From Chitinophagaceae bacterium (GTDB taxonomy: Bacteria > Bacteroidota > Bacteroidia > Chitinophagales > Chitinophagaceae), in the NCBI GenBank assembly GCA_004028795.1, contig SAIW01000008.1:62001-126000 (forward strand): a stretch of 64,000 nt of DNA, given 5' to 3'. Positions within the stretch are counted from its first letter, which is position 1, and each line of letters starts with the position of its first letter. Positions 1 through 64,000 of this stretch are shown piece by piece. Under the pieces are notes generated by a model that saw only the letters and a program-made list of their open reading frames with translations, was not told the DNA's origin and did no database searches. The translations under genes and the position numbers were made by a program.

Positions 1-71
1 TCTAAAGCTATGATACGAGCCATAAGACTGCGTAACTTTTCTTCATCGTCAATTATGAGAATAGTGCTCAA
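1..71 (-). CDS. Response regulator, receiver domain (partial)
   Basis: This is the N-terminal fragment of a gene that runs off the left edge. The 23 visible codons read STILIIDDEEKLRSLMARII, which is the first strand, the acidic DD pair and the first helix of a CheY-like receiver domain. The 'LxRII' helix resembles NtrC-type sigma-54-dependent regulators of Bacteroidota, but the output domain lies outside the window, so that is inference. I chose a TTG start at 69-71. An in-frame GTG at 90-92 would add seven residues. A copy of the dispersed TGCGTCGCA repeat lies just upstream of the gene. Confidence 0.65.
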   Translation of the reverse strand, partial: MSTILIIDDEEKLRSLMARIIAL

Positions 72-109
72 TGAGTGTGTTTTTTTATGCACAAAGCTAT
101 GCAGTAGAA

Positions 110-123
110 GTGTGCGACGCAAC
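110..123 (-). repeat. Dispersed intergenic repeat, copy 1
   Basis: Reads GTTGCGTCGCACAC on the minus strand. It is one of seven copies in this window of an element whose core TGCG-T-CGCA is an odd palindrome. Flanks related to other copies extend the similarity: upstream ACCAA..CTTTT..TCA and downstream ACTT.TAC. It lies upstream of the response regulator. Confidence 0.7.
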
Positions 124-185
124 AGTAGTTGAATAATGAACTAAAAGTTGGTATCCCCAAAAGAATTTAATTACTGAGCTTTGTT

Positions 186-770
186 TTAAAACCACCTATT
201 AGTAGTGCGTTGCATTGTACTGTAGTTGTTGGATGCAGTAGTATCTGCATTTTTTTCTGAAGTAATTTTTATCTTCTCTGGTAGCGATAAAATTAATTCT
301 CCATCCTGGGTAATTTCCTGATCATAATCTGAACCCAAACCTAAATGTTTATGTTTAGCAGCAAATATTTTAAGTAAATCTTCAATACTTTGTTTTTTTA
401 AATTTCCTTCAACTGTTGCGTTTTCTTCAACAATAAAATTATTGGCAAAAACATCTCCGCTTACAAGAGCACCATTCATAATACTTACTTTCCCTTTACT
501 GAATATTTCACCTTCTACCTGTCCGAAAATCATTATTTCTGAGGCAAAAAAATAACCACTTACAACAGCTTTTTTGCCTATGATAAGTTTATCTGAAATA
601 TTTATTTTTCCATTGAAAAAACCATCTAACCTGCCTTTACATTCTCCGGTAATATCTCCGGTAACTTTCATGCCGGCGGGCAATAAAAAACTTTCTACTT
701 CCGGCGTTTGTTTACCAAAATGCAGGTGCTTATAATGTTTTAAAAACTGAAATCTCTCTTTATTAAGCAC
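186..770 (-). CDS. Bactofilin family cytoskeletal protein
   Basis: A 194-residue protein with a bactofilin core at about residues 29-124. The core is a run of short beta-helix repeats rich in Gly and Val, such as KVTGDITGECKGRLDG, VSGYFFASEIMIFGQVEGEI and VSGDVFANNFIV. Bactofilins polymerise without nucleotide and act as scaffolds in cell shape, stalks or polar organisation. The tail after residue 125 is polar and probably disordered. The start is GTG at 768-770, which overlaps the end of the actin-like gene by 8 bp, so translation is probably coupled. An internal ATG (residue 34) would remove the first strand of the fold, so I prefer GTG. The partner of this bactofilin is unknown. Confidence 0.85.
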   Translation of the reverse strand: MLNKERFQFLKHYKHLHFGKQTPEVESFLLPAGMKVTGDITGECKGRLDGFFNGKINISDKLIIGKKAVVSGYFFASEIMIFGQVEGEIFSKGKVSIMNGALVSGDVFANNFIVEENATVEGNLKKQSIEDLLKIFAAKHKHLGLGSDYDQEITQDGELILSLPEKIKITSEKNADTTASNNYSTMQRTTNRWF

Positions 771-1791
771 TGAAGTAAGAAATTATAGTTGATGAATTGC
801 CTAAATCTATTCCTACACAACCTCTTGAATGTGTAGATGAAAGTGAATAAGAATTGTATAAATAACCTATGCTTGCAACATTCTGCGAATCTATAACTGC
901 TTCTACTTTCATAAAATCTTTAAACTCTTCATAAAACGCATCTCTTAAATCATCGTAATAAACACCTCCGCCAATTAAATAAATACATTCACATCTTTCA
1001 AAATCACGGTCTGTAATATGGTTTTTTATAGAAGGAGAAATTACCTGCCTGTAGTATTGGCCTAAAATATCTTTTCTTAACTCTCTTAATTCTATTTTTT
1101 TTCTGTTTGCAATCATTACACCTTTCATTAATGAGTCGTTAATCTGAAACTCATTTTTTAATTCTAAGTAGTGCAGCTTGTTTAATTCTCTTTGCAGATT
1201 ATTTACAACATATCTTATACCATGCACACTAAAGCAGGTTCTTTGCACAAGTCCGTCTTCTGTAGCCATACCGCCTTCTGCTGTTCCGTAGCCTAAACTT
1301 ATAACAATAAAATTTTTAGGCTGTTGGCTAGAGTACATTTTCTTAACACCAATTACACCGCCTACCAATTCAGGAATAATATCAAATTGACCTATTTCAA
1401 AATTTGAACGGCGGGAAGTACCGTTTAGTGTAAATGTTTCAGTATTGTATTCAACAGAAAAAAACTTCTTTTCTAAAAATTTAGATAAAGGCTGTTTATA
1501 AATATTAAAAGTAGAGAAAGGCAAACCCATTGTTAGTGTTAAGGGTTGCTCAACTTTATCCATTAAATTAAGCAGTGCTGCTTTAAACAATAACTCGTAG
1601 TCTCTTTCATCGGGAGATGAGTTGATGATACGTTGTGGATTAAGACCATCTTTCTTGGCTAATTCGCCAATTACATACCATAAATTATTGTTGCGAACTT
1701 TAATACCACTGATTAAATCGTTAGCTGTGTTTTCAGTATTACCATATGATGGTTCAAAAACACTTGGAAAACTTAGGGTTGATACTTTCAT
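763..1791 (-). CDS. Actin-like ATPase of the ParM/StbA group, apparently circularly permuted
   Basis: A 342-residue protein. The visible blocks follow ParM-like proteins in an unusual order. The N-terminus begins at the 'FPS' segment (residues 8-10). The GELA block (42-45), GLP (89-91), a phosphate-2-like SLGYGT (165-170), the adenosine motif IGGG (273-276) and NVASIGY (304-310) come next. The phosphate-1 motif IDLGNSSTII (328-337), normally at the extreme N-terminus, sits at the very C-terminus. An in-frame TAA lies three codons before the ATG, so no N-terminal phosphate-1 strand is missing from the start call. The phosphate-2 Asp is replaced by Ser165. The gene overlaps the downstream bactofilin gene by 8 bp. 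The family assignment is firm. Filament formation and the biological role are inference. Confidence 0.8.
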   Translation of the reverse strand: MKVSTLSFPSVFEPSYGNTENTANDLISGIKVRNNNLWYVIGELAKKDGLNPQRIINSSPDERDYELLFKAALLNLMDKVEQPLTLTMGLPFSTFNIYKQPLSKFLEKKFFSVEYNTETFTLNGTSRRSNFEIGQFDIIPELVGGVIGVKKMYSSQQPKNFIVISLGYGTAEGGMATEDGLVQRTCFSVHGIRYVVNNLQRELNKLHYLELKNEFQINDSLMKGVMIANRKKIELRELRKDILGQYYRQVISPSIKNHITDRDFERCECIYLIGGGVYYDDLRDAFYEEFKDFMKVEAVIDSQNVASIGYLYNSYSLSSTHSRGCVGIDLGNSSTIISYFSA

Positions 1792-1811
1792 TGTTTGTTA
1801 GGAGTGAAGCT

Positions 1812-1819
1812 CAAAAGTA
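1812..1819 (-). promoter_or_regulatory. -7 element TACTTTTG for the actin-like/bactofilin operon
   Basis: An exact match to the Bacteroidota -7 consensus TAnnTTTG, 20 bp upstream of the ATG. No TTG -33 element stands at the usual 19-21 bp spacing, so this is only a candidate. Confidence 0.4.
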
Positions 1820-1955
1820 TTTGCTTAGGCCTATGTGTCTGTAAACAAATTGCTACTAAATAATTACCTTATTGTAAATAAAAGGTTACCAAATTGTAAG
1901 TTGCATAGACTATAAGCTGTGCAAAATGAAAATTAGAATATTAGTCTAATAATTA

Positions 1956-3443
1956 TTACTTCAACTCAACCCATTCGCTGATGTTGTTATTAACATCAAT
2001 AGATGCAATAAAAATTTTATCTGTTGTTCCTGCTAAAGATTTGCTTTTATCAAACTCTCCATCCTTATTGGCTACGATAATTTTAGTGAGTGTTGCATAC
2101 TCTAATTTAGCATCTACCTGTGCAGGTAAAACAAATACTGCAAAACCTTTAATTTTTTCTTTGCCTGTGTAAGTTATTTTATAGAGTTGGTCTTTTGTTT
2201 TTTGAATAACCGGTTTATTAGGGGCAATACTGTCAATCCAGGCCATTGGCGGAACAATAGCAGGTAATGCATAATAATTCAAACGTAAGCTATCATTCCA
2301 TCCATTGGGGTTTAAATCAAAATTCTTACTGTTGAAATAAATACTGCCGTTAATGTTTGTACTGTTTCTTAAAAGCTTTAGCTGATTGGGTAATTCATTT
2401 GGTTTTTTCCAGGCTGCATTTCTATCGCTTGTTCCTAATGCCCGATAAATGCCATGCCCGATAAACATTTGCCTGCCATAAGTATGTTTATTCCACCAAT
2501 CAATTAATACGGTATAATCGCAAAGCTTATGACCGATTTCCCAATATAATTGCGGTGCTGCATAATCAATCCAACCTTTTTTTAGCCACAATAAAATATC
2601 TGCATACAAATCATCATAATTGCTGATGCCTGCTTTGGTATCGCTGCCATCTTCGTCTTTGGTTTTATTACGCCAAACACCAAAAGGACTAACACCAAAT
2701 TTTACGCGTGGATTCGTGCTTTTAATAGTTTCATTCAACATTCTGATGATACTGTCGCAATTACTTCTTCTCCAATCATCTTTACTCAAACCATTACCGT
2801 ATTTAACATAAGCTTGACTATCGGGAAAGTCTGAACCTTTACTGTCTTTGTATGGATAAAAATAATCATCCATATGAATGCCGTCAACATCATAACGGCT
2901 AACAATATCTTTTACTACCCTTACAACAAACTGTCTTACTTCGGGCAAACCGGGATTAAAAATTTTCTGATTATTGTAAGTGAAAAACCATTCAGGATGA
3001 ATTTTTGTAATATGAGATGGAGATACAGTTGACTTACCGATTTTGAAAACTGCTCTGTAAGGATTTAACCATGCATGAAATTCCATACCTCTTTTATGTG
3101 TTTCTTCAATCATAAACTGAAGCGGGTCATAATAAGGTGTTGGCGGTAAACCCTGCGTACCATTTAAATATTCACTCCACGGTTCGTATTGCGAAGGATA
3201 GAAAGCATCGGCGGTAGGGCGTATCTGAACAATTAAAGCATTCATACCGTTTTGCTGATGCATATCTGCCAAGTGAATAAACTCTGCTTTTTGCTCTTCA
3301 ACACTTAACCCTTTTTTACTGGGCCAATCAATATTTTCAACAGTTGCCACCCATACTGCTCTGAACTCAAATTTGGGAGGTACTTGAGCGAAAGTGAATA
3401 TTGAAATAATAAAAGTGAAAAGTATGAATGCGATTTTTTTCAT
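1956..3443 (-). CDS. Secreted GHL10-type glycan hydrolase (DUF187, DigH/YngK-like)
   Basis: A 495-residue exported protein. A signal peptide (residues 1-19, ending FTFAQ) is followed by a TIM-barrel domain with typical GHL10 segments: EFRAVWVATVENIDWPS, 'GMNALIVQIRPTADAFY', 'GMEFHAWLNPYR', 'DVDGIHMDDYFYPY' and 'GVSPFGVWRN'. The C-terminal 90 residues look like an Ig/FN3-type module. The E. coli member DigH cleaves denuded peptidoglycan glycan strands, so a periplasmic or outer-membrane cell-wall role is likely here. The acidic pair in HMDD is the probable catalytic region. A TATCTTTA element at 3448-3455, directly upstream of the start, fits a -7 box. Confidence 0.85.
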   Translation of the reverse strand: MKKIAFILFTFIISIFTFAQVPPKFEFRAVWVATVENIDWPSKKGLSVEEQKAEFIHLADMHQQNGMNALIVQIRPTADAFYPSQYEPWSEYLNGTQGLPPTPYYDPLQFMIEETHKRGMEFHAWLNPYRAVFKIGKSTVSPSHITKIHPEWFFTYNNQKIFNPGLPEVRQFVVRVVKDIVSRYDVDGIHMDDYFYPYKDSKGSDFPDSQAYVKYGNGLSKDDWRRSNCDSIIRMLNETIKSTNPRVKFGVSPFGVWRNKTKDEDGSDTKAGISNYDDLYADILLWLKKGWIDYAAPQLYWEIGHKLCDYTVLIDWWNKHTYGRQMFIGHGIYRALGTSDRNAAWKKPNELPNQLKLLRNSTNINGSIYFNSKNFDLNPNGWNDSLRLNYYALPAIVPPMAWIDSIAPNKPVIQKTKDQLYKITYTGKEKIKGFAVFVLPAQVDAKLEYATLTKIIVANKDGEFDKSKSLAGTTDKIFIASIDVNNNISEWVELK

Positions 3444-3518
3444 CGGGTAAAGATACTTTTAAGCTATAGTGAAACGATTATTGTGGAAGAAATGAAAAAG
3501 CTTTATTGATAATTAACA

Positions 3519-4550
3519 TTAATCTTCCCAAACACTTAAACCCTCGCTGCAATTGGAACAGATGTCAATATTTTTTCTGCTGGTCATTAATTCTTTTCTG
3601 AATTGTTTATAGTTATCGTTATTCCAGATTGCTTTAAAAGATTGTGTTTTCAAATTACCCAACCTGTGCATGGCATCTTTATCAAAACAGCAGGGAACAA
3701 CTAAGCCATCCCAGGTAATAACATTGCCTTGCCACAACTTCCAGCAATGATTTTGTAAACCGCTTTTTGAAACAGTATTTCCGTTTTTATCTTTTTTGTA
3801 GCGACTGTATTTATTATTGATTGGAATAAGTTGATTGGGGTCGTTCTCAAAATCGTACACCTGTGCCGTTTTAAAACGCACCTGATCTACACCTATTTCT
3901 TTACCCAACTTTTTTATTTCTTCTATTTGATGTTCATTGGGTTTTACTACTAAAAACTGAAAGAATACAAACGGCGTTTTACTGTTGAGTGCTTTTTTCC
4001 ATTTCACAATATTTTTCGCTCCTTCAATTACTTTATCCAATTTGCCACCAACACGATAAGATTGATATACATCCTGCGTTGTACCGTCAATAGAAATAAT
4101 TAATCTGTCTAAACCGCTTTCAACAGTTGCTTTTGCTTTTTCATCAGTTAAGTAATGAGCATTGGTAGAAGTGGCTGTGTAAATACCTTTACTATGAGCA
4201 TATTTAACCATTTCTAAAAAATGAGGGTTTAGAAACGGTTCTCCCTGAAAATAAAAAATTAAATACAACAACTCTTTATAAATATCATCAATGGTTTGTT
4301 TAAAGAAAGATTGTTCTAACATACCTGTTGGTCTTGTAAACTCTCTTAAACCACTCGGGCATTCAGGGCAACGAAGATTGCAGGAAGTTGTAGGCTCGAA
4401 TGAAACAGAAACAGGGTAACCCCATTGAACAGGCTTTTTCAACAATTTACTTAATTGATAACTGCTCCAAACTTTAGCACCGTTCGATATTCTTCGTGCT
4501 GTAAGTTTAGAAAGAAAATTAATACTATCGTTTAAATTGAAATAAGCCAT
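3519..4550 (-). CDS. Radical SAM/SPASM domain protein
   Basis: A 343-residue protein. The radical SAM [4Fe-4S] motif is C57-NLR-C61-PE-C64, in 'TTSCNLRCPECPSG'. The C-terminal SPASM domain carries extra cysteines (HCWKLW, VPCCFDKD, ICSNCSEG) that bind auxiliary Fe-S clusters. SPASM enzymes mostly modify peptides or anchor tungsten and molybdenum cofactor chemistry. No precursor peptide gene is visible next door, and the neighbours are cell-wall hydrolases, so the substrate is unknown. Related Bacteroidota proteins without a peptide partner are common. The gene is divergent from the GH25 gene. Confidence 0.85.
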   Translation of the reverse strand: MAYFNLNDSINFLSKLTARRISNGAKVWSSYQLSKLLKKPVQWGYPVSVSFEPTTSCNLRCPECPSGLREFTRPTGMLEQSFFKQTIDDIYKELLYLIFYFQGEPFLNPHFLEMVKYAHSKGIYTATSTNAHYLTDEKAKATVESGLDRLIISIDGTTQDVYQSYRVGGKLDKVIEGAKNIVKWKKALNSKTPFVFFQFLVVKPNEHQIEEIKKLGKEIGVDQVRFKTAQVYDFENDPNQLIPINNKYSRYKKDKNGNTVSKSGLQNHCWKLWQGNVITWDGLVVPCCFDKDAMHRLGNLKTQSFKAIWNNDNYKQFRKELMTSRKNIDICSNCSEGLSVWED

Positions 4551-4665
4551 TAGTGTTGTAAAAATACAGCAGCAAATATTAATGCTTCAACAAGTTTCGT
4601 AAAGCGACAAAAGATTATGTATTTCTTTTCATTTCAATCTTCAAATTTGTATCAAACCTTTTATA

Positions 4666-5445
4666 ATGCCTTCAAGAAAAAGACGAGGTTTATTGCTTTT
4701 ATTTATTGTTGCATTCTTTTTACTGAATATAGCCGGAGGTTACTTTTTATATGAGTATTGGCAATTTAAAACAAAGAAAGCAAAGGCTGAAAAGGCATTA
4801 TATAAAGCTTTCGGCGTAAATATTCCAACCAATTATCTAATATATGGTATAGATGTAAGCAATCATCAACAATATATTCATTGGCCTGCTGTTAAGCAAA
4901 TGAGTATTCAAAATATAAAAATCGGGTTTGTATTTATTAAAGCAACAGAAGGGTTGAATGATGCGGATAAATCTTTTAAATATAATTGGAAGAGTGCTGT
5001 GGAGAATAATATTACCAAAGGAGCTTATCATTATTTTTTAGCAACTAAAAATGGTAAAGCACAGGCAGAAAATTTTATTAAGAATGTACAACTTAAAAAA
5101 GGAGATTTACCGCCTGTTGTTGATGTAGAAGATTTATACAGCCAACCTGTTGGATTAATGAAACAAAGATTGAAAGAATGTTTGCAAACCTTAGAGGCCT
5201 ATTATAAAGTAAAACCTATAATTTATACGTATGCTAATTTTTATCAAACGAATTTGAGTAAAGAGTTTGATAATTATCCTTTATGGGTGGCAAATTACTT
5301 AGTAAAAGATAGGCCTGAAATTGCTGGTAATTGGCTGTTCTGGCAACATACAGATGCAGCTAACATTAACGGTATAATTACACCTGTAGATATGAATGTG
5401 TTTAATGGTGATACCGCAGCATTGAGGAATATATTGCTGAAATAA
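4666..5445 (+). CDS. GH25 muramidase (lysozyme), membrane-anchored
   Basis: A 259-residue protein. A basic N-terminus (PSRKRRG) and one transmembrane segment (residues 8-30) are followed by a GH25 domain. The first strand is YGIDVSNHQ with Asp63, and the catalytic motif is VVDVED with Asp153 and Glu155. It also has 'FVFIKATEG' and 'KGAYHYFLA', and ends with 'LWVANYL...WLFWQHTDAANING'. These enzymes cleave the beta-1,4 bond between MurNAc and GlcNAc in peptidoglycan. The uncleaved anchor suggests the inner membrane with the catalytic domain in the periplasm. It may act with the nearby GHL10 hydrolase, although the genes are not in an operon. Confidence 0.9.
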   Translation: MPSRKRRGLLLLFIVAFFLLNIAGGYFLYEYWQFKTKKAKAEKALYKAFGVNIPTNYLIYGIDVSNHQQYIHWPAVKQMSIQNIKIGFVFIKATEGLNDADKSFKYNWKSAVENNITKGAYHYFLATKNGKAQAENFIKNVQLKKGDLPPVVDVEDLYSQPVGLMKQRLKECLQTLEAYYKVKPIIYTYANFYQTNLSKEFDNYPLWVANYLVKDRPEIAGNWLFWQHTDAANINGIITPVDMNVFNGDTAALRNILLK

Positions 5446-5563
5446 TATTCCAGATTCGGGAAAATTTTTCCCAAAACTGTTTGTCATGCCAATGTCTATT
5501 AACATTTTCTTTTTAAACCGTTGTGATTTCTTTCAGTCTTTAATTATGAAATTTGCATTGTAA

Positions 5564-5704
5564 TTGAAACGCGGGCAGCACAAAAAGTTCTTAAAGGCTC
5601 TGATAATTGTAAAAAGTAAGGAAGTTAAAAAGGCTAAGGATTTTTTAACAGAAAAAATGAAACTTTTGGCAAACAGTTTGCGTACATTTATTATAGAATT
5701 TTAA
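5564..5704 (+). CDS. Possible small basic protein, 46 residues
   Basis: An open frame beginning TTG AAA CGC encodes a Lys-rich, amphipathic 46-residue peptide (LKRGQHKKFLKALIIVK... ending LRTFIIEF). It is followed 40 bp later by a strong terminator. An ATG at 5546 lies in the same frame but meets a TAA after five codons (5561-5563), immediately before the TTG. Either the TTG is used, or the gene carries a nonsense change, or the region is a non-coding RNA. I recognise no family. The terminator without any other gene close before it is the main reason to believe something is transcribed here. Confidence 0.3.
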   Translation: MKRGQHKKFLKALIIVKSKEVKKAKDFLTEKMKLLANSLRTFIIEF

Positions 5705-5744
5705 AATAGTCAATTTTCTCATAAGCAGTTAGTTTTGGTTAACG

Positions 5745-5774
5745 GCCTCTGTTTCTACAGAGGCTTTTTTATTT
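5745..5774 (+). terminator. Rho-independent terminator
   Basis: Stem GCCTCTG (5745-5751) and CAGAGGC (5758-5764), followed by TTTTTTATTTT. It points in the + direction, 300 bp after the GH25 gene and 40 bp after the possible small ORF. Read on the other strand it has no T-tract. Confidence 0.8.
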
Positions 5775-6208
5775 TAAACCTTTTTTACAAACTGCGGTTT
5801 TGTTTTAATAGTATCTCCGTCAATGTACCAAAGTTCTTCTTCATAATTATGAAAACGAAACCATAAATAAACAATAAGGCTTCCAACTGCATCTGCCAAT
5901 GCATCTAAAACATCTCCTGTTCTGTATGGGATCAATAAATGCTGAATAATTTCTGTAGCAATAGCATAAACAAAGCAGGCCATCAGTATAATTGTTACCC
6001 ACATATTTTTCATTTCTTCTTCATCTTTACGACGCGGATAAATAAAAAGAAAAGCAAGCAGTGCAAAGAAACCTGCATGAACAATTTTATCGCAGTAATA
6101 TTTTTCAAACCAAGTTATTTCGGGTAATGCGTTGCCCGGTAAAAAAAATAGAATTAAGGTTATAATAAACCAGATTTGCCCTAAGCGTAGATCTTTTGCG
6201 AAAAACAT
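5774..6208 (-). CDS. VanZ-like family membrane protein
   Basis: A 144-residue inner-membrane protein with about four transmembrane helices: residues 9-24, 40-57, 70-92 and 100-117. It carries the family pattern 'DKIVHAGFFALLAFLF', then 'EIIQHLLIPYRTGDVLDALADAVGSL', the E..Q......R..D..D...D..G signature of VanZ proteins. VanZ itself gives low-level teicoplanin resistance, but most chromosomal relatives have no known role, so resistance should not be inferred. An exact -7 box lies 20 bp upstream. Confidence 0.8.
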   Translation of the reverse strand: MFFAKDLRLGQIWFIITLILFFLPGNALPEITWFEKYYCDKIVHAGFFALLAFLFIYPRRKDEEEMKNMWVTIILMACFVYAIATEIIQHLLIPYRTGDVLDALADAVGSLIVYLWFRFHNYEEELWYIDGDTIKTKPQFVKKV

Positions 6209-6228
6209 AAGAGAGTTAATTGTTATAC

Positions 6229-6236
6229 CAAATATA
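6229..6236 (-). promoter_or_regulatory. -7 element TATATTTG for the VanZ-like gene
   Basis: An exact match to TAnnTTTG on the minus strand, 20 bp upstream of the VanZ-like start. It directly abuts the terminator hairpin of the upstream sigma/anti-sigma operon. No clear -33 box is visible. Confidence 0.45.
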
Positions 6237-6262
6237 AGGGAGCTACAGTAATGCAGCTCCCT
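6237..6262 (-). terminator. Hairpin ending the sigma/anti-sigma operon
   Basis: Perfect stem AGGGAGCT/AGCTCCCT with a 10-nt loop, followed on the minus strand by TTATATTT. It lies 170 bp after the anti-sigma gene. The stretch between holds no ORF I can support. Confidence 0.5.
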
Positions 6263-6432
6263 CCATCTGAAAAAACCCCGTTATTAATAGCTTTTTAGCT
6301 ACAGCAGCATATACGGAATAACACAGGTATTGGATTTACCGGTTTATAAATAAAGTATACAAGGATTACAAATGCATTTGAATAGACATGCAGTTTAGAC
6401 TTCAGAAGAAAAAATCAGCAGAAATAAAATAA

Positions 6433-7233
6433 CTATCCAAGTTTTACAGCACCCAAAACAAACATCTGGTCGATGTGCGGAGAGGGGCTACCGCCTTCAT
6501 TTTCAAGGGTTATAGCAAAAGCCTGAGCTTTGGGAATATTTTTTAAATGGCATAAACCATTGCAATCTGCAATTAAGCCTGCATCAACAGGTTTTCCATC
6601 AACCAACGCCCACAATTGGTATTGTTTACCGGCAGGTGCAGCAGATAATTTATTAGCTAAGAGATAAACGTCTTTTGTTTTACTATCCCAAAAAACAGTA
6701 GTATAGTTATTTTCTCTTCCTTTAACACCCGGCATTGCCACTTTAACTACAGAAGGGTCGCTCATTAACTGCATGCTATTATACAAATCAAGCATTTTAG
6801 CCTGTGTACCCTCAACCTTTGCATTTAAACTTATTTTCTCATTTAAAATGGCGAGATAATTATTATTGGCTTCGTTGAATTTGTTAAAATAGTAAACATT
6901 CAAACCTGCACTTATTACTAATAAAATAACCGAGGCAGCAACAGTATATTGTAACCAATTTCTTTTTGGGGTGAATGGAATAACAGTAGCCTGTTTTTCT
7001 TCTGTAAATTCATCTTTTAATGCAGCAAAAATATTTTCTTTTACAAAAGACGGAGGAGTAAGGGAATTATTAACAGAAGTCTTTTCTAAAGAATTTTCAA
7101 AAGCAGTAACAGCCTGCTGTATTTCAGGATATTGTTTGCAAAGTTGTTGCAACTCGGCAGCTTCCTGAATATTGGCTAAGCCCAATACGTAACTTTCAAT
7201 TACGCCACTTTCTATGTATTCTTTTACATCCAT
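6433..7233 (-). CDS. Anti-sigma factor, RskA-type
   Basis: A 266-residue membrane protein. The N-terminal 80 residues form a zinc-less anti-sigma domain (SGVIESYVLGLANIQEAAEL..., 'YPEIQQAVTAFE'). One transmembrane helix follows at about 95-113 (YTVAASVILLVISAGLNVYY). The periplasmic part ends in the RskA/anti-sigma-K C-terminal domain, with the typical 'YLLANKLSAAPAGKQYQLWALVDGKPVDAG', 'FAITLENEGGSPSPHIDQMFVLG'. It should sequester the ECF sigma factor encoded immediately upstream: stop and start overlap as TAATG. Release by regulated proteolysis is known for the family, but the signal here is unknown. Confidence 0.9.
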   Translation of the reverse strand: MDVKEYIESGVIESYVLGLANIQEAAELQQLCKQYPEIQQAVTAFENSLEKTSVNNSLTPPSFVKENIFAALKDEFTEEKQATVIPFTPKRNWLQYTVAASVILLVISAGLNVYYFNKFNEANNNYLAILNEKISLNAKVEGTQAKMLDLYNSMQLMSDPSVVKVAMPGVKGRENNYTTVFWDSKTKDVYLLANKLSAAPAGKQYQLWALVDGKPVDAGLIADCNGLCHLKNIPKAQAFAITLENEGGSPSPHIDQMFVLGAVKLG

Positions 7234-7772
7234 TAACTTATAATTTGCCTCAATTGTATTAAGGCTGTTCTCATTCTTGTTTTTACTGTTCCTAAGGGTA
7301 CATCAATCATTCTTGAAATTTCATCTTGTGTAAATCCCTGAAAATACGAGAGTTCAATCAACACTCTGTATTCTTCTTTTAACTGGTGTACAATTTTTCT
7401 TAAACCAATTTTATCTACAACTGTTTGTTCAACTCCTGCCGCTGAATAATCATTTTCTGTTAATTCTTTGTTCTGCCTGTTGTTATTAAAACTTTTACTT
7501 CTCAATGTATCTATAGATGCATTACGAGCTATATTCAACATCCATGTAAACAATTTCCCTTTGCTTTCATCATATGTTTCTATCTGTTTCCAGATTTTTA
7601 TAAATACTTCCTGCAATACATCATTGGCCAGTTCATTATCGGCTACAACATTTACAATAACAGCATATAAAGCACCTGAATAATTATCATATAAATAACT
7701 ATATGCATTTTGGCTTCTCTGCTTTAAGAGTTGCACCAATTCAGGCTCTGTATATTTTTTTACTACCTGCAA
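7233..7772 (-). CDS. ECF RNA polymerase sigma factor (SigK-like)
   Basis: A 179-residue sigma-70-family regulator. Region 2 is at about 15-85 (AYSYLYDNYSGALYAVIVNVV, 'ANDVLQEVFIKIWKQI', 'FTWMLNIARNASIDTLRS'). Region 4 is at about 120-175 (YRVLIELSYFQGFTQDEISRMI, 'PLGTVKTRMRTALIQLR'). The only reasonable start is TTG at 7770-7772. A stop lies five codons upstream and no ATG is available before region 2. It is co-transcribed with its RskA-type anti-sigma partner, the usual arrangement for SigK/RskA modules. Confidence 0.9.
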   Translation of the reverse strand: MQVVKKYTEPELVQLLKQRSQNAYSYLYDNYSGALYAVIVNVVADNELANDVLQEVFIKIWKQIETYDESKGKLFTWMLNIARNASIDTLRSKSFNNNRQNKELTENDYSAAGVEQTVVDKIGLRKIVHQLKEEYRVLIELSYFQGFTQDEISRMIDVPLGTVKTRMRTALIQLRQIIS

Positions 7773-7826
7773 GTGGCTATTTTTTCAGACGTTTGGTTCA
7801 TTTACGAAAAATTAAGGAGCATGGTT

Positions 7827-8204
7827 TTAAGCTACCAAAGCTTTATACGCAACTGCATCTAATAGGCTATCAACATCGGCAATATTGCTTACTTCAACTT
7901 TTACCATCCAGCCGTTTTCGTAAGGCTCATTATTTACTAATTCCGGTTGTTTTTCTAATAATGAATTTACTTCTAACACTTTTCCGGCAACAGGCATAAA
8001 TAAATCGCTTACTGTTTTTACTGCTTCAACGGTACCGAATACTTCGGCTGCACCTACTTCTTCACCAACAGTATTAATATCAACGTATACAATATCGCCT
8101 AATTCATGCTGGGCAAAATCTGTAATACCAATGGTGGCAATATTGCCTTCTAATTTAATCCACTCATGGTCTTTAGTGTAGCGTAGGTCTTCTGGAAAAT
8201 TCAT
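7827..8204 (-). CDS. gcvH: Glycine cleavage system H protein
   Basis: A 125-residue lipoyl carrier. It is full length for the family: '[20 protein letters not shown]', '[20 protein letters not shown]', then '[19 protein letters not shown]' with Lys63 as the lipoylation site. It shuttles the aminomethyl group between GcvP and GcvT in glycine catabolism. No gcvT or gcvP is adjacent, which is common in Bacteroidota, where the genes are scattered. Confidence 0.95.
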
Positions 8205-8240
8205 GATAAAATATTTTATTTACAAATATTGAAAGAAAAC

Positions 8241-8984
8241 TCAGTTAAGCAATTTTATTTTCATTCTTATGTCTTTTACAGGTCTGTCTGCTATAGCTGT
8301 TGGGGCAGTTGCAATTTTATCAATCACGTCCAAACCGCTTATCACTTCGCCAAACACCGTATAATTCTGGTCTAAAAAAGGAGTGCCGCCAATGCGTTCA
8401 TAAATTTCTTTTTGTGCAGGGGAATATTTGAAAGAAGGATTATTCGGCTTAACACCCTGCGTATAAATTTGATTAAGTTGAGCCGTATCGTATTTTTTTC
8501 CTTCTACAATATAAAACTGGCAATTGCTGCTCGCTTTTTCGGGGTTGCCGTCTCTGGCAGCAGCCAATGCTCCTTTTTTATGAATGAAATTATTTCTGAA
8601 TTCAGCGGGAATTCTTTCAACTCCCGGTGCAGAACCTGCACCAAGCATTGCAGTGCTATCGGCATATTTACTTACAGGGTCTCCACCCTGAATCATAAAA
8701 TCTCTGATGATTCTATGAAACAATAAGCTATCGTAAAAGCCCTGTTTAACAAGTTTTATAAAATTATCTCTGTGCAGTGGTGTGCTGTTATACAATTTAG
8801 CAACCATTACACCATAATCTGTTGTTATTTCAACCAATGTTTCTTTTTGTTCAGAACCGGTTGGTTTAACTGCTGGTTTGGCGGTTGTAACAGGCTTCTT
8901 TACAGCCGTTGCCGGTTTTTTTACCTGAGCATTGCTTAATGATACAATGAATAAACTAAAGAAAACTAAAACTATTTTTTTCAT
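8241..8984 (-). CDS. Exported cyclophilin-type peptidyl-prolyl isomerase
   Basis: The start is ATG at 8982-8984 (MKKIVLVFFSLFIVSLSNAQ), which gives a clean signal peptide and avoids overlap with the upstream gene; an in-frame TTG further upstream would not. The mature protein begins with a Lys/Pro/Ala/Thr-rich linker (about residues 20-45), then a cyclophilin domain: 'VAKLYNSTPLHRDNFIKLVKQGFYDSLLFHRII' with 'FMIQGGDP', 'ASSNCQFYIV' and 'FGEVISGLDVIDKI'. It catalyses cis-trans isomerisation of X-Pro bonds in the periplasm. It is 247 residues long. Confidence 0.92.
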   Translation of the reverse strand: MKKIVLVFFSLFIVSLSNAQVKKPATAVKKPVTTAKPAVKPTGSEQKETLVEITTDYGVMVAKLYNSTPLHRDNFIKLVKQGFYDSLLFHRIIRDFMIQGGDPVSKYADSTAMLGAGSAPGVERIPAEFRNNFIHKKGALAAARDGNPEKASSNCQFYIVEGKKYDTAQLNQIYTQGVKPNNPSFKYSPAQKEIYERIGGTPFLDQNYTVFGEVISGLDVIDKIATAPTAIADRPVKDIRMKIKLLN

Positions 8985-9006
8985 CTTAAAATCAGTTGAT
9001 TGAAGT

Positions 9007-9351
9007 TTAAAAACCTTGCTGCTCAAAGTAAAGCAGAATATGGTCTTTTAAAAAATTTTCCTGCTCGGTTAAATTCATAACAGGTAATTCTTTCACTTGT
9101 TTAAAATGTGGCCAGCCATCTGCATCATTTCCTTCTGATAAATAAAAACCGCCGGGCTGTAAAACAGTGCAAACAGCTACATGCATTAAATCCTGCTTTT
9201 GTTCTTTGCTTATTTTATCTGTTACAAAACCTGTTTCCTGCATGCCTATTAAAAACAAAACAGCTTCAACATCAGGCTTTTTGCCAAAACGCTCAACCAA
9301 TTTTGCTTCTAAATTCCACCAACGTTGCTGTAAATCATCTGTTATAAACAT
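9007..9351 (-). CDS. Conserved hypothetical protein, 114 residues
   Basis: A cytoplasmic protein without a signal peptide or membrane segment. It contains 'RFGKKPDVEAVLFLIGMQETG', 'KEQKQDLMHVAVCTVLQPGGFY' and 'DADGWPHFKQVKELPVMNLTEQENFLKDHILLYFE'. The last part looks like a conserved Bacteroidota family found beside mutL, but I cannot name it. It has its own -7 box in the tail of the mutL gene. No function can be assigned from sequence. Confidence 0.75.
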   Translation of the reverse strand: MFITDDLQQRWWNLEAKLVERFGKKPDVEAVLFLIGMQETGFVTDKISKEQKQDLMHVAVCTVLQPGGFYLSEGNDADGWPHFKQVKELPVMNLTEQENFLKDHILLYFEQQGF

Positions 9352-9355
9352 GCTG

Positions 9356-9387
9356 CAAAAATATCATCACTTACCAAACAATCTCAA
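9356..9387 (-). promoter_or_regulatory. Promoter inside the 3' end of mutL
   Basis: TATTTTTG (9356-9363) matches TAnnTTTG, with a TTG (9385-9387) 21 bp further upstream on the minus strand. It would drive the 114-residue gene with a very short leader. Confidence 0.5.
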
Positions 9388-11196
9388 TAAATAATCTTCC
9401 TTAAAATCTATATAAGTCGGGTTGCCTGTTGGTGTAATGTTCGGTGTTTGACAGTTAAATAAATCTGTTACCAATTGTTGCATTTCCTGCTGTGATAAAG
9501 ACTGACCTTCTTTAATGGCCTGCTGCCTGCTCATACAACGAATTAGTTTTTCTCTTTTACTGAATTTTATATCGCTGCTGAAATGTTTAAACTGCTCTAA
9601 TAATAACTCGAGAGCATGTTTTTCATTTCCCTGTAAAACATCTGCCGGTGTTCCTTGTATTACGAAAGTATTGCTGCCAAAGGGTTCTATATGATAGCCG
9701 ATAAAATTCAAATCATTCAATAAATCATTCATTAATGCTGCATCTACCGGCGTTAATTCTACTGTTGCAGGAAATAAAGTTTTTTGTGTAGGCATTTGTT
9801 TGTTATGTGCTGCAGTAATATAACGTTCATACAAAATACGTTCATGTGCCAATTGCTGATGCACTAACTTAAAACCGTTATCAGTTGTTGCAATGATGTA
9901 AGTATTGTTGAGTTGGAAATAGGCAGAATACTGAACGCTAAAAGCTGAATGCTGTTCATTTTCATAATTTAATTGCGTTCCGCCTTCTGCATTTTGCATT
10001 TTGCTTTCTGCAAAAAAACTTTTCCAGTGCTTTAGTTCTCCACTATCATTTTGCTCAATAAAGTGTGCCTGATTTTTTTGCGTAAATGTTTTATACAAAT
10101 TGGAAGAATTAGATACTGCTTCTTTTTTTTCTTCTGTAAAAGGTTTGCTTACCGCTTCTAAACTTTGAATATCCGCATTCAGGGTAAAATCTAAGCTTGG
10201 TGCAACGCTGAATTGTGCCAATGCATGTTTTACAGCAGCCTGTACAAATGCATAAATTATTTTTTCATCTTCAAACTTAATTTCCTGTTTGGTAGGGTGT
10301 ACATTAATATCAACCTGGCTCGGGTCTATATCAATAAATAAAACATAGCTGGGAAAACTATCTTTTGCAATCATGTTTTCAAAAGCAGTATTTACAGCAT
10401 GATTGAGGTAAGCACTTTTTATAAACCGATTGTTTACAAAGAAATACTGGTCGCCACGTGTTTTCTTAGCAGTTTCAGGTTTGCCGATAAAACCATGAAT
10501 ATTCATGTAATCTGTTTCTTCTTTTACATTAACCATTTTAGCATTGTAACTGCTACCCATTATCTGAATAATGCGTTGTTTTACGTTACCTGCTTCTAAA
10601 TGAAAAACCTCCTGCCCATTACTTGTTAATGAAAAAAATATTTGCGGAAAAGCCATTGCCACACGAATAAACTCATCAATAATATGCCTCATTTCAGCAG
10701 CATTGCTTTTTAAAAAATTTCTTCTTGCAGGCACATTAAAAAACAAATTTTTCATGCTGATGCTGGTGCCTACAGCACATGCACAAACTTCCTGTTTTAT
10801 AACATGGCTGTTTTCAATTTCAATAAAAGAACCTGTTTCATTTTCCGGTTTGCGGGTTTTTAATTCAACCTGTGCAACGGCGGCAATACTTGCCAATGCC
10901 TCACCGCGAAACCCCATTGTTTTTATGTGAAATAAATCGTCAATCTGTTTAATTTTACTGGTAGCATGCCTTTCAAAAGCCATACGGGCATCGGTTTCAC
11001 TCATGCCTTTACCGTTATCAATAACCTGAATTAAACTTTTACCCGCATCTGCAATAATTAATTTTATTTCGGTTGCACCTGCATCAACTGCATTCTCCAA
11101 TAACTCTTTTACTGCACTTGCAGGGCGTTGAATAACTTCACCTGCTGCTATCTGGTTTGCTATATTATCCGGTAATAATTGTATGATATCTGCCAA
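9367..11196 (-). CDS. mutL: DNA mismatch repair protein MutL
   Basis: A 609-residue protein. The GHKL ATPase half is intact: IANQIAAGEVIQRPASAVKE, 'ELLENAVDAGATEI' (Glu34, Asn35), 'DNGKGM', 'TMGFRGEALASIAAVA' and 'NVPARRNFLKS'. The C-terminal dimerisation half begins near residue 425. The usual endonuclease motif DQHAxxE reads HQQLAHE (446-452), losing Asp and His, and the usual CPHGRP reads TPTGNP near the end. Residues 399-427, in the linker, are encoded by repeat-like DNA. The start is TTG at 11194-11196, giving MADIIQLLPDNIANQIAAG. No ATG exists upstream before a stop. Confidence 0.95.
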   Translation of the reverse strand: MADIIQLLPDNIANQIAAGEVIQRPASAVKELLENAVDAGATEIKLIIADAGKSLIQVIDNGKGMSETDARMAFERHATSKIKQIDDLFHIKTMGFRGEALASIAAVAQVELKTRKPENETGSFIEIENSHVIKQEVCACAVGTSISMKNLFFNVPARRNFLKSNAAEMRHIIDEFIRVAMAFPQIFFSLTSNGQEVFHLEAGNVKQRIIQIMGSSYNAKMVNVKEETDYMNIHGFIGKPETAKKTRGDQYFFVNNRFIKSAYLNHAVNTAFENMIAKDSFPSYVLFIDIDPSQVDINVHPTKQEIKFEDEKIIYAFVQAAVKHALAQFSVAPSLDFTLNADIQSLEAVSKPFTEEKKEAVSNSSNLYKTFTQKNQAHFIEQNDSGELKHWKSFFAESKMQNAEGGTQLNYENEQHSAFSVQYSAYFQLNNTYIIATTDNGFKLVHQQLAHERILYERYITAAHNKQMPTQKTLFPATVELTPVDAALMNDLLNDLNFIGYHIEPFGSNTFVIQGTPADVLQGNEKHALELLLEQFKHFSSDIKFSKREKLIRCMSRQQAIKEGQSLSQQEMQQLVTDLFNCQTPNITPTGNPTYIDFKEDYLLRLFGK

Positions 11197-11300
11197 AAGA
11201 AATTCTTTAAAATTGAAGCTGTAAAAATAAGTGTTATAGCAACCCTAATAAACTACATTTCGTTTATTATTTAGTAATTTTAGTGTTGTAAGTTATTAAT

Positions 11301-11831
11301 ATGACAAAAGAAGAATTACAAGAAACTTATTCAAAACTTTCAACATCAGAATTAATGGAAATTGTTGACAGGAAATTCTCTTACACAGAAATTGCAGTAA
11401 TTGTTGCAATGGAAGAGCTTTCAAAACGAAATGTGACAGAAACTGACATTCAAGCCTACAAAAAAGAAATTGTTGACAAAATTGGACAAGAAATAAAAAA
11501 GAATGTAGATGACGATTTAACATTATTTCAGAAAAATTTTTTCTTTTTCATTTTTATTCCAATAATAAATTTTGCATTAAAAAGAAACTTTGAGGACGAC
11601 GGTTTTATTTTAAAGTTAAACCAAGCAAAATATTATTCACTTCTTGGTTTTATATTTCTTATTGTTTCGGCATTAATTAGTTTCGTATTTGACTTTAGCG
11701 ACATAATAATATTTGCTTTTTGGATATTAAGTTTTTTGGTTGCATATACATTTGATGAATTCTTTAATCGACACAGACTGATTAAGAAATTGAAAAGACA
11801 ATTTAGGATTGGTGATTCATCTAATGACTAA
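11301..11831 (+). CDS. Hypothetical membrane protein
   Basis: A 176-residue protein. The N-terminal 70 residues are soluble and helical (TKEELQETYSKLSTSELMEI...). Two or three hydrophobic segments follow at about 76-90 (FFFFIFIPIINFAL), 107-127 and 130-150, then a basic tail (RHRLIKKLKRQFR). I recognise no family. It sits alone between mutL (divergent) and a lipoprotein gene. The codon and word usage (many GACA/TGACAA) looks a little unlike its neighbours, suggesting an accessory gene. Confidence 0.65.
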   Translation: MTKEELQETYSKLSTSELMEIVDRKFSYTEIAVIVAMEELSKRNVTETDIQAYKKEIVDKIGQEIKKNVDDDLTLFQKNFFFFIFIPIINFALKRNFEDDGFILKLNQAKYYSLLGFIFLIVSALISFVFDFSDIIIFAFWILSFLVAYTFDEFFNRHRLIKKLKRQFRIGDSSND

Positions 11832-11866
11832 ACAGCTTACAACGAAGCATTTGTGTCTTGTCGATG

Positions 11867-11887
11867 GATGAGTTAGCAAAACTCATC
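11867..11887 (+). terminator. Weak terminator-like hairpin
   Basis: Stem GATGAGTT/AACTCATC with a 5-nt loop, followed by a moderately T-rich TCTTGTTCTTTC. It lies 36 bp after the hypothetical membrane protein gene. Confidence 0.35.
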
Positions 11888-11970
11888 TCTTGTTCTTTCA
11901 TCAACTTTTGTAACTCTATTTCAGTGATATATTTTCAAATTTCACCACAATGCAAATGCGGATACCTTGT

Positions 11971-12549
11971 ATGAGAAACTTATTGATTTTATTATTAATT
12001 ACAATGCTTGCTGCATGCAGCAAACAGGCTGATAATACGGCTGTTACAACTACAACTCCTCAATTTGTAACATATACCATTTTAAAAGGAAGGCAGTTTA
12101 GCGATTCAACCACAATTTCTGTTGTTAATACTACTGAAATGAAGTTTGTGGCTTTGTTTGATAGTTCTGCTGTTTATAAAACGATTGACCCGAATAATCA
12201 GGCTGATATCAATAAATTGTATGGATTTTCAGATAATAACAGCGATCATCACCAATTCAGTGCAAGATTTGGTTGGAATTGGTTAAATGATGGTTTGCAT
12301 TTATGGGCTTACGATTATAATTATGGCAACCGGGATTATAAAGATTTAGGTTTGGTAAGCATAGGTAAAGAAATTAATTGCAGCATTAAGGTTACCACTA
12401 ATCAATATATTTTCTCAGTAAACGGGAAAGAAACCATTATGGTTCGTTCAGCAGGAACAGCAGTTGGCAGTGGTTATAAATTGTTTCCGTATTTTGGCGG
12501 ACAAGAATATGCTCCACATGATATTACGATTCAGATAAAAGAACTGTAG
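11971..12549 (+). CDS. Lipoprotein of unknown function
   Basis: A lipoprotein signal MRNLLILLLITMLAAC ends in a lipobox with the acylated Cys. I chose ATG at 11971. An in-frame ATG at 11950 would add seven residues without improving the signal. The mature part, about 175 residues, contains 'FSARFGWNWLNDGLHLWAYDYNYGNRDYKDLG' and 'CSIKVTTNQYIFSVNGKETIMV', which looks like an all-beta, lectin-like fold. I recognise no family. It is probably a cell-envelope protein. It is followed by the obg promoter. Confidence 0.7.
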   Translation: MRNLLILLLITMLAACSKQADNTAVTTTTPQFVTYTILKGRQFSDSTTISVVNTTEMKFVALFDSSAVYKTIDPNNQADINKLYGFSDNNSDHHQFSARFGWNWLNDGLHLWAYDYNYGNRDYKDLGLVSIGKEINCSIKVTTNQYIFSVNGKETIMVRSAGTAVGSGYKLFPYFGGQEYAPHDITIQIKEL

Positions 12550-12563
12550 GAAGTCAATTATGG

Positions 12564-12593
12564 TTTCGCCGCAGGGCATTACACTTATCTTTG
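12564..12593 (+). promoter_or_regulatory. Promoter of obg
   Basis: The -7 box TATCTTTG (12586-12593) matches TAnnTTTG exactly. TTT at 12564-12566 stands at the -33 position with 19-bp spacing. The ATG is only 10 bp after the box, so the transcript has a very short leader. Confidence 0.6.
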
Positions 12594-12603
12594 CTGCCAA
12601 GCA

Positions 12604-13608
12604 ATGGAAAAGAATAATTTTATTGATTACATCAGAATTTTTTGCAGAAGCGGCCACGGTGGTGCTGGTGTGAGGCATTTCAGACAAGATAAATTAACAT
12701 CAAAAGGAGGTCCTGACGGCGGTGACGGCGGCAGAGGCGGTCATATTATTTTAAGAGGCAATGCTCAGTTGTGGACTTTACTCCACCTCCGTTATTTTAA
12801 AAATGTATTGGCACAAAACGGTGAGCGTGGCATGAAGCAAAATAAAACCGGTAAAGACGGTGTAGATATTATTATTGAAGTGCCTTTGGGAACCATTGCC
12901 AAAGATGAAGAAACAGGCAAGGTAGAAGCAGAAATTTTAGAGAATGGTCAGGAAATTATCTGGATGAAAGGCGGCAGAGGCGGTTTAGGAAATCAACACT
13001 TTGCAACACCCACCAATCAGGTGCCCGACCATGCACAACCTGGCGAACCCGGTATTGAAGGCTGGAAACAATTAGAGCTGAAAGTATTGGCAGACGTGGG
13101 TTTGGTAGGTTTTCCCAATGCCGGAAAATCAACCTTATTAAGTGTTATAACCGCTGCAAAACCTAAAATTGCCAATTATGCTTTTACTACTTTAACTCCG
13201 CAATTGGGTATGGTTGAATATAGAGATGGTAAAAGTTTTTGTATTGCAGATTTACCCGGTATTATTGAAGGGGCTGCAGAAGGTAAAGGGCTGGGGCATA
13301 GATTTTTACGTCATATTGAAAGAAACAGTTGCTTATTATTTCTAATTCCTGCGGATAGCGAAAACCACAAAAAAGAATTTGAGGTTTTATTAAATGAATT
13401 GAAAGAATATAATGAAGAAATGTTGCAGAAAGATTTCATTATTGCGGTAAGTAAAAGCGATATGTTGGATGATGAATTGAAAAAAGAAATAAGCAAAGAA
13501 CTGCCCCAGAATATTCCTCATTATTTTATTTCTTCCTTTACCAATAAAGGGTTAACAGAATTAAAGGATGCCCTTTGGAAAATACTCAATAAACCTGTAA
13601 ATGATTGA
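12604..13608 (+). CDS. obg: GTPase Obg/CgtA
   Basis: A 334-residue GTPase that acts in 50S ribosome assembly and stress signalling. The Gly-rich Obg domain is at residues 1-158 ([49 protein letters not shown]). The G domain begins at about 160 with the P-loop GFPNAGKST, then 'FTTLTPQLG', '[27 protein letters not shown]' and the 'AVSKSDMLD' G4 motif. There is no C-terminal OCT extension, which is usual in this phylum. The start is ATG with a promoter immediately upstream. Confidence 0.97.
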
Positions 13609-13658
13609 CAAACAAAGTGTTAACTAATTGTTACGGAAGCGTTTGCATAAAAAATAAG

Positions 13659-13688
13659 TTGCCGGTAGGGTTACTTTTTTTACCTTTA
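13659..13688 (+). promoter_or_regulatory. Promoter with a long leader, upstream of a secreted protein
   Basis: TTG (13659-13661), exactly 19 bp of spacer, then TACCTTTA (13681-13688): a good Bacteroidota -33/-7 pair. The next ATG is at 13903, so this promoter implies a leader of about 210 nt. The leader contains small inverted repeats (TTGGA-tta-TCCAA and CTTAG-ca-CTAAG). I recognise no known riboswitch class. Confidence 0.55.
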
Positions 13689-13902
13689 CGGTATTAATAA
13701 TTGAATTACCCGGGCAATTGGATTATCCAATAAACGTTTAAACACACTTTCACGATTAGCTGGCCCGATGAAAAAACCTTACTGACATTTTGCTCGCACA
13801 TTTTGAATAAGCTCTTTTAAACTTAGCACTAAGGTGTAACTATATGGTTGCTTGTATATGAAAGATTAAAACACAATTATTAGACAATTAAAATTAGAAA
13901 CG

Positions 13903-14343
13903 ATGAAAAAGCAATCAGTAAACACTATCGCAAAACGATTATTCGCAGGAAGCCTTGCAGCAGCATTCTTCTTCCTTGCAACGCCATATACTTCAAATGC
14001 AACTGTTGGAGGCAAAATTCAGGTTACCAATGTTGCAGATAAAAACAACAATGGTGTTGTTGAGTATTTAGGAAACACAGAAGAGAATTTCTTCTTTCGT
14101 GTTAAACTTAACAACCCGAATGCGGAGTTTGTATCTATCTTGATTTTAGATGAATCAGGAGAAACTATCAGCCGTATTACCAGCAAAGACAAGCAGATTA
14201 ACAAAGTTTTCCAATTGTCAAAAGAGTCTGGTTTAAGTAAATTAACTTTTATTGTTAAAGGTTCTCAGATTAACGTTGAACAAAGCTACAATGTTGACAT
14301 TGTATCAAAAGTTATTCAGGACGTAGTTGTAAGCAAAAATTAA
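13903..14343 (+). CDS. Secreted protein of unknown function
   Basis: A 146-residue protein with a clear signal peptide (residues 1-33, KRLFAGSLAAAFFFLATPYTSNA). The mature part, about 113 residues, is rich in beta strands: 'GGKIQVTNVADKNNNGVVEYLGNT', 'FFFRVKLNNPNAEFVSILILDESGETISRITSKD' and 'SGLSKLTFIVKGSQINVEQSYNVDIVSKV'. It looks like a single small beta-sandwich. I think it belongs to a Chitinophagaceae-type uncharacterised family but cannot name it. It stands alone with a long leader and strong downstream terminators, which suggests high or regulated expression. Confidence 0.7.
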   Translation: MKKQSVNTIAKRLFAGSLAAAFFFLATPYTSNATVGGKIQVTNVADKNNNGVVEYLGNTEENFFFRVKLNNPNAEFVSILILDESGETISRITSKDKQINKVFQLSKESGLSKLTFIVKGSQINVEQSYNVDIVSKVIQDVVVSKN

Positions 14344-14373
14344 TTTCAAAAAAACCTATTCTTCTTTAAAAAA

Positions 14374-14412
14374 CTACCACTGTTGCTCTAAAGCGGCAGT
14401 GGCAGTTTTGTT
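14374..14412 (+). terminator. Rho-independent terminator 1 after the secreted protein
   Basis: Stem CTACCACTG/CAGTGGCAG (one mismatch; 14374-14382 and 14397-14405), then TTTTGTTTATTT, 31 bp after the stop codon. Confidence 0.7.
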
Positions 14413-14440
14413 TATTTGTGGGTGAAACTGCAAAAAGAGA

Positions 14441-14468
14441 ACAGGGCCTAAAAGCCCTGTTTTTATTT
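14441..14468 (+). terminator. Second terminator, readable on both strands
   Basis: Perfect stem ACAGGGC/GCCCTGT (14441-14447 and 14454-14460) with a 6-nt loop, followed by TTTTATTT. The minus-strand side also has a T-rich tail (TCTCTTTTTG), so it may back up the typA terminator. Confidence 0.7.
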
Positions 14469-14475
14469 ACAGGAT

Positions 14476-14513
14476 TAAATAAAAACTCCGATTGTTTTTT
14501 AACAACCGGAGTT
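14476..14513 (-). terminator. Terminator of typA
   Basis: A 13-bp stem, AACTCCG plus ATTGTT pairing with AACAAC plus CGGAGTT (one mismatch), with a T4 loop. On the minus strand it is followed by TTTTTATTTAA. It lies 24 bp after the typA stop. Confidence 0.8.
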
Positions 14514-14536
14514 TATTGAAATGAATTTTTTTATTA

Positions 14537-16345
14537 TTAAGCTTCTGCCTTCATGCTTTTAGCAGCCTTAGTTCTTTCGTTTTCATCAAGAATGGTTTTA
14601 CGCATTCTTATGTTTTTAGGCGTTACTTCAATACACTCATCCTGCTGAATATATTCCATACATTCTTCCAATGTCATTTGAATTTTAGGTGTAATACGAA
14701 CACTGTCATCACTTCCGCTGGCACGGTGGTTAGTTAATTTTTTTGCTTCCACTGCATTTACATTCAAATCTCCGGGTTTAATATTTTCAGCAATAATTTG
14801 CCCGACATAAACTTCTTCTCCGGGTTCAATAAAAAAGCTACCTCTATCCTGTAGTTTATCAATTGAATAAGCAGTAGTTGTACCGGCAAATTTGTTTACC
14901 AAAACACCGTTATTTCTTCCAGGGATATTTCCTTTCCAAGGTTTGTATTCAGAAAAGCGATGAGCCATTACAGCTTCTCCTGCAGTATTGGTAAGCATTT
15001 GAGAACGAAGCCCTATCAAACCCCTTGAAGGAATATCAAACTCTAAATGCTGCATTTCCCCTTTGCTTTCCATTACTAACATTTCCCCTTTCTTTTGTGT
15101 AACAAGGTCAATTACTTTGCCACTAAACTCCTGCGGAACATCAACCACTAAATTTTCATAAGGCTCATGTTTTTTACCATCAATGTATTTAATTAAAACC
15201 TGTGGATTACCAACAGTTAATTCATAACCTTCTCTTCTCATTGTTTCAACCAAAACACCTAAATGCAAAATACCACGACCATAAACCAAAAAGCTATCAG
15301 CACTATCTGTATCTTCTACCCTTAGTGCTAAATTCTTTTCTGTTTCTTTCATTAATCTGTCACGCAAATGGCGGGATGTTACAAACTTTCCATCTTTACC
15401 AAAGAAAGGAGAGTTATTAATACTGAACATCATACTCATAGTAGGCTCATCAACACTAATAACAGGTAAAGCTTCAGGATTTTCGGCATCTGCAATAGTA
15501 TCGCCAATTCCGAAATCTTCTAAACCAACAACGGCACAAAGGTCTCCGCTTAAAACTTCTGATACTTTGCGTTTACCCATTCCTTCAAACACATATAATT
15601 CTTTTACTTTACTTTTCTTAATGCTGCCATCGGCTTGTACTAAAGCAATGTTTTGATTTTCTTTTATTGAACCTCGCGTTACTTTACCAATTGCAATTCT
15701 TCCTAAGAAAGAAGAATAATCTAAAGAAGTGATTTGTAATTGAAGTGTACCTTCTGAAACTTTTGGCTCAGGTACATACTTAATAATACCATCCATTAAC
15801 GGGGTAATATCTTCACATTGTTCGTTTTTAATGTTAAACCAACCGTTTTTACCACTGCCGTAAAATGTAGGAAAGTCAAGCTGCTCTTCAGTTGCATCTA
15901 AATTGAAGAACAATTCAAAAACTGCATCATGTACTTCATCAGGACGACAATTGGGTTTATCAACTTTATTAATAACCACAATCGGTTTAAGGTTTAATTG
16001 CAATGCTTTTTGCAACACAAAACGTGTTTGAGGCATTGGGCCTTCAAAAGCATCAACCAATAAAATAACACCATCGGCCATTTTTAAAACACGTTCCACT
16101 TCGCCACCAAAATCACTGTGGCCCGGTGTATCAATAACATTAATTTTTATACCGTTGTATGTTACTGCAGCATTTTTAGAAAAAATGGTAATGCCTCTTT
16201 CTTTTTCAAGGTCATTACTATCCATAATTAATTCGCCTGTTTGCTGATTTTCACGAAACACTTTGGTAGCATGTAAAATTCTGTCAACCAAAGTTGTTTT
16301 ACCATGGTCTACGTGGGCGATAATTGCAATATTTCTTATTTCCAT
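14537..16345 (-). CDS. typA: Translational GTPase TypA/BipA
   Basis: 602 residues from ATG at 16343-16345 ([20 protein letters not shown]). The codon before it is TTG and is an unlikely start. Motifs in order: G1 AHVDHGKTT, switch I 'EKERGITI', G3 '[16 protein letters not shown]', G4 'NKVD', then domains III/V and the BipA-specific C-terminal domain ('[23 protein letters not shown]', '[19 protein letters not shown]'). It binds ribosomes near the A site and is needed for 50S biogenesis at low temperature and under stress. A TACTTTCG box just upstream of the ATG is a possible -7 element. Confidence 0.97.
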
Positions 16346-16447
16346 CAAAAATTTTTGAAGCCGCGAAAGTAAGCCAATTAAGGTTCTTAGCCAATTAAAT
16401 AAAGTGATGGTTTTGTTATGAACTGTAGATATTTTAATTAGGCTTTA

Positions 16448-16463
16448 GTTGCGTCGCACACTT
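16448..16463 (+). repeat. Dispersed intergenic repeat, copy 2
   Basis: GTTGCGTCGCACACTT, between typA and the HGSNAT-like gene. Same core and orientation as the copies at 23191 and 50594. Confidence 0.7.
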
Positions 16464-16490
16464 CAACGTTCTGTTTTATTCGCAACATTT

Positions 16491-17612
16491 TTACACACGC
16501 ACATAAATTTTCTTTTTATCCATCCAGTAACCAAGGCTCCAACACAACAACATATAGCATACCGCATATAAAAACGAACCCAAATAGTTACCAACTAAAC
16601 TGAACACATTTGTAAATAACCATCCGTGTAAACTTGTATTGCCAACTTTAATCATATCAAATACAGTTGCTAATAATTCTGACAATAAATAAATAACAAG
16701 AGGGTTTCTGCCCAGTACTTCAAAAAAATAATACTGCTTATTATTAAATTCAATCCAATAAATAACAGCTGCAAGAATTATACAGTCTAAACCAACTGTT
16801 AATGTAACAAACGAACTTGTCCATAATTTTTTATTTACAGGCAATACTAAATTCCAGAAATAACTGATAACTAATAATGCAAAACCAATCAACATTATTT
16901 TAGTTAACCCTTCATAAGTTTTTCCTTTTTGTTGAATGTAATTGCCGATAGCAAAGCCCGCAACAACATTGGCAATTGCCGGTAAAGTACTTAACCAACC
17001 TTCGGGGTCAAAAGCAATATGTTCGCCATGATACATGTGTTTATCGCCCATTAACCACAAGTCTAATTTTATTCCTGCATTGCCTGTTAAACCAAGTTCA
17101 TTTCCGCTATCGCCAAATACCAATAATAAAACCCAGTAAGCAAGTAAAAATAAAATACTGATAATAATTGCCATCCTTTCTTTCAAAAAATAAATTAGTA
17201 ACCCCGCAATTCCATAACATAAAGCAATACGTTGTAATACGCCCATGATGCGGGTTTCAGTAATTGGAAACGAAAATATTTTACCTGCATCATTCAACTT
17301 AAAAAAAGGAAACCAATACATTAGATAACCTAACAAAAAAATAATGAACGTTCTTTTCAATATTTTAAATACAACTTGCTGTTGCGATAGCGTATTCCAT
17401 TTCTTCAATACAAAACTCATTGCATTGCCCACTGCAAATAAGAAAGATGGAAATACTAAATCTGTTGGTGTAAACCCATGCCATTTAGCATGTAATAACG
17501 GCGACCATGTTGTTTGATAATTGCCGGAAGTGTTTACAATTATCATAAAGCATACGGTTATTCCTCTAAAAATATCTAAAGCTGTAAATCGGTTGGTTTG
17601 GGGTAAGTTCAT
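16491..17612 (-). CDS. HGSNAT-like membrane acyltransferase (DUF5009/YeiB-related)
   Basis: 373 residues from ATG at 17610-17612 (MNLPQTNRFTALDIFRG). An upstream in-frame TTG is less likely. About ten transmembrane helices fill the protein. Family hallmarks are 'ALDIFRGITVCFMIIVNTSGN', then 'HAKWHGFTPTDLVFPSFLFAVGNAMSF'. This includes the H-x3-HG-x-T-x-TD pattern seen in heparan-alpha-glucosaminide N-acetyltransferase relatives. These bacterial proteins are thought to acetylate a sugar at the membrane. The actual substrate is unknown. The C-terminus ends in a basic 'DKKKIYVRV'. Confidence 0.85.
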   Translation of the reverse strand: MNLPQTNRFTALDIFRGITVCFMIIVNTSGNYQTTWSPLLHAKWHGFTPTDLVFPSFLFAVGNAMSFVLKKWNTLSQQQVVFKILKRTFIIFLLGYLMYWFPFFKLNDAGKIFSFPITETRIMGVLQRIALCYGIAGLLIYFLKERMAIIISILFLLAYWVLLLVFGDSGNELGLTGNAGIKLDLWLMGDKHMYHGEHIAFDPEGWLSTLPAIANVVAGFAIGNYIQQKGKTYEGLTKIMLIGFALLVISYFWNLVLPVNKKLWTSSFVTLTVGLDCIILAAVIYWIEFNNKQYYFFEVLGRNPLVIYLLSELLATVFDMIKVGNTSLHGWLFTNVFSLVGNYLGSFLYAVCYMLLCWSLGYWMDKKKIYVRV

Positions 17613-17714
17613 AAGCAAACATTCATTTCAACAAAATAATCATTTTTCAATTAGGTAATAATAGTTTATTTCTGCTAACTTTAAAACATTCTTTCTAACG
17701 ATAAACCTTCTGTT

Positions 17715-19085
17715 ATGCCTAAATCTTTTTCCCGTAGAGATATTTTAAAAACTATAGGTATTTCTGCAAGTGCCGCTTTATTACCATCATTCTCTTTTGC
17801 TGATGAAAACGGTAATGAAATTATTTTACCTGATAACAACAGGTTAAAACATTTAGATAAACCTTTAACTGCAATAACATTAGGGGCAGGCAACAGGGGT
17901 AATGTGTATGGAAATTATGCCTTGAAATTCCCCGATAAATTAGATATAGTTGGCGTAGCAGAACCGATTGCTATTAGAAATGAACGTTATGCAACTAAAC
18001 ATAAAATAGAAGATAAAAACAGATTTAAAACATGGGAAGATGTTTTTAAAGTACCCAAGTTTGCAGATGCCATAATTATTACTACGCCTGATAATTTACA
18101 TTATGGCCCATGCATGGCTGCATTAAAAATGGGGTATCATATATTGTTAGAAAAACCCATATCTCCAAGCGAGCAGGAATGCAGAAACATTTTAAGTATG
18201 GCAAAGCAATCAGGTAAAGTTGTCGGGGTTTGCCATGTATTACGTTATGCACCTTATTTTATAAAACTAAAAGAATTAATGCATAACGGTGCTATTGGAG
18301 AAGTAGTAAGCATTCAACATATGGAGCCGATTATGAATGTACATATGAGTCATTCTTATGTTAGAGGTAATTGGCATAACAGTAAAGAAACAACACCTAT
18401 TATTCTTGCTAAATCCTGCCACGATTTAGATATTTTAAGATGGATGGTTGAAAAAAAATGTGAACATATTCAGGCATTCGGAGATTTAAAATGGTTTAAA
18501 CAAACTAACGCACCACAAGGCAGTACAGACAGGTGTACCAATGGTTGTGCTATCGAAGCAACCTGTCCATATTCTGCATTAAAAATTTATTATAGAAACA
18601 GAACCTGGTTGCATCATTTCGATTTGCCAGAGGATAAGGAAAAGCAAGGTGAGGCGATTATGAATTATTTAAAAAATACCAATTACGGAAAATGTGTTTA
18701 CAGAATGGATAATGATCAGCCGGATCATTACGTTACCAATATTCAATTTGCAGATAGTGTTACTGCAAGTTTTAGCATGGAAGCATTTACACCTGTTGAA
18801 GGAAGAAGAACAAGAGTTATGGGGAGCATGGGGTATATTGAAGGAGATATGACTTCTTTCACTATGACAGATTTCAGAACAGGAAAAGCTGAAACATGGA
18901 AAGAAACAACAGATACGCATGGTGGAGGAGATTGGCATTTAGTAGAGAACTGGATTGAGGCAGTAAGCAAAAACGATGCATCGCTATTAACTTCAACAAT
19001 AGATCAATCAATTGAAAGTCATATAATGGGTTTTATGGCAGAAAAAAGCAGGTTAGAAAATAAAGTACAACCTGTGATTGTATAA
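17715..19085 (+). CDS. Tat-exported Gfo/Idh/MocA family oxidoreductase
   Basis: A 456-residue protein. A twin-arginine signal (SRRDILKTIGISASAALLPS) sends the folded protein across the inner membrane. A Rossmann fold follows: 'LGAGNRGNVYGNYA', 'VGVAEPIAIRNERYA', 'DAIIITTPDNLHYGPCMAALKMGYHILLEKPIS' with the EKP motif, then the C-terminal alpha/beta domain with 'LAKSCHDLDILRWMV'. NAD(P) is the expected cofactor, and the substrate is probably a sugar or cyclitol. Several exported relatives (GH109) act as glycosidases through an NAD-dependent mechanism, but I cannot decide from sequence. A cluster of Cys residues around 'RCTNGCAIEATCPYSA' is unusual and could bind metal. Confidence 0.88.
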   Translation: MPKSFSRRDILKTIGISASAALLPSFSFADENGNEIILPDNNRLKHLDKPLTAITLGAGNRGNVYGNYALKFPDKLDIVGVAEPIAIRNERYATKHKIEDKNRFKTWEDVFKVPKFADAIIITTPDNLHYGPCMAALKMGYHILLEKPISPSEQECRNILSMAKQSGKVVGVCHVLRYAPYFIKLKELMHNGAIGEVVSIQHMEPIMNVHMSHSYVRGNWHNSKETTPIILAKSCHDLDILRWMVEKKCEHIQAFGDLKWFKQTNAPQGSTDRCTNGCAIEATCPYSALKIYYRNRTWLHHFDLPEDKEKQGEAIMNYLKNTNYGKCVYRMDNDQPDHYVTNIQFADSVTASFSMEAFTPVEGRRTRVMGSMGYIEGDMTSFTMTDFRTGKAETWKETTDTHGGGDWHLVENWIEAVSKNDASLLTSTIDQSIESHIMGFMAEKSRLENKVQPVIV

Positions 19086-19116
19086 ATTAGTTTTACTGTA
19101 ACAATCTTTATTTACA

Positions 19117-20052
19117 ATGCAAAAATTGCTGCTTTTAATAGTTATCATTATTTCACTTTCTTTCATTAATTTAAAAGAAGATAACACTTTTAAAATTACT
19201 ATACCACCAGGTACTTCTCAAATAAAAGATAGTTTATACATGGATAATTATGAAGTAAGTAATATGGCTTGGAAGGAGTTTATTGCGTGGGTGCAGAAAT
19301 ACGATGAAGATACTTTGAAGTATAAAAAATTAGAAGCAGACACAACCGTTTGGTATTCTTTAAAGTACGATGCAGACAGATATATTAACGCATACTTTAT
19401 CTCACCTTCTTTTTATAGTTATCCTATCGTTGGTATCAGTTACGAGCAGGCAAAAGAATTTTGTGAATGGAGGACAGAACGGGTAAATGAATTATTACAA
19501 AAAACACCAGGCTCAGCTTTTAAACGTGTTGAATACAGATTGCCAACCGAAGCTGAATGGGAATTGGCTGCAGCAGGAAAATTAGATACAGCAAAGTTTC
19601 CGTACGGCTATGAACATACTAAAGAACGTATTAAAGGAGGTGATACAGTAAGGATGTTTAATTGTGTTTATCTGGATTTTGATTCTTTGAGCGATAGGCA
19701 AAATATTGTAATGCCTGTAAATTCAGGAAGGCCTAATCAATATGGTATTTATAATATGATTGGTAATGTGGGAGAAATGGTTAGTGAGAAAGGGTTGGCT
19801 AAAGGCGGCTTTTACGATTTGCCATTAGAATTTTGTAAAATAAAAGAACAATCATCTTATAAATTTCCAAACAGGTACTTAGGCTTTAGGTGTGTTTGTT
19901 TAGTTGATAATTCATTTTCTGCCAAGCAGCAAAAAGATGCTTTTAAGAAAGAAAAGAAAGAAAAACATGAAAAGCCAGATGCTCCTGAAAATAAAGAGCA
20001 ACCTAAAAAAGATAAAAAGAAAAAAGGCTCCGGTTTTGAACAGGAGCAATAA
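19117..20052 (+). CDS. Exported FGE/SUMF1-domain protein
   Basis: A 311-residue protein with an N-terminal signal (LLLIVIISLSFINLK). The formylglycine-generating-enzyme fold follows: 'DNYEVSNMAWKEFIAWV', 'YPIVGISYEQAKEFCEWRTERVNE', 'EYRLPTEAEWELAAAGKL', 'YGIYNMIGNVGEMVSEKGLAKGGFY' and 'NRYLGFRCV'. The copper-binding cysteine pair of true FGEs is not visible at the expected place, so sulfatase activation is unlikely. Many Bacteroidota relatives, such as the GldJ/GldK group, use this fold structurally. The last 40 residues are Lys/Glu-rich and probably disordered. The next gene starts 11 bp later, so the two are probably an operon. Confidence 0.8.
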   Translation: MQKLLLLIVIIISLSFINLKEDNTFKITIPPGTSQIKDSLYMDNYEVSNMAWKEFIAWVQKYDEDTLKYKKLEADTTVWYSLKYDADRYINAYFISPSFYSYPIVGISYEQAKEFCEWRTERVNELLQKTPGSAFKRVEYRLPTEAEWELAAAGKLDTAKFPYGYEHTKERIKGGDTVRMFNCVYLDFDSLSDRQNIVMPVNSGRPNQYGIYNMIGNVGEMVSEKGLAKGGFYDLPLEFCKIKEQSSYKFPNRYLGFRCVCLVDNSFSAKQQKDAFKKEKKEKHEKPDAPENKEQPKKDKKKKGSGFEQEQ

Positions 20053-20063
20053 TTAAAATTAAT

Positions 20064-21062
20064 ATGCGATTACTGAAAAAAATTCTTGCCGTTATATTAG
20101 TGCTTTGTATTATTTATATACTTGGCCCTAAACCGCAAACCCCTGTATATAAAACAGATTTACCTATCATTCCTGATGATACAACAGCACTAATAAAATA
20201 TGTGGCTGCAAAAGAGGCATTGCATAAAATAAAACCTGATAATGAAGCAAGAATTGTTTGGGCAAACGATTCTGCAAAAAACCAAACAGAATATGCTATT
20301 GTTTACCTGCATGGATATTCTGCTTCGCAGGAAGAAGGTAATCCGGTTCACAGAAATATTGCTAAACAGTTTGGCTGTAACCTTTATCTGTCAAGGCTTT
20401 CACAACATGGTATAGATACAACAGATGCATTACAAAACCTAACAGCCGATAATTATTGGGAAAGTGCCAAAGAAGCTTATGCTATCGGCAAACAGTTAGG
20501 TAAAAAAGTTATTTTAATGGGTACATCAACAGGTTCAAGTTTAGCATTGCAGTTAGCAGCCACTTATCCTGATATTGCCGGTTTAATTTTGATGAGTCCT
20601 AATATAGAAATTAACGACCCCAATGCATGGATTTTAAATAATCATTGGGGCTTGCAGATTGCAAGATTGGTTGTCGGTTCAAAATACAGAGATATAACAG
20701 GCAGATCAGCTCAATACAATCAATACTGGAATACACATTACCGGTTAGAAAGTGCTGTTGCTTTAGAAGAGTTATTAGAAACTGCTATGACGAGAAACAC
20801 TTTTAATAAAGTAACACAACCAACATTGGTATTATATTATTATAAAGATGAACAACATCAGGATAATGTAGTTCGTGTAAGTGCCATGAAAAAAATGTTT
20901 GCAGCATTAGCAACGCCATCAAATAATAAAAGAATGATTGCGGTGCCTGATGCCGGTAATCATGTTATAGGTTCACCTATTCAATCAAAAGACATTGAAA
21001 CTCCGCAAAAAGAAACAGCTTTGTTTTTAAAGCAGGTAATGAAGTTGCAGCCTGTTCAATAA
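20064..21062 (+). CDS. Alpha/beta hydrolase
   Basis: A 332-residue protein with an N-terminal membrane anchor (LKKILAVILVLCIIYIL). The hydrolase fold shows the oxyanion segment 'AIVYLHGYSASQ', the nucleophile elbow LMGTSTGSS (Ser155), a late Asp in 'YYYKDEQHQDNV' and the catalytic His in 'PDAGNHVIG'. An esterase or lipase-like activity on an acyl substrate is likely, but the substrate is unknown. It sits 11 bp after the FGE-domain gene and 48 bp before fabH, so it may belong to a lipid or envelope operon. Confidence 0.85.
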   Translation: MRLLKKILAVILVLCIIYILGPKPQTPVYKTDLPIIPDDTTALIKYVAAKEALHKIKPDNEARIVWANDSAKNQTEYAIVYLHGYSASQEEGNPVHRNIAKQFGCNLYLSRLSQHGIDTTDALQNLTADNYWESAKEAYAIGKQLGKKVILMGTSTGSSLALQLAATYPDIAGLILMSPNIEINDPNAWILNNHWGLQIARLVVGSKYRDITGRSAQYNQYWNTHYRLESAVALEELLETAMTRNTFNKVTQPTLVLYYYKDEQHQDNVVRVSAMKKMFAALATPSNNKRMIAVPDAGNHVIGSPIQSKDIETPQKETALFLKQVMKLQPVQ

Positions 21063-21110
21063 TATCCTGAAAAATAAATTCCCTTACCTTCATTTTTCTA
21101 ACGATTAATT

Positions 21111-22160
21111 ATGCCAAAAAGTATAATAGCAGGTATTGGTATGTATGTTCCCGAAAACATTGTTACTAATAACGATTTATTGCAGTATATGGATACCAGT
21201 GATGAATGGATAAAGGAAAGAACAGGTATTAAAGAACGTCGCTATGCTCACAGAACAGAAGAAACTACAACAACAATGGCAATTGAAGCTTCAAAAATTG
21301 CCATTGAAAGAGCAGGTATAACAGCACAGGATATTGATTTTATTGTGTTTGCAACATTATCACCCGATTATTATTTTCCGGGTTGTGGTGTGTTATTACA
21401 ACGTGCCATGCAAATGAAAGAAATAGGAGCATTAGATGTTCGTAATCAATGCAGCGGCTTTGTATATGCACTAAGTGTAGCCGATCAATTTATTAAAACA
21501 GGTATGTATAAAAACATATTGGTTGTGGGTGCAGAGAAACATTCATTCGGTTTAGATTTTAGTACAAGGGGCAGAAATGTGAGTGTTATTTTTGGTGATG
21601 GTGCAGGTGCAGTTTTATTGCAACCAACAGAAGATAATAACAGAGGAATACTAAGTACACATTTACACAGCGATGGTGAAAGTGCAGAAATATTAGCTAT
21701 GTACAATCCCGGTACACATGCCAATTATTGGGGCACTAAAAATTATGCAAGCTTTAATGATGCACCGATTGCAGATATGTTTATGAGCCATGCAATGATT
21801 GATAATGCTCAGAATTTTCCGTTTATGGATGGACCCAGTGTATTTAAAAAAGCAGTTGTTAAATTTCCAGAAGTAATAATGGAGGCATTAGAAAAGAATG
21901 GTTATTTGCCTAAGGATATTCATATGCTAATTCCGCATCAGGCCAATTTGCGTATTGCACAATATGTACAACAGAGATTAGGCTTGAAAGATGAACAGGT
22001 GTATAATAATATTCAGCACTACGGAAACACAACAGCTGCAAGCGTTCCCATTGCATTATGCGAAGCATGGGAGCAAGGAAAAATTAAAGAAGGAAATTTA
22101 GTTTGCCTGGCAGCATTTGGTAGTGGTTTTACATGGGCAAGTGCATTATTGAAGTGGTAA
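21111..22160 (+). CDS. fabH: Beta-ketoacyl-ACP synthase III (KASIII)
   Basis: A 349-residue thiolase-fold enzyme. The catalytic triad is readable: Cys114 (RNQCSGFVYA), His276 (IPHQANLRIA) and Asn306 (HYGNTTAAS). KASIII condenses acetyl- or branched acyl-CoA with malonyl-ACP to start fatty-acid synthesis. It is about 20-30 residues longer than typical FabH. The extra part falls around residues 200-240 (NPGTHANYWGTKNYAS..., ADMFMSHAMIDNAQNF), which may shape a different acyl pocket. A palindromic repeat starts right at its stop codon. Confidence 0.92.
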   Translation: MPKSIIAGIGMYVPENIVTNNDLLQYMDTSDEWIKERTGIKERRYAHRTEETTTTMAIEASKIAIERAGITAQDIDFIVFATLSPDYYFPGCGVLLQRAMQMKEIGALDVRNQCSGFVYALSVADQFIKTGMYKNILVVGAEKHSFGLDFSTRGRNVSVIFGDGAGAVLLQPTEDNNRGILSTHLHSDGESAEILAMYNPGTHANYWGTKNYASFNDAPIADMFMSHAMIDNAQNFPFMDGPSVFKKAVVKFPEVIMEALEKNGYLPKDIHMLIPHQANLRIAQYVQQRLGLKDEQVYNNIQHYGNTTAASVPIALCEAWEQGKIKEGNLVCLAAFGSGFTWASALLKW

Positions 22161-22242
22161 CCCCAACCCTAAAGGGAGTAGAAAAACAGAATTTAAAAAT
22201 GGACATTATAAATAACACAAATTCCCCTTCAGGGGATAGGGG
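22160..22242. repeat. Imperfect inverted-repeat element between fabH and the lipid kinase
   Basis: The left arm ACCCCAACCCTAAAGGGAG (22160-22178) and the right arm TTCCCCTTCAGGGGATAGGG (22222-22241) are imperfect inverted copies, about 43 bp apart. This arrangement resembles short mobile intergenic elements of Bacteroidota. The right arm lies inside the next coding sequence. Confidence 0.55.
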
Positions 22243-23134
22243 CAAAATAATTTACCTGATTAATCCTATTTCGGGTACATCAAAAAAAGATACAGTAAAA
22301 AAATTAATAGAAAGAGAATCTAAAGCTCAAGACATTGAATTTGAAATTTTACCAACTAATGCCAAAGGAAATTATGATGTATTAAAAGAGAAGATTGAAA
22401 AAGAAAATATTACGGATGTTGTTATGGTTGGTGGAGATGGCACTGTAAACCAGGTTACACAATCACTAAAAAATGTAAAAGTAAATTTCGGTATCATTCC
22501 CTTTGGAAGTGGCAACGGGCTTGCGTTTGCAGCAGGTATTCCAAAAAAACCGGAAGCAGCTTTAGCAGTTGTTTTTTCAGGAAAAGCCAAACCTGTTGAT
22601 GCATTTTATATCAATAATCATTATTCCTGCATGTTAAGTGGCGTTGGGTTCGATGCACAGGTGGCACATAATTTTGCAGCGAAAGAAACAAGAGGTTTAT
22701 TTACATACACACAACAAAGTCTTATTAATTTTTTTAAAGCACAGCCATATCAGTTTGAAATTTTATTAGATGGATTTTCTTTTTTTACAGATGCATTTGC
22801 TATAAGCATTGCCAACAGTAATCAATTCGGAAATAATGTAACCATTGCACCGCAGGCAAGTTTAAATGATGGATTGTTAGATATTGTAATTGTTCAAAAA
22901 ATGAACAAAGCAAAATTGCCCTTTGCATTATTAAAACAGTTGCGTGGCAATAATAAATTGCAGCAATTGGTTGAAGATATTACGAATAAAAACATTATTT
23001 ACTTTCAAACGTCTTCATTAACTATACGTAATTTAAAACTTGCTCCACTGCATATTGACGGCGAACCGAGAGAAACACATGATGAATTAAAAGTGGAAAT
23101 AGTAAAAAGTTGTTTTCATTTATTACAGCCATAA
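22199..23134 (+). CDS. Diacylglycerol/lipid kinase family protein
   Basis: 311 residues from ATG at 22199. An ATG at 22133 would overlap fabH and translate the repeat arm. The domain begins at 'KIIYLINPISGTSKK' and contains 'DVVMVGGDGTVNQV' (the GGDGT nucleotide motif), 'FGIIPFGSGNGLAFAAG' and 'NDGLLDIVIV', as in YegS/DgkB-type lipid kinases. It probably phosphorylates diacylglycerol or a sphingoid base; sphingolipids occur in this phylum. The first 15 residues (MDIINNTNSPSGDRG) are largely encoded by the right arm of a repeat element, so they are not part of the ancestral fold. Confidence 0.9.
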   Translation: MDIINNTNSPSGDRGKIIYLINPISGTSKKDTVKKLIERESKAQDIEFEILPTNAKGNYDVLKEKIEKENITDVVMVGGDGTVNQVTQSLKNVKVNFGIIPFGSGNGLAFAAGIPKKPEAALAVVFSGKAKPVDAFYINNHYSCMLSGVGFDAQVAHNFAAKETRGLFTYTQQSLINFFKAQPYQFEILLDGFSFFTDAFAISIANSNQFGNNVTIAPQASLNDGLLDIVIVQKMNKAKLPFALLKQLRGNNKLQQLVEDITNKNIIYFQTSSLTIRNLKLAPLHIDGEPRETHDELKVEIVKSCFHLLQP

Positions 23135-23190
23135 TAATTACCGTTATTTCAGTTTTTTGTACCAAGCTTTTGTATCACTATAACGCTTTT

Positions 23191-23210
23191 GTTGCGTCGC
23201 ACTCTTGTGC
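23191..23210 (+). repeat. Dispersed intergenic repeat, copy 3
   Basis: GTTGCGTCGCACTCTTGTGC. This copy also forms a hairpin GCAC-TCTT-GTGC. It faces copy 4 as an inverted pair about 100 bp away. Similarity to copy 1 extends about 40 bp upstream. Confidence 0.75.
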
Positions 23211-23309
23211 ATTATGTTCTTTATGCAGCAAATAAAACCACAACATTGTATTACTATATGCCTTTCTGGTTGAAAATTGCTTTTATAAAAAGATGAATAA
23301 TGATAAGAA

Positions 23310-23330
23310 CGCACAAGAGTGCGACGCAAC
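23310..23330 (-). repeat. Dispersed intergenic repeat, copy 4 (inverted partner of copy 3)
   Basis: On the minus strand it reads GTTGCGTCGCACTCTTGTGC, identical to copy 3 over 20 bases. The two arms enclose about 100 bp with no ORF worth calling. Between the lipid kinase and patatin genes. Confidence 0.75.
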
Positions 23331-23370
23331 AGTTGATGCCATGAAATACTTAAGCCGGTATCTTAATTTT

Positions 23371-25599
23371 TTATTTTTCTTTTGAAATCTTAATTAAACT
23401 ATCAAACACATTTTGGTTCAGGGGATTATTTACTGCATGTTCTATACTTATTTTTTCTGCGGGTGTTAAATGAAAACTTAAGCCCGCATCTGCATCTTTA
23501 GGCAAGGGAATATATTGAAAGCATAAACGGTAGAAATTATTACCGTAACTGTTGGCAAAATAGCTTAATTGGTCGTGTTGATAATAATCCTGAAGTCTAT
23601 ACCAGTTGTTCTGTAATAAAAACATTGGCTTGGTAAAAGCACCAATAAAACTGTTGCTTTCGTACGGAGCATCCCAATCATTAATACTTCTGTCACGTAA
23701 TTGTATTAAAACAATTTTGCTTGTATTCTTTTCAAACCAATCTTTAAAAACATTTAAAAAACGCAGTGTCGTTTCCATTCCGAAATTGTCACGTAAGCCT
23801 GCATCCATAACATCAATAATAGGTTGTGTTGGCAACCATACATTCGGTAAAGCATAAGGAAAAGTTGCATTCATTCTTAATGCCGATAGTAAACGCAAAT
23901 TGCCTGCATCCTGCTTTTGAAAGAAAGAAACAAAATCAACAGCATCAGCATCAACAGGAGTAATGCGTGCAGAATCTAAGTGAGGCAACATTAAAAACCG
24001 TGCAGGGTTTGCACTGACAATCATTTTTCGCCCATCTCTGCTTATAACAGAATTAAAAAACATAAAAGGAATAGTCGCTTTTTGTTCATCAACAGCATAA
24101 TCGTTAATGCTTTTGTTTAATAAGCCATGCGTGTTTTCGTTTAACTTTTCTTCAAAAGCAAAGCCCCTGTCTTTAGCATATTTATAACCATTGTAAGAAA
24201 ATTTTTGTACAGGGCCCATGATATCTCTTGTTACAAATGAAGAGAATAAAGGGTTTAGTAAATCTGTTGAAATATCATTTACATATTGTTTACTGTAAAG
24301 GTTTATGTTTTTGTTTTTCAGCTTTTCATAATACAAGGCTCTGTAATAAGCAGCACCTAACATACCACCGGATGAACCATTAATGAACAATGTTTTTTTC
24401 ATCAATTCACCATTCATTAAACTATCAATTCTTTGCAGGGCATTCATGGTAAAAGCTGCACTGCGTAAGCCTCCGCCGCTGGTATTAATAATGTATAAAA
24501 CGGGTTTATCTTCTTTTTGTTTGGCTTTCCAGTTGTTTAAAATGGTAAGAAATTTTTCTTTATCTGCATCAACGTCTTTACTATTTGTTAGTTGCATAAT
24601 AGACTCTCTTGTGTAAGTAGGTCTTTCATTTTTGTTTTGATAATTTAAACCGTATGCTTTATTGCGAGGGTCTATAATTTCTTTTTCATAACCATAGTTA
24701 ATAAAAAAATATAACACAACAATTAACGGAATACTCCAGCTTCTGAATAATGCAGTTACAGCTCCACTTACACCAATCATTACAGAAAAGAAAATAGCAA
24801 TGCTTGCAGCCGCAGGTAATTGAAACAATTTAGAGTCTGATGAATAACCTGCAACCAATAAAAAAATAAAAGCCAATAAAATAGCCAGCAATGCTGCTAC
24901 ATGGTGGCGGTTAAAAATGCTGTCTAAAAAATCTTCGCTGTAATGCCTAACATCTCTGGGTTTGCGTAAATGTAGCCTTGCACTTAAAAACCAATCAATA
25001 TGCATTTCGCTTTTTTCTTTCGGTAATACTTTTTCAGTAACGGCTTTGTTATATTCAGAATTGGCAAAAACAATATTGTTGGATAGTGTGTAATAAATGG
25101 TTTTATCTGCACCAAAAAAATAAACAAAAGCAATTAATATAGCAATGAATAAGCCTGCTGCAAAACCTGCTGCACGCCAGGCCACCTGCGAAAACGAAAG
25201 TAATTCGCTGTAGTAAGAATAACTGAAACCTTTACAGGCATAAAAGAATAAAAATATAAGCGGAATTACAGCATTATTAATACAATACTTTAAAAAAGGC
25301 TGAGCGGTTGTAGCTAAAAACTTTATCTGTTTGGTGTGCAGAATAAATGTGGTAATATTCCAACTCATAATAAAAACACCAATGGCAATGCCTACAATTA
25401 ATGTGCTGAAGAAATTTGTTTCATTAAAATATTCAGGAGCAAGAAATAAAGAATCTGCAGCATAAGTTTTCATAAAATGCCCGGCAATGGTAGAAAATAA
25501 AATATACCAAAACAGCAACAATACCTGATAACGCCTGAAGTGTAAAAGCGTTAATTGTACAGGTAATGAAAACCAAAATCCGGTTAAATATTTTTTCAT
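23371..25599 (-). CDS. Multi-pass membrane protein with patatin-like phospholipase domain
   Basis: A 742-residue protein. The N-terminal 300 residues contain about seven to eight transmembrane helices. A patatin domain follows: 'LYIINTSGGGLRSAAFTMNAL' (oxyanion GGG-x-R), the nucleophile elbow INGSSGGMLGAAYYRAL (G-x-S-x-G) and the catalytic dyad Asp in 'VMDAGLRDNFG'. The reaction should be hydrolysis of membrane lipid acyl chains. The fusion of a large membrane domain to patatin occurs in Bacteroidota but has no defined role that I know of. It is followed downstream by the inverted repeat pair. Confidence 0.85.
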   Translation of the reverse strand: MKKYLTGFWFSLPVQLTLLHFRRYQVLLLFWYILFSTIAGHFMKTYAADSLFLAPEYFNETNFFSTLIVGIAIGVFIMSWNITTFILHTKQIKFLATTAQPFLKYCINNAVIPLIFLFFYACKGFSYSYYSELLSFSQVAWRAAGFAAGLFIAILIAFVYFFGADKTIYYTLSNNIVFANSEYNKAVTEKVLPKEKSEMHIDWFLSARLHLRKPRDVRHYSEDFLDSIFNRHHVAALLAILLAFIFLLVAGYSSDSKLFQLPAAASIAIFFSVMIGVSGAVTALFRSWSIPLIVVLYFFINYGYEKEIIDPRNKAYGLNYQNKNERPTYTRESIMQLTNSKDVDADKEKFLTILNNWKAKQKEDKPVLYIINTSGGGLRSAAFTMNALQRIDSLMNGELMKKTLFINGSSGGMLGAAYYRALYYEKLKNKNINLYSKQYVNDISTDLLNPLFSSFVTRDIMGPVQKFSYNGYKYAKDRGFAFEEKLNENTHGLLNKSINDYAVDEQKATIPFMFFNSVISRDGRKMIVSANPARFLMLPHLDSARITPVDADAVDFVSFFQKQDAGNLRLLSALRMNATFPYALPNVWLPTQPIIDVMDAGLRDNFGMETTLRFLNVFKDWFEKNTSKIVLIQLRDRSINDWDAPYESNSFIGAFTKPMFLLQNNWYRLQDYYQHDQLSYFANSYGNNFYRLCFQYIPLPKDADAGLSFHLTPAEKISIEHAVNNPLNQNVFDSLIKISKEK

Positions 25600-25615
25600 G
25601 AAGCTGCAAAATCGT

Positions 25616-25838
25616 TAATTATTTTTATCTATATGCTGCGTAATATCATTCATCATATCAATCTGTATTTGTTGTATTTCAAGCATAGGTTTTGTTGGTT
25701 AAGAATTAAACTATCCTCTGAAAAATCAGGATGTTTTTTTTTAATTTCATTGGCAATACATTTTTGCAGGCATCTGCCTGAAACTCTTTCTGATGTAGGA
25801 TATGATTTATTGAAAGCAGAACTTGTAAAAGTTATCAC
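25616..25838 (-). pseudogene. Possible small exported-protein gene, probably decayed
   Basis: The 309-bp gap between ctaA and the patatin gene holds a minus-strand frame from GTG at 25836-25838 with coding-like content (SYPTSERVSGRCLQKCIANE..., a C-x3-C pair). It ends at 25653 in unconvincing residues. A second frame picks up at about 25684 with MLEIQQIQIDMMNDITQHID and ends at 25616. Joined, the two make one plausible 75-residue protein with a frameshift near 25684. The 5' end lacks a signal peptide or ATG. I recognise no family, and the call is weak. Nothing else is visible in this gap. Confidence 0.25.
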
Positions 25839-25908
25839 ACATTAAATTTTTCAAAAGATACCAATAAAATTCTCTATTCAATAAGCTTGCAGAAAATAAA
25901 TTAACAAA

Positions 25909-26961
25909 TTAGTTTCTTGAACGGATTACATACACGTTTGCTACTAACGACAGCAATAATAACATGCCTGTAAGTTGATGCAATTGTGCCAGCCATTCAA
26001 ATAAACCAAAGCTTCCAATCACAATTTTTGAACTGCTCAACAAAGAAAAAATACCCAATAAAACCTGCACAGCAACTAATAACAAGGGAATAGTTTTTAA
26101 TGAATTGAATAAAGAAGATGTTGTAATTTTTTTTGCTTTAAGCCACCAGATAAAAATTACAACTGCTAAAACATAAGCCAATGAACGATGAATAAAATGA
26201 ATGGTTAAGGGGTTAAAAAATAAGGCATCAACTAAACCGGAACTGTTAGTATTTGAAGGAAAAAAACTTCCGTTAATATCGGGCCATGTTGGTGCAATTT
26301 TCGCAGCTTTTAAACCCGCCATAAAAGCTCCGTAAAATAGTTGTACAGTTAGTAAAGCAATAACCGCAACAGTAAATTTTTTGAAAGAACTGTTTGTTAC
26401 TCTTTGTTCATTTGGTACTACAATCATCAACCCGAAAACTAAAGCATAACATATTAAAACCATTGCGGCAACAAAATGTATAGCTAAGCGAATATGGTTT
26501 ACATAAACATTCTCATCATTTAAACCGCTTTTTACCATTATCCAGCCAATGGCACCTTGTAAACCACCCATTACAAATAGAATGATAAGCGGTTTTATCA
26601 TCCACTGTTGAAAATATTTTTTTATCAGAAAGTAAATGAAAGGAATTAAGAAAACCACACTTATTAATCTGGCCCATAAACGATGAAACCATTCCCAGAA
26701 AAAAATAAATTTAAAATCGCCCAAAGTAAAATGGCTGTTAATGTATTTGAATTGAGCAATTTTTTGATATTGCTCAAATGCCTGCTGCCATTCAGTTTTA
26801 TTTAATGGTGGTAAAGCTCCCATAATTGGTTTCCATTCTGTAATTGATAACCCTGAGCCTGTTAATCTGGTAATACCTCCTAATAAAACCTGAATAATAA
26901 GCATAGCAACACCTATAAAAACCCAATTGGCAACTATACGGTTGGAGCGATTGTTATTCAT
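25909..26961 (-). CDS. ctaA: Heme A synthase (COX15/CtaA)
   Basis: 350 residues from ATG at 26959-26961 (MNNNRSNRIVANWVFIG). An upstream in-frame TTG is rejected. Eight transmembrane helices. Conserved histidines for heme binding lie in 'WEWFHRLWARLI', 'VNHIRLAIHF', 'IHFIHRSLAYVL' and 'AQLHQLTGMLLL'. 'LLGGITRLTGSGLSITEWKPI' is the family signature. The enzyme oxidises the C8 methyl of heme O to make heme A for aa3-type cytochrome oxidase. No ctaB or cox genes are adjacent. Confidence 0.95.
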   Translation of the reverse strand: MNNNRSNRIVANWVFIGVAMLIIQVLLGGITRLTGSGLSITEWKPIMGALPPLNKTEWQQAFEQYQKIAQFKYINSHFTLGDFKFIFFWEWFHRLWARLISVVFLIPFIYFLIKKYFQQWMIKPLIILFVMGGLQGAIGWIMVKSGLNDENVYVNHIRLAIHFVAAMVLICYALVFGLMIVVPNEQRVTNSSFKKFTVAVIALLTVQLFYGAFMAGLKAAKIAPTWPDINGSFFPSNTNSSGLVDALFFNPLTIHFIHRSLAYVLAVVIFIWWLKAKKITTSSLFNSLKTIPLLLVAVQVLLGIFSLLSSSKIVIGSFGLFEWLAQLHQLTGMLLLLSLVANVYVIRSRN

Positions 26962-27045
26962 ATTGTAAAATGAAGCAAATGTATAACAACGCAAGAGTGT
27001 AAATGTTTTTTAAATTATTAATTGAATAGCTGAAATTGCATATTG

Positions 27046-27642
27046 ATGCTGCAAAATTTTTATCAAACAGAACTAACAGAAGCCGGCTGCGATGAAGCCG
27101 GCAGAGGTTGTTATGCAGGTCCTGTATTTGCAGCGGCAGTTATCTTACCGAAAGATTTTTTTCATCCTTTATTAAACGACAGTAAGCAGGTAAAAGAAAC
27201 GCACAGAAATGAATTACGGACTTTTATTGAAACCAATGCAGTAAGTTACTCCGTAGCCATGGTTGATAATAATGAAATTGATACCATTAATATTTTAAAA
27301 GCCTCTTTTAAAGCCATGCATCTGGCAATAAATGCTCTTACTGTTCAACCGGAATTATTACTGATTGATGGAAACAGATTCATTCCTTATAAAAAAATAA
27401 AACATTATTCTATTATTAAAGGCGATGGAAAATATGCAAGTATTGCAGCAGCAAGTATTCTGGCAAAAACTTACAGAGACGACTTTATGAAGCAATTGCA
27501 TAAAGAGTTTCCTGAATACAACTGGCAAAAAAATAAAGGATACGGCACATTAGAACACAGAAATGCAATTGAAAAATTCGGTTTAAGTCCTTATCACCGA
27601 AAAAGTTTTAATATTATTCCGGCACAAATGGATTTGTTTTAA
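27046..27642 (+). CDS. rnhB: Ribonuclease HII
   Basis: 198 residues from ATG at 27046; the TTG before it is unnecessary. Motifs: 'EAGCDEAGRGCYAGPVFAAA' (catalytic Asp and Glu of D-E-A-G-R-G), 'LLIDGN' (Asp), 'SIAAASILAKTYRDDFM' and 'GYGTLEHRNAIEKFGLSPYHRKSF'. It cleaves RNA in RNA-DNA hybrids and removes single ribonucleotides from DNA. It is divergent from ctaA. Confidence 0.96.
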   Translation: MLQNFYQTELTEAGCDEAGRGCYAGPVFAAAVILPKDFFHPLLNDSKQVKETHRNELRTFIETNAVSYSVAMVDNNEIDTINILKASFKAMHLAINALTVQPELLLIDGNRFIPYKKIKHYSIIKGDGKYASIAAASILAKTYRDDFMKQLHKEFPEYNWQKNKGYGTLEHRNAIEKFGLSPYHRKSFNIIPAQMDLF

Positions 27643-27757
27643 ATAACCCTGTTAACGGTTTTAAACCTTAACGGCGGTTAAAAGAACGGTAGAAAATTTT
27701 TTTAACCTCATTCCAACCTTTTAGTAAAACCATACTCTTATCAACGGCAACTGACTT

Positions 27758-28309
27758 TTGGAAAAGGCAACAACCATAACAACGGCTTTAGTGTACAACG
27801 CCCGAAAAGGCAACACACAGGCATTTGCACAACTGTATAACCAGTACAGTAAGGCAATGTATAACATATGCGTTCGTATGGCAGGAAATATTACCGATGC
27901 TGAAGATTTGTTGCAGGAAAGTTTTATAACCGCTTTCAAAAACATTCATCAACTGAAAGATGATAATCTTTTTGGCGGTTGGTTAAAAACTATAGTAGTA
28001 AACAATTGTATAAAGCATTGTAAGAAAGTTTTTTATTGGGATGATTGGAGCGAAGAAAAAACGGAACACTTAACAGATGATGAAACAGAATGGTGGGCAA
28101 ACGTAGAAATGAGCCATATAAACAGTGCCATTAAACAATTGCCCGATGGATGCCGGCAAATTTTTACACTGTATGCAGTTGAAAATTACAGCCACAGAGA
28201 AGTGGCAGATAATTTAGGCATAACAGAAAGTACCAGTAAAAGCCAGTATCACAGAGCCAAAAAACTGCTGAAAGAAAAACTAATAATTCAATTACAGCTA
28301 AATGGATAA
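27758..28309 (+). CDS. ECF RNA polymerase sigma factor
   Basis: A 183-residue sigma factor. Region 2: 'AFAQLYNQYSKAMYNICVRMAGNITDAEDLLQESFITAFKNI'. Region 4: 'LPDGCRQIFTLYAVENYSHREVADNLGITESTSKSQYHRAKKLL'. The frame opens after a TGA at 27752-27754, so the start is TTG 27758 or GTG 27791, with no ATG before region 2. It overlaps the next gene by 8 bp (ATG inside the last codons), implying coupled translation with a membrane protein that probably acts as its anti-sigma factor. Confidence 0.9.
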   Translation: MEKATTITTALVYNARKGNTQAFAQLYNQYSKAMYNICVRMAGNITDAEDLLQESFITAFKNIHQLKDDNLFGGWLKTIVVNNCIKHCKKVFYWDDWSEEKTEHLTDDETEWWANVEMSHINSAIKQLPDGCRQIFTLYAVENYSHREVADNLGITESTSKSQYHRAKKLLKEKLIIQLQLNG

Positions 28310-29060
28310 GTTTAAACAACATCTTCAACAAAACAGAACAGAGCTTGACAGCAAAGAGCCTGCTGCTGATTTGTGGTTAAACATTCAGCAACAACTGCCT
28401 GCTAAAAAAATGGCTACAGTAATTACCATTTTTAAATGGGCGGCTGCAGCTTGTGTAGTTGTATTATGCGGTTTTGGCGTTTTATATTTGTTAAGCAATG
28501 GCAAACCTAAAAATGATGTTGCTGTAAAGCAAAATCAATCAATTACTCAGCCATCCGATGCACAAAAAGAAACTACTACGCAACAAGATAATGAGAATAA
28601 TAACCCGCAACAATTAGCAGAAAATAATGCTTCAACAGATAATATTTCAACACAAAAAAACAATCGTCGTTCTACTGATAAACAACCTCAAACTCTAACT
28701 AATAATGAAACAGAAACCACTTTGCAGTCTTTAGAAAGCAGTTTTATAAACATTATTAATCTTCAAAAAGCAAAAATCAGTGCAACGCCTTTGTATACAG
28801 AAGGTCCGGGTTATTATAATGACTTTGTTGCCCGTTTTAAAGACATGGATAACGATGAGCAGATTGTAAAAAAAGCAATTGCCAAACAAGGTTTAACAGA
28901 TAATTTATTAAGCAGGCTAATTAATATCTATCAGCAAAAACTCAATGTATTAAAAGCATTGCAAACTGAAATTAATAAAACCAATAGCCGTTACATGCAA
29001 AACCGTCAACCTTCAGACAGTACTAATCAAACAACATTTATTCACTTCAATAATATCTAA
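28302..29060 (+). CDS. Single-pass membrane protein, putative anti-sigma factor
   Basis: A 252-residue protein. A short cytoplasmic N-terminus (HLQQNRTELDSKEPAADLWL) is followed by one transmembrane helix at about 43-66 (FKWAAAACVVVLCGFGVLYL), then a Gln/Asn-rich linker (75-135) and a helical periplasmic domain. The layout of cytoplasmic head, one helix and periplasmic domain, plus the 8-bp overlap with the ECF sigma gene, is that of an anti-sigma factor. There is no zinc-binding HxxxCxxC motif. Function is by context only. The DUF4097 gene follows after 11 bp. Confidence 0.7.
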   Translation: MDKFKQHLQQNRTELDSKEPAADLWLNIQQQLPAKKMATVITIFKWAAAACVVVLCGFGVLYLLSNGKPKNDVAVKQNQSITQPSDAQKETTTQQDNENNNPQQLAENNASTDNISTQKNNRRSTDKQPQTLTNNETETTLQSLESSFINIINLQKAKISATPLYTEGPGYYNDFVARFKDMDNDEQIVKKAIAKQGLTDNLLSRLINIYQQKLNVLKALQTEINKTNSRYMQNRQPSDSTNQTTFIHFNNI

Positions 29061-29071
29061 AACAATAAAAC

Positions 29072-30481
29072 ATGTATAGTAAATCTACCCTTGCAGCAGG
29101 CATTCTAAGCTTATGCATTTTTGCAGAAGCAACAGCACAAACAGCTGCCAAACCCGCAGCCCCCGCTTCTCCATCTGATACAACTGTAAAAGTTGTTACA
29201 GGCTATGCTTTGCGAAAGCCAATAAAAGTTAATACCAATGCTTTACATTCAATAAATGTAGCACCAAAAGTTGTTACAGGTTATGCTAAAGGAATGGGTA
29301 ACGAAGTTTTTGTAGTAGGTGAGCCTGCCACTTTTAATGAAGCAGATACCAACCTTAACAAGAAAGAAATTTCTCAGGAAGTAACTGTAAGTAAAGGAGC
29401 AGATATTTTTATTGAAAACTCAAACCGTGCTGTTGAAATAAAAATATGGGATCAACCAAAAGTAAAAGTAGTAACTACTGTTTATTACGAGGGTGAAGGC
29501 GGTAAAATTTCTGATGAAGAATGGTTAGATAAATTAAATATTGCCATTAAATCTACAGCTAATACGGTTCGTGTAAAATCAGGCCCTGTAAGTGGCGGTG
29601 GCAGTTATACAATAAATAGCGGCAGTAATAATTTTTCAACTTATAGCTGGAGCAGTGGTGGTAGTGTTGCTATATTTAATGGTAAAGGGCAAAATATTGG
29701 CAATAGAACAGGTAAAAGAATCTTAACCATTTATGTACCCAAAGAAAACAAATTAGATGTTGAGAGTAAATATGCCGATGTTTCTGTTACAGGCTCAGTT
29801 GGTAAAGTAAATATTGATATTACTAACGGAAACCTTGAAATAGGGGATACAAAAAGTTTAGTGTTGCGTTCAAAATATGGTAATGTTAATGCCGGCAATA
29901 TCGGCAGTGCAGAAGTAGAATTTATGAATGGAAGATTCAGTGCAAAAGATATTGACGATTTAGATATTGATACCAAATACTCAACTGTAGAAGCAGGCCT
30001 GGTAAAAAAAGCAAACATTCGCAGTGTAAATGATGAGTATGAAATTGAAGAAGCAGGTGTTTTGCAGGGAAGAAAAAACTACGGCAACCTACGCATTACT
30101 AAACTTACCGGCTCTATTGAATTAGACGGTACTAATGCGGATGTTAGACTACGTAAAATTGAACCATCTGTTTCTTTAATAAAATTTAATAACAAGTATG
30201 CAGATTTACGTATTCCTTTCACATCAATTAAAAACTTCAATTTAACATTCAACGGTTCTTACAGCAGCATTTATGGCAATTTTGATAAAAAGCCGATTAC
30301 CAAAGAAAAAGAAGATGCTAAAAAAGAAAAAGATGAAGTGGGAGAAACTGTAAGAAAAGCATTGAAATCTGTTGGTTACGGAGATGATAATTTAGATACA
30401 CATTTTACTGCAACAGGTGGAGATGGTAAAGGAACAAAAGTTGATATTAAATGCCAGAACTGTACGGTAGATTTTAAATAA
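29072..30481 (+). CDS. Exported DUF4097-like beta-repeat protein
   Basis: A 469-residue protein. The signal peptide is at residues 1-23 (AAGILSLCIFAEATAQ). A Pro/Ala/Thr linker includes two copies of 'VVTGYA'. A long run of short beta-strand repeats follows: 'DIFIENSNRAVEIKIWDQPKVKVVT', 'VESKYADVSVTGSVGKVNIDITNGNLEI', 'LRSKYGNVNAGNIGSAEVEFMNG'. This is the DUF4097/adhesin-type right-handed solenoid seen in Bacteroidota sigma-regulated operons. It ends with a Cys pair (KCQNCTVDFK). It is the third gene of the sigma/membrane-protein operon and may be its sensor or target, which is inference. Confidence 0.75.
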   Translation: MYSKSTLAAGILSLCIFAEATAQTAAKPAAPASPSDTTVKVVTGYALRKPIKVNTNALHSINVAPKVVTGYAKGMGNEVFVVGEPATFNEADTNLNKKEISQEVTVSKGADIFIENSNRAVEIKIWDQPKVKVVTTVYYEGEGGKISDEEWLDKLNIAIKSTANTVRVKSGPVSGGGSYTINSGSNNFSTYSWSSGGSVAIFNGKGQNIGNRTGKRILTIYVPKENKLDVESKYADVSVTGSVGKVNIDITNGNLEIGDTKSLVLRSKYGNVNAGNIGSAEVEFMNGRFSAKDIDDLDIDTKYSTVEAGLVKKANIRSVNDEYEIEEAGVLQGRKNYGNLRITKLTGSIELDGTNADVRLRKIEPSVSLIKFNNKYADLRIPFTSIKNFNLTFNGSYSSIYGNFDKKPITKEKEDAKKEKDEVGETVRKALKSVGYGDDNLDTHFTATGGDGKGTKVDIKCQNCTVDFK

Positions 30482-30633
30482 TTATTCATCCGTTCATGTA
30501 ATTTTTATGCTTGTGTAACAATTGCAATTTATGTTCGTATAATAATTGCAAAAACACACGGAGACAAAGAAATAACCGTCAATTAAAAAATAAACAGCCG
30601 GTAGTTATTTTTCTCATGTTGCTTTATCGGCAC

Positions 30634-30667
30634 GTACCCCGTTTATACGGGGTACTTGATTTTTATA
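30634..30667 (+). terminator. Rho-independent terminator of the second sigma operon
   Basis: Perfect stem GTACCCCGT/ACGGGGTAC with loop TTAT (30634-30655), followed by TTGATTTTTAT. Confidence 0.75.
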
Positions 30668-30696
30668 GAATCAGCAGCATTCATTACATTCGTGTT

Positions 30697-31956
30697 ATGA
30701 GCGAATTAATTAATTTACTCTGGATATTTGTTACACTGCTTTTTATAGGCTTTTTTTCAGGATATGAAATAGCTTTTATCAGTGCCAACAGATTAAGTAT
30801 AGAGCTAAAGAAAAAGCAGGGCAGAAGCAGTGGTATTATTTTATCAGGCTTTTTAGAAAATAAAGCAACATTTATAGGTACCTGTTTAATAGGTGTAAAT
30901 GTTTTTTTAGTTACCTATGGTTTATTGTTTGATGAATTTTTAGATTCTTTAGCGTGGACAAGATGGGGCGTAAAAAATGAGTACTTAAAGTTGATTATTG
31001 ATACTGCTTTATCAGCCATAGTAGTTTTAGTTATCGGCGAGTTTATTCCCAAAGCATTATTCAGAGCCAAGAGCGATTTATTATTAACTTCTTTTTCTGC
31101 ATTTGCCAATTTCTTTTATCAGATTTTTAAACCGATAGCAGGTTTTTTTGTAGGCATCGCACAATGGATTTTAAAATACATTTTCAACGTTCGTATTAAA
31201 AACAAAAAAGAAGCATTTACCAAAGTTGATTTAGAACATTTCTTTCAGCAAACAAAAGAACAGGAAGAAATTAATCCTGAATTAAACAAAGAATTATTTG
31301 AAAATGCTTTAAGCTTACCAACAGTAAAAATCAGGCAATTTTTAATTCCGAGAACTGAAGTAGAAGCTGTTGAAATAAATGATTCTATTGAAGATTTAAA
31401 AGCAAAATTTATTCAAACACAACTAAGTAAATTAGTTGTGTTTGATAACACCATTGATAATGTTGTAGGCTATATTCATCAATTAGACTTATTTAAAAAT
31501 CCATCAAGCATAAAAGAAATATTGCTGGCCATACCAACAGTGCCCGAAAGTATGAGTGCTTCTGATTTGATTAATAAATTCACCAAAGAAAGAAAAAGCG
31601 TTGCATGGGTAGTTGATGAGTTTGGCGGCACTGCAGGAATTGTAACAATGGAAGATGTATTAGAAGAAATTTTTGGAGAAATAAAAGATGAATACGATAC
31701 AGAAGAATTGGTAGATAAACAGATTGCAGAGAATGAATACATTTTCAGCGGAAGAGTTGAATTGGATTTACTGAACGAAAAATACGGCTTGGGTTTTCCT
31801 GAAAATGAATCTGAAACACTTAGCGGATACATTATTAACGGCCACGGCACCTTCCCTAAAACAAAGGAAAAAATTATTGTAGGCAACTATCAGTTCGATA
31901 TTTTAAATGTTAGTGAAACAACAGTGAACTTAGTTAAATTGAAAAAATTAAAGTAA
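30697..31956 (+). CDS. CNNM/CorC-type membrane transporter with CBS domains
   Basis: 419 residues from ATG at 30697 (MSELINLLWIFVTLLFIGFF). The open frame upstream is not coding-like and crosses a terminator. The CNNM (DUF21) membrane domain spans residues 1-185 ('FFSGYEIAFISANRLSIEL', 'VIGEFIPKALF'). A CBS pair is at about 205-325 ('FLIPRTEVEAVEI', 'RKSVAWVVDEFGGTAGIVTMEDVLEEIFGEI'), and the C-terminal CorC_HlyC domain is 'FSGRVELDLLNEKYGLGFPE'. Related proteins export Mg2+ or Co2+. GldE of the gliding/T9SS machinery belongs to the same family, and I cannot tell which it is from sequence. Confidence 0.9.
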   Translation: MSELINLLWIFVTLLFIGFFSGYEIAFISANRLSIELKKKQGRSSGIILSGFLENKATFIGTCLIGVNVFLVTYGLLFDEFLDSLAWTRWGVKNEYLKLIIDTALSAIVVLVIGEFIPKALFRAKSDLLLTSFSAFANFFYQIFKPIAGFFVGIAQWILKYIFNVRIKNKKEAFTKVDLEHFFQQTKEQEEINPELNKELFENALSLPTVKIRQFLIPRTEVEAVEINDSIEDLKAKFIQTQLSKLVVFDNTIDNVVGYIHQLDLFKNPSSIKEILLAIPTVPESMSASDLINKFTKERKSVAWVVDEFGGTAGIVTMEDVLEEIFGEIKDEYDTEELVDKQIAENEYIFSGRVELDLLNEKYGLGFPENESETLSGYIINGHGTFPKTKEKIIVGNYQFDILNVSETTVNLVKLKKLK

Positions 31957-31992
31957 CGTTCTTCAGGTTGTATTGCCGAAAAAACAGTGGCA

Positions 31993-33138
31993 ATGATTCA
32001 GGAACAAATATTACTTCAAAACTTACTAAACAGCAAAGGGCTTATTCATCAATATGATAAGCTTAATACTATTTTTAACAGCGTAAGAGAAATTATTTTT
32101 ACGGTTGATTTAGCAACAGGTTTTATAGAAGACATCAACGATTCTATTAATAAAATTGGCTATGATAAAGAAGATTGGGAAAAGAAAAATTTTAAAGACT
32201 GGCCTTTAGAAACTAAAAAAATATTTCTGCCCTTGGTAAGGCATGGCATTAAAAGCACTACAGAAGCCAGCAGTACAAAAGTTTTAATTCCGGTAAAAGG
32301 TACAGACAAAATTGTACCTTATGAATTTTCAACTGTGTTTTACAGTTTCGATGGAAAAGATTACCTGCTCTGCGTTTTACGCGATATTACCGAGAATGAA
32401 AAGCTATTGGCAGATTTAGAATTGGCATTACAGAAAGAAAGAGAGTTGAACGAACTGCGTTCAAGTTTTGTATCAATGGCATCGCATCAATTCCGTACAC
32501 CATTAACTATTATTCAAAGCGGAATTGAAATAATGGATATGTATCTGGAAGACATGTCTGCTGAAATTCAGAAAAAGTTTAAAAAACAGTTTACCAGAAT
32601 ACAAGGCGAGCTGGAAAGATTACAAACATTAATGAATGATGTGTTGGTATTAGGAAGAGCAGATGTAAGTCGAACACCTTTTCACCTCAAAGAGGAAAAT
32701 TTCATTTCATTTCTTGAACATATTATTCAAAAATATAACAACCGATACCCCGAAGAAAGAAGTGTATTATTAACTGTAAAAGGTAAAGCGGTACCATTTT
32801 CTTTTGATATAAAATTGTTAGACCATGCATTTGAAAACATATTAAGTAATGCTTACAAATATTCTACAGAAGGGCATATTGATATGTATGTAAATTTTGA
32901 GTATGATAAAGTAACGGTTGAGATTACAGACCATGGTATAGGTATACCCGAAACAGATTTGGTGCATTTATTTCAGCCGTTTTACAGGGCAGCTAATACC
33001 GATGAAATACAAGGTACCGGCTTAGGGCTTGCAATTGTAAAAGATTTTATAGACCTTCATAAAGGACAAATTTTTGTAATAAGTGAATTAGGTAAAGGCA
33101 CTACTGTAACAATTTCTTTACCTTTAAAATCTAACTAA
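31993..33138 (+). CDS. Cytoplasmic PAS-containing sensor histidine kinase
   Basis: 381 residues from ATG at 31993; a GTG two codons earlier is less likely. No transmembrane segment. A PAS domain is at residues 25-138 (NTIFNSVREIIFTVDLATG), followed by a coiled coil. The HisKA H-box is 'FVSMASHQFRTPLTIIQSG' with the phospho-accepting His near residue 165. The HATPase domain has the N box 'HAFENILSNAYKYS', the G1 box 'DHGIGIP' and 'GTGLGLAIVKDFIDLH'. It senses a cytoplasmic cue. The next gene, 11 bp downstream, encodes a receiver protein and is the probable partner. Confidence 0.92.
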   Translation: MIQEQILLQNLLNSKGLIHQYDKLNTIFNSVREIIFTVDLATGFIEDINDSINKIGYDKEDWEKKNFKDWPLETKKIFLPLVRHGIKSTTEASSTKVLIPVKGTDKIVPYEFSTVFYSFDGKDYLLCVLRDITENEKLLADLELALQKERELNELRSSFVSMASHQFRTPLTIIQSGIEIMDMYLEDMSAEIQKKFKKQFTRIQGELERLQTLMNDVLVLGRADVSRTPFHLKEENFISFLEHIIQKYNNRYPEERSVLLTVKGKAVPFSFDIKLLDHAFENILSNAYKYSTEGHIDMYVNFEYDKVTVEITDHGIGIPETDLVHLFQPFYRAANTDEIQGTGLGLAIVKDFIDLHKGQIFVISELGKGTTVTISLPLKSN

Positions 33139-33149
33139 TATTCCGTACC

Positions 33150-34268
33150 ATGGAAAACAAAGCAAAAGTGCTGATTATTGAAGACGAACAATTCATCCGA
33201 GAAAACATGCAGGAACTACTCGAAGCCAAAGGCTATCAGGTAAGAACTGCCATTAACGGCAAACAAGGTGTTTTAGAAGCAGTAGATTTTCGGCCTTCAT
33301 TAATTGTTTGCGATGTTATGATGCCAAAAATGGATGGCTTTAAAGTATTGGAACAAATTCGTAAAACATCTTCTATTCAAAATACCCCTTTCATTTTCTT
33401 AACTGCTAAGGTTGATAAATTAGATATAAGGCAGGGAATGGAATTAGGTGCAGATGATTATATAACCAAACCGTTTTCTACCAAAGAATTAATTGGTGCC
33501 ATTGAATCCCGCTTAAAAAGACAGGATAAAATGAGTAACCAATACGCCAAAGTAAAACACGACTTAGAAACCTCTGCTTTTGCAACTTATTATTACGAGT
33601 TTAATACACCCTTACAGGCAATTATAAACGGAGCCAATTTATTATTAGGTGCCGGAAAATCTTTTAGTGAAAAGCAGGTACAGGATATGCATATTGCCAT
33701 ATTAAAATCTGCTCTGCGTTTAAACCATTCTTTATCTAACTTAATGTTGTTTGAAGAAATAAAAAGAGCAGAAGTACACCCTGAATTAAGCACTATGTTT
33801 TCTAACGGGCAAACAGGTGGCATGTGGTCGCAAAAAATTAAAAATGAACTACAAACCATTGCCAGAGAAATTTATAAAAGGGCAAACGATTTAGATATTC
33901 AGTTTAATGATGTTACAGATTTAGGTATCAACTTCGATTATTTATTAAGAATGTTGGTTGAAGTAACTAGCAATGCTTTTAAATTTTCTTCAGCAGGGCA
34001 AAAAGTAATTATCACAGGAAATAAAATTGATGATGATTATGTTTTTGCAATAACAGATAGTGGCAATGGTTTCATCATTAATTCAACAGAAGAAATACAA
34101 CCTTTTAAGCAATTCGGTAAAAAACATTTTGAGCAGCAGGGGCTTGGTTTAGGTTTATACCTTGTAAAACAGTTGGTAGGTTTTAACAGAGGAGATTTTA
34201 CAATTCAATCAAACATTAATGAAGGAACTAAGGTTACGGTTTCATTACCAATTTTAGAAGTGGCATAA
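33150..34268 (+). CDS. Receiver domain fused to a degenerate histidine-kinase module
   Basis: A 372-residue protein. The receiver domain (residues 1-122) has the full acidic pocket: Glu11/Asp12, Asp55 in 'LIVCDVMMPKMDG' and Lys107 in 'DDYITKPFS'. A kinase-like part follows. Its H-box reads YYEFNTPLQAI, with Tyr149 at the position of the phosphorylated His. The HATPase motifs look preserved: 'MLVEVTSNAFKFSS', 'DSGNGF' and 'QGLGLGLYLVKQL'. It may bind ATP without autophosphorylation and use the fold as an output or dimerisation module. It is co-transcribed with the PAS kinase. Confidence 0.88.
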   Translation: MENKAKVLIIEDEQFIRENMQELLEAKGYQVRTAINGKQGVLEAVDFRPSLIVCDVMMPKMDGFKVLEQIRKTSSIQNTPFIFLTAKVDKLDIRQGMELGADDYITKPFSTKELIGAIESRLKRQDKMSNQYAKVKHDLETSAFATYYYEFNTPLQAIINGANLLLGAGKSFSEKQVQDMHIAILKSALRLNHSLSNLMLFEEIKRAEVHPELSTMFSNGQTGGMWSQKIKNELQTIAREIYKRANDLDIQFNDVTDLGINFDYLLRMLVEVTSNAFKFSSAGQKVIITGNKIDDDYVFAITDSGNGFIINSTEEIQPFKQFGKKHFEQQGLGLGLYLVKQLVGFNRGDFTIQSNINEGTKVTVSLPILEVA

Positions 34269-34342
34269 AGCCGCTTCAACCATCGGTATATTTAATAACA
34301 TTGTTAAACCTCAATTCACTACATTCGGCAAAATTTTAACTG

Positions 34343-34792
34343 ATGAATGCTTTTGATGTTTCAAAACCTATTGCCATAGGTGCAGACCATGCCGGTTTTG
34401 AGTATAAGCAAGCCATTAAAACGTGGTTACAACAAAAAGGTTTTACCATAAAAGATTTCGGTACACATTCAACAACTTCTGTAGATTATCCAGACTTTGC
34501 ACATCCTGTAGCTGCTTTTGTAGAAAGCGGTGAAGCCGCATTCGGAATTTTATTATGCGGCAGCGGAAACGGTGTTGCTATAACCGCTAATAAACATCAA
34601 CATGTGCGTGCAGGATTATGTTGGGATAATGATGTGGCTAAATTGATACGCATGCATAACGATGCCAATATAATTTGTTTGCCGGCAAGGTTTATTGCTT
34701 TGACTTTGGCACAAGAATTAATTGAAACCTTTATGACTACTGCATTTGAAGGTGGAAGACATGCCAACAGAGTAAATAAAATCGCTTGTTAA
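34343..34792 (+). CDS. rpiB: Ribose-5-phosphate isomerase B
   Basis: A 149-residue enzyme. Signature: 'IGADHAGFEYKQAI', 'VDYPDFAHPVAAFVESGE', 'GILLCGSGNGVAITANKH' with the catalytic Cys, and 'RAGLCWDNDVAKLIRMHNDANIICLPARFI'. It interconverts ribose-5-P and ribulose-5-P in the pentose phosphate pathway, whose oxidative branch (zwf, gnd) is encoded 4 kb downstream. A TACATTCG box at 34320-34327 is a possible -7 element. Confidence 0.95.
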   Translation: MNAFDVSKPIAIGADHAGFEYKQAIKTWLQQKGFTIKDFGTHSTTSVDYPDFAHPVAAFVESGEAAFGILLCGSGNGVAITANKHQHVRAGLCWDNDVAKLIRMHNDANIICLPARFIALTLAQELIETFMTTAFEGGRHANRVNKIAC

Positions 34793-34823
34793 TATATCCA
34801 TTCACCCCAATTTTTAACTACAC

Positions 34824-36377
34824 ATGAGAAAAATTCTATTAGCTATTTTACCTTTTGCAGCAACTGTTGCAATAGCACAAAAAGAAGAGCCGAATGTTAG
34901 GTTTGGCAATCTTATTACTGCACAGGCTTTAAAAGAAAAACTAACTGTAATTGCCAGTGCAGAAATGGAAGGAAGAGAAACTGCAACACCCGGCCAAAAG
35001 AAAGCTGCTGCTTATATTGAAGAGCAGTTTAAACGTATGGGTTTAAAACCCGGCAATGGCGATAGCTATCAGCAATACTATCCTGTTTACCAGGATGAGT
35101 TGGTTGGCAAAAGTTTATCTGTAAACGGAAAACAATTTGAGTGGGATAAAGACTTCAATTTATCATTAAGTACAATTTTATCCGGAAAATATAATTATAA
35201 CAATACTGTTTTTGTTGGCTATGGTTTAGATGATGCTGCTAATAAAATGGCAGACTACGATGGTTTAGACGTTAAGGGAAAAATTGTAATTGCATTAGAC
35301 GGTTTACCCGATGGTTATAAACCCACTACTCCTGCAATACAAGGTGGGCGTGGATTTGGAGGCCCTGGTTCTGTTAATGCAAAAGCTTTAACTGCACGTA
35401 GTAAAGGTGCTGCAGGTATTTTAGTAGTAACAAAAGATTTTCCTAAAGCAATGCCAACTGCTACAAAAGGTAATATGTATTTGCAAAAAAATACCAACCC
35501 AGCTTTTGTTTCAGGAACTATTTCAGAAGAAGTTGCATCTGCTTTATTGGGAAGAACATTTAAAATGTCTTCAGCTCAATTAAAAGAAACTAATAAAGGA
35601 AATTATATTGCTGAATTAAAAATTAATGCAGAAAAAAATACTGAAGAATTACAAAGCAGTAATGTATTAGGTGTGTTGGAAGGAACTGATAAAAAAGATG
35701 AATACGTTTTCTTAACAGGCCACTACGATCACTTAGGTAAAAGAGGTGATGTTATTTGGTACGGTGCAGATGATGACGGAAGCGGTACTACATCTGTATT
35801 ACAAATGGCTGAAGCATTTACTGCGGCTGCCAAAAAAGGGCATAAGCCAAGAAGAACAATTGTGTTTATGACGGTTAGCGGAGAAGAAAAAGGTTTATGG
35901 GGTTCTCAATATTATTCTGAACATCCGATATTTCCTTTAGATAAAACTTCTGTTGATTTAAATACTGATATGGTAGGAAGAATTGATACAGAACGTAAAA
36001 CAGCTGATACCAATAATTATGTATATGTTATCGGTCATGATAAATTAAGCAGCGACTTACCTGTAATTAATGAAGGTGTAAACAACAAATACACTAAGCT
36101 TACTTTAGATTATAAGTATGATGACCCTAAAGATGTAAACAGAATTTATTTCAGAAGCGACCATTACAATTTTGCCCGTAAAGGAGTACCTATTTTATTT
36201 TTCTATGACTGAATGTTATTGGCAGATTACCATAAGCCAACTGATACTGTTGAGAAAATAAATTTTGACTTGATGGAAAAAAGAGTGAAGATGATTTTCT
36301 ACACAGCATGGGAAATGGTTAACAGAGATGCGATGTTAAAACGCGATACACCTTTAAATATGCCTGCTACAAGATAA
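34824..36377 (+). pseudogene. M28 family zinc metallopeptidase interrupted by an in-frame TGA
   Basis: The frame encodes an exported protein with a signal peptide (residues 1-18), a PA domain (about 110-250) and an M28 aminopeptidase domain. Zinc-binding and catalytic motifs are 'LTGHYDHLG', 'YGADDDGSGTTSV', 'TVSGEEKGLWGS' and 'LNTDMVGRID'. At 36210-36212 a TGA follows 'GVPILFFYD'. The same frame then continues without a gap through 'MLLADYHKPTDTVEKINFDL' to TAA at 36375-36377. That segment carries the last zinc ligand, His in ADYHKPTD. Family members have Gly at this point, so GGA to TGA is one substitution. The truncated protein should be inactive unless the stop is read through or is a sequencing error. 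Confidence 0.88.
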
Positions 36378-36400
36378 TTGTAATAGGATTATGCTGAAAA

Positions 36401-36431
36401 TACAAACGCCCCGCAAAGCGGGGCGTTTGTA
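36401..36431. terminator. Bidirectional terminator between the M28 gene and korB
   Basis: Perfect 14-bp stem TACAAACGCCCCGC/GCGGGGCGTTTGTA with an AAA loop. T-rich sequence follows on the + side (TTTATTTTATG) and TTTT on the - side. It serves two convergent genes. Confidence 0.85.
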
Positions 36432-36460
36432 TTTATTTTATGTTGATGACGAATATTTAT

Positions 36461-37498
36461 TTACGCAATCTCCCAAACTTCTTTTCCGCGTAATAACTTA
36501 TCTAAATCGCCTTTGCCTTTTGTTGATATAATTTCTTCAATCTGCATAGCCATTACGTCTTCATAACAGGCTCTTTCTGTTTGATAGAAAATACCGAATG
36601 GTCTCGGATAAAACTCTCCGCCTTTATTCGGGTCATCAAACATTCTTATCAGCATTTGTGCTTTAAAGAAATCTTTTTCATCATGTACCCATAAATCATC
36701 TGCACTAACACCGTTGCCTAATTCAACAACAACCGGTTTTAATCCGTCTAATTTAATACCCTTGTTTTTGTTAGCACCAAAAACCAATGGTTGACCTTGC
36801 TCTAAATATAAGCCTGTATCTTGTTTGGTTCCTTTCTCCGTAAAAATTTCAAAAGCACCATCATTAAATATGTTACAGTTTTGGTATATTTCTACAAAAG
36901 AGGCTCCTTTATGTTGCTGTGCCCTTATTAATACACTTTGTAAATGTTTAGGATCTCTATCCATACTCCGGGCAATAAATGTAGCATCAGCACCCATTGC
37001 CAATGCCAATGGATTGAAAGGATGATCGATACTTCCAAACGGAGTAGATTTGGTTATTTTATGTTCTTCTGATGTGGGTGAATACTGACCTTTTGTTAAA
37101 CCATAAATCTGATTATTAAACACTAACAAATTCACATCAAAATTTCTGCGAAGCAAATGAATGGTATGGTTACCACCAATGCTCATGCTGTCGCCATCAC
37201 CGCTAACAATCCAAACACTTAGTTCCGGCCTTGCTGCCTTTAAACCACTTGCAATAGCAGTTGCACGACCGTGAATGCTATGCATGCCATAGGTGTTCAT
37301 ATAATAAGGAAAACGCGATGAACATCCAATACCTGAAACAATAACTATATTTTCTTTAGGAATACCTAATGAGGGCATTACTTTTTGTACCTGTGCCAGA
37401 ATAGAATAATCTCCACAACCCGGGCACCAACGAACTTCCTGGTCTGTCGCAAAATCTTTTGCTGTTAAAACGGGGGCAGCAACTGTTTGTGTACTCAT
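36461..37498 (-). CDS. korB: 2-oxoacid:ferredoxin oxidoreductase, beta subunit
   Basis: A 345-residue thiamine diphosphate subunit. 'EVRWCPGCGDYSILAQVQKV' and 'VSGIGCSSRFPYYMNTYGMHSIHGRATAIA' carry the conserved cysteines for the [4Fe-4S] cluster. 'WIVSGDGDSMSIGGNHTIHLLRRN' is the ThDP/Mg motif, with 'NNQIYGLTKGQYSPTS' after it. With the alpha subunit it oxidises 2-oxoglutarate or a related 2-oxoacid to the acyl-CoA, reducing ferredoxin. No korA is adjacent, although alpha and beta genes are usually side by side. The closest neighbour is an AhpD-like gene 66 bp upstream. Confidence 0.93.
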   Translation of the reverse strand: MSTQTVAAPVLTAKDFATDQEVRWCPGCGDYSILAQVQKVMPSLGIPKENIVIVSGIGCSSRFPYYMNTYGMHSIHGRATAIASGLKAARPELSVWIVSGDGDSMSIGGNHTIHLLRRNFDVNLLVFNNQIYGLTKGQYSPTSEEHKITKSTPFGSIDHPFNPLALAMGADATFIARSMDRDPKHLQSVLIRAQQHKGASFVEIYQNCNIFNDGAFEIFTEKGTKQDTGLYLEQGQPLVFGANKNKGIKLDGLKPVVVELGNGVSADDLWVHDEKDFFKAQMLIRMFDDPNKGGEFYPRPFGIFYQTERACYEDVMAMQIEEIISTKGKGDLDKLLRGKEVWEIA

Positions 37499-37564
37499 AA
37501 ATTATCTACTGTAGTTTAAAACATAAATGTAATTGAAAATAATATTCAACATTCAATAAAATAT

Positions 37565-37909
37565 TTAACTGTTACTCAACTCCTCCCAGTATTCTGCTGC
37601 TCTTCTGGTATGTGGAATAACAATAGTACCCCCAACAATATTGGCTACTGCAAAAATTTCGTAAACCTCATCGGTTGTAACACCCAATTCATGCACTTTG
37701 CCTAAATGATATTTAATACAATCATCGCAACGCAAAACCATACTGGCAACCAATCCTAGCATTTCTTTGGTCTTCTTATCCAAAGCTCCATCTTCATAAG
37801 TATTCGTATCTAAATTCCATAAACGTTTCATCACCAAATTATTCTTGCTTAAAATAACTTCGTTCATTTTGGTGCGGTAATCATTAAACTCCTGTATTAA
37901 CTGGCTCAT
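37565..37909 (-). CDS. Carboxymuconolactone decarboxylase/AhpD-like protein
   Basis: A 114-residue, all-helical protein. The family pattern is 'KEMLGLVASMVLRCDDCIKYHLGKVHELGVTTDEVYEIFAVANIVGG'. It includes the redox CxxC plus His motif (RCDDCIKYH) of AhpD-type peroxidase reductants. A thiol-based antioxidant role is more likely than ring-cleavage metabolism. It lies immediately upstream of korB in the same direction, which may link it to protection of the oxygen-sensitive oxidoreductase (inference). Confidence 0.9.
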   Translation of the reverse strand: MSQLIQEFNDYRTKMNEVILSKNNLVMKRLWNLDTNTYEDGALDKKTKEMLGLVASMVLRCDDCIKYHLGKVHELGVTTDEVYEIFAVANIVGGTIVIPHTRRAAEYWEELSNS

Positions 37910-37931
37910 AATTTTAATTTTAAAAGTGCTT

Positions 37932-37939
37932 CAAAAGTA
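37932..37939 (-). promoter_or_regulatory. -7 element TACTTTTG of the AhpD-like/korB unit
   Basis: An exact TAnnTTTG match on the minus strand, 22 bp upstream of the AhpD-like start. No convincing TTG -33 box. Confidence 0.4.
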
Positions 37940-38089
37940 TAGTGTAATAAATTGAAAAATTCTGTGTATTAAGTATTTTCTGTAACATAGTTTTATTGAA
38001 AACGGTTGCGTATCGAAATAAGTAATACTTCTTTTCTTAATAATTCATTCAAAAGGTTATTGCTAACTTGCAACCTTCAAATAAAAAAC

Positions 38090-39502
38090 ATGAGCAGCAA
38101 ATTTGATTTCGGAATGATTGGCTTGGGAGTTATGGGCCGTAACTTATTACTTAACATGGCAGACCATCAATTCTCTGTTATTGGTTTTGATAAAGATGAA
38201 AACAAAGCCGCTTCTTTAGAACAGGAATCTGGCAATAATCAAAATGTAAAAGGCGTAGTAACGTTAAATGAAATGGTGCAGCAATTAAAAACACCACGCA
38301 GAATAATGATGCTCGTTCCCGCCGGTAAGCCTGTTGATGATGTTATTGAAAGTTTATTGCCTTTAATTAATGAAGGCGATGTAATTATAGATGGCGGTAA
38401 TTCTTTTTTTGAAGATACTTTACGCCGTATTAAATACTTAGAAGAAAAGAAAATTCATTTTGTTGGAATGGGTGTTAGCGGTGGTGAAAAAGGTGCAAGA
38501 TTTGGCCCCAGCATAATGCCCGGTGGTGATGTTGAAGCCTGGAAACATTTACAACCCATTTTAGAAGCGGTATCTGCCAAAGTTAATAATGAGCCTTGCG
38601 TCGCTTACATGGGTAAAGGTGCAGCAGGGCATTTTGTAAAAATGGTACATAATGGAATTGAATACGCCATTATGCAATTAATAAGCGAAGTGTACGGTTT
38701 ATTAAAAAACGGATTGCAATTAGCAAATGAAGAATTACATACCATTTTTAAAACATGGAATGAAGGTGAATTGCAAAGCTTTTTGATTGAGATAACTGCC
38801 GATATTTTTAAACAGAAAGATGATATTACAGGCAATGATTTGGTAGATATGATTTTAGATAAAGCAGGTTCAAAAGGTACCGGTAAATGGACTTCACAGG
38901 AAGCAATGAATTTAGGTATCAGCATACCAACCATTGACATTGCTGTGAGCTTAAGAAGTATTTCTGCTTATAAAGAAGAGCGTGTTGCTGCATCTGAATT
39001 ATATGATGGTTCAACCACTAATATTACAACAGATAAACAAACATTTATCAATCAATGCGGTGATGCATTGTTCGTTGCAACATTGTTGTGTTACGCTCAG
39101 GGCTTATCAATGTTATACAAAGCATCTGAAGAATACAAAACAGAAATTCCCTTAAGCAATGTTGTAAAAATCTGGAGAGGTGGCTGCATTATCCGTTCAA
39201 CATTATTAGAAAAATTCTACGAAGCATATCAAAGCAATAACAATTTACCTAACATTTTGTTAGATAAAAATATTGCTGCACTAATTCAATCTAAAGCAAC
39301 CAGTTTACGAAAAGTAATTATTGCGGCAGTTGAAAATAATATTGCTGTTACAGGTATTATGAGCACATTAGGTTATTTAGATGCTTACTCAACAGCCAAT
39401 ATGCCAACCAATTTAATTCAGGCACAACGCGATTATTTTGGAGCACATACTTATCAACGCACAGACAAAGAAGGTTCGTTCCATACAAAATGGAATGACT
39501 AA
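38090..39502 (+). CDS. gnd: 6-phosphogluconate dehydrogenase, decarboxylating
   Basis: 470 residues from ATG at 38090 ([19 protein letters not shown]). The ATG-less frame before it is not coding. Motifs: the Rossmann GLGVMGRNL, '[17 protein letters not shown]', '[23 protein letters not shown]', '[20 protein letters not shown]' (catalytic Lys and substrate Asn) and '[17 protein letters not shown]'. It oxidises 6-phosphogluconate to ribulose-5-P, CO2 and NADPH. It is followed 20 bp later by zwf, forming the oxidative pentose phosphate operon. No 6-phosphogluconolactonase gene is present here. Confidence 0.97.
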
Positions 39503-39522
39503 TTTTTTTAATAACTTATTTT

Positions 39523-41022
39523 ATGGAAGTACAGAATAATATCACCCCAACCATAGTTTTTATTTTTGGCGGAAGCGGAGATTTAAACAACAGAAAACTA
39601 ACACCTGCTCTTTACAATTTATTCATAGATAAATACTTGCCTGAGCAATTTGCTGTTGTTGGTTTAGGAAGAACAAAGTTTAGTGATGAAGAATTCAGAG
39701 AAAAACTACATGAAGGCATTAAGCAATTCAGCAGAAGGCAAGATGGCGGTAATGGAGAGTGGAAGCACTTCAGCGAGAAATTATTTTACATTTCAATGGA
39801 TGGAGAAAATGCAGAGTCATATAAAAAATTAGCTGCATTTGTAGATGCTAAAAAAACCGAATGGAATACAAGGGTTAATGTGTTATTCTATTTAGCAGTT
39901 GCTCCGCAATTGGTACCTGGTATCGCAACTAACCTCGGCAAGCTTGATTTGTGCAGCAATTCAACTTATACAAGAATTGTTATTGAAAAGCCATTCGGCC
40001 ACGATTTAAAAAGTGCACACGAATTAAATATGTTGCTGAAGAATACTTTTAAAGAAGAACAGATTTATCGTATAGACCATTACTTGGGCAAAGGCACAGT
40101 ACAAAACATTTTAGCATTACGCTTTGCCAATGCTATGTTTGAACCGATTTGGAACAGAAACTATATAGACCATGTACAAATAACCAATGCCGAAACTGTT
40201 GGTGTTGAAGAACGTGGCGGTTATTACGAAAAAAGCGGAGCATTAAGAGATATGGTTCAAAATCACATATTGCAATTAATTTGTATGATTGCAATGGAAG
40301 CTCCGGTAAGTTTTGATGCCAATGAAATTCGTAATAAAAAAGTAGATGTATTAAATGCTATAAGAAAATATTCAAAAGAAGATGTTCATTCTCATGCAGT
40401 ACGCGGGCAATATGCAGCAGGCTGGATGAAAGGAGAACAAACAAAAGCCTACAGAGAAGAAGACAATGTAAATCCTCAATCAAACATTGAAACATTTGCA
40501 GCAGTTAAGTTTTTTGTAGATAACTGGCGTTGGCAAGGTGTACCATTTTATGTAAGAACAGGAAAGCATTTGCACGATAAAACAACACATATTACTATTC
40601 AATTCAAATTAGCACCCGATTATGCATTTCCGCCGGAAGCATCAGAAACATGGAGGCATAACCGTTTAACCATAAGCATTCAGCCAGATATGGATATCCG
40701 TATCCGCTTTCAGGCAAAAAAACCCGGGCAAGGCATTTTCTTAAACCCGGTAAACATGGTGTTCAGTTATAAAGACGCATACGGCAACAGCCACGAACCC
40801 GAAGCGTATGAAACTTTATTGTTAGATGCCATGCAGGGTAATGCCACTTTGTTTATGAGAGATGACCAGGTAGAAGCTGCATGGAAAATTATTATGCCGA
40901 TAATTGAAGCATGGGATGCAAGACCACCGGTTGATTTTCCTAATTATGCACCCGATAGCTGGGGCCCCGAAGATGCAGAAGCATTAATTGCAAGAGATGG
41001 TTTTAACTGGATTAATTTATAA
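39523..41022 (+). CDS. zwf: Glucose-6-phosphate 1-dehydrogenase
   Basis: A 499-residue enzyme. '[22 protein letters not shown]' is the nucleotide-binding segment, '[23 protein letters not shown]' the substrate motif with the catalytic His of RIDHYLGK, and '[12 protein letters not shown]' follows. It is full length. It catalyses the first step of the oxidative pentose phosphate pathway, making NADPH. It is transcribed with gnd and followed by a strong terminator, so a pgl gene must lie elsewhere. Confidence 0.97.
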
Positions 41023-41029
41023 TGTATAA

Positions 41030-41069
41030 ACAACCACCGTCAACGGTTACAAACCTTGACGGTGGTTGT
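41030..41069 (+). terminator. Terminator of the gnd-zwf operon
   Basis: Perfect 14-bp stem ACAACCACCGTCAA/TTGACGGTGGTTGT (41030-41043 and 41056-41069), starting 8 bp after the zwf stop, followed by ATAAATTCTTTTTG. Confidence 0.8.
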
Positions 41070-41114
41070 ATAAATTCTTTTTGTTATCAGCTTGGGAATA
41101 TAATGTCATCGTAT

Positions 41115-41142
41115 GTTGGCGTCGCATCCCGAAGTTTCGGGA
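41115..41142 (+). repeat. Dispersed intergenic repeat, copy 5, with an attached palindrome
   Basis: GTTGGCGTCGCA is followed directly by the hairpin TCCCGAA-GT-TTCGGGA (41127-41142) in place of the usual ACTTGTAC tail. Flanks (ATCAGCTTGGG upstream and TTTTTTATGCAACAAATAA downstream) still match other copies. Between zwf and the PorG-like gene. Confidence 0.6.
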
Positions 41143-41282
41143 TACATGCTGTTTTTTATGCAACAAATAACAATAATATCATTTCTAAGATTCCTGCCTT
41201 AGAAATCTCATTAAAACTTTAACGCAGTAATTTAGTTTAATAAGCGGCTATCTTTTATATTTACAATGTTATAATTGAACTG

Positions 41283-42131
41283 ATGAGGAAATTATTTTTA
41301 ATAGCAACATTAATACTCACTTCTTTCATTTCAAAAGCACAGATGTACGATGCTTATGAGCATTCGGGTGAGTTTGGTTTAAGTATTGGTGCAGCACATT
41401 ATTTCGGCGATTTAAATACAACGGCCGCTATAAACAGACCCAAACTTGCTGCAGGTGTTTTTTATAACAAACAGTTTAATAATTACATATCTCTTCGCAT
41501 TAACGGTAATTATTGTATGTTAGGTTATTCTGATGCTTATAGTAAGAACCCGGTACAAAAATTACGCAACCTTAGTTTTAATACCAATGTTTGGGAAATA
41601 AGTGCCAGCGGCGTTTTTAATTTCTTCAGATTTATTCCCGGCTTTCCTGAATACAGCTTTACACCTTATGTAGGTTTAGGTATTGGTGCATTTACGTTCG
41701 ATCCTTATGCCTACTTAAATGGCGAAAAGGTGTATTTAAGACCATTAGGAACAGAAGGGCAGGGAAGTTCCTTATATCCTAATTTAAAGCCTTACAGCAG
41801 TGTGGCGATGTGTATACCTTTAACTGTTGGCATCAAAAAGGCATTGAATGAACGCATGAATATTTTTGCTGAAGTGTCTTACAGATTTACCAGTACAGAT
41901 TATTTAGATGATGTAAGCGGTTTGTATGCACCGGATGCATTTTCTCCCGTTGATGGAAACGGTAACCCTTCTACATGGTATTTATTACAGGATAGAAGTT
42001 ATGAAACAACCAGCACGCCCATTGGTGTAAAAGGAAGACAGCGTGGCACCAGTTCGCAGAAAGACTCCTATGCAAGCTTTCAGGTAGGTATTTCTTTTAA
42101 CTTGCAATCTTATCGTTGCCCTACACATTAG
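41283..42131 (+). CDS. Outer membrane beta-barrel, DUF6089/PorG-like
   Basis: A 282-residue protein with a signal peptide (ending SFISKAQ). A small barrel with a typical start: 'HSGEFGLSIGAAHYFGDLN', then 'LAAGVFYNKQFNNYISLRINGNYCMLGYSDAYSKN', 'YSFTPYVGLGIGAFTFDPYAY' and 'MNIFAEVSYRFTSTDYLDDVSGLY'. This pattern is that of DUF6089 proteins. I believe PorG of the type IX secretion system belongs to this group, which would fit the T9SS cargo elsewhere in the window, but PorG function is inference. Confidence 0.8.
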   Translation: MRKLFLIATLILTSFISKAQMYDAYEHSGEFGLSIGAAHYFGDLNTTAAINRPKLAAGVFYNKQFNNYISLRINGNYCMLGYSDAYSKNPVQKLRNLSFNTNVWEISASGVFNFFRFIPGFPEYSFTPYVGLGIGAFTFDPYAYLNGEKVYLRPLGTEGQGSSLYPNLKPYSSVAMCIPLTVGIKKALNERMNIFAEVSYRFTSTDYLDDVSGLYAPDAFSPVDGNGNPSTWYLLQDRSYETTSTPIGVKGRQRGTSSQKDSYASFQVGISFNLQSYRCPTH

Positions 42132-42132
42132 T

Positions 42133-42951
42133 TTATTTCTTCGGAAATATTCTTTGGAGTTCAAAAGTTAAACCAATAGAAGAATTCCATTCTCTTGATG
42201 CACCTATTTTTTCTTGATTTGAGCATGACGTAGTGCTTATATCTATTAGAATTCCGGGTAATTTTTTAAACCCAAATTGAAGGTTAAAGGTTGGTTCATA
42301 AAAACATAAAGTAGTATTCGAAATATTATCTAAATGCAAACTGCTTAATTCCGATGTAGAATAATTAGTTGTTGTATTCCCATAATTTAACCATGAAAAT
42401 CGCCCCATAAACGATAATTTAAAATTGGGTGTTGTTATAAAATTAAAACCTCCCAGCCAAGAAATTTTCGATACATTATTATTAAAATACCTTTTGTAAG
42501 TAACTCCATTTTTTAAACCATAATCATCAATTGCAAACTTTCCAAAACCTAAAAGTAAAATTGTACTATAAGTAATTGTTTTCTTTTTATTTAGTGAAAC
42601 ATAATAACCACCTCCAAAATCAGTAATATGCCGTAAATAGTTTACAGTTGAAGTATCAAAAATATTATTTTCATTATTAAAACATTCTCTTTCACTTCGT
42701 TTATATAAATTGGCTTCAACAAAAAAATGATTACTTAAAGCATAAGCAGATTGAATATCTAATCCATTATTTAATTGATTGGAAGCATTTACTCCTGTAT
42801 AGTTATCTCCGCCGGAATAATAAACAGTCACTTTACCATCTCCTTTTTTTTGGAAATAAGTAATGTTAGGTGGTGCAGGCGAATAGATATATCTCGGAGT
42901 GTTACATGAAATAAATGAGATTATTGTAATTAGCAGTAAGTTGGTTTTCAT
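42133..42951 (-). CDS. Lipoprotein with barrel-like C-terminus, unknown function
   Basis: 272 residues from ATG at 42949-42951 (MKTNLLLITIISFISCNTP), giving a lipobox FISC. A longer in-frame start would overlap the Sua5-like gene and destroy the signal. The mature protein shows alternating aromatic strands ('KVTVYYSGGDNYTGVNASN', 'SAYALSNHFFVEANLYKRS', 'FGGGYYVSLNKKKTITYSTILLLGFG', 'FTPNFKLSFMGRFSWLNYG'-like segments). It resembles small outer-membrane barrel lipoproteins. I recognise no family. Confidence 0.7.
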   Translation of the reverse strand: MKTNLLLITIISFISCNTPRYIYSPAPPNITYFQKKGDGKVTVYYSGGDNYTGVNASNQLNNGLDIQSAYALSNHFFVEANLYKRSERECFNNENNIFDTSTVNYLRHITDFGGGYYVSLNKKKTITYSTILLLGFGKFAIDDYGLKNGVTYKRYFNNNVSKISWLGGFNFITTPNFKLSFMGRFSWLNYGNTTTNYSTSELSSLHLDNISNTTLCFYEPTFNLQFGFKKLPGILIDISTTSCSNQEKIGASREWNSSIGLTFELQRIFPKK

Positions 42952-43018
42952 AAAACTTATGATTATTCTGAAAACAAATCTGTTGCATGAAAAGTGAATG
43001 TTTACAATTCTTTTGCAT

Positions 43019-43627
43019 TTATTCATTCCACTCACCTGCTCCCTGTCTGATAACTTCATAAGGCTCATTGATACAATCAATCACAGTTGAGGGAACCATT
43101 CCTCCAATACCTCCATCAATAACAATATCAACGGTATTTTTAAAATTTTCATATATCAATTCCGGGTCTGTATATTCTTCAACCATTTCTCCGGGTAATG
43201 ATGCTGATAAAAGCGGATGCTCTAATTCACTTACAATAGTTCTGGCAATATTATTATCAGGTATTCTTAAACCGATAGTATTTTTTTTACTCTGTAAAAT
43301 TTTAGGTACTTCTTTACTTGCTGGGAGTATAAAAGTATAAGGACCGGGTAAATAATTTTTTAATAAACGATATAACGGCGTTGAAATACTTTTAGTGTAA
43401 TTACTCAGATTACTTAAATCGTGACAAACAAAACTTAACTGTGCTTTTGCAGGCTCAATATTTTTTATACGTGCTATTTTTTCTATGGCTTTATGCTGAA
43501 ATATATCGCAGCCCAAACCGTAAATGGTATCGGTTGGATAAATTATAATACCACCATCTAATAAACATTCAACAACTGTTTTTATGTGGCGTGCATTAGG
43601 ATTATCCGGATGAATATGTAACAGCAT
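43019..43627 (-). CDS. Sua5/YciO/YrdC-family threonylcarbamoyl-AMP synthase
   Basis: A 202-residue protein. Signature: 'GGIIIYPTDTIYGLGCDIF', 'KIARIKNIEPAKAQLSFVCHDLSNLS', 'PGPYTFILPASKEVPKIL' and 'NTIGLRIPDNNIA'. The canonical KxR nucleotide-binding residues before 'LS' are partly altered (RIKN...), as in YciO-type members. Either tRNA t6A37 synthesis (TsaC) or the paralogous YciO role is possible, and the Bacteroidota context does not decide it. Confidence 0.85.
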   Translation of the reverse strand: MLLHIHPDNPNARHIKTVVECLLDGGIIIYPTDTIYGLGCDIFQHKAIEKIARIKNIEPAKAQLSFVCHDLSNLSNYTKSISTPLYRLLKNYLPGPYTFILPASKEVPKILQSKKNTIGLRIPDNNIARTIVSELEHPLLSASLPGEMVEEYTDPELIYENFKNTVDIVIDGGIGGMVPSTVIDCINEPYEVIRQGAGEWNE

Positions 43628-43690
43628 AATGAAAGTTATGTATAATACTCAATGTAAAAAAGATGCTATACTAACCGAAAGTACAAGATT

Positions 43691-43716
43691 GTCCTTCGGC
43701 TACGCTCAGGATAAAC
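43691..43716. repeat. Intergenic 'CCTTCGGCTACGCTCAGG' repeat
   Basis: CCTTCGGCTACGCTCAGG within GTCC...ATAAAC. From memory, very similar words (CTTCGACTACGCTCAG) are abundant intergenic repeats in Bacteroidota. Only one copy is visible here. Between the Sua5-like gene and thx. Confidence 0.45.
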
Positions 43717-43811
43717 TGCAACATTAGCTTAATTGGAATGATGCAACTTGTAACCAACAAAAAAGCCTTGCCAATAAATAGCAAAGCTTAATAAGTTATA
43801 CTGCAATAATA

Positions 43812-43919
43812 TTATGCTGTTTTTTTAGCTGCAGCTTTCTTTGTTGAGTGTGGTCTGCTTTTACCGAAAGAGCCTTTAAAACGCTTTCCTTTTGCAGTTT
43901 TTTTATCGCCTCTGCCCAT
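43812..43919 (-). CDS. Small ribosomal protein bTHX
   Basis: A 35-residue, highly basic protein: MGRGDKKTAKGKRFKGSF, GKSRPHSTKK, AAAKKTA. It matches the Thx family pattern M-G-(K/R)-G-D-(K/R)-(K/R)-T-x-(K/R)-G-K...S/YGxxRP. Thx binds at the top of the 30S head and stabilises rRNA. The gene is far too short for most ORF thresholds. It lies just upstream of a terminator shared with the HU gene. Confidence 0.9.
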   Translation of the reverse strand: MGRGDKKTAKGKRFKGSFGKSRPHSTKKAAAKKTA

Positions 43920-43960
43920 TGTTTACTTTTTTAATTTAATAATTTAATGCGGCGAAAATA

Positions 43961-43987
43961 AAAAATCCTGCCATATAGCAGGATTTT
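43961..43987 (-). terminator. Terminator of the HU gene
   Basis: Stem AAAATCCTGC/GCAGGATTTT (43962-43971 and 43978-43987) with a 6-nt loop. On the minus strand it is followed by TTTATTTTCG. Confidence 0.8.
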
Positions 43988-44007
43988 AATTTTTTGCCAG
44001 GTACGAA

Positions 44008-44277
44008 TTATAATTTGCTGCTTAACTCTTTACCTGCTTTAAAGCGGGCAACTTTTTTAGCTTTAATTTTAATGGTAGCACCTGTTTGAGGATTACGTCC
44101 TGTACGTGCAGCACGTTTAGAAACAGAAAAAGTACCAAAACCTACTAAAGTAACTTTACCGCCACCTTTTAAAGTTTTAGTAACAGCTTCTACAAAAGAA
44201 TCTAAAGTTGCGTTAGCTTGTGTTTTAGTAATACCTGCATCATCGGCAAGTTTTGCAATCAATTCAGCTTTGTTCAT
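44008..44277 (-). CDS. HU family DNA-binding protein
   Basis: An 89-residue nucleoid protein of canonical length: 'MNKAELIAKLADDAGITKTQ', 'GGGKVTLVGFGTFSVSKRAARTGRNPQTG' with the DNA-binding arm, 'KAKKVARFKAGKELSSKL'. It bends and compacts DNA. It has its own terminator, and TACATTTG is a good -7 box. Confidence 0.95.
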   Translation of the reverse strand: MNKAELIAKLADDAGITKTQANATLDSFVEAVTKTLKGGGKVTLVGFGTFSVSKRAARTGRNPQTGATIKIKAKKVARFKAGKELSSKL

Positions 44278-44309
44278 AGATGTTTTTTTAATGAGTTATT
44301 TAACTTTAA

Positions 44310-44317
44310 CAAATGTA
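44310..44317 (-). promoter_or_regulatory. -7 element TACATTTG of the HU gene
   Basis: An exact TAnnTTTG match, 32 bp upstream of the HU start on the minus strand. The -33 region reads TTT rather than TTG at 19-bp spacing. Confidence 0.5.
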
Positions 44318-44376
44318 GCGGCTTTTGATTTGCAGTAAAATTTATTTTCCTGAAATTTTAATTCACTGTATTTGCC

Positions 44377-44515
44377 AAAACCCTTATAGATAAAGGGTTT
44401 TAAAAGAATTTATTTTTTAAGTGAAAGATGATATTACAAGTAAAAATCGCTGAAACTCAATACTGCAAAGTATTTCAGAAGATTATATGCTGAAACCCTT
44501 TGCCTGTAAGGGTTT
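44377..44515. repeat. Pair of AAACCCTT-N7-AAGGGTTT hairpins flanking a third hairpin
   Basis: Two identical inverted repeats AAACCCTT-N7-AAGGGTTT lie at 44377-44401 (one extra bp each side) and 44493-44515. Between them CTGA...AATACT-GCAA-AGTATT-TCAG (44450-44478) forms a bulged hairpin. The whole 296-bp gap between HU and DUF4286 has no ORF I would call. The spacer lengths and arms also resemble recombinase core sites, but no recombinase is present. Confidence 0.4.
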
Positions 44516-44573
44516 GAAAGAAATATAGGGAAGTTGAATTACTAACAAACAAAAGCTTTTAATCTATCCACAT

Positions 44574-44879
44574 TCAATTCACAACCTGCATCAGCGAGCG
44601 AAAACCAACAATTTGATTGCCCCATTTATCTACTACTTCTTTTCTTAATGTAGCAGCATGATGCTCTATATAACGGTTGTACAATGCTTTACTTTCTGCA
44701 AAATATTGTACAGCATAAGTTACCCCTTCAGTTTCATCTGTTTCTAAAACACGTACAAACTGAAATTTTGAAAAACATTCGGTTGCCATTACATCGGGTA
44801 TATGTTGTTGTTGCATCCATTCTACCCATTGATGATGAATGTTGTATTGAACCAATGTTGTTACGTTATAAATAAACAT
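44574..44879 (-). CDS. DUF4286 family protein
   Basis: A 101-residue protein with the typical pattern MFIYNVTTLVQYNIHHQWVE, 'WMQQQHIPDVMATECF', 'FVRVLETDETEGVTYAVQYF' and 'YIEHHAATLRKEVVDKWGN'. It is a small ferredoxin-like alpha/beta fold of unknown role, conserved in Bacteroidota. The stop codon of xth lies 4 bp upstream, so the two are co-transcribed. Confidence 0.85.
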   Translation of the reverse strand: MFIYNVTTLVQYNIHHQWVEWMQQQHIPDVMATECFSKFQFVRVLETDETEGVTYAVQYFAESKALYNRYIEHHAATLRKEVVDKWGNQIVGFRSLMQVVN

Positions 44880-44883
44880 TTTA

Positions 44884-45654
44884 CTAATCTTTTAATTCTA
44901 CATAAATAGGGCAGTGGTCGCTGTGTTTTACATCAGGATAAATTCTTGCGTCCACTATTTTATTTTTTAAATTTTCTGTAACGCTTATATAATCTATTCT
45001 CCAGCCTTTATTTTGTAAGCGAACACTGGGGAAACGTTGGCTCCACCAACTATATGCACCTGTTGCTTCAGGATGCATATAGCGAAAAGTATCAACAAAA
45101 CCACTGCTTAAAAATTTATCCATCCACGCTCTTTCTTCCGGTAAAAAGCCTGAAGAGTTTTTATTGCCTTTAGGGTCGTGAATATCTATTGCAGTGTGTG
45201 CAATATTATAATCGCCCGTAATAATTAATTGAGGCCTTGTTTTTTTAAGGGTGTTTATATAGTCTAAAAACTCATCTAACCATTGATATTTATATGTCTG
45301 TCTTTCATCTCCGCTGGTACCGCTGGGGAAGTAGGCATTAATTAAGGTACGCTTACCAAAGTCAAGCCTGATAACCCTTCCCTCAAAATCACTTTGTTCT
45401 ATTTTATTGCCAAACTCAATATAATCGGGTTGTAGTTTAGTAAACACGGCAACACCGCTATAACCTTTTTTTTGTGCAGAAAACCAATAACTGTTATATC
45501 CTAAATCTTCTATTAGTTTATACTCAACATCATCTTTATTGGCTTTGGTTTCCTGTACACAAATTATATCGGCAGGATGCGTTTGCAACCAATCTATAAA
45601 ACCTTTTTTCATGGCAGCACGAATGCCGTTGGTATTGTAGGAAATAATTTTCAT
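44884..45654 (-). CDS. xth: Exodeoxyribonuclease III
   Basis: A 256-residue AP endonuclease of the EEP family. 'MKIISYNTNGIRAAMKKGF' (metal-binding Asn), 'ADIICVQETKA' (Glu), 'INAYFPSGTSGDERQTYKYQWL' (catalytic Tyr), 'IITGDYNIAHTAIDI' (Asp/Asn), 'YSWWSQRF' and 'HSDHCPIYVEL' (Asp-His). It is complete. It cuts DNA at abasic sites and removes 3' blocking groups in base-excision repair, and so acts downstream of MutY-type glycosylases. Confidence 0.95.
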   Translation of the reverse strand: MKIISYNTNGIRAAMKKGFIDWLQTHPADIICVQETKANKDDVEYKLIEDLGYNSYWFSAQKKGYSGVAVFTKLQPDYIEFGNKIEQSDFEGRVIRLDFGKRTLINAYFPSGTSGDERQTYKYQWLDEFLDYINTLKKTRPQLIITGDYNIAHTAIDIHDPKGNKNSSGFLPEERAWMDKFLSSGFVDTFRYMHPEATGAYSWWSQRFPSVRLQNKGWRIDYISVTENLKNKIVDARIYPDVKHSDHCPIYVELKD

Positions 45655-45698
45655 GAGAAGCGTTTAAGTAGTTAAAGTTAGCTGATTGAAATGATACA

Positions 45699-45718
45699 GT
45701 ACAAGTGTGCGACGCAAC
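45699..45718 (-). repeat. Dispersed intergenic repeat, copy 6
   Basis: On the minus strand it reads GTTGCGTCGCACACTTGTAC, the same 19 bases as copy 7 except the first base. Between xth and a barrel gene. Confidence 0.75.
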
Positions 45719-45754
45719 GGAAGTTGAATTATTTGTTACTGTTGATTACAAAAT

Positions 45755-46567
45755 TTATTCTACTTTTTTACCTGTATGAATAGTAACACCTAAACTTAAA
45801 ATCAATTGATAACTGCCGAACATTTGCCTCGCTGTACCCTGATAAATTCCTAAGCTACTATAGCTTGCAAAATCTAATTTATTGGCAAACTCCAAATAAA
45901 CCGATTTAAGGAAAGTAGCTCTGATAGCGGCTTCTGTGCCAATATTCCAACCGCCTATTTGAAAATGAGGATCGTTCTTTAGATTAAAAAACATGTTTTC
46001 TACATGCGGAACTAAAGGCCCAATACCCGCTTTTACGAAACCATCTACTTTAAAATTTTTATTATTCGATTCATACATTTTATAACGCTTTACCAGATTG
46101 AATAATAAAAAATTGGCACCATTGTTTAAGTAATAAAAAAAGCCGTTGGCTTCGTTGAATGCAATAGTTGTATCAACTTGTTTATTGTTTAGTGTGCCAA
46201 CTAAATGTGCATTTTGGTCTGAAATAATAAACTTAGTATGGTCGAAATTTATTTCAAAAAACAAATTCTTTTTTCTGTTAATTAAAAAACCTAAGCGGTA
46301 ATTGTATTGTGGAATAGAAAGCGGAATGCTGAATATTCCTTGGTCCCAACCGATATGATCGTGTCCCGAAATATTTTTTAATTTATAATCGTTACCTAAA
46401 GATGGTTGCATTACCCTAACTGTACTATGTGTGTACCATTCTTTGTTATAACCCCATGAAAAATAAATTTCGCCTTTACGTTCTTTTTTCTTTTTTGTTT
46501 CCTGAGCTGTGGTAATGCCTGAAAGAGTTGTTATTAAAACTATCAGCACACATAATCTTTTCGTCAT
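45755..46567 (-). CDS. Outer membrane barrel-like protein of unknown function
   Basis: A 270-residue protein. A signal peptide (ending SGITTAQ) and a Lys-rich segment (ETKKKKERKGE) are followed by beta strands with alternating aromatics ('EIYFSWGYNKEWYTHSTV', 'YNYRLGFLINRKKNLFFEINFDHTKF', 'FVKAGIGPLVPHVENMFF', 'VYLEFANKLDFASYSSLG', 'QLILSLGVTIHTGKK'). It is likely an 8- to 10-stranded outer-membrane barrel. I do not recognise the family. Confidence 0.7.
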   Translation of the reverse strand: MTKRLCVLIVLITTLSGITTAQETKKKKERKGEIYFSWGYNKEWYTHSTVRVMQPSLGNDYKLKNISGHDHIGWDQGIFSIPLSIPQYNYRLGFLINRKKNLFFEINFDHTKFIISDQNAHLVGTLNNKQVDTTIAFNEANGFFYYLNNGANFLLFNLVKRYKMYESNNKNFKVDGFVKAGIGPLVPHVENMFFNLKNDPHFQIGGWNIGTEAAIRATFLKSVYLEFANKLDFASYSSLGIYQGTARQMFGSYQLILSLGVTIHTGKKVE

Positions 46568-46666
46568 TTGCGGTAATAATTGTTTGCCGCAAAAGTATTA
46601 AGTTAAATGATTGCATGAAGTTGGAAAACAAATTGTTTATGCAGTACTTTGTTTTAATTATAAAAC

Positions 46667-47386
46667 ATGAGTAACATAGAAAAAGTTGTTCCATCAAAAG
46701 AGCATATTTATTTGGATGGGCCACGCCCCAGAATGTTTGAATTACGATTTGCTTTTAAAGTATTTACAGAATTTATAAAGGGATTTAGAAAACTGCATTT
46801 TGCCGGCCCTTGTATTACTGTATTCGGCAGTGCAAGGTTTGATGAAAACAATGAATATTATATTGCTACTAGAGAGTTTGGTAAACGCATAGCAGATATA
46901 GGTTTTACCACAATGAGCGGCGGTGGACCCGGCATAATGGAAGCTGCCAACAGAGGTGCATTTGAAAATGGTGGAAAAAGTGTTGGATGCAATATTAGAT
47001 TACCGTTTGAACAAAAACCTAACCCTTATGTACATACCAGCATAACGTTTGAACATTTTTTTGTTCGTAAAACTATTATGATAAAATATTCTTATGCTTT
47101 TATAATTATGCCGGGTGGCTTCGGAACAATGGATGAATTTTTTGAAACGCTAACATTGGTGCAAACCAAAACCATTAAAAATTTTCCGGTGGTGTTGTTT
47201 GGAAAAGAATTTTATGCTGATTTGTGGCAAGGTATTCAGGCAATGAGTAAGGCAGGAACAATTTCACCTGAAGATTTAAAATTGGTTTTGTTTACAGATG
47301 ATATTGATGAAGCTATTACACATATTCAGAAATATGTTGCCGATAATTACAGAATTCAGAAAAAGAGATGGTGGTGGTTTGAATAA
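46667..47386 (+). CDS. LOG family protein (Rossmann fold nucleotide phosphoribohydrolase)
   Basis: A 239-residue protein. It carries 'ITVFGSARF', 'TMSGGGPGIMEAANRGAFENGGKSVGCNIRLP' and 'FIIMPGGFGTMDEFFETLTLVQTKTI'. The last block contains PGGxGTxxE, the LOG active site that cleaves ribose-5-P from cytokinin nucleotides and other nucleotide monophosphates. The extra N-terminal 50 residues are typical of the bacterial long form. In bacteria the usual role is nucleotide salvage (PpnN-like) rather than hormone synthesis. Confidence 0.9.
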   Translation: MSNIEKVVPSKEHIYLDGPRPRMFELRFAFKVFTEFIKGFRKLHFAGPCITVFGSARFDENNEYYIATREFGKRIADIGFTTMSGGGPGIMEAANRGAFENGGKSVGCNIRLPFEQKPNPYVHTSITFEHFFVRKTIMIKYSYAFIIMPGGFGTMDEFFETLTLVQTKTIKNFPVVLFGKEFYADLWQGIQAMSKAGTISPEDLKLVLFTDDIDEAITHIQKYVADNYRIQKKRWWWFE

Positions 47387-47433
47387 AAAACTTAATACAG
47401 TAATAATTACCTGTTGCTTAAATTGCTGATACA

Positions 47434-50400
47434 ATGAAGAAATTTACGATACCTAAACTGTTAAATAGAATTTTTAAAATTTCCGGCATTACAATCGGCA
47501 GTATTTTGTTATTGATGTTCTTATTGCCTGTTCTATTTCCTGACTTTGTTTCAAAAAAAATTAAATCTTGGGCAAATGATGCTATAACAACAGAATTGAA
47601 TTTTTCTAAAGCAAGATTATCTTTCTTCAACCACTTTCCTTCATTAACATTAACCTTATACGATTGCAGTTTAAAAGGCTCCAAACCATTTGAGCGTGAT
47701 ACATTAATTAATGCTAAAGAAATTGCATTAGGTATTAATCTGGCGAGCATTTTCTCTTCTAAAATTACTATTGATGAAATTTATTTAACGCATAGTAATA
47801 TTAATGTTCAGGTAAATGAAAGCGGTTTAGCAAATTATAATATTTATAAAGTTGATACAACAAAACCAAAGCAGGCAAGCGATACAGGCAGTGCTTCTTT
47901 AAAAATTGAACGTATACAAATTGAATACAGTAACCTTACTTATAACGATAAGTCAATCCCCATTTTAATTAATGCAAAAAACTTAAACTATTTAGGTAAG
48001 GGAGATTTAAGCAAAGCTATTTTCGATTTAGCATCTTCTATTAAAACAGATTCTTTCGACCTGGATTATGGAGGTAAACATTATATCGGTTCAAAAAAAT
48101 TAAAAGCTAAACTCATAACTAAAATTAATACCCATTCATTAGCATTCATTTTTGAAAAGAATGATTTAGTGTTGAATAAACTACCGTTTAGTTTTAATGG
48201 AAAGTTTGAGTTTATGAAAGATGGTTATAATATGGATTTTAAACTCACTTCTATTGATGCTGATTTGTATGATGTGCTGAGTGCAGTACCACCTGAATAC
48301 ACGCCTTGGTTTACGAAAATGGATGCAAAAGGAAAAACAGAAATTAATGCATCCCTCGCCGGGCAGTATGTTGCTTCGCAGAATAAAATGCCTGATTTAA
48401 GTTTTGCAATGAATATTAATGATGGTTATTTAGATTACGAAAAAGCACCGGCATCAGTAAAAAATTTACTGTTTAAATTTTCTGCAAAGCTGCCTCAATT
48501 AAATACGGATAGTTTAAAAGTTGATATTGATACTTTGCATTTTACCCTTGATAAAAGTTATTTGAATGCAAACATGCACATAGTTGGCGTAAATCATGTT
48601 AACCTGAAAGCCTTTGCAGATGCTGACTTAGATGCAGAAAAATTATTTGATGCAACAGGCATTCAGGGATTAGATATAAAAGGAAATTATAAATGTAAAC
48701 TTATAGCCAATGGAAATTATTACGCAAAAGTTGTACGAAGTGGAATAAGAAAAGTTGATACAGTTGTTGCAAGTATTCCTTCTTTCAAATTACAATCATC
48801 TTTCACTAACGGGTTTATTAAATATAAATCTGTAAATAAACCTATTGAGAATATCAGCTTTAACATAAATGCTTCATGTGCTGATAGCAATTATAACCAT
48901 GCTGTTTTTTCCATTGAAAATATTAATGCAACAGCGGCAGGTAATTTTATTAAAGGCTTTATAAAAGCAGGCGGTAATGCAGATATACCAATAGATGCCA
49001 ACATTCAATCAAACATTAATCTTACCAGTATTAAAGAGTTTTATCCATTAGATGGAATTACTTTAAAAGGTAAGCTGGTAGCCAACCTTATTGCCAAAGG
49101 CAATTATAATACCGCTAAAAAAATATTTCCTGTAACAACTGTTGATTTGAATTTGAAAGATGGCATTATTCAAACAAAATATTATCCTAATCCTATTGAG
49201 CAAATTAATATTGAAGCCAATATAATAAGTACACAAGGCTCATTAAAAGATTTACAGGTTATTGTAAAGCCCGTAAGCTTTCAGTTTGAAGGCCAACCCT
49301 TTTTGTTACAAGCCGATATTAAAAACTTTACCAATATTAATTATAACATAAAAAGTAACGGCACGGTAGATGTAGGTAAAATTTATAAAGTATTCTCTCA
49401 AAAAGGGATTGATGTTAAAGGACTGATTAAAGCAAATCTTTCTTTACAGGGAACACAAGCAGATGCTGTTGCTAAAAATTTTGAAAGATTGCACAACTCA
49501 GGAACATTAGAATTAAAAAACTTTGCAGTAACAACAGATTATTTTCCTAAACCGTTTTTAATTAACAACGGAACACTTCGTTTTGAGCAAGATAAAATCT
49601 GGTTGCAAAATGTAAATAGTAACTACGGTAATTCAGACTTAACGGTTAACGGCTATCTCAATAACACTATAAACTATGTAATGAAAGATAAAGAAACATT
49701 ACATGGAGAAATTGTATTAGCTTCTAAAATAATTGACGTAAATGAGTTTATGGCTTTTGCAGCCGATACTTCTAAAGCAACAACAACTTCAACGGGTGTT
49801 ATTATGGTACCAGGCAATTTATCTGTTACTATAAATGCTTCAGCCAATAAAATAAAGTATAATGATATTTTTTTAAACAACTTTAAAGGGCAATTAGTAA
49901 TTGATACAGGCACTGTAAAATTAAATGAAACTGGTTTTGATGTTATTGGCACCAAAGCCAATATGAACGCAGTTTACAAAAGTGTTACGCCAACTAAAGC
50001 CCTGTTTGAGTATAACATTAAAGCCACAGATTTTGATATTCAACGTGCTTATAAAGAAATAAAAATCTTTCACGATATGGCAACTGCTGCTGCTTATTGC
50101 AAAGGCATTGTTTCTATAGATTATCATTTAAAAGGAAGATTGGGTGCAGATATGTTTCCTGTTTATCCTTCTTTGCAAGGCGGTGGAACCTTATCATTAC
50201 AAAAAATAAAAGTAAAAGGCTTTAAACTTTTTTCAGCAGTAAGCAAAGCCACCAACAGAGATAGCCTTAACAACCCTGATTTATCTAAGGTTGATATTAA
50301 AACAACTATTGCTAATAATATTATTACTATTGAAAAAATAAAAATGCGTGTATTCGGCTTCAGACCTCGTTTTGAAGGGCAGGTAAGTTTTGATGGCAAG

Positions 50401-50550
50401 TTGAATTTAAAAGGAAGAATAGGCTTGCCACCCTTAGGCATTTTCGGTATTCCGTTTTCTGTTACAGGTACGCAAAGCAACCCTGTAGTAAAATTGAAAC
50501 GTGGTGGAGATGGTAAGTTAGAAGAAACCTCAGATACAGAAGAGCAGTAA
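47434..50550 (+). CDS. AsmA family protein
   Basis: A 1038-residue envelope protein with a single N-terminal transmembrane helix (residues 16-36, SGITIGSILLLMFLLPVLF). Long runs of amphipathic beta strands follow, typical of bridge-like lipid transfer proteins: 'KIKSWANDAITTELNFSKARLSFFNHFPSLTLTLYDCSLKG' at the start, and 'VSFDGKLNLKGRIGLPPLGIFGIPFSVTGTQSNPVVKL' near the end. AsmA relatives move phospholipids between inner and outer membranes. The tail is acidic (EETSDTEEQ). It is a single gene with a downstream terminator. Confidence 0.9.
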   Translation: MKKFTIPKLLNRIFKISGITIGSILLLMFLLPVLFPDFVSKKIKSWANDAITTELNFSKARLSFFNHFPSLTLTLYDCSLKGSKPFERDTLINAKEIALGINLASIFSSKITIDEIYLTHSNINVQVNESGLANYNIYKVDTTKPKQASDTGSASLKIERIQIEYSNLTYNDKSIPILINAKNLNYLGKGDLSKAIFDLASSIKTDSFDLDYGGKHYIGSKKLKAKLITKINTHSLAFIFEKNDLVLNKLPFSFNGKFEFMKDGYNMDFKLTSIDADLYDVLSAVPPEYTPWFTKMDAKGKTEINASLAGQYVASQNKMPDLSFAMNINDGYLDYEKAPASVKNLLFKFSAKLPQLNTDSLKVDIDTLHFTLDKSYLNANMHIVGVNHVNLKAFADADLDAEKLFDATGIQGLDIKGNYKCKLIANGNYYAKVVRSGIRKVDTVVASIPSFKLQSSFTNGFIKYKSVNKPIENISFNINASCADSNYNHAVFSIENINATAAGNFIKGFIKAGGNADIPIDANIQSNINLTSIKEFYPLDGITLKGKLVANLIAKGNYNTAKKIFPVTTVDLNLKDGIIQTKYYPNPIEQINIEANIISTQGSLKDLQVIVKPVSFQFEGQPFLLQADIKNFTNINYNIKSNGTVDVGKIYKVFSQKGIDVKGLIKANLSLQGTQADAVAKNFERLHNSGTLELKNFAVTTDYFPKPFLINNGTLRFEQDKIWLQNVNSNYGNSDLTVNGYLNNTINYVMKDKETLHGEIVLASKIIDVNEFMAFAADTSKATTTSTGVIMVPGNLSVTINASANKIKYNDIFLNNFKGQLVIDTGTVKLNETGFDVIGTKANMNAVYKSVTPTKALFEYNIKATDFDIQRAYKEIKIFHDMATAAAYCKGIVSIDYHLKGRLGADMFPVYPSLQGGGTLSLQKIKVKGFKLFSAVSKATNRDSLNNPDLSKVDIKTTIANNIITIEKIKMRVFGFRPRFEGQVSFDGKLNLKGRIGLPPLGIFGIPFSVTGTQSNPVVKLKRGGDGKLEETSDTEEQ

Positions 50551-50593
50551 ATTAGTTATGTAACAAGCTTTTGGTTTTTCATGGCATCGTTTC

Positions 50594-50612
50594 TTGCGTC
50601 GCACACTTGTAC
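50594..50612 (+). repeat. Dispersed intergenic repeat, copy 7
   Basis: TTGCGTCGCACACTTGTAC, preceded by TTCATGGCATCGTTTC, which matches the upstream flank of copy 4. After the asmA-like gene. Confidence 0.75.
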
Positions 50613-50640
50613 TGTACAACAATAAGCATCAAAATAAAAT

Positions 50641-50669
50641 ATTAATGCCCAGCAAAGCGGGGCATTAAT
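50641..50669. terminator. Bidirectional terminator between the AsmA and lipoprotein genes
   Basis: Stem ATTAATGCCCaGC/GCgGGGCATTAAT with an AAA loop and one mismatch. It shares the GC-AAA-GC centre and GCCCC/GGGGC core with the terminator at 36401. Two convergent genes end here. Confidence 0.65.
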
Positions 50670-50761
50670 ATTTTAAAACTTTATTTCATCATTATGTTTA
50701 TCAAAAAATTATATGCTGTTAATTGATAGTTGGTTTTCTTTCAATTTCATCGTGGCGAATA

Positions 50762-51337
50762 TTATTTAGCTTCTTTTAAAGGAATGGTATAATTGCCTAC
50801 TACAGGTATGCTAACATTATTTGTATTTTTAAAAGAGCATGAAAAATTTCCGGCTATAACATAAGTTACATAAGCTGCTGTTGAATCTTTTTTTGTAATA
50901 CTTGTAATATTGTTTACAATATTAGTAGGTTCTAAAGCAGTATTATTGAATAAACTGGGAATACTGTTATCTACCAAACCAATTACCAAATCGCAATTAC
51001 AGTTTACTGCTGAAAGTAATAAACCTCCATCGAAAATTTTATGTGCACCTGGTTTAGTTGAAACAAAATCTGCATTATTTGTATAGTGTTTGATGTAACA
51101 ATCTAAATAATAGGCATCAACATTTATCTGACCGATATTAGTTACATTATAACTTTTAGTTGCTATGCAACCTTGTTGGTTAGCTAATACAAATGTTGAT
51201 ACTGAGCTTGTTGAATACTTTACATTCTGTATAAATGCATTTAAGTAGTATGGAGAGCTTACATTAGTATCGTTAGTTTTTCCACAACCTGCTAATACAA
51301 TGTAAAATATTAAACCATATGCTAAATACTTTTTCAT
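50762..51337 (-). CDS. Lipoprotein of unknown function
   Basis: A 191-residue protein with lipoprotein signal MKKYLAYGLIFYIVLAGC (lipobox LAGC). The mature part is rich in Asn, Thr and Val with four or five cysteines ('NQQGCIATKSYN', 'YYLDCYIKHYTNNADF', 'SAVNCNCDLVIGLVDNS', 'GNFSCSFKNTNNV'). It looks like a small beta-sandwich. It lies 24 bp after the Omp85-like barrel gene in the same direction, so it may work with that barrel at the outer membrane. No family recognised. Confidence 0.7.
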   Translation of the reverse strand: MKKYLAYGLIFYIVLAGCGKTNDTNVSSPYYLNAFIQNVKYSTSSVSTFVLANQQGCIATKSYNVTNIGQINVDAYYLDCYIKHYTNNADFVSTKPGAHKIFDGGLLLSAVNCNCDLVIGLVDNSIPSLFNNTALEPTNIVNNITSITKKDSTAAYVTYVIAGNFSCSFKNTNNVSIPVVGNYTIPLKEAK

Positions 51338-51361
51338 AATGTTTTATTATCTGTAAATAAA

Positions 51362-52582
51362 TTAAAATACCTCTCCTAAATTTACGTAAAAACCACTGCT
51401 ACCTTTTCCAATTCCATAATCTAAACAAAGATTTGCATTAGATTTTTTATTAAGCTTTATTCTTACACCTGCACCATAACCCGGTAAGAATGTATCGTAT
51501 GGACGAGGGTTTCCTGAAAAATTTTCAACATTAAAAAATACTACTCCACCAATTAATCCATTACGGGTAATTCTATACCTGTATTCTGTTTCAAAATATT
51601 TCATTTGTCTTCCTCTAAACCTGCTCTGCACATAACCTCTTCCTGTATTATATTGGTCATCCCAACCTGTACTCGGCAACATTAAATAGTTAAGATCGCC
51701 GGCAAGTGTCAGCCAATTATAACTCCAAAAAGCCAATGTATTTTTAGAGTTTCTGGGGAAATTAATATACTTTCTAATATCAATTAATAAAGACGCCCAC
51801 TCATCATCACTTCCTAATTCTTGTAAATTTTGTCTTAATACTACGTTTAAAAACACACCTTTTTCAGGATTTATTTGATTTGCTCTTGAGTCATATAATA
51901 ATTTAAAAACAGGTCCGCTGGCGGTTGCAGTTGTTCCTATTTGTTTTTGTATAAATACGTTTACTAATCTTGTTTGCGGGTCAATTACTTTAATTTTCCA
52001 GAAATAATCATAGTAATATCCAACTCCTGCATAAAGATTCTTATAAAATCTTTTCAGAATTGTTTCGTGAAGTTTAATTTGATTGAAATCTATCGTATGG
52101 TCTTGATTAGGATCAGTTGTTCCCCCCAAACCAAAAATATCTGAAGGGTAAGAAATATACCTGTTATCTGAAATAATATTATATTTCTCACCTTTCGACC
52201 ATATATCAGCATATAAAGGCAGTATTATTTGATTGTATTGAGAATAGGTTAAGCTGGTAGTAATTGTTGAAATTTTTGCGTCTTTTCCTTTATCATTATA
52301 GTAGCCAATGTTAGCACTAAGTAAACCTGCAAAACCGGTTTGTAAAGTATAACCTGCAGCGGGAAGAAAAGTTAAATAATAGCTTCTTTTCTTTAAAGAA
52401 GTAATGGTAGTATCGTTTTGTTTTAGTCGCTTTTTTTTACTCAATACATCATTTAAATCCTTGTCTTCTCTGTAGTTTATTGTTTTATTAATACTATCTG
52501 ATTGATTAGTGTTTGTTTGTGTGAACGAGCATATGGAGAATAATAATAAAAGGGTTATTAAGTTTAATTTCTTAAGCAGCAT
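51362..52582 (-). CDS. BamA/TamA-type (Omp85) outer membrane barrel without POTRA domains
   Basis: A 406-residue protein. A signal peptide (ending SICSFTQ) and a polar linker are followed by a 16-strand barrel of the bacterial surface antigen family: 'YLTFLPAAGYTLQTGFAGLLS', 'NPEKGVFLNVVLRQN', 'YNTGRGYVQSRFRGRQMKYFETEYRYRI' (RFRG corresponds to the VRGF-type tip motif), 'VENFSGN' and 'GAGVRIKLNKKSNANLCLDYGIGKGSSGFYVNLGEVF' at the end. The usual POTRA repeats are absent, so it is a short TamA-like member. The role is unknown. Confidence 0.85.
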   Translation of the reverse strand: MLLKKLNLITLLLLFSICSFTQTNTNQSDSINKTINYREDKDLNDVLSKKKRLKQNDTTITSLKKRSYYLTFLPAAGYTLQTGFAGLLSANIGYYNDKGKDAKISTITTSLTYSQYNQIILPLYADIWSKGEKYNIISDNRYISYPSDIFGLGGTTDPNQDHTIDFNQIKLHETILKRFYKNLYAGVGYYYDYFWKIKVIDPQTRLVNVFIQKQIGTTATASGPVFKLLYDSRANQINPEKGVFLNVVLRQNLQELGSDDEWASLLIDIRKYINFPRNSKNTLAFWSYNWLTLAGDLNYLMLPSTGWDDQYNTGRGYVQSRFRGRQMKYFETEYRYRITRNGLIGGVVFFNVENFSGNPRPYDTFLPGYGAGVRIKLNKKSNANLCLDYGIGKGSSGFYVNLGEVF

Positions 52583-52668
52583 GTGAACCGTTTAGTGCAA
52601 AATAACCCTTTATAGTAATTAAAGAGATTCGGATTATTTTTTAATCGTTTTTTAATTTTAGCTATTTT

Positions 52669-54213
52669 TTAAAATTTTATCTCATCATCATGTTCATTAA
52701 AGAAACGGTATTCTATTAATTGATAGTTATTGTTCTTTTCTAATGTCAACTTCACTTTGTATTTGCGTTTCCATTTTTTATAAATAGAACTGAAAATACC
52801 TTTCGTTAAATGAGAATATACAATCGGGTGAACCATCAACAATAAATTATTATGAGAATGTGTTGATAGATAATGCAAACGTTTTTCAATTTCATCTTCT
52901 AACAATAAAGTAGAACTTACTTTGCCTGTGCCACCACAACTTGGGCAAACTTCTGAAGTATTAATATTTACTTCAGGCCGCATACGTTGCCTTGTTATCT
53001 GCATCAACCCGAATTTAGAAATGGGCAACACAGCATGTTTAGCTCTGTCTGCATTCATAAATTCTTCCATCGCTTCCTGCAATTTCTTTTTGTTATCAGG
53101 AAGTTTCATATCAATAAAATCAATCACTATAATACCACCAATATCACGCAAACGTAATTGCCTTGCTATTTCTGCAGCAGCTTCTAAATTGGTTTGCAAT
53201 GCATTCTCTTCCTGATTATTGCCAACACTTTTATAACCGCTGTTTACATCAATAACATGTAATGCCTCAGTATGTTCAATAATTAAATAAGCACCGCTTG
53301 GCAGGTTTACAGTTTTACCGAAAGAACTTTTTACCTGTTTGGTTATGCCGTAATGGTCAAAAACAGGAGAGCCATTGTTGTAATACGAAACAATATCTTC
53401 TTTATCGGGAGCAATGCGTTGCAAATAACTCTTGGTATCGTTATAAATATTTTTATCGTTAACAATAATGTTGTTAAAGTCTGCACTCAACAAATCACGG
53501 AGAATACTTGTTGTTTTATCCTGCTCACTTAAAATTTTAGCAGGGGCAACAGCGTCTTTTAAATTATGTTGAATGTTCTTCCAGGTAGCTTGCAGGTCTA
53601 ATAAATCCTGATGTAATTCTGATGTACTCTTTCCTTCCGCAGCCGTACGTACAATTACGCCAAAGCCTTTCGGGCGAATAGCTTCCACTATTTTCTGCAA
53701 TCTTTTTCTTTCATCAGAAGAATGAATTTTTTTAGATACGGCAACAATTTCGTTGAAAGGGGTAAGCACTACAAACCTTCCGGGTAAACTTAATTCGCAA
53801 CTTAAACGAGGACCTTTTGCAGCAATAGGTTCTTTTAAAATCTGTACTAACACATTCGGTTTGCCGTTTAGTACTTCATTAATTTTTCCTGTTTTAACTA
53901 TCTCAGGTTCAATTTCAAATTTGCCAAAGTCAAAAGCATCACCTTCTGTCATGGCAGTTTGTGTAAATTTTAAAATAGAACGTGCAAAAGGAGATAAATC
54001 TGTATAATGCAAAAAGGCATCTTTCTCAAAACCAACATCTACAAAAGCAGCATTTAAACCGGGAATCAGTTTTTTTACTTTTCCTAAATATAAATCGCCA
54101 ACCGCAAAACTTGCGTCGGCTTTTTCATTGTGCAGCTCAACTAATTTTTTATCTTCCAGCAAAGCAATTTCAACACCGGAAGGGGCTGCATTTATTATTA
54201 ATTCTTTGTTCAC
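52669..54213 (-). CDS. rng: Ribonuclease G/E family endoribonuclease
   Basis: 514 residues starting at GTG 54211-54213 (MNKELIINAAPSGVEIALLE). A TTG further upstream would add 12 unrelated residues. S1 domain: 'DLYLGKVKKLIPGLNAAFVDVGFEKDAFLHYTDLSPF'. The catalytic DNase-I-like domain has the metal-binding Asp residues in 'LHVIDVNSGYKS' and 'GGIIVIDFIDMKL'. The zinc link is 'CPSCGGTGKV'. The enzyme matures 16S rRNA and tRNA and degrades mRNA. It is the RNase G-length form without the long degradosome scaffold of RNase E. Confidence 0.94.
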   Translation of the reverse strand: MNKELIINAAPSGVEIALLEDKKLVELHNEKADASFAVGDLYLGKVKKLIPGLNAAFVDVGFEKDAFLHYTDLSPFARSILKFTQTAMTEGDAFDFGKFEIEPEIVKTGKINEVLNGKPNVLVQILKEPIAAKGPRLSCELSLPGRFVVLTPFNEIVAVSKKIHSSDERKRLQKIVEAIRPKGFGVIVRTAAEGKSTSELHQDLLDLQATWKNIQHNLKDAVAPAKILSEQDKTTSILRDLLSADFNNIIVNDKNIYNDTKSYLQRIAPDKEDIVSYYNNGSPVFDHYGITKQVKSSFGKTVNLPSGAYLIIEHTEALHVIDVNSGYKSVGNNQEENALQTNLEAAAEIARQLRLRDIGGIIVIDFIDMKLPDNKKKLQEAMEEFMNADRAKHAVLPISKFGLMQITRQRMRPEVNINTSEVCPSCGGTGKVSSTLLLEDEIEKRLHYLSTHSHNNLLLMVHPIVYSHLTKGIFSSIYKKWKRKYKVKLTLEKNNNYQLIEYRFFNEHDDEIKF

Positions 54214-54355
54214 AAAATTTGCAACTTTAAAATACACAATCACACCCAACCAATAGCGGCGGGCTTTTCAATACACCTCAGAATATTTGCCGAAAGAAAG
54301 TTAAGAAAGGTAAAGTTGCAAGAATAGGATGGGCGGCAAACATTTTTAAGCGTTA

Positions 54356-54390
54356 ATAAAGTTCCGTTAAAAGGAGTAACGGAACTTTAT
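54356..54390 (-). terminator. Terminator after the small basic protein gene
   Basis: A perfect 14-bp stem ATAAAGTTCCGTTA/TAACGGAACTTTAT with a 7-nt loop, 19 bp past the stop codon of the 30-residue gene. The T-tract is short. Confidence 0.6.
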
Positions 54391-54408
54391 TATATTAATG
54401 TCACAGAA

Positions 54409-54501
54409 CTATTTCTTTTTCTTATGACGGTTTTTTCTTAAACGTTTTTTGCGTTTGTGTGTAGCAATTTTATGACGTTTTCTTTTCTTACCACAAGGCA
54501 T
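54409..54501 (-). CDS. Very small basic protein, COX24/bS22-like
   Basis: A 30-residue protein, two-thirds Lys and Arg: MPCGKKRKRHKIATH, KRKKRLRKNRHKKKK. The pattern resembles the AURKAIP1/COX24 domain of small ribosome-associated proteins, which bind the 30S subunit. I recall near-identical small proteins across Bacteroidota, annotated as hypothetical. It is preceded by a TPR protein gene 28 bp upstream in the same direction and followed by a terminator. The ribosomal assignment is inference. The coding call is strong. Confidence 0.8.
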   Translation of the reverse strand: MPCGKKRKRHKIATHKRKKRLRKNRHKKKK

Positions 54502-54529
54502 CTCTGTCTGATTTTAAATAGTTAAAAAA

Positions 54530-55369
54530 TTATTTTAATTCGTTAATACGTTTGTCTATTTCTTTTATAATTTCAGCATTATCAATCAACTTCTTTGCTG
54601 CGTTATACCATTTTATTGCTTCAGTTTTGTTATTCATTAATTCATAACATTCGGCAGTATTCAACATAACATCTACATTTTTGGTATCAGTTTTTAAGAT
54701 GGTTAAAAAATGTTCAACAGCTTTACCGTATTGACCGCTTTTTTTCCCCCCTAAACCCAAAATCAAATGAGCATATAAGTTGTTTGGATTTTTCTGAACA
54801 ATTTCTCTGATAGGAGAAATACCCTGCATAGGGCTGTTAGAAATGTTGCCAAAAATATAACAGGCTCCTAAACTGATTTTTGCAGAATCGTTACCGGGGT
54901 TGATTTCTATTGCTTTATCTAAAAGAGCTTTTGCGTTGCTAGCCAACCAGTTTTGCATACCGGCATCGCCTACAACCAACAACCTGTCTACCATTTGTTG
55001 GGCGGCAAATGTGAGGGATTTTTCTGAATTTTCCAATTTAGCTGCTTCGGCAGTATAATAAATGTAGGGAATGAACATTCCGGCACTATCTCCCCAAAAC
55101 CTTGCTAACTGATGATACACATGAATTTTATCTTCTTTTACATTGCCTCTGGTAACGGCATTTTCTAAGGCAGTAAGCCTGTCGTTCTGCTCAATTGTTA
55201 TCTTCTTTTTCGCCGCAACTAAAATATCGCTGAATTGAACGCCTGTATTTTGGGCAGTAGACGATACTTCTTTTTTTGCAGCAACAGAAGGAACTGTTTT
55301 AGCAAAAAAGAAAAGAGAAATTACTAACAGAAAACCAATTACTGTAATAATGAATTGCTGTTTTTTCAC
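54530..55369 (-). CDS. Membrane-anchored TPR protein
   Basis: A 279-residue protein. The start is GTG at 55367-55369, after a TGA in frame. N-terminal transmembrane helix (QFIITVIGFLLVISLFFFA), then a linker and helical repeats. TPR motifs are near 'ALLDKAIEINPGNDSAKISLGACYI', 'IREIVQKNPNNLYAHLILGLGGKKSGQYGKAVEHFLTIL' and 'VDVMLNTAECYELMNNKTEAIKWYNAAKKL'. It probably scaffolds periplasmic or membrane proteins. It sits 19 bp after the HU-like gene, so the HU-like, TPR and small basic protein genes form one operon. Confidence 0.88.
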   Translation of the reverse strand: MKKQQFIITVIGFLLVISLFFFAKTVPSVAAKKEVSSTAQNTGVQFSDILVAAKKKITIEQNDRLTALENAVTRGNVKEDKIHVYHQLARFWGDSAGMFIPYIYYTAEAAKLENSEKSLTFAAQQMVDRLLVVGDAGMQNWLASNAKALLDKAIEINPGNDSAKISLGACYIFGNISNSPMQGISPIREIVQKNPNNLYAHLILGLGGKKSGQYGKAVEHFLTILKTDTKNVDVMLNTAECYELMNNKTEAIKWYNAAKKLIDNAEIIKEIDKRINELK

Positions 55370-55388
55370 TCAAAAAATTTCAGCAAAG

Positions 55389-55682
55389 TTATTCCTTAGG
55401 CTTTACAGTTTTTTTTATTTCATCAACAAATTCAGGAGAGGGTTTAAATGCAGGCACATAATGCTCAGGAATCTGTACGGCTGTATTGGTACGTATGTTA
55501 CGCCCGATTTTGGCTGCTTTTTTCTTGTTAATAAAGCTGCCAAAGCCCCTGATGTAAATATTCTCTCCCTTAATCATATTCTCTTTAATTTCTGTAACAA
55601 GAGATTCAATGGTAACCAACACATCTATTTTAGGTATGCCGGTTTTGTCTGAGATAATGTTTACAAGGTCAATTTTTCGCAT
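55389..55682 (-). CDS. HU/IHF family DNA-binding protein
   Basis: A 97-residue protein: 'KIDLVNIISDKTGIPKIDVLVTIESLVTEIKENMIKGENIYIRGFGSF' plus the DNA-binding arm 'KKKAAKIGRNIRTNTAVQIPEHYVPAFKPSPEF'. It has a Lys/Pro tail (KKTVKPKE). Compared with the 89-residue HU at 44008 it is more diverged and IHF-like. It is the first gene of an operon with the TPR and small basic protein genes, and divergent from mutY, an arrangement I recall as common in this phylum. Confidence 0.92.
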   Translation of the reverse strand: MRKIDLVNIISDKTGIPKIDVLVTIESLVTEIKENMIKGENIYIRGFGSFINKKKAAKIGRNIRTNTAVQIPEHYVPAFKPSPEFVDEIKKTVKPKE

Positions 55683-55783
55683 GGCAATTTGTTTATTGGA
55701 TAGGTATGAAGGGTAAAGTTAAACAAAAAATAATGGTGCTATAATTTTTTCAGTGTTTGTTATTACTATGCATTTTTGTGTAA

Positions 55784-56856
55784 ATGAAATCAGTTTTTAC
55801 CAAACTTCTAATGCAATGGCATAAGCAGGATAATAAACGTACCATGCCATGGAAAGAAGAGAAAGACCCCTATAAGATTTGGTTGAGTGAAATTATACTG
55901 CAACAAACAAGAGTAGAGCAAGGGTGGGCTTATTACGAAAGGTTATTGCAAAATATCCTACTGTATTTGATTTGGCAAAAACAAAAGATGAAGAAGCTTT
56001 TAAACTGTGGGAAGGATTAGGTTATTATAACCGTTGTAAAAATTTATTGTTTACTGCAAGAAAAATTGTGCAGGATTATAAAGGAAAATTTCCTGAAGAT
56101 TATGATACAATTGTTGCTTTGAAGGGAATTGGGCCTTACACCGCTGCTGCCATTGCATCTTTCGCATTTAACTTACCTTATGCAGTAATTGATGGTAATG
56201 TGTTCAGGGTATTATCAAGATTTTTTGGAATTGATACAGCCATTGATAGTAATAATGGTAAAAAAGAATTTACAGAGCTTGCCAATAAAGCTTTAGATAA
56301 GCAAAATGCCGGTTTATATAATCAGGCAATAATGGATTTTGGTGCAACTGTTTGTAAGCCGTTAAAGCCATTATGCAGCTATTGTGTTATGCGGCAAAAC
56401 TGTATTGCTTTTAATAGCGGAAGAGTAAATGCCTTGCCTGTAAAAGAAAAAACTATTACAAAAAAACATAGGTGTTTTTATTATTTTTTGTTTGAGTGTA
56501 ATGATGAAATATTAATTCATAAAAGAACAGCAAATGATATTTGGCAAAACCTTTATGAGTTTTATTTATTTGAAAGCAGCGAGCAACAGTTATGGAATAA
56601 TGAAAGCATAGAGCAATGGCTGAAAGAGCAATTAAACATTAATAAAGCCTTGGTTGAACATATATCATCTGTTATAACGCAACAATTAACGCATCAACAG
56701 ATAAAGGGGCAGATAATAAAAATTAAACTGAATAAAATTCCTGCTGTTTTACAGAAACATGAATGGATAAAAAAAACTAAGCTGAAAACTTTAGCCTTTC
56801 CCAAATTATTGAATGAATATTTTCAAGCTAATTCATTTCAACAAACTATATTTTAG
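55784..56856 (+). pseudogene. mutY: A/G-specific adenine glycosylase MutY, frameshifted
   Basis: The first frame reads MKSVFTKLLMQWHKQDNKRT, MPWKEEKDPYKIWLSEIILQ, QTRVEQGWAYYER, with the catalytic Glu in SEIILQQT. It then goes out of frame at about 55943-55946. The second frame continues from IAKYPTVFDLAKTKDEEAF, through the HhH-GPD segment 'LKGIGPYTAAAIASFAFNLPYAVIDGN' (catalytic Asp), to the [4Fe-4S] cysteines in 'CKPLKPLCSYCVMRQNC' and the C-terminal NUDIX-like domain. One missing base (GAAAGGTTATTGCA, expected GAA AGG TTT ATT GCA) explains everything. MutY removes A opposite 8-oxoG. Either the gene is dead or this is an assembly error. Confidence 0.88.
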
Positions 56857-56857
56857 C

Positions 56858-59461
56858 TTATCTTATTAAAACAAAATTTCCTTTTCTGAAAATGGTATTG
56901 CCTAAATAGTCAATTCCCTGGGCCATATAAACGTAAGCTCCGCTTGGTTGTTCTTTTCCATTAATGTTTCCATCCCAACCTTTGTCAGGTGTTGTAGTTG
57001 AGTAAATCATTTGCCCCCAGCGGTTATAGAGGTTAAAATAAGTCAATTGTTTTATGCCGATTAATATTGGCTTCAGTATATCATTTCTTCCATCACCATT
57101 TGGTGTAAACCCACTGGGCACTAATATGTCAGGGTTCATTTTAAAAACCTTCACCCATAAATAATCGCTATTACTGCAACCTTCTTTAGTAGTAGCAGTA
57201 ACAATCAGTTTAACAGAATCAGGGTCAGCAGAACTGAATGTTGCAACAGGATTATAGATAAACGAATTATTAAAATAATTAAATGGCTGCCACGAGTAAT
57301 TTAAAGTTGTATCGCCGGTTGCAGTTAATTGTAGTGGTTGATTGGCAACAACAGAAGTATCGTTACCTGCATTAATAGTAACAATAGGAATTACGGTAAC
57401 TGTTACTGTATCACTAACAGATTTGGGGCAATAAGAAGTATCTTTTACAGTTAAAATATAATTGGTTGTTTTTGTTGGTCCCGCTGTTGGATGCAATGTA
57501 TTAGTATTTATTAAAGTGCTTGTCGGACTCCATGAAAAACTTGTAGCAACAATGCTTGCATTTAATGTTGCTCTTGTACCAAAGCAAATACTGGTATCTG
57601 CACTAACAGTAGTTTGCGGATAAGGTGCAACATAAACAGTTACATGTGCACTGTCCTGACAATAACCCAGGTTTGCTTTTACATAATATGTTGTTGTAAC
57701 GGGTGGAGAAGCCAATGGATTTTTTGTACTATAATTGTTTAATGAATTATTGTTCGGCACTTCTTTCCAAACATAACTTAATGCATAACTAACCGGATTT
57801 AATGTTATAGAATCTGTTTTACACATATTCGTATCGCTTAAAAACTTTACTGAAATAAATTGCAAAACATTCACTTTAATTTTTGCACTGTCAATACAGC
57901 CTTTATCACTAACGGTTACTGTATAAGTGGTGGTATCTTTCGGAAAAACAATCGGTATATTCGAGGTAGGGTTGATTATGTTATAGTTGGGCGTCCAAAC
58001 AACAGTTCCGCTGGTTTGTGCAATTAACGGTAAACTATCAATACTGCATATTAATGTGTCTTTAAAAGGAAGTGTAATGGCAGGTTTATTATTAGCTGTA
58101 ACAGTTACATTATAAGTGCCTGTACATCCTTTGGTACTGGTTATATTTAAAGAAGCGGTATACGTACCGGGATTTGAATATTGATAAGATGGATTTTGTA
58201 ATGAAGAGGTATCTGTTGTTACACTTACATCACCAAAATTCCAAATCCAACTGCTGATGCTGCCGTATTTCACATAGCTATTATCTGTAAACTGAAAAGG
58301 AGATTGATAACAACTGCCTGATGCAACAAAGGATGGGGTAAAACCCGGATATACTTTTACGGTAGATGTTGCAGAGTCTTTACAACCACCGCTGTTAGCC
58401 ACTGTTAACTTTAAAGTAAAGGTTCCTGTATCTGGATAAGCATAAGTGGGAGATGGATTGGTAGATGTTGTAACAGGTGTTGTGCCGAAATCCCATAAGT
58501 AAGATGTTATGCTTGATGCTGTAGATTCATTCTGAAAAGTAAAAGTATAATTGCCGCAATTAATGTACGATGTTTTTAATGATGCTGCCGATAATGAACA
58601 ATTGGCAACAGTAATTTGTAACTCCTTTTTGGTTGAATTTATTTTAATACCATTTCTCCATTCTGTTACATACACTGCAATTACATACTCACCTGTGGTG
58701 GCAGATGCTTTGCCGGAAATTAAACCTGTTACAGGGTCTATGGTAGCATTCGTTCCAAAAGGGTTAGTACCATTGTAGCCGCTGCTGTAAGTTAAAGATG
58801 AATAAGGCGGTGCACTTAATGTTTGTGTACCGTTTATACCATCTCCCAAAGCATAAGATAAAGAATCGCCGTCTACATCAGTTGCTGCAAACTGATAAGT
58901 AAAAGACGAACTGTAACAAATAACAGCAGTATCCTTAAAAGCAAAAAAAGGGCTTGTGTTTTTATGATAATCTACGCTATTAATGGTGCCGGGAATGGTT
59001 GCAGTAAAGCTGATACCGGTGCTTGATGAGTTACTGATATTTATTATTCCTGAAACTCTGTTAGCATCGGATGCAGCAATAATATAACCATTGGTATTAT
59101 CATCTAAAGTTACCGTTGTTGTATAAGTATAAATTAAATAACAGATGGTTGGATAAGGAGTACTTAAACAGGGGTCGAAAGTTCCTTTAGTTGCATTGCT
59201 TAACAAAGTGTAGCTGTTAGTAGTACCTGTAATTGTTTTTACTGCTGCGTATGTTACTGCATCGTAAATGCCAAGAGAGCTTGGCATTGGTCCGGTTTGG
59301 CTGCAATCTCTGAAAACGTAAACGGTTATTTTATAAACAGAAATATTGGCTGCAGCACCTGCACCCTGATATTCATATTGAATCCACCCACCCTTAATAT
59401 GCCTTGCATAAATAAAATTTATACCAACAACAAAAAGTATCAGTAATAAAAATTGTTTCAT
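56858..59461 (-). CDS. T9SS-secreted PKD-repeat surface protein with type-B sorting domain
   Basis: An 867-residue protein. The signal peptide (residues 1-19) is followed by a 'HIKGGWIQYEYQG' beta-rich N-terminal domain and two PKD repeats ('SYLWDFGTTPVTTSTNPSPTYAYPDTGTFTL', 'SWIWNFGDVSVTTD...YSNPGTYTASL'). A chain of Ig-like Thr/Ser-rich modules follows. The last 80 residues are the CHU_C/type-B sorting domain: 'DILVPSGFTPNGDGRNDILKPI', 'YNRWGQMIYSTTT' and 'GWDGNINGKEQPSGAYVYMAQGIDYLG'. It is exported by the type IX system and held at the surface. It could be an adhesin or a carbohydrate-binding protein. Confidence 0.9.
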   Translation of the reverse strand: MKQFLLLILFVVGINFIYARHIKGGWIQYEYQGAGAAANISVYKITVYVFRDCSQTGPMPSSLGIYDAVTYAAVKTITGTTNSYTLLSNATKGTFDPCLSTPYPTICYLIYTYTTTVTLDDNTNGYIIAASDANRVSGIINISNSSSTGISFTATIPGTINSVDYHKNTSPFFAFKDTAVICYSSSFTYQFAATDVDGDSLSYALGDGINGTQTLSAPPYSSLTYSSGYNGTNPFGTNATIDPVTGLISGKASATTGEYVIAVYVTEWRNGIKINSTKKELQITVANCSLSAASLKTSYINCGNYTFTFQNESTASSITSYLWDFGTTPVTTSTNPSPTYAYPDTGTFTLKLTVANSGGCKDSATSTVKVYPGFTPSFVASGSCYQSPFQFTDNSYVKYGSISSWIWNFGDVSVTTDTSSLQNPSYQYSNPGTYTASLNITSTKGCTGTYNVTVTANNKPAITLPFKDTLICSIDSLPLIAQTSGTVVWTPNYNIINPTSNIPIVFPKDTTTYTVTVSDKGCIDSAKIKVNVLQFISVKFLSDTNMCKTDSITLNPVSYALSYVWKEVPNNNSLNNYSTKNPLASPPVTTTYYVKANLGYCQDSAHVTVYVAPYPQTTVSADTSICFGTRATLNASIVATSFSWSPTSTLINTNTLHPTAGPTKTTNYILTVKDTSYCPKSVSDTVTVTVIPIVTINAGNDTSVVANQPLQLTATGDTTLNYSWQPFNYFNNSFIYNPVATFSSADPDSVKLIVTATTKEGCSNSDYLWVKVFKMNPDILVPSGFTPNGDGRNDILKPILIGIKQLTYFNLYNRWGQMIYSTTTPDKGWDGNINGKEQPSGAYVYMAQGIDYLGNTIFRKGNFVLIR

Positions 59462-59702
59462 CAGCAGGGTAAAGTGGTTTTATCAAAGATGATTGAAAAG
59501 GCAGTTTTGTTGTACAAAATATTTTTTCCTTCGGGGAATAGAATGAATGTGTCGGTTAATGTAAATCGTTAAAAGTCTTACCTATTGCACATTGTATATT
59601 ACCGATTTTTAAATTCATCAACAATATATCAATGTAGCTTGCGGGTATTACAAATTATGCTTCTGTAAAAGGCTGTTTTTTTAAACGCTAAAACTAATTG
59701 GA

Positions 59703-62555
59703 ATGAAAAAGATTTTATTGGCAACCTTGTTATTGGTCTCGGCAGGTTTTGCTTTCGGTCAGGCAAACGGAACATTAAAAGGAAAGTTAGTTGATACAAC
59801 AAGTAAGCAATCTTTAAAAGATGCTTCTGTTGTAATATTAGACCCTAAAGATTCAACTTTAGAACAATACACTTTGGCAAAAGAAGACGGTAGTTTTGAA
59901 TTACATGGTATTGTTTATAAAACTTATTTATTGCGTGTTTCATTTCAAGGTTATGCTCCTTATTTTAAAACAGTAAGTTTTTCAGCAGCAAACCCTAATA
60001 TAGCTTTAGGTAATATATATATGAAAACACAGGCAGATGATTTGCCTACTGTTGTTGTAAAAGAAGCCCCTATTAGAATGAAGGGTGATACATTAGAATT
60101 TAATGCCAGCAGCTTTAAAACAAAACCCAACGCTGTAGCAGAAGATTTAATTAAGAAGTTACCGGGTATGGAGGTTGATAAAAACGGAACGGTAAAAGCA
60201 CAAGGCGAAACCGTAAGCCGTGTATTAGTAAATGGTAAAAGATTCTTTGGAGATGATCCCCGCACCGCAACAAGAAATTTACCTCCTGATATGATTGATA
60301 AAATTCAGGTATTTGATGACCAGAGCGATCAATCTAAATTTACAGGTTTTGATGATGGTAACAGAGTAAAAACAATCAATATCACAACTAAAAAAGATAA
60401 AAGTAAAGGTTACTTCGGTAAAGCCGTTGTTGGTGCAGGCACAGCAGAAACTTATGATGGTAATGCAAACATTCACCGCTTTAACGGTAATCAGCAAATT
60501 TCAATTATCGGCGAAGGCAATAATGTAAACAAACAAAACTTCAACTCGCAAAATATCGGTGGTGGTCGTGGTAATTTTGGTGGCGGTGGTGGTGGCGGTT
60601 CAAATGCTTCAGGTATAACAACTACCTGGGCAGGTGGTTTAAACTATCGTGATACATGGGGTAAAAGAACAGAAGTAAGCGGCAGCTATTTTTACAATAA
60701 TCAAAAAACCAATACTTCCAATACAAGCTTAACGCAAACATTTATACCAAACACAGATTCTTCAAACTTAACAAACAGCGGTTCATTTTCCTTGTCTGCT
60801 GTTAACAATCACAGGTTAAATTTTAATATAGAATCTAAGTTGGATAGTGCAGGTAATAACTCTTTAGTTTTTCGCCCTAACATTACTATTCAAAACAGCA
60901 CGCCTAACGGCGGCTCTTCTACAAGTACTGTTAGTAATGGCTTTGGTGTTCCTATTTATACTTCAACAAGAAACAGTTCAAGTGTAAACAGTGGTTATAA
61001 TATTAGTGGAGCTAATCTTCAATACAGATATAAGTTTCCAAAAAGGTACAGAACGCTTTCTTTTGATTTAAATTTTTCAAACAGTTTAAATCAAGGGGAA
61101 GGGCATAATTATTCTGTGAACACTTTTTATAAACCACTTTCAAAAATTGATACAATTAATCAATATTATAATGATACTTCACGTTCATACACTATCAGCC
61201 CTACGGTTTCTTACACAGAGCCTTTAGGTAAAAACCAGATTTTAGAATTACGTTATAATTTCTCTTATAATGAAAATAAATCTATAAACAATACTTACCG
61301 ATACGATAATTCAGCAAAAGGTTATACAAAATTTGATAGCTTATACAGTAATTCATACAACTTTAACTCTACTACCAATAGTCTTACACTTAGCTATCGT
61401 TTACAGCAGCAGAAATACAATTTTAATGTTGGAACAGGTGTAAGATTTACTACTTATGAAAGTGATAATGTAACCAAAAATGTTACTGTTGCCAGAAACT
61501 ATGTAAACTTTACACCCAATGCAAATTTTGTTTATAATTTTTCCCGTACAAAAGCATTAAGATTTTTCTATAACGGAAATACCGGCCAGCCAAGTGTTTC
61601 GCAGTTACAGCCAATAAAAACAACGAATGATTCTATAAATTTTCAAATTGGCAACCCCGATTTAAAACCTCAGTTTACACACTCTCTCAGAGCATTGTAT
61701 AATTCATTCGACCCATTAACGCAAAGAGTAATTTTTGTAACTATTAATGCATCAATGATTTCAAATGACATTCAATCAAAAATAATTCAAAATAATAATG
61801 GTGGTAAAACAACAACGTATGTAAACCTGAACGGTACTTATAATTTGAGTGGTTATTTCAATTATGGTTTTCCTTTAAAAAGACCAAAATCGAATTTAAA
61901 CTTCCAAACAAATATTAATTATGGTCAGGCACAAACATTAAATGCAATAACTGATGCATCCGGAGTTGTTTCTCCTTTCGTAAGCAACTACACACGTAAT
62001 ACATCTTTCGGAGAAACTATAAAGTGGACTACCAATTTGAAAGATAATTTTGATATGAATTTCAGCGGTAAGGTTAATTATACCATGAACCATAACGATG
62101 CTAACAAAACAAATGCAGATATTAACTCTTTCTCTTACGGGGTTTCTACAGATGCAACTTATTATACCAAAAGTGGTTGGATTGTAGCTTTTGATTTAGA
62201 TTATACCTACTATAATAATGGTTCTGCAGCATATAATGCAAGCGTACCATTGCTTTCACCTTCTATTGCTAAACAATTCTTGAAAAATAAAGCCGGAGAA
62301 TTCAGAATTACCTGCTTCGATTTATTAAATCAAAATCAAAGCGTTTCCCGCACTGTATCATCAAACTATGTAACAGATACACGTACTAATGTATTAACCC
62401 GTTATATAATGTTTACATTCACTTATAACCTTAGAAATTTTGCAGGCAAAGGGCAAAACCGTATGCCGGGTTTCTTTGGTGGAAGACCGGGAGAAGGCGG
62501 TGGAATGGGTGGCTTTGGAGGCGGTGGTTTTGGCGGTGGCGGAAGAAGAGGATAA
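59703..62555 (+). CDS. Outer membrane beta-barrel protein with carboxypeptidase-like plug (TonB-receptor-like)
   Basis: A 950-residue protein. The signal peptide is residues 1-20. A carboxypeptidase-regulatory-like domain at 23-110 (GTLKGKLVDTTSKQSLKDASVVI) is followed by a plug-like segment ('VVVKEAPIRMKGDTLEFNASSF', 'AVAEDLIKKLPGMEVDKNGTVKAQGETVSRVLVNGKRFFG') and a long barrel. The Gly-rich stretch GGGRGNFGGGGGGGS lies near residue 290, and a Gly-rich tail ends GGFGGGGFGGGGRRG. It belongs to the OMP_b-brl_3-type group related to SusC receptors, but there is no SusD partner next door. The substrate is unknown. Confidence 0.88.
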   Translation: MKKILLATLLLVSAGFAFGQANGTLKGKLVDTTSKQSLKDASVVILDPKDSTLEQYTLAKEDGSFELHGIVYKTYLLRVSFQGYAPYFKTVSFSAANPNIALGNIYMKTQADDLPTVVVKEAPIRMKGDTLEFNASSFKTKPNAVAEDLIKKLPGMEVDKNGTVKAQGETVSRVLVNGKRFFGDDPRTATRNLPPDMIDKIQVFDDQSDQSKFTGFDDGNRVKTINITTKKDKSKGYFGKAVVGAGTAETYDGNANIHRFNGNQQISIIGEGNNVNKQNFNSQNIGGGRGNFGGGGGGGSNASGITTTWAGGLNYRDTWGKRTEVSGSYFYNNQKTNTSNTSLTQTFIPNTDSSNLTNSGSFSLSAVNNHRLNFNIESKLDSAGNNSLVFRPNITIQNSTPNGGSSTSTVSNGFGVPIYTSTRNSSSVNSGYNISGANLQYRYKFPKRYRTLSFDLNFSNSLNQGEGHNYSVNTFYKPLSKIDTINQYYNDTSRSYTISPTVSYTEPLGKNQILELRYNFSYNENKSINNTYRYDNSAKGYTKFDSLYSNSYNFNSTTNSLTLSYRLQQQKYNFNVGTGVRFTTYESDNVTKNVTVARNYVNFTPNANFVYNFSRTKALRFFYNGNTGQPSVSQLQPIKTTNDSINFQIGNPDLKPQFTHSLRALYNSFDPLTQRVIFVTINASMISNDIQSKIIQNNNGGKTTTYVNLNGTYNLSGYFNYGFPLKRPKSNLNFQTNINYGQAQTLNAITDASGVVSPFVSNYTRNTSFGETIKWTTNLKDNFDMNFSGKVNYTMNHNDANKTNADINSFSYGVSTDATYYTKSGWIVAFDLDYTYYNNGSAAYNASVPLLSPSIAKQFLKNKAGEFRITCFDLLNQNQSVSRTVSSNYVTDTRTNVLTRYIMFTFTYNLRNFAGKGQNRMPGFFGGRPGEGGGMGGFGGGGFGGGGRRG

Positions 62556-62589
62556 CAATTGTTCGTTGGTAGATTTGATATAAGAAAAG

Positions 62590-62620
62590 ACCGTCTCATT
62601 TTGGGGCGGTTTTTGTTTTA
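62590..62620 (+). terminator. Terminator of the outer membrane barrel gene
   Basis: Stem ACCGTCTC/GGGGCGGT (two G-T pairs) with a 5-nt loop, followed by TTTTGTTTTA, 35 bp after the stop codon. Confidence 0.7.
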
Positions 62621-62930
62621 AAACAGTTCACGAAAGTTTTACAAAAAAAATAGCCTCGTTATTGTAAACTGTTATAATTTTACGCCCTCAAAAAAAATAT
62701 TCTGTTCACCTTTATTTGAACTGAAATTGAAAAGATATAACACCCATACAACATCTTATTTACATACTGCACGATTATGTGCTGCATGTACAGTGGGTAA
62801 CAACTGTTTTTCTTTTTTATTGCGACGACCACGTATCTAATACGTATTACATGCCGATAATAGTGTCGTTATTATCAACCTTATAGGTTTATTCAACAAC
62901 AGATTTTAAATTTTCAAAGTCGCAACAATA
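62621..62930 (+). promoter_or_regulatory. Leader of the arginine operon with two inverted repeats
   Basis: No gene is visible in this stretch. It contains two perfect inverted repeats: ACGTAT-CTA-ATACGT (62831-62845) and GATAATA-N7-TATTATC (62856-62876). The first GNAT codon is 54 bp after the second. They could be operators for an ArgR-type repressor or parts of a leader structure. I see no clear -33/-7 pair and no known riboswitch. Confidence 0.4.
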
Positions 62931-63617
62931 GTGTACAATCAACAACAAATTATTATTCGTGTAGCCGACCATATAGATACGCATTATGCCAAGCGTATTA
63001 CAGATGAAATGGAAGCCAGTGCTAAAGCAAGAGGTACCGGTATTGCCAAACGCAGCCCCGAATACGTAGCCCAAAAAATGCTGGAAGGCAAAGCTGTTAT
63101 TGCATTAACACATACGGGCGAGTGGGTTGGCTTTTGCTATATTGAAGAATGGAGCCATGGGAAATTTGTGGCCAACAGCGGTTTAATTGTAGCTCCGGAA
63201 TTTAGAAAAAGTGGTGTAGCCAAACAGATTAAACAAAGAATTTTTAATTTATCGAGAGAGAAATATCCTGATGCAAAAATTTTCGGATTAACAACCGGCT
63301 TAGCTGTAATGAAAATAAACAGTGAGTTAGGTTACGAGCCGGTTACTTACAGCGAATTAACTGATGATGAAGATTTTTGGGCAGGTTGTAAAAGTTGCAT
63401 TAATTATGATATTTTAATGAGTAAGGAAAGAAAGAACTGCATGTGTACTGCAATGTTATTCGACCCGAAAGATCATTATACGCCAAAAGAAACAAAAGAA
63501 GACTTCGAAAAAAAATCTAAGTTGTACGAAAGGTTGCTTCGTTTTAAACAATTATTTGGAAAAAATAAAAACGGCAACGGAAAGCTGAGTGCTTTGTTTT
63601 CAGTTTTCTTTCATTAA
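62931..63617 (+). CDS. GNAT acyltransferase of the Bacteroidota arginine cluster
   Basis: 228 residues from GTG at 62931; an in-frame TAA 24 bp upstream and no ATG before that force this start. GNAT fold: 'VADHIDTHYAKRITDEMEASA', 'VIALTHTGEWVGFCYIEEWSHG', 'LIVAPEFRKSGVAKQIKQRIF' (acyl-CoA-binding region) and 'LGYEPVTYSELTDDEDFWAGCKSCIN'. The C-terminus has six cysteines (CKSC, NCMC) and a basic tail. It directly precedes argG. In this phylum the cluster uses succinylated rather than acetylated intermediates in some species, so the acyl donor may be succinyl-CoA or acetyl-CoA, which is inference. Confidence 0.85.
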   Translation: MYNQQQIIIRVADHIDTHYAKRITDEMEASAKARGTGIAKRSPEYVAQKMLEGKAVIALTHTGEWVGFCYIEEWSHGKFVANSGLIVAPEFRKSGVAKQIKQRIFNLSREKYPDAKIFGLTTGLAVMKINSELGYEPVTYSELTDDEDFWAGCKSCINYDILMSKERKNCMCTAMLFDPKDHYTPKETKEDFEKKSKLYERLLRFKQLFGKNKNGNGKLSALFSVFFH

Positions 63618-63640
63618 TATCTCTTATTAAACAGCAAGCA

Positions 63641-64000
63641 ATGAGCAAGAAAGTAGTATTAGGTTTCAGCGGTGGTTTAGATACCACTTTTTGTGTTAAA
63701 CACTTTGAAGATAAAGGTTACGAAATACACAGCATAATTGTTAATACAGGCGGTTTTAGCGAAGATGAATTAAAGAAGATTGAAGCACATGCGTACAAAT
63801 TGGGTGTTACAACACATACAACTGTAAATGCTGTAAAAGGCTATTACGACAGCATTATTAAATATTTGATTTTTGGAAATGTGTTAAAGAACAATACGTA
63901 TCCTTTAAGCGTTAGTGCAGAAAGATTAAGCCAAGCACTGCATATTGCAGAACATGCCAAGAAATTAAATGCTGATGCAGTGGCTCATGGAAGTACGGGT
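63641..64000 (+). CDS. argG: Argininosuccinate synthase (partial)
   Basis: The first 120 codons of a gene that runs past the right edge. 'KKVVLGFSGGLDTTFCVKHF' is the ATP-binding P-loop of the SGGLDTS-type family. 'AHGSTG' at the cut matches the (A)HG(C/S)TGKGND motif. The downstream part, 'LKNNTYPLSVSAERLSQALH', is the Bacteroidota version. It joins citrulline and aspartate to argininosuccinate with ATP. It begins 23 bp after the GNAT gene, so the two form an operon. Confidence 0.93.
   Translation, partial: MSKKVVLGFSGGLDTTFCVKHFEDKGYEIHSIIVNTGGFSEDELKKIEAHAYKLGVTTHTTVNAVKGYYDSIIKYLIFGNVLKNNTYPLSVSAERLSQALHIAEHAKKLNADAVAHGSTG

Follow-up and report, generated by a model that had tools for sequence, protein, structure and literature searches.

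Judged from its sequence, the protein encoded at positions 763-1791 of the window (the whole 64,000-nucleotide stretch of DNA analysed here) belongs to a conserved Bacteroidota family of ParM-like actins in which the beta1-beta2 phosphate-1 hairpin has moved from the N-terminus to the C-terminus. The hairpin, CVGIDLGNSSTIIS, is the C-terminus of a 342-amino-acid ParM-type actin homologue. A circular permutation of the actin-like fold is strongly supported by three kinds of sequence comparison, namely rotation tests, scans of profile against profile, and conservation across the family. Taken jointly, this permutation and a functional partnership with bactofilin, the usual downstream neighbour, are in our view highly probable.

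Gene Organization and Motifs

The features of the locus that bear on this reading are as follows.

186-770, minus strand: bactofilin gene, 194 amino acids (PF04519, 74.1 bits, cut-off 27.9)
189-194, minus strand: codons for the Trp-Phe at the end of the bactofilin, the Trp signature of close partners
763-1791, minus strand: gene of the putative permuted actin-like protein, an open reading frame of 342 amino acids plus stop (ALP_N match, E 1.8e-12; homologues in other genomes)
766-816, minus strand: relocated phosphate-1 hairpin, residues 326-342 (VGIDLGNSSTIISYFSA), assigned from invariant residues and rotation tests
964-972, minus strand: adenosine-motif GGG, residues 274-276, conserved in 46/46 family proteins
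1276-1299, minus strand: phosphate-2 motif SLGYGTAE, residues 165-172, with Ser instead of the usual Asp (residue counts, n = 46)
1369-1371, minus strand: Glu141, presumed catalytic Glu/Gln position, conserved in 46/46
1753-1770, minus strand: FPSVFE, residues 8-13, the beta3-type strand with which the protein now begins, assigned from conservation and from its alignment after the canonical ParM phosphate-1 hairpin
1798-1800, minus strand: in-frame TAA three codons 5' of the ATG (the open frame starts Q-T-M)

In actin, Hsp70, ParM and MreB, the phosphate-1 hairpin opens the protein. The original prediction, which did not give the strand of the gene (minus), had placed IDLGNSSTII at residues 328-337, SLGYGT at 165-170 and IGGG at 273-276, and the translation of the open reading frame bears out all three positions; the C-terminal end of the protein reads RGCVGIDLGNSSTIISYFSA. 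It had also stated that the N-terminus opens at the FPS strand, which normally comes after phosphate-1, and that an in-frame stop excludes a missed N-terminal strand. Both statements hold: FPS occupies residues 8-10, and the TAA (1798-1800, minus strand), three codons 5' of the ATG, leaves no room for a longer protein. Its description of the moved element as a single strand did not survive as well as the relocation itself, as the element is better read as a beta-hairpin (beta1-beta2). Comparison with the N-terminus of Moorella phage ParM (MLVGIDLGYGQIKVVSDKQKVKFPSVVG) puts the permutation break at the beta2-beta3 turn, before the next strand. In that next strand, FPSVFE, S10 and E13 are present in 46/46 family proteins and P9 in 45/46.

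Distribution of the Family and Conservation of Its Chain Order

The family is patchily distributed. The gene was present in two of four genomes searched within the window's genus, in 21 of 394 from its taxonomic family, in 4 of 295 in the class sample (own genome included) and in 23 of 395 in the phylum sample. The last figure was reached after two of 25 matches had been dropped, namely an unrelated sugar-kinase-like protein (L050 in genome G548), presumably anhydro-MurNAc-kinase-like judging by its start, GLMSGTSLDGLD, and a 44-residue fragment at a contig edge (L051 in genome G740).

The genus, family and phylum samples gave 51 loci, which correspond to 47 distinct proteins, the window's included. 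Residue counts refer to an alignment of 46 distinct proteins, comprising 43 of these 47 and three from the class sample, which form 26 clusters at 70% identity. The other four (L013, L014, L038 and L042) enter the 47-member counts and were left out of the alignment because L013 has no ATG, GTG or TTG start in place, L042 has a stop flagged inside the match, and the pair L014 and L038 are similar to L012 and L037.

The chain order is shared throughout. All 47 distinct members have G-x-D-x-G-N within their last 60 residues, a tail motif expected from composition with a chance of about 1e-4 per protein, and all have the PS strand within their first 16 residues (TS in one), while D-x-G is found in the first 30 residues of none of the 47. 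The relocated hairpin has four invariant residues (G327, D329, G331 and N332, each in 46/46), and the G309-G327 spacing is 18 in 39 and 17 in seven of the 46 proteins. The original prediction had suggested looking for the same order in homologues, where it proved to be universal, and had named close homologues with a normal N-terminal DxG as a sign of local rearrangement; none occurs among the 47 distinct members. A local rearrangement, a sequencing artefact or a miscalled start has accordingly a negligible probability as an explanation of the order: the same arrangement recurs in all 47 distinct members, across taxonomic family, class and phylum, and in three further members from the taxonomic family f117, and the stop codon before the ATG excludes a wrong start.

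Profile Matches and Rotation Tests

In sequence terms, the 763-1791 protein counts as an actin homologue of ALP_N type, since its residues 4-143 match Pfam ALP_N (PF17989) above the cut-off (48.1 bits against 26.3, E 1.8e-12). The alignment starts at profile position 17 of 148, which indicates that the phosphate-1 hairpin is missing at the front of the protein. The same N-terminal piece is unmatched in profiles from three libraries, the other two being PRTRC_D (TIGR03739), matched weakly over profile positions 20-284 of 320 (19.4 bits against a cut-off of 214.8), and phrog_691, matched over positions 26-318 of 329 (E 3.4e-20). At E up to 0.1, ALP_N was matched by 34 of 43 family members and the Pfam archaeal MreB-like_C by 42 of 43; the 763-1791 protein scores 22.8 bits against the latter, under its cut-off of 27.8. 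Weak matches to MreB PF06723 occur in 19/43 members (best 2.7e-4), and none was found for the 763-1791 protein itself at E up to 1. The core shared with canonical ParM extends over residues 3-311 (hhalign probability 99.1). A profile of the family matches pCBH ParM (E 1.3e-7), and the closest of 15 canonical proteins is Moorella phage ParM (family profile E 2e-20).

In the rotation tests, the last 21 residues were moved to the front, with shuffled tails as controls. Rotation raised the ALP_N score from 48.1 to 57.2 bits (+9.1), with the profile now matched from position 1, and the phrog_691 score from 73.5 to 80.4 bits (+6.9); one shuffled tail gave 48.3 and 73.7 bits, respectively. When scored against a profile built from nine canonical proteins of plasmids and phages, 42 of 43 members gained (mean +7.9 bits) and one lost score, as compared with a mean of +0.24 bits and a rise in 21/43 for shuffled tails, the members being related so that these gains are not independent trials. 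When sequences were doubled, 38/43 aligned across the junction and five did not span it. Profile-profile comparison with hhalign gave 138.0 for the native order, 159.4-160.6 for rotation at residues 317-326, and 138.6-141.5 for five column-shuffled tails; five other cut points gave 93.8-150.0, the top value coming from the nearest, residue 301. A scan of cut points against the 15 canonical proteins peaked at residue 313 (190.6; native 169.5).

Active Site and Predicted Structure

By their sequences, the family proteins lack two features of the canonical fold, the N-terminal phosphate-1 and the phosphate-2 Asp. At the phosphate-2 Asp position, the 46 proteins have Ser (43), Gly (2) or Asn (1), and the surrounding G167, G169 and E172 are invariant (46/46). 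Also conserved is Glu141, which we take to be the catalytic Glu/Gln position of ParM and actin. The D199S change of Hsc70 (structure 1qqm), which we assume to be the equivalent of the family's phosphate-2 Ser, reportedly lowers ATPase activity strongly. The replacement of the Asp by Ser in 43/46 makes strong ATPase activity doubtful and, together with the effect of Hsc70 D199S, leads us to expect a nucleotide-binding, slowly hydrolysing protein; as far as sequence can tell, then, the permuted actin is likely to bind nucleotide, with slow hydrolysis or none. Of the original designation, a circularly permuted actin-like ATPase, the permuted actin-like part is upheld by rotation and conservation at the sequence level, whereas "ATPase" is questionable given the replaced phosphate-2 Asp.

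AlphaFold models were made from a three-row alignment (mean pLDDT 37.9) and a four-row alignment (mean 43.6). In the four-row model, pLDDT is 60-76 for residues 231-300, 40-59 for about 161-230 and 23-30 for residues 301-342, and the C-terminal tail is unplaced in both of these low-confidence models. Foldseek searches with the low-confidence model ranked ParM first (2.3e-7) and Ta0583 next (9.4e-7). In VIA, ParM 6izr matched the low-confidence model with Z 11.6 and rmsd 6.8 over 214 aligned residues, and the Hsc70 structure 1qqm was also among the structure matches. The last 6izr residue, 349, pairs with model residue 314, and the other rows run to 303-328, which indicates that canonical chains stop roughly where the extra tail begins.

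It could be argued that phosphate-1 has been lost altogether and that the conserved peptide at the C-terminus has nothing to do with it, being for example a partner-binding tail, as the loss of the phosphate-2 Asp as well and the unplaced tail in the models might suggest. However, the tail, and not a shuffled tail, raises the score against the canonical phosphate-1 columns, and its G, D, G and N are invariant, making this explanation very improbable.

If the motif is indeed the relocated hairpin, it would fold back, after a linker of near-constant length, into the usual subdomain IA site of its own chain, where it would close the nucleotide pocket. Alternatively, the hairpin might complete the pocket of the next subunit in a strand swap, so that polymerisation and pocket closure would be one event. 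The swap fits all of the sequence evidence, which cannot separate intramolecular from intermolecular closure, and the hairpin comes last in the chain, behind a linker that is short and variable. However, intramolecular closure is simpler and needs no filament, and canonical ParM begins and ends in the same subdomain, so that the swap appears improbable, though not trivially so. Closure within the chain is the reading that we carry forward.

Genomic Context and the Bactofilin Partner

If the GTG listed for it is its start, the bactofilin gene at 186-770 of the window shares 8 bases with the actin gene; it encodes the only bactofilin found in this genome. Across the family, 44 of 51 loci (40 of 47 distinct) have a same-strand bactofilin gene downstream. 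No bactofilin was found nearby at seven of the 47 distinct loci, six of them with flanks of 11-12 kb and one (L029) with only about 1.5 kb downstream.

When close partners are defined as bactofilins on the same strand with a gap of less than 450 nt, there are 36 distinct ones, 34 of which have Trp in the last two residues; the remaining two end in Phe. By comparison, Trp occupies the last two residues in none of 68 other distinct bactofilins, most of which were the best-scoring 30 loci from each of two longer lists, and since the partner bactofilins are related by descent, no P value is claimed for the difference. The single comparison protein that ends in Phe (L066) is encoded about 1 kb away from a permuted-actin gene, outside the gap rule. 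The link is weaker at four loci of the f36 and f41 groups (L036 and L047-L049), where the bactofilin is more distant. In the only complete f36 example (L061), the bactofilin ends DLIK, without Trp, and lies outside the gap rule behind the gene for a TPR protein.

Several other arrangements were observed. At L061 (5738-9407), genes for an M23 peptidase, the permuted actin, the TPR protein and the bactofilin without a Trp tail follow on one strand; M23 peptidases are known bactofilin partners, according to the available parts of PMC10945521. At L007, two bactofilins (5489-5962 and 7019-7654) flank the permuted actin, and only the downstream one has the Trp-Phe end. Genome G239 has two diverged permuted-actin genes (L068 and L069), and each has a bactofilin of its own behind it, with the ends ESWF and PRWI, respectively; at a further locus of this genome (L113), two divergent bactofilin genes stand back to back, neither Trp-tailed, and no permuted actin was found there. 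At L056 (55-3756), the gene for a 1233-amino-acid pentapeptide-repeat protein of beta-helix type precedes, by 68 bases, a permuted actin with no bactofilin neighbor, and similar genes occupy the same place at L057 and L058.

At their C-termini, the three f117 actins (L102, L103 and L104) are extended by about 100 residues, rich in Pro and Ala, with the ends GMW, GMW and GTW, respectively. No bactofilin was found at these three loci, and the sole bactofilin of the f117 genome G849, encoded elsewhere, lacks the Trp.

Searches for canonical relatives and for family members on mobile DNA bear on the type of system involved. With PF17989, all 11 places found, in 10 of 296 genomes, were members of the permuted family, starting at profile position 16-21; no canonical relative was found among the 296 genomes, an absence that is weak evidence since the window's own genome was also unmatched there. 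Genome searches with TIGR03739 gave no matches, with the controls unmatched too, and a ParM fragment from Desulfitobacterium, used as a tblastn query for canonical relatives, found nothing. On mobile DNA, tblastn of a family member against phages likewise found nothing, and in scans of viral contigs the matches were all canonical phage loci (L100, the overlapping L174 and the fragment L175), with no family member among them. One could suppose that the protein is an ordinary DNA-segregation ParM whose chain order happens to be odd and whose substrate is plasmid, phage or chromosome DNA, considering that its nearest canonical relatives are plasmid and phage partition proteins. However, the family matched none of 72,556 plasmid and 50,697 phage records and its usual downstream neighbour is a bactofilin, leaving only a slim chance for a role in segregation.

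A Putative Actin-Bactofilin Module

We favor instead a bactofilin partnership, in which the permuted actin would act as a nucleotide-gated scaffold that grips the Trp-ended tail of its partner, and binding of the actin would control the site of bactofilin filament assembly, with a role in shape or the cell wall. By analogy with known client systems, docking of the bactofilin tail together with a role in shape may be possible, at somewhat less than an even chance. A more specific version, which we put forward tentatively and consider rather unlikely in all its parts, is a two-filament Bacteroidota module in which a hydrolysis-poor permuted actin grips the Trp-ended disordered tail of the bactofilin and the hairpin lid couples nucleotide state to binding, the f117 actin having a Trp tail of its own.

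A conserved family with the hairpin at the other end shows that the actin fold tolerates another chain order and that evolution has kept it. With this second chain order, the order of folding, the motion of the hinge and the contacts in filaments become open to direct tests. Should the link to bactofilin be true, actin-type and bactofilin-type filaments are genetically paired, with the Trp tail as a testable signature, and the two proteins may form part of an undescribed two-filament cell skeleton.

Comparison with Known Systems

The original prediction knew of no described permuted bacterial actin homologue of this kind, and we likewise found none in the open-access literature searched. None appears in the portions available of PMC6669507, PMC1079889, PMC4471445, PMC12448750, PMC10945521 and PMC12645912, and a word search of PMC7203096, likewise available in part, was without result.

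Ta0583 and MreB have the canonical chain order; the former ranked second in Foldseek with the permuted-actin model (9.4e-7). The plasmid and phage partition actins ParM/StbA and PRTRC_D have the core (residues 3-311) in common with the permuted family. They differ in that their phosphate-1 hairpin is N-terminal and their phosphate-2 residue is Asp, as opposed to a C-terminal hairpin and Ser. Compared with ParM partition systems, the permuted family is without plasmid or phage matches in the records searched and has bactofilin as its usual neighbor.

Among bactofilin systems, the client PadC of Myxococcus BacP binds the disordered C-terminal tail of the bactofilin, as far as described in the available text of PMC12448750, and the gene for LmdC, an M23 peptidase client of BacA, is genomically paired with its bactofilin, according to the accessible parts of PMC10945521. 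The tail-bound client of BacP makes docking on a bactofilin tail plausible by analogy (PMC12448750, in part). The same portions of these two papers describe bactofilin tails in known client systems as typically poorly conserved and mention no actin-like client for BacP/PadC or BacA/LmdC, whereas the tails of the permuted-actin partners end in Trp.

A further parallel is FcmB of filamentous cyanobacteria, a chromosomal ParM-derived actin that is needed for cell shape and whose interacting partner is encoded directly downstream, as reported in the available portion of PMC12645912. The permuted actin is similarly a chromosomal ParM-type protein with a partner gene downstream; by contrast, FcmB is cyanobacterial, and that portion of the paper mentions neither a permutation nor a bactofilin partner. 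FcmB thus provides a precedent for a partition actin being taken over for cell shape, the role suggested here for the permuted family (PMC12645912, in part).
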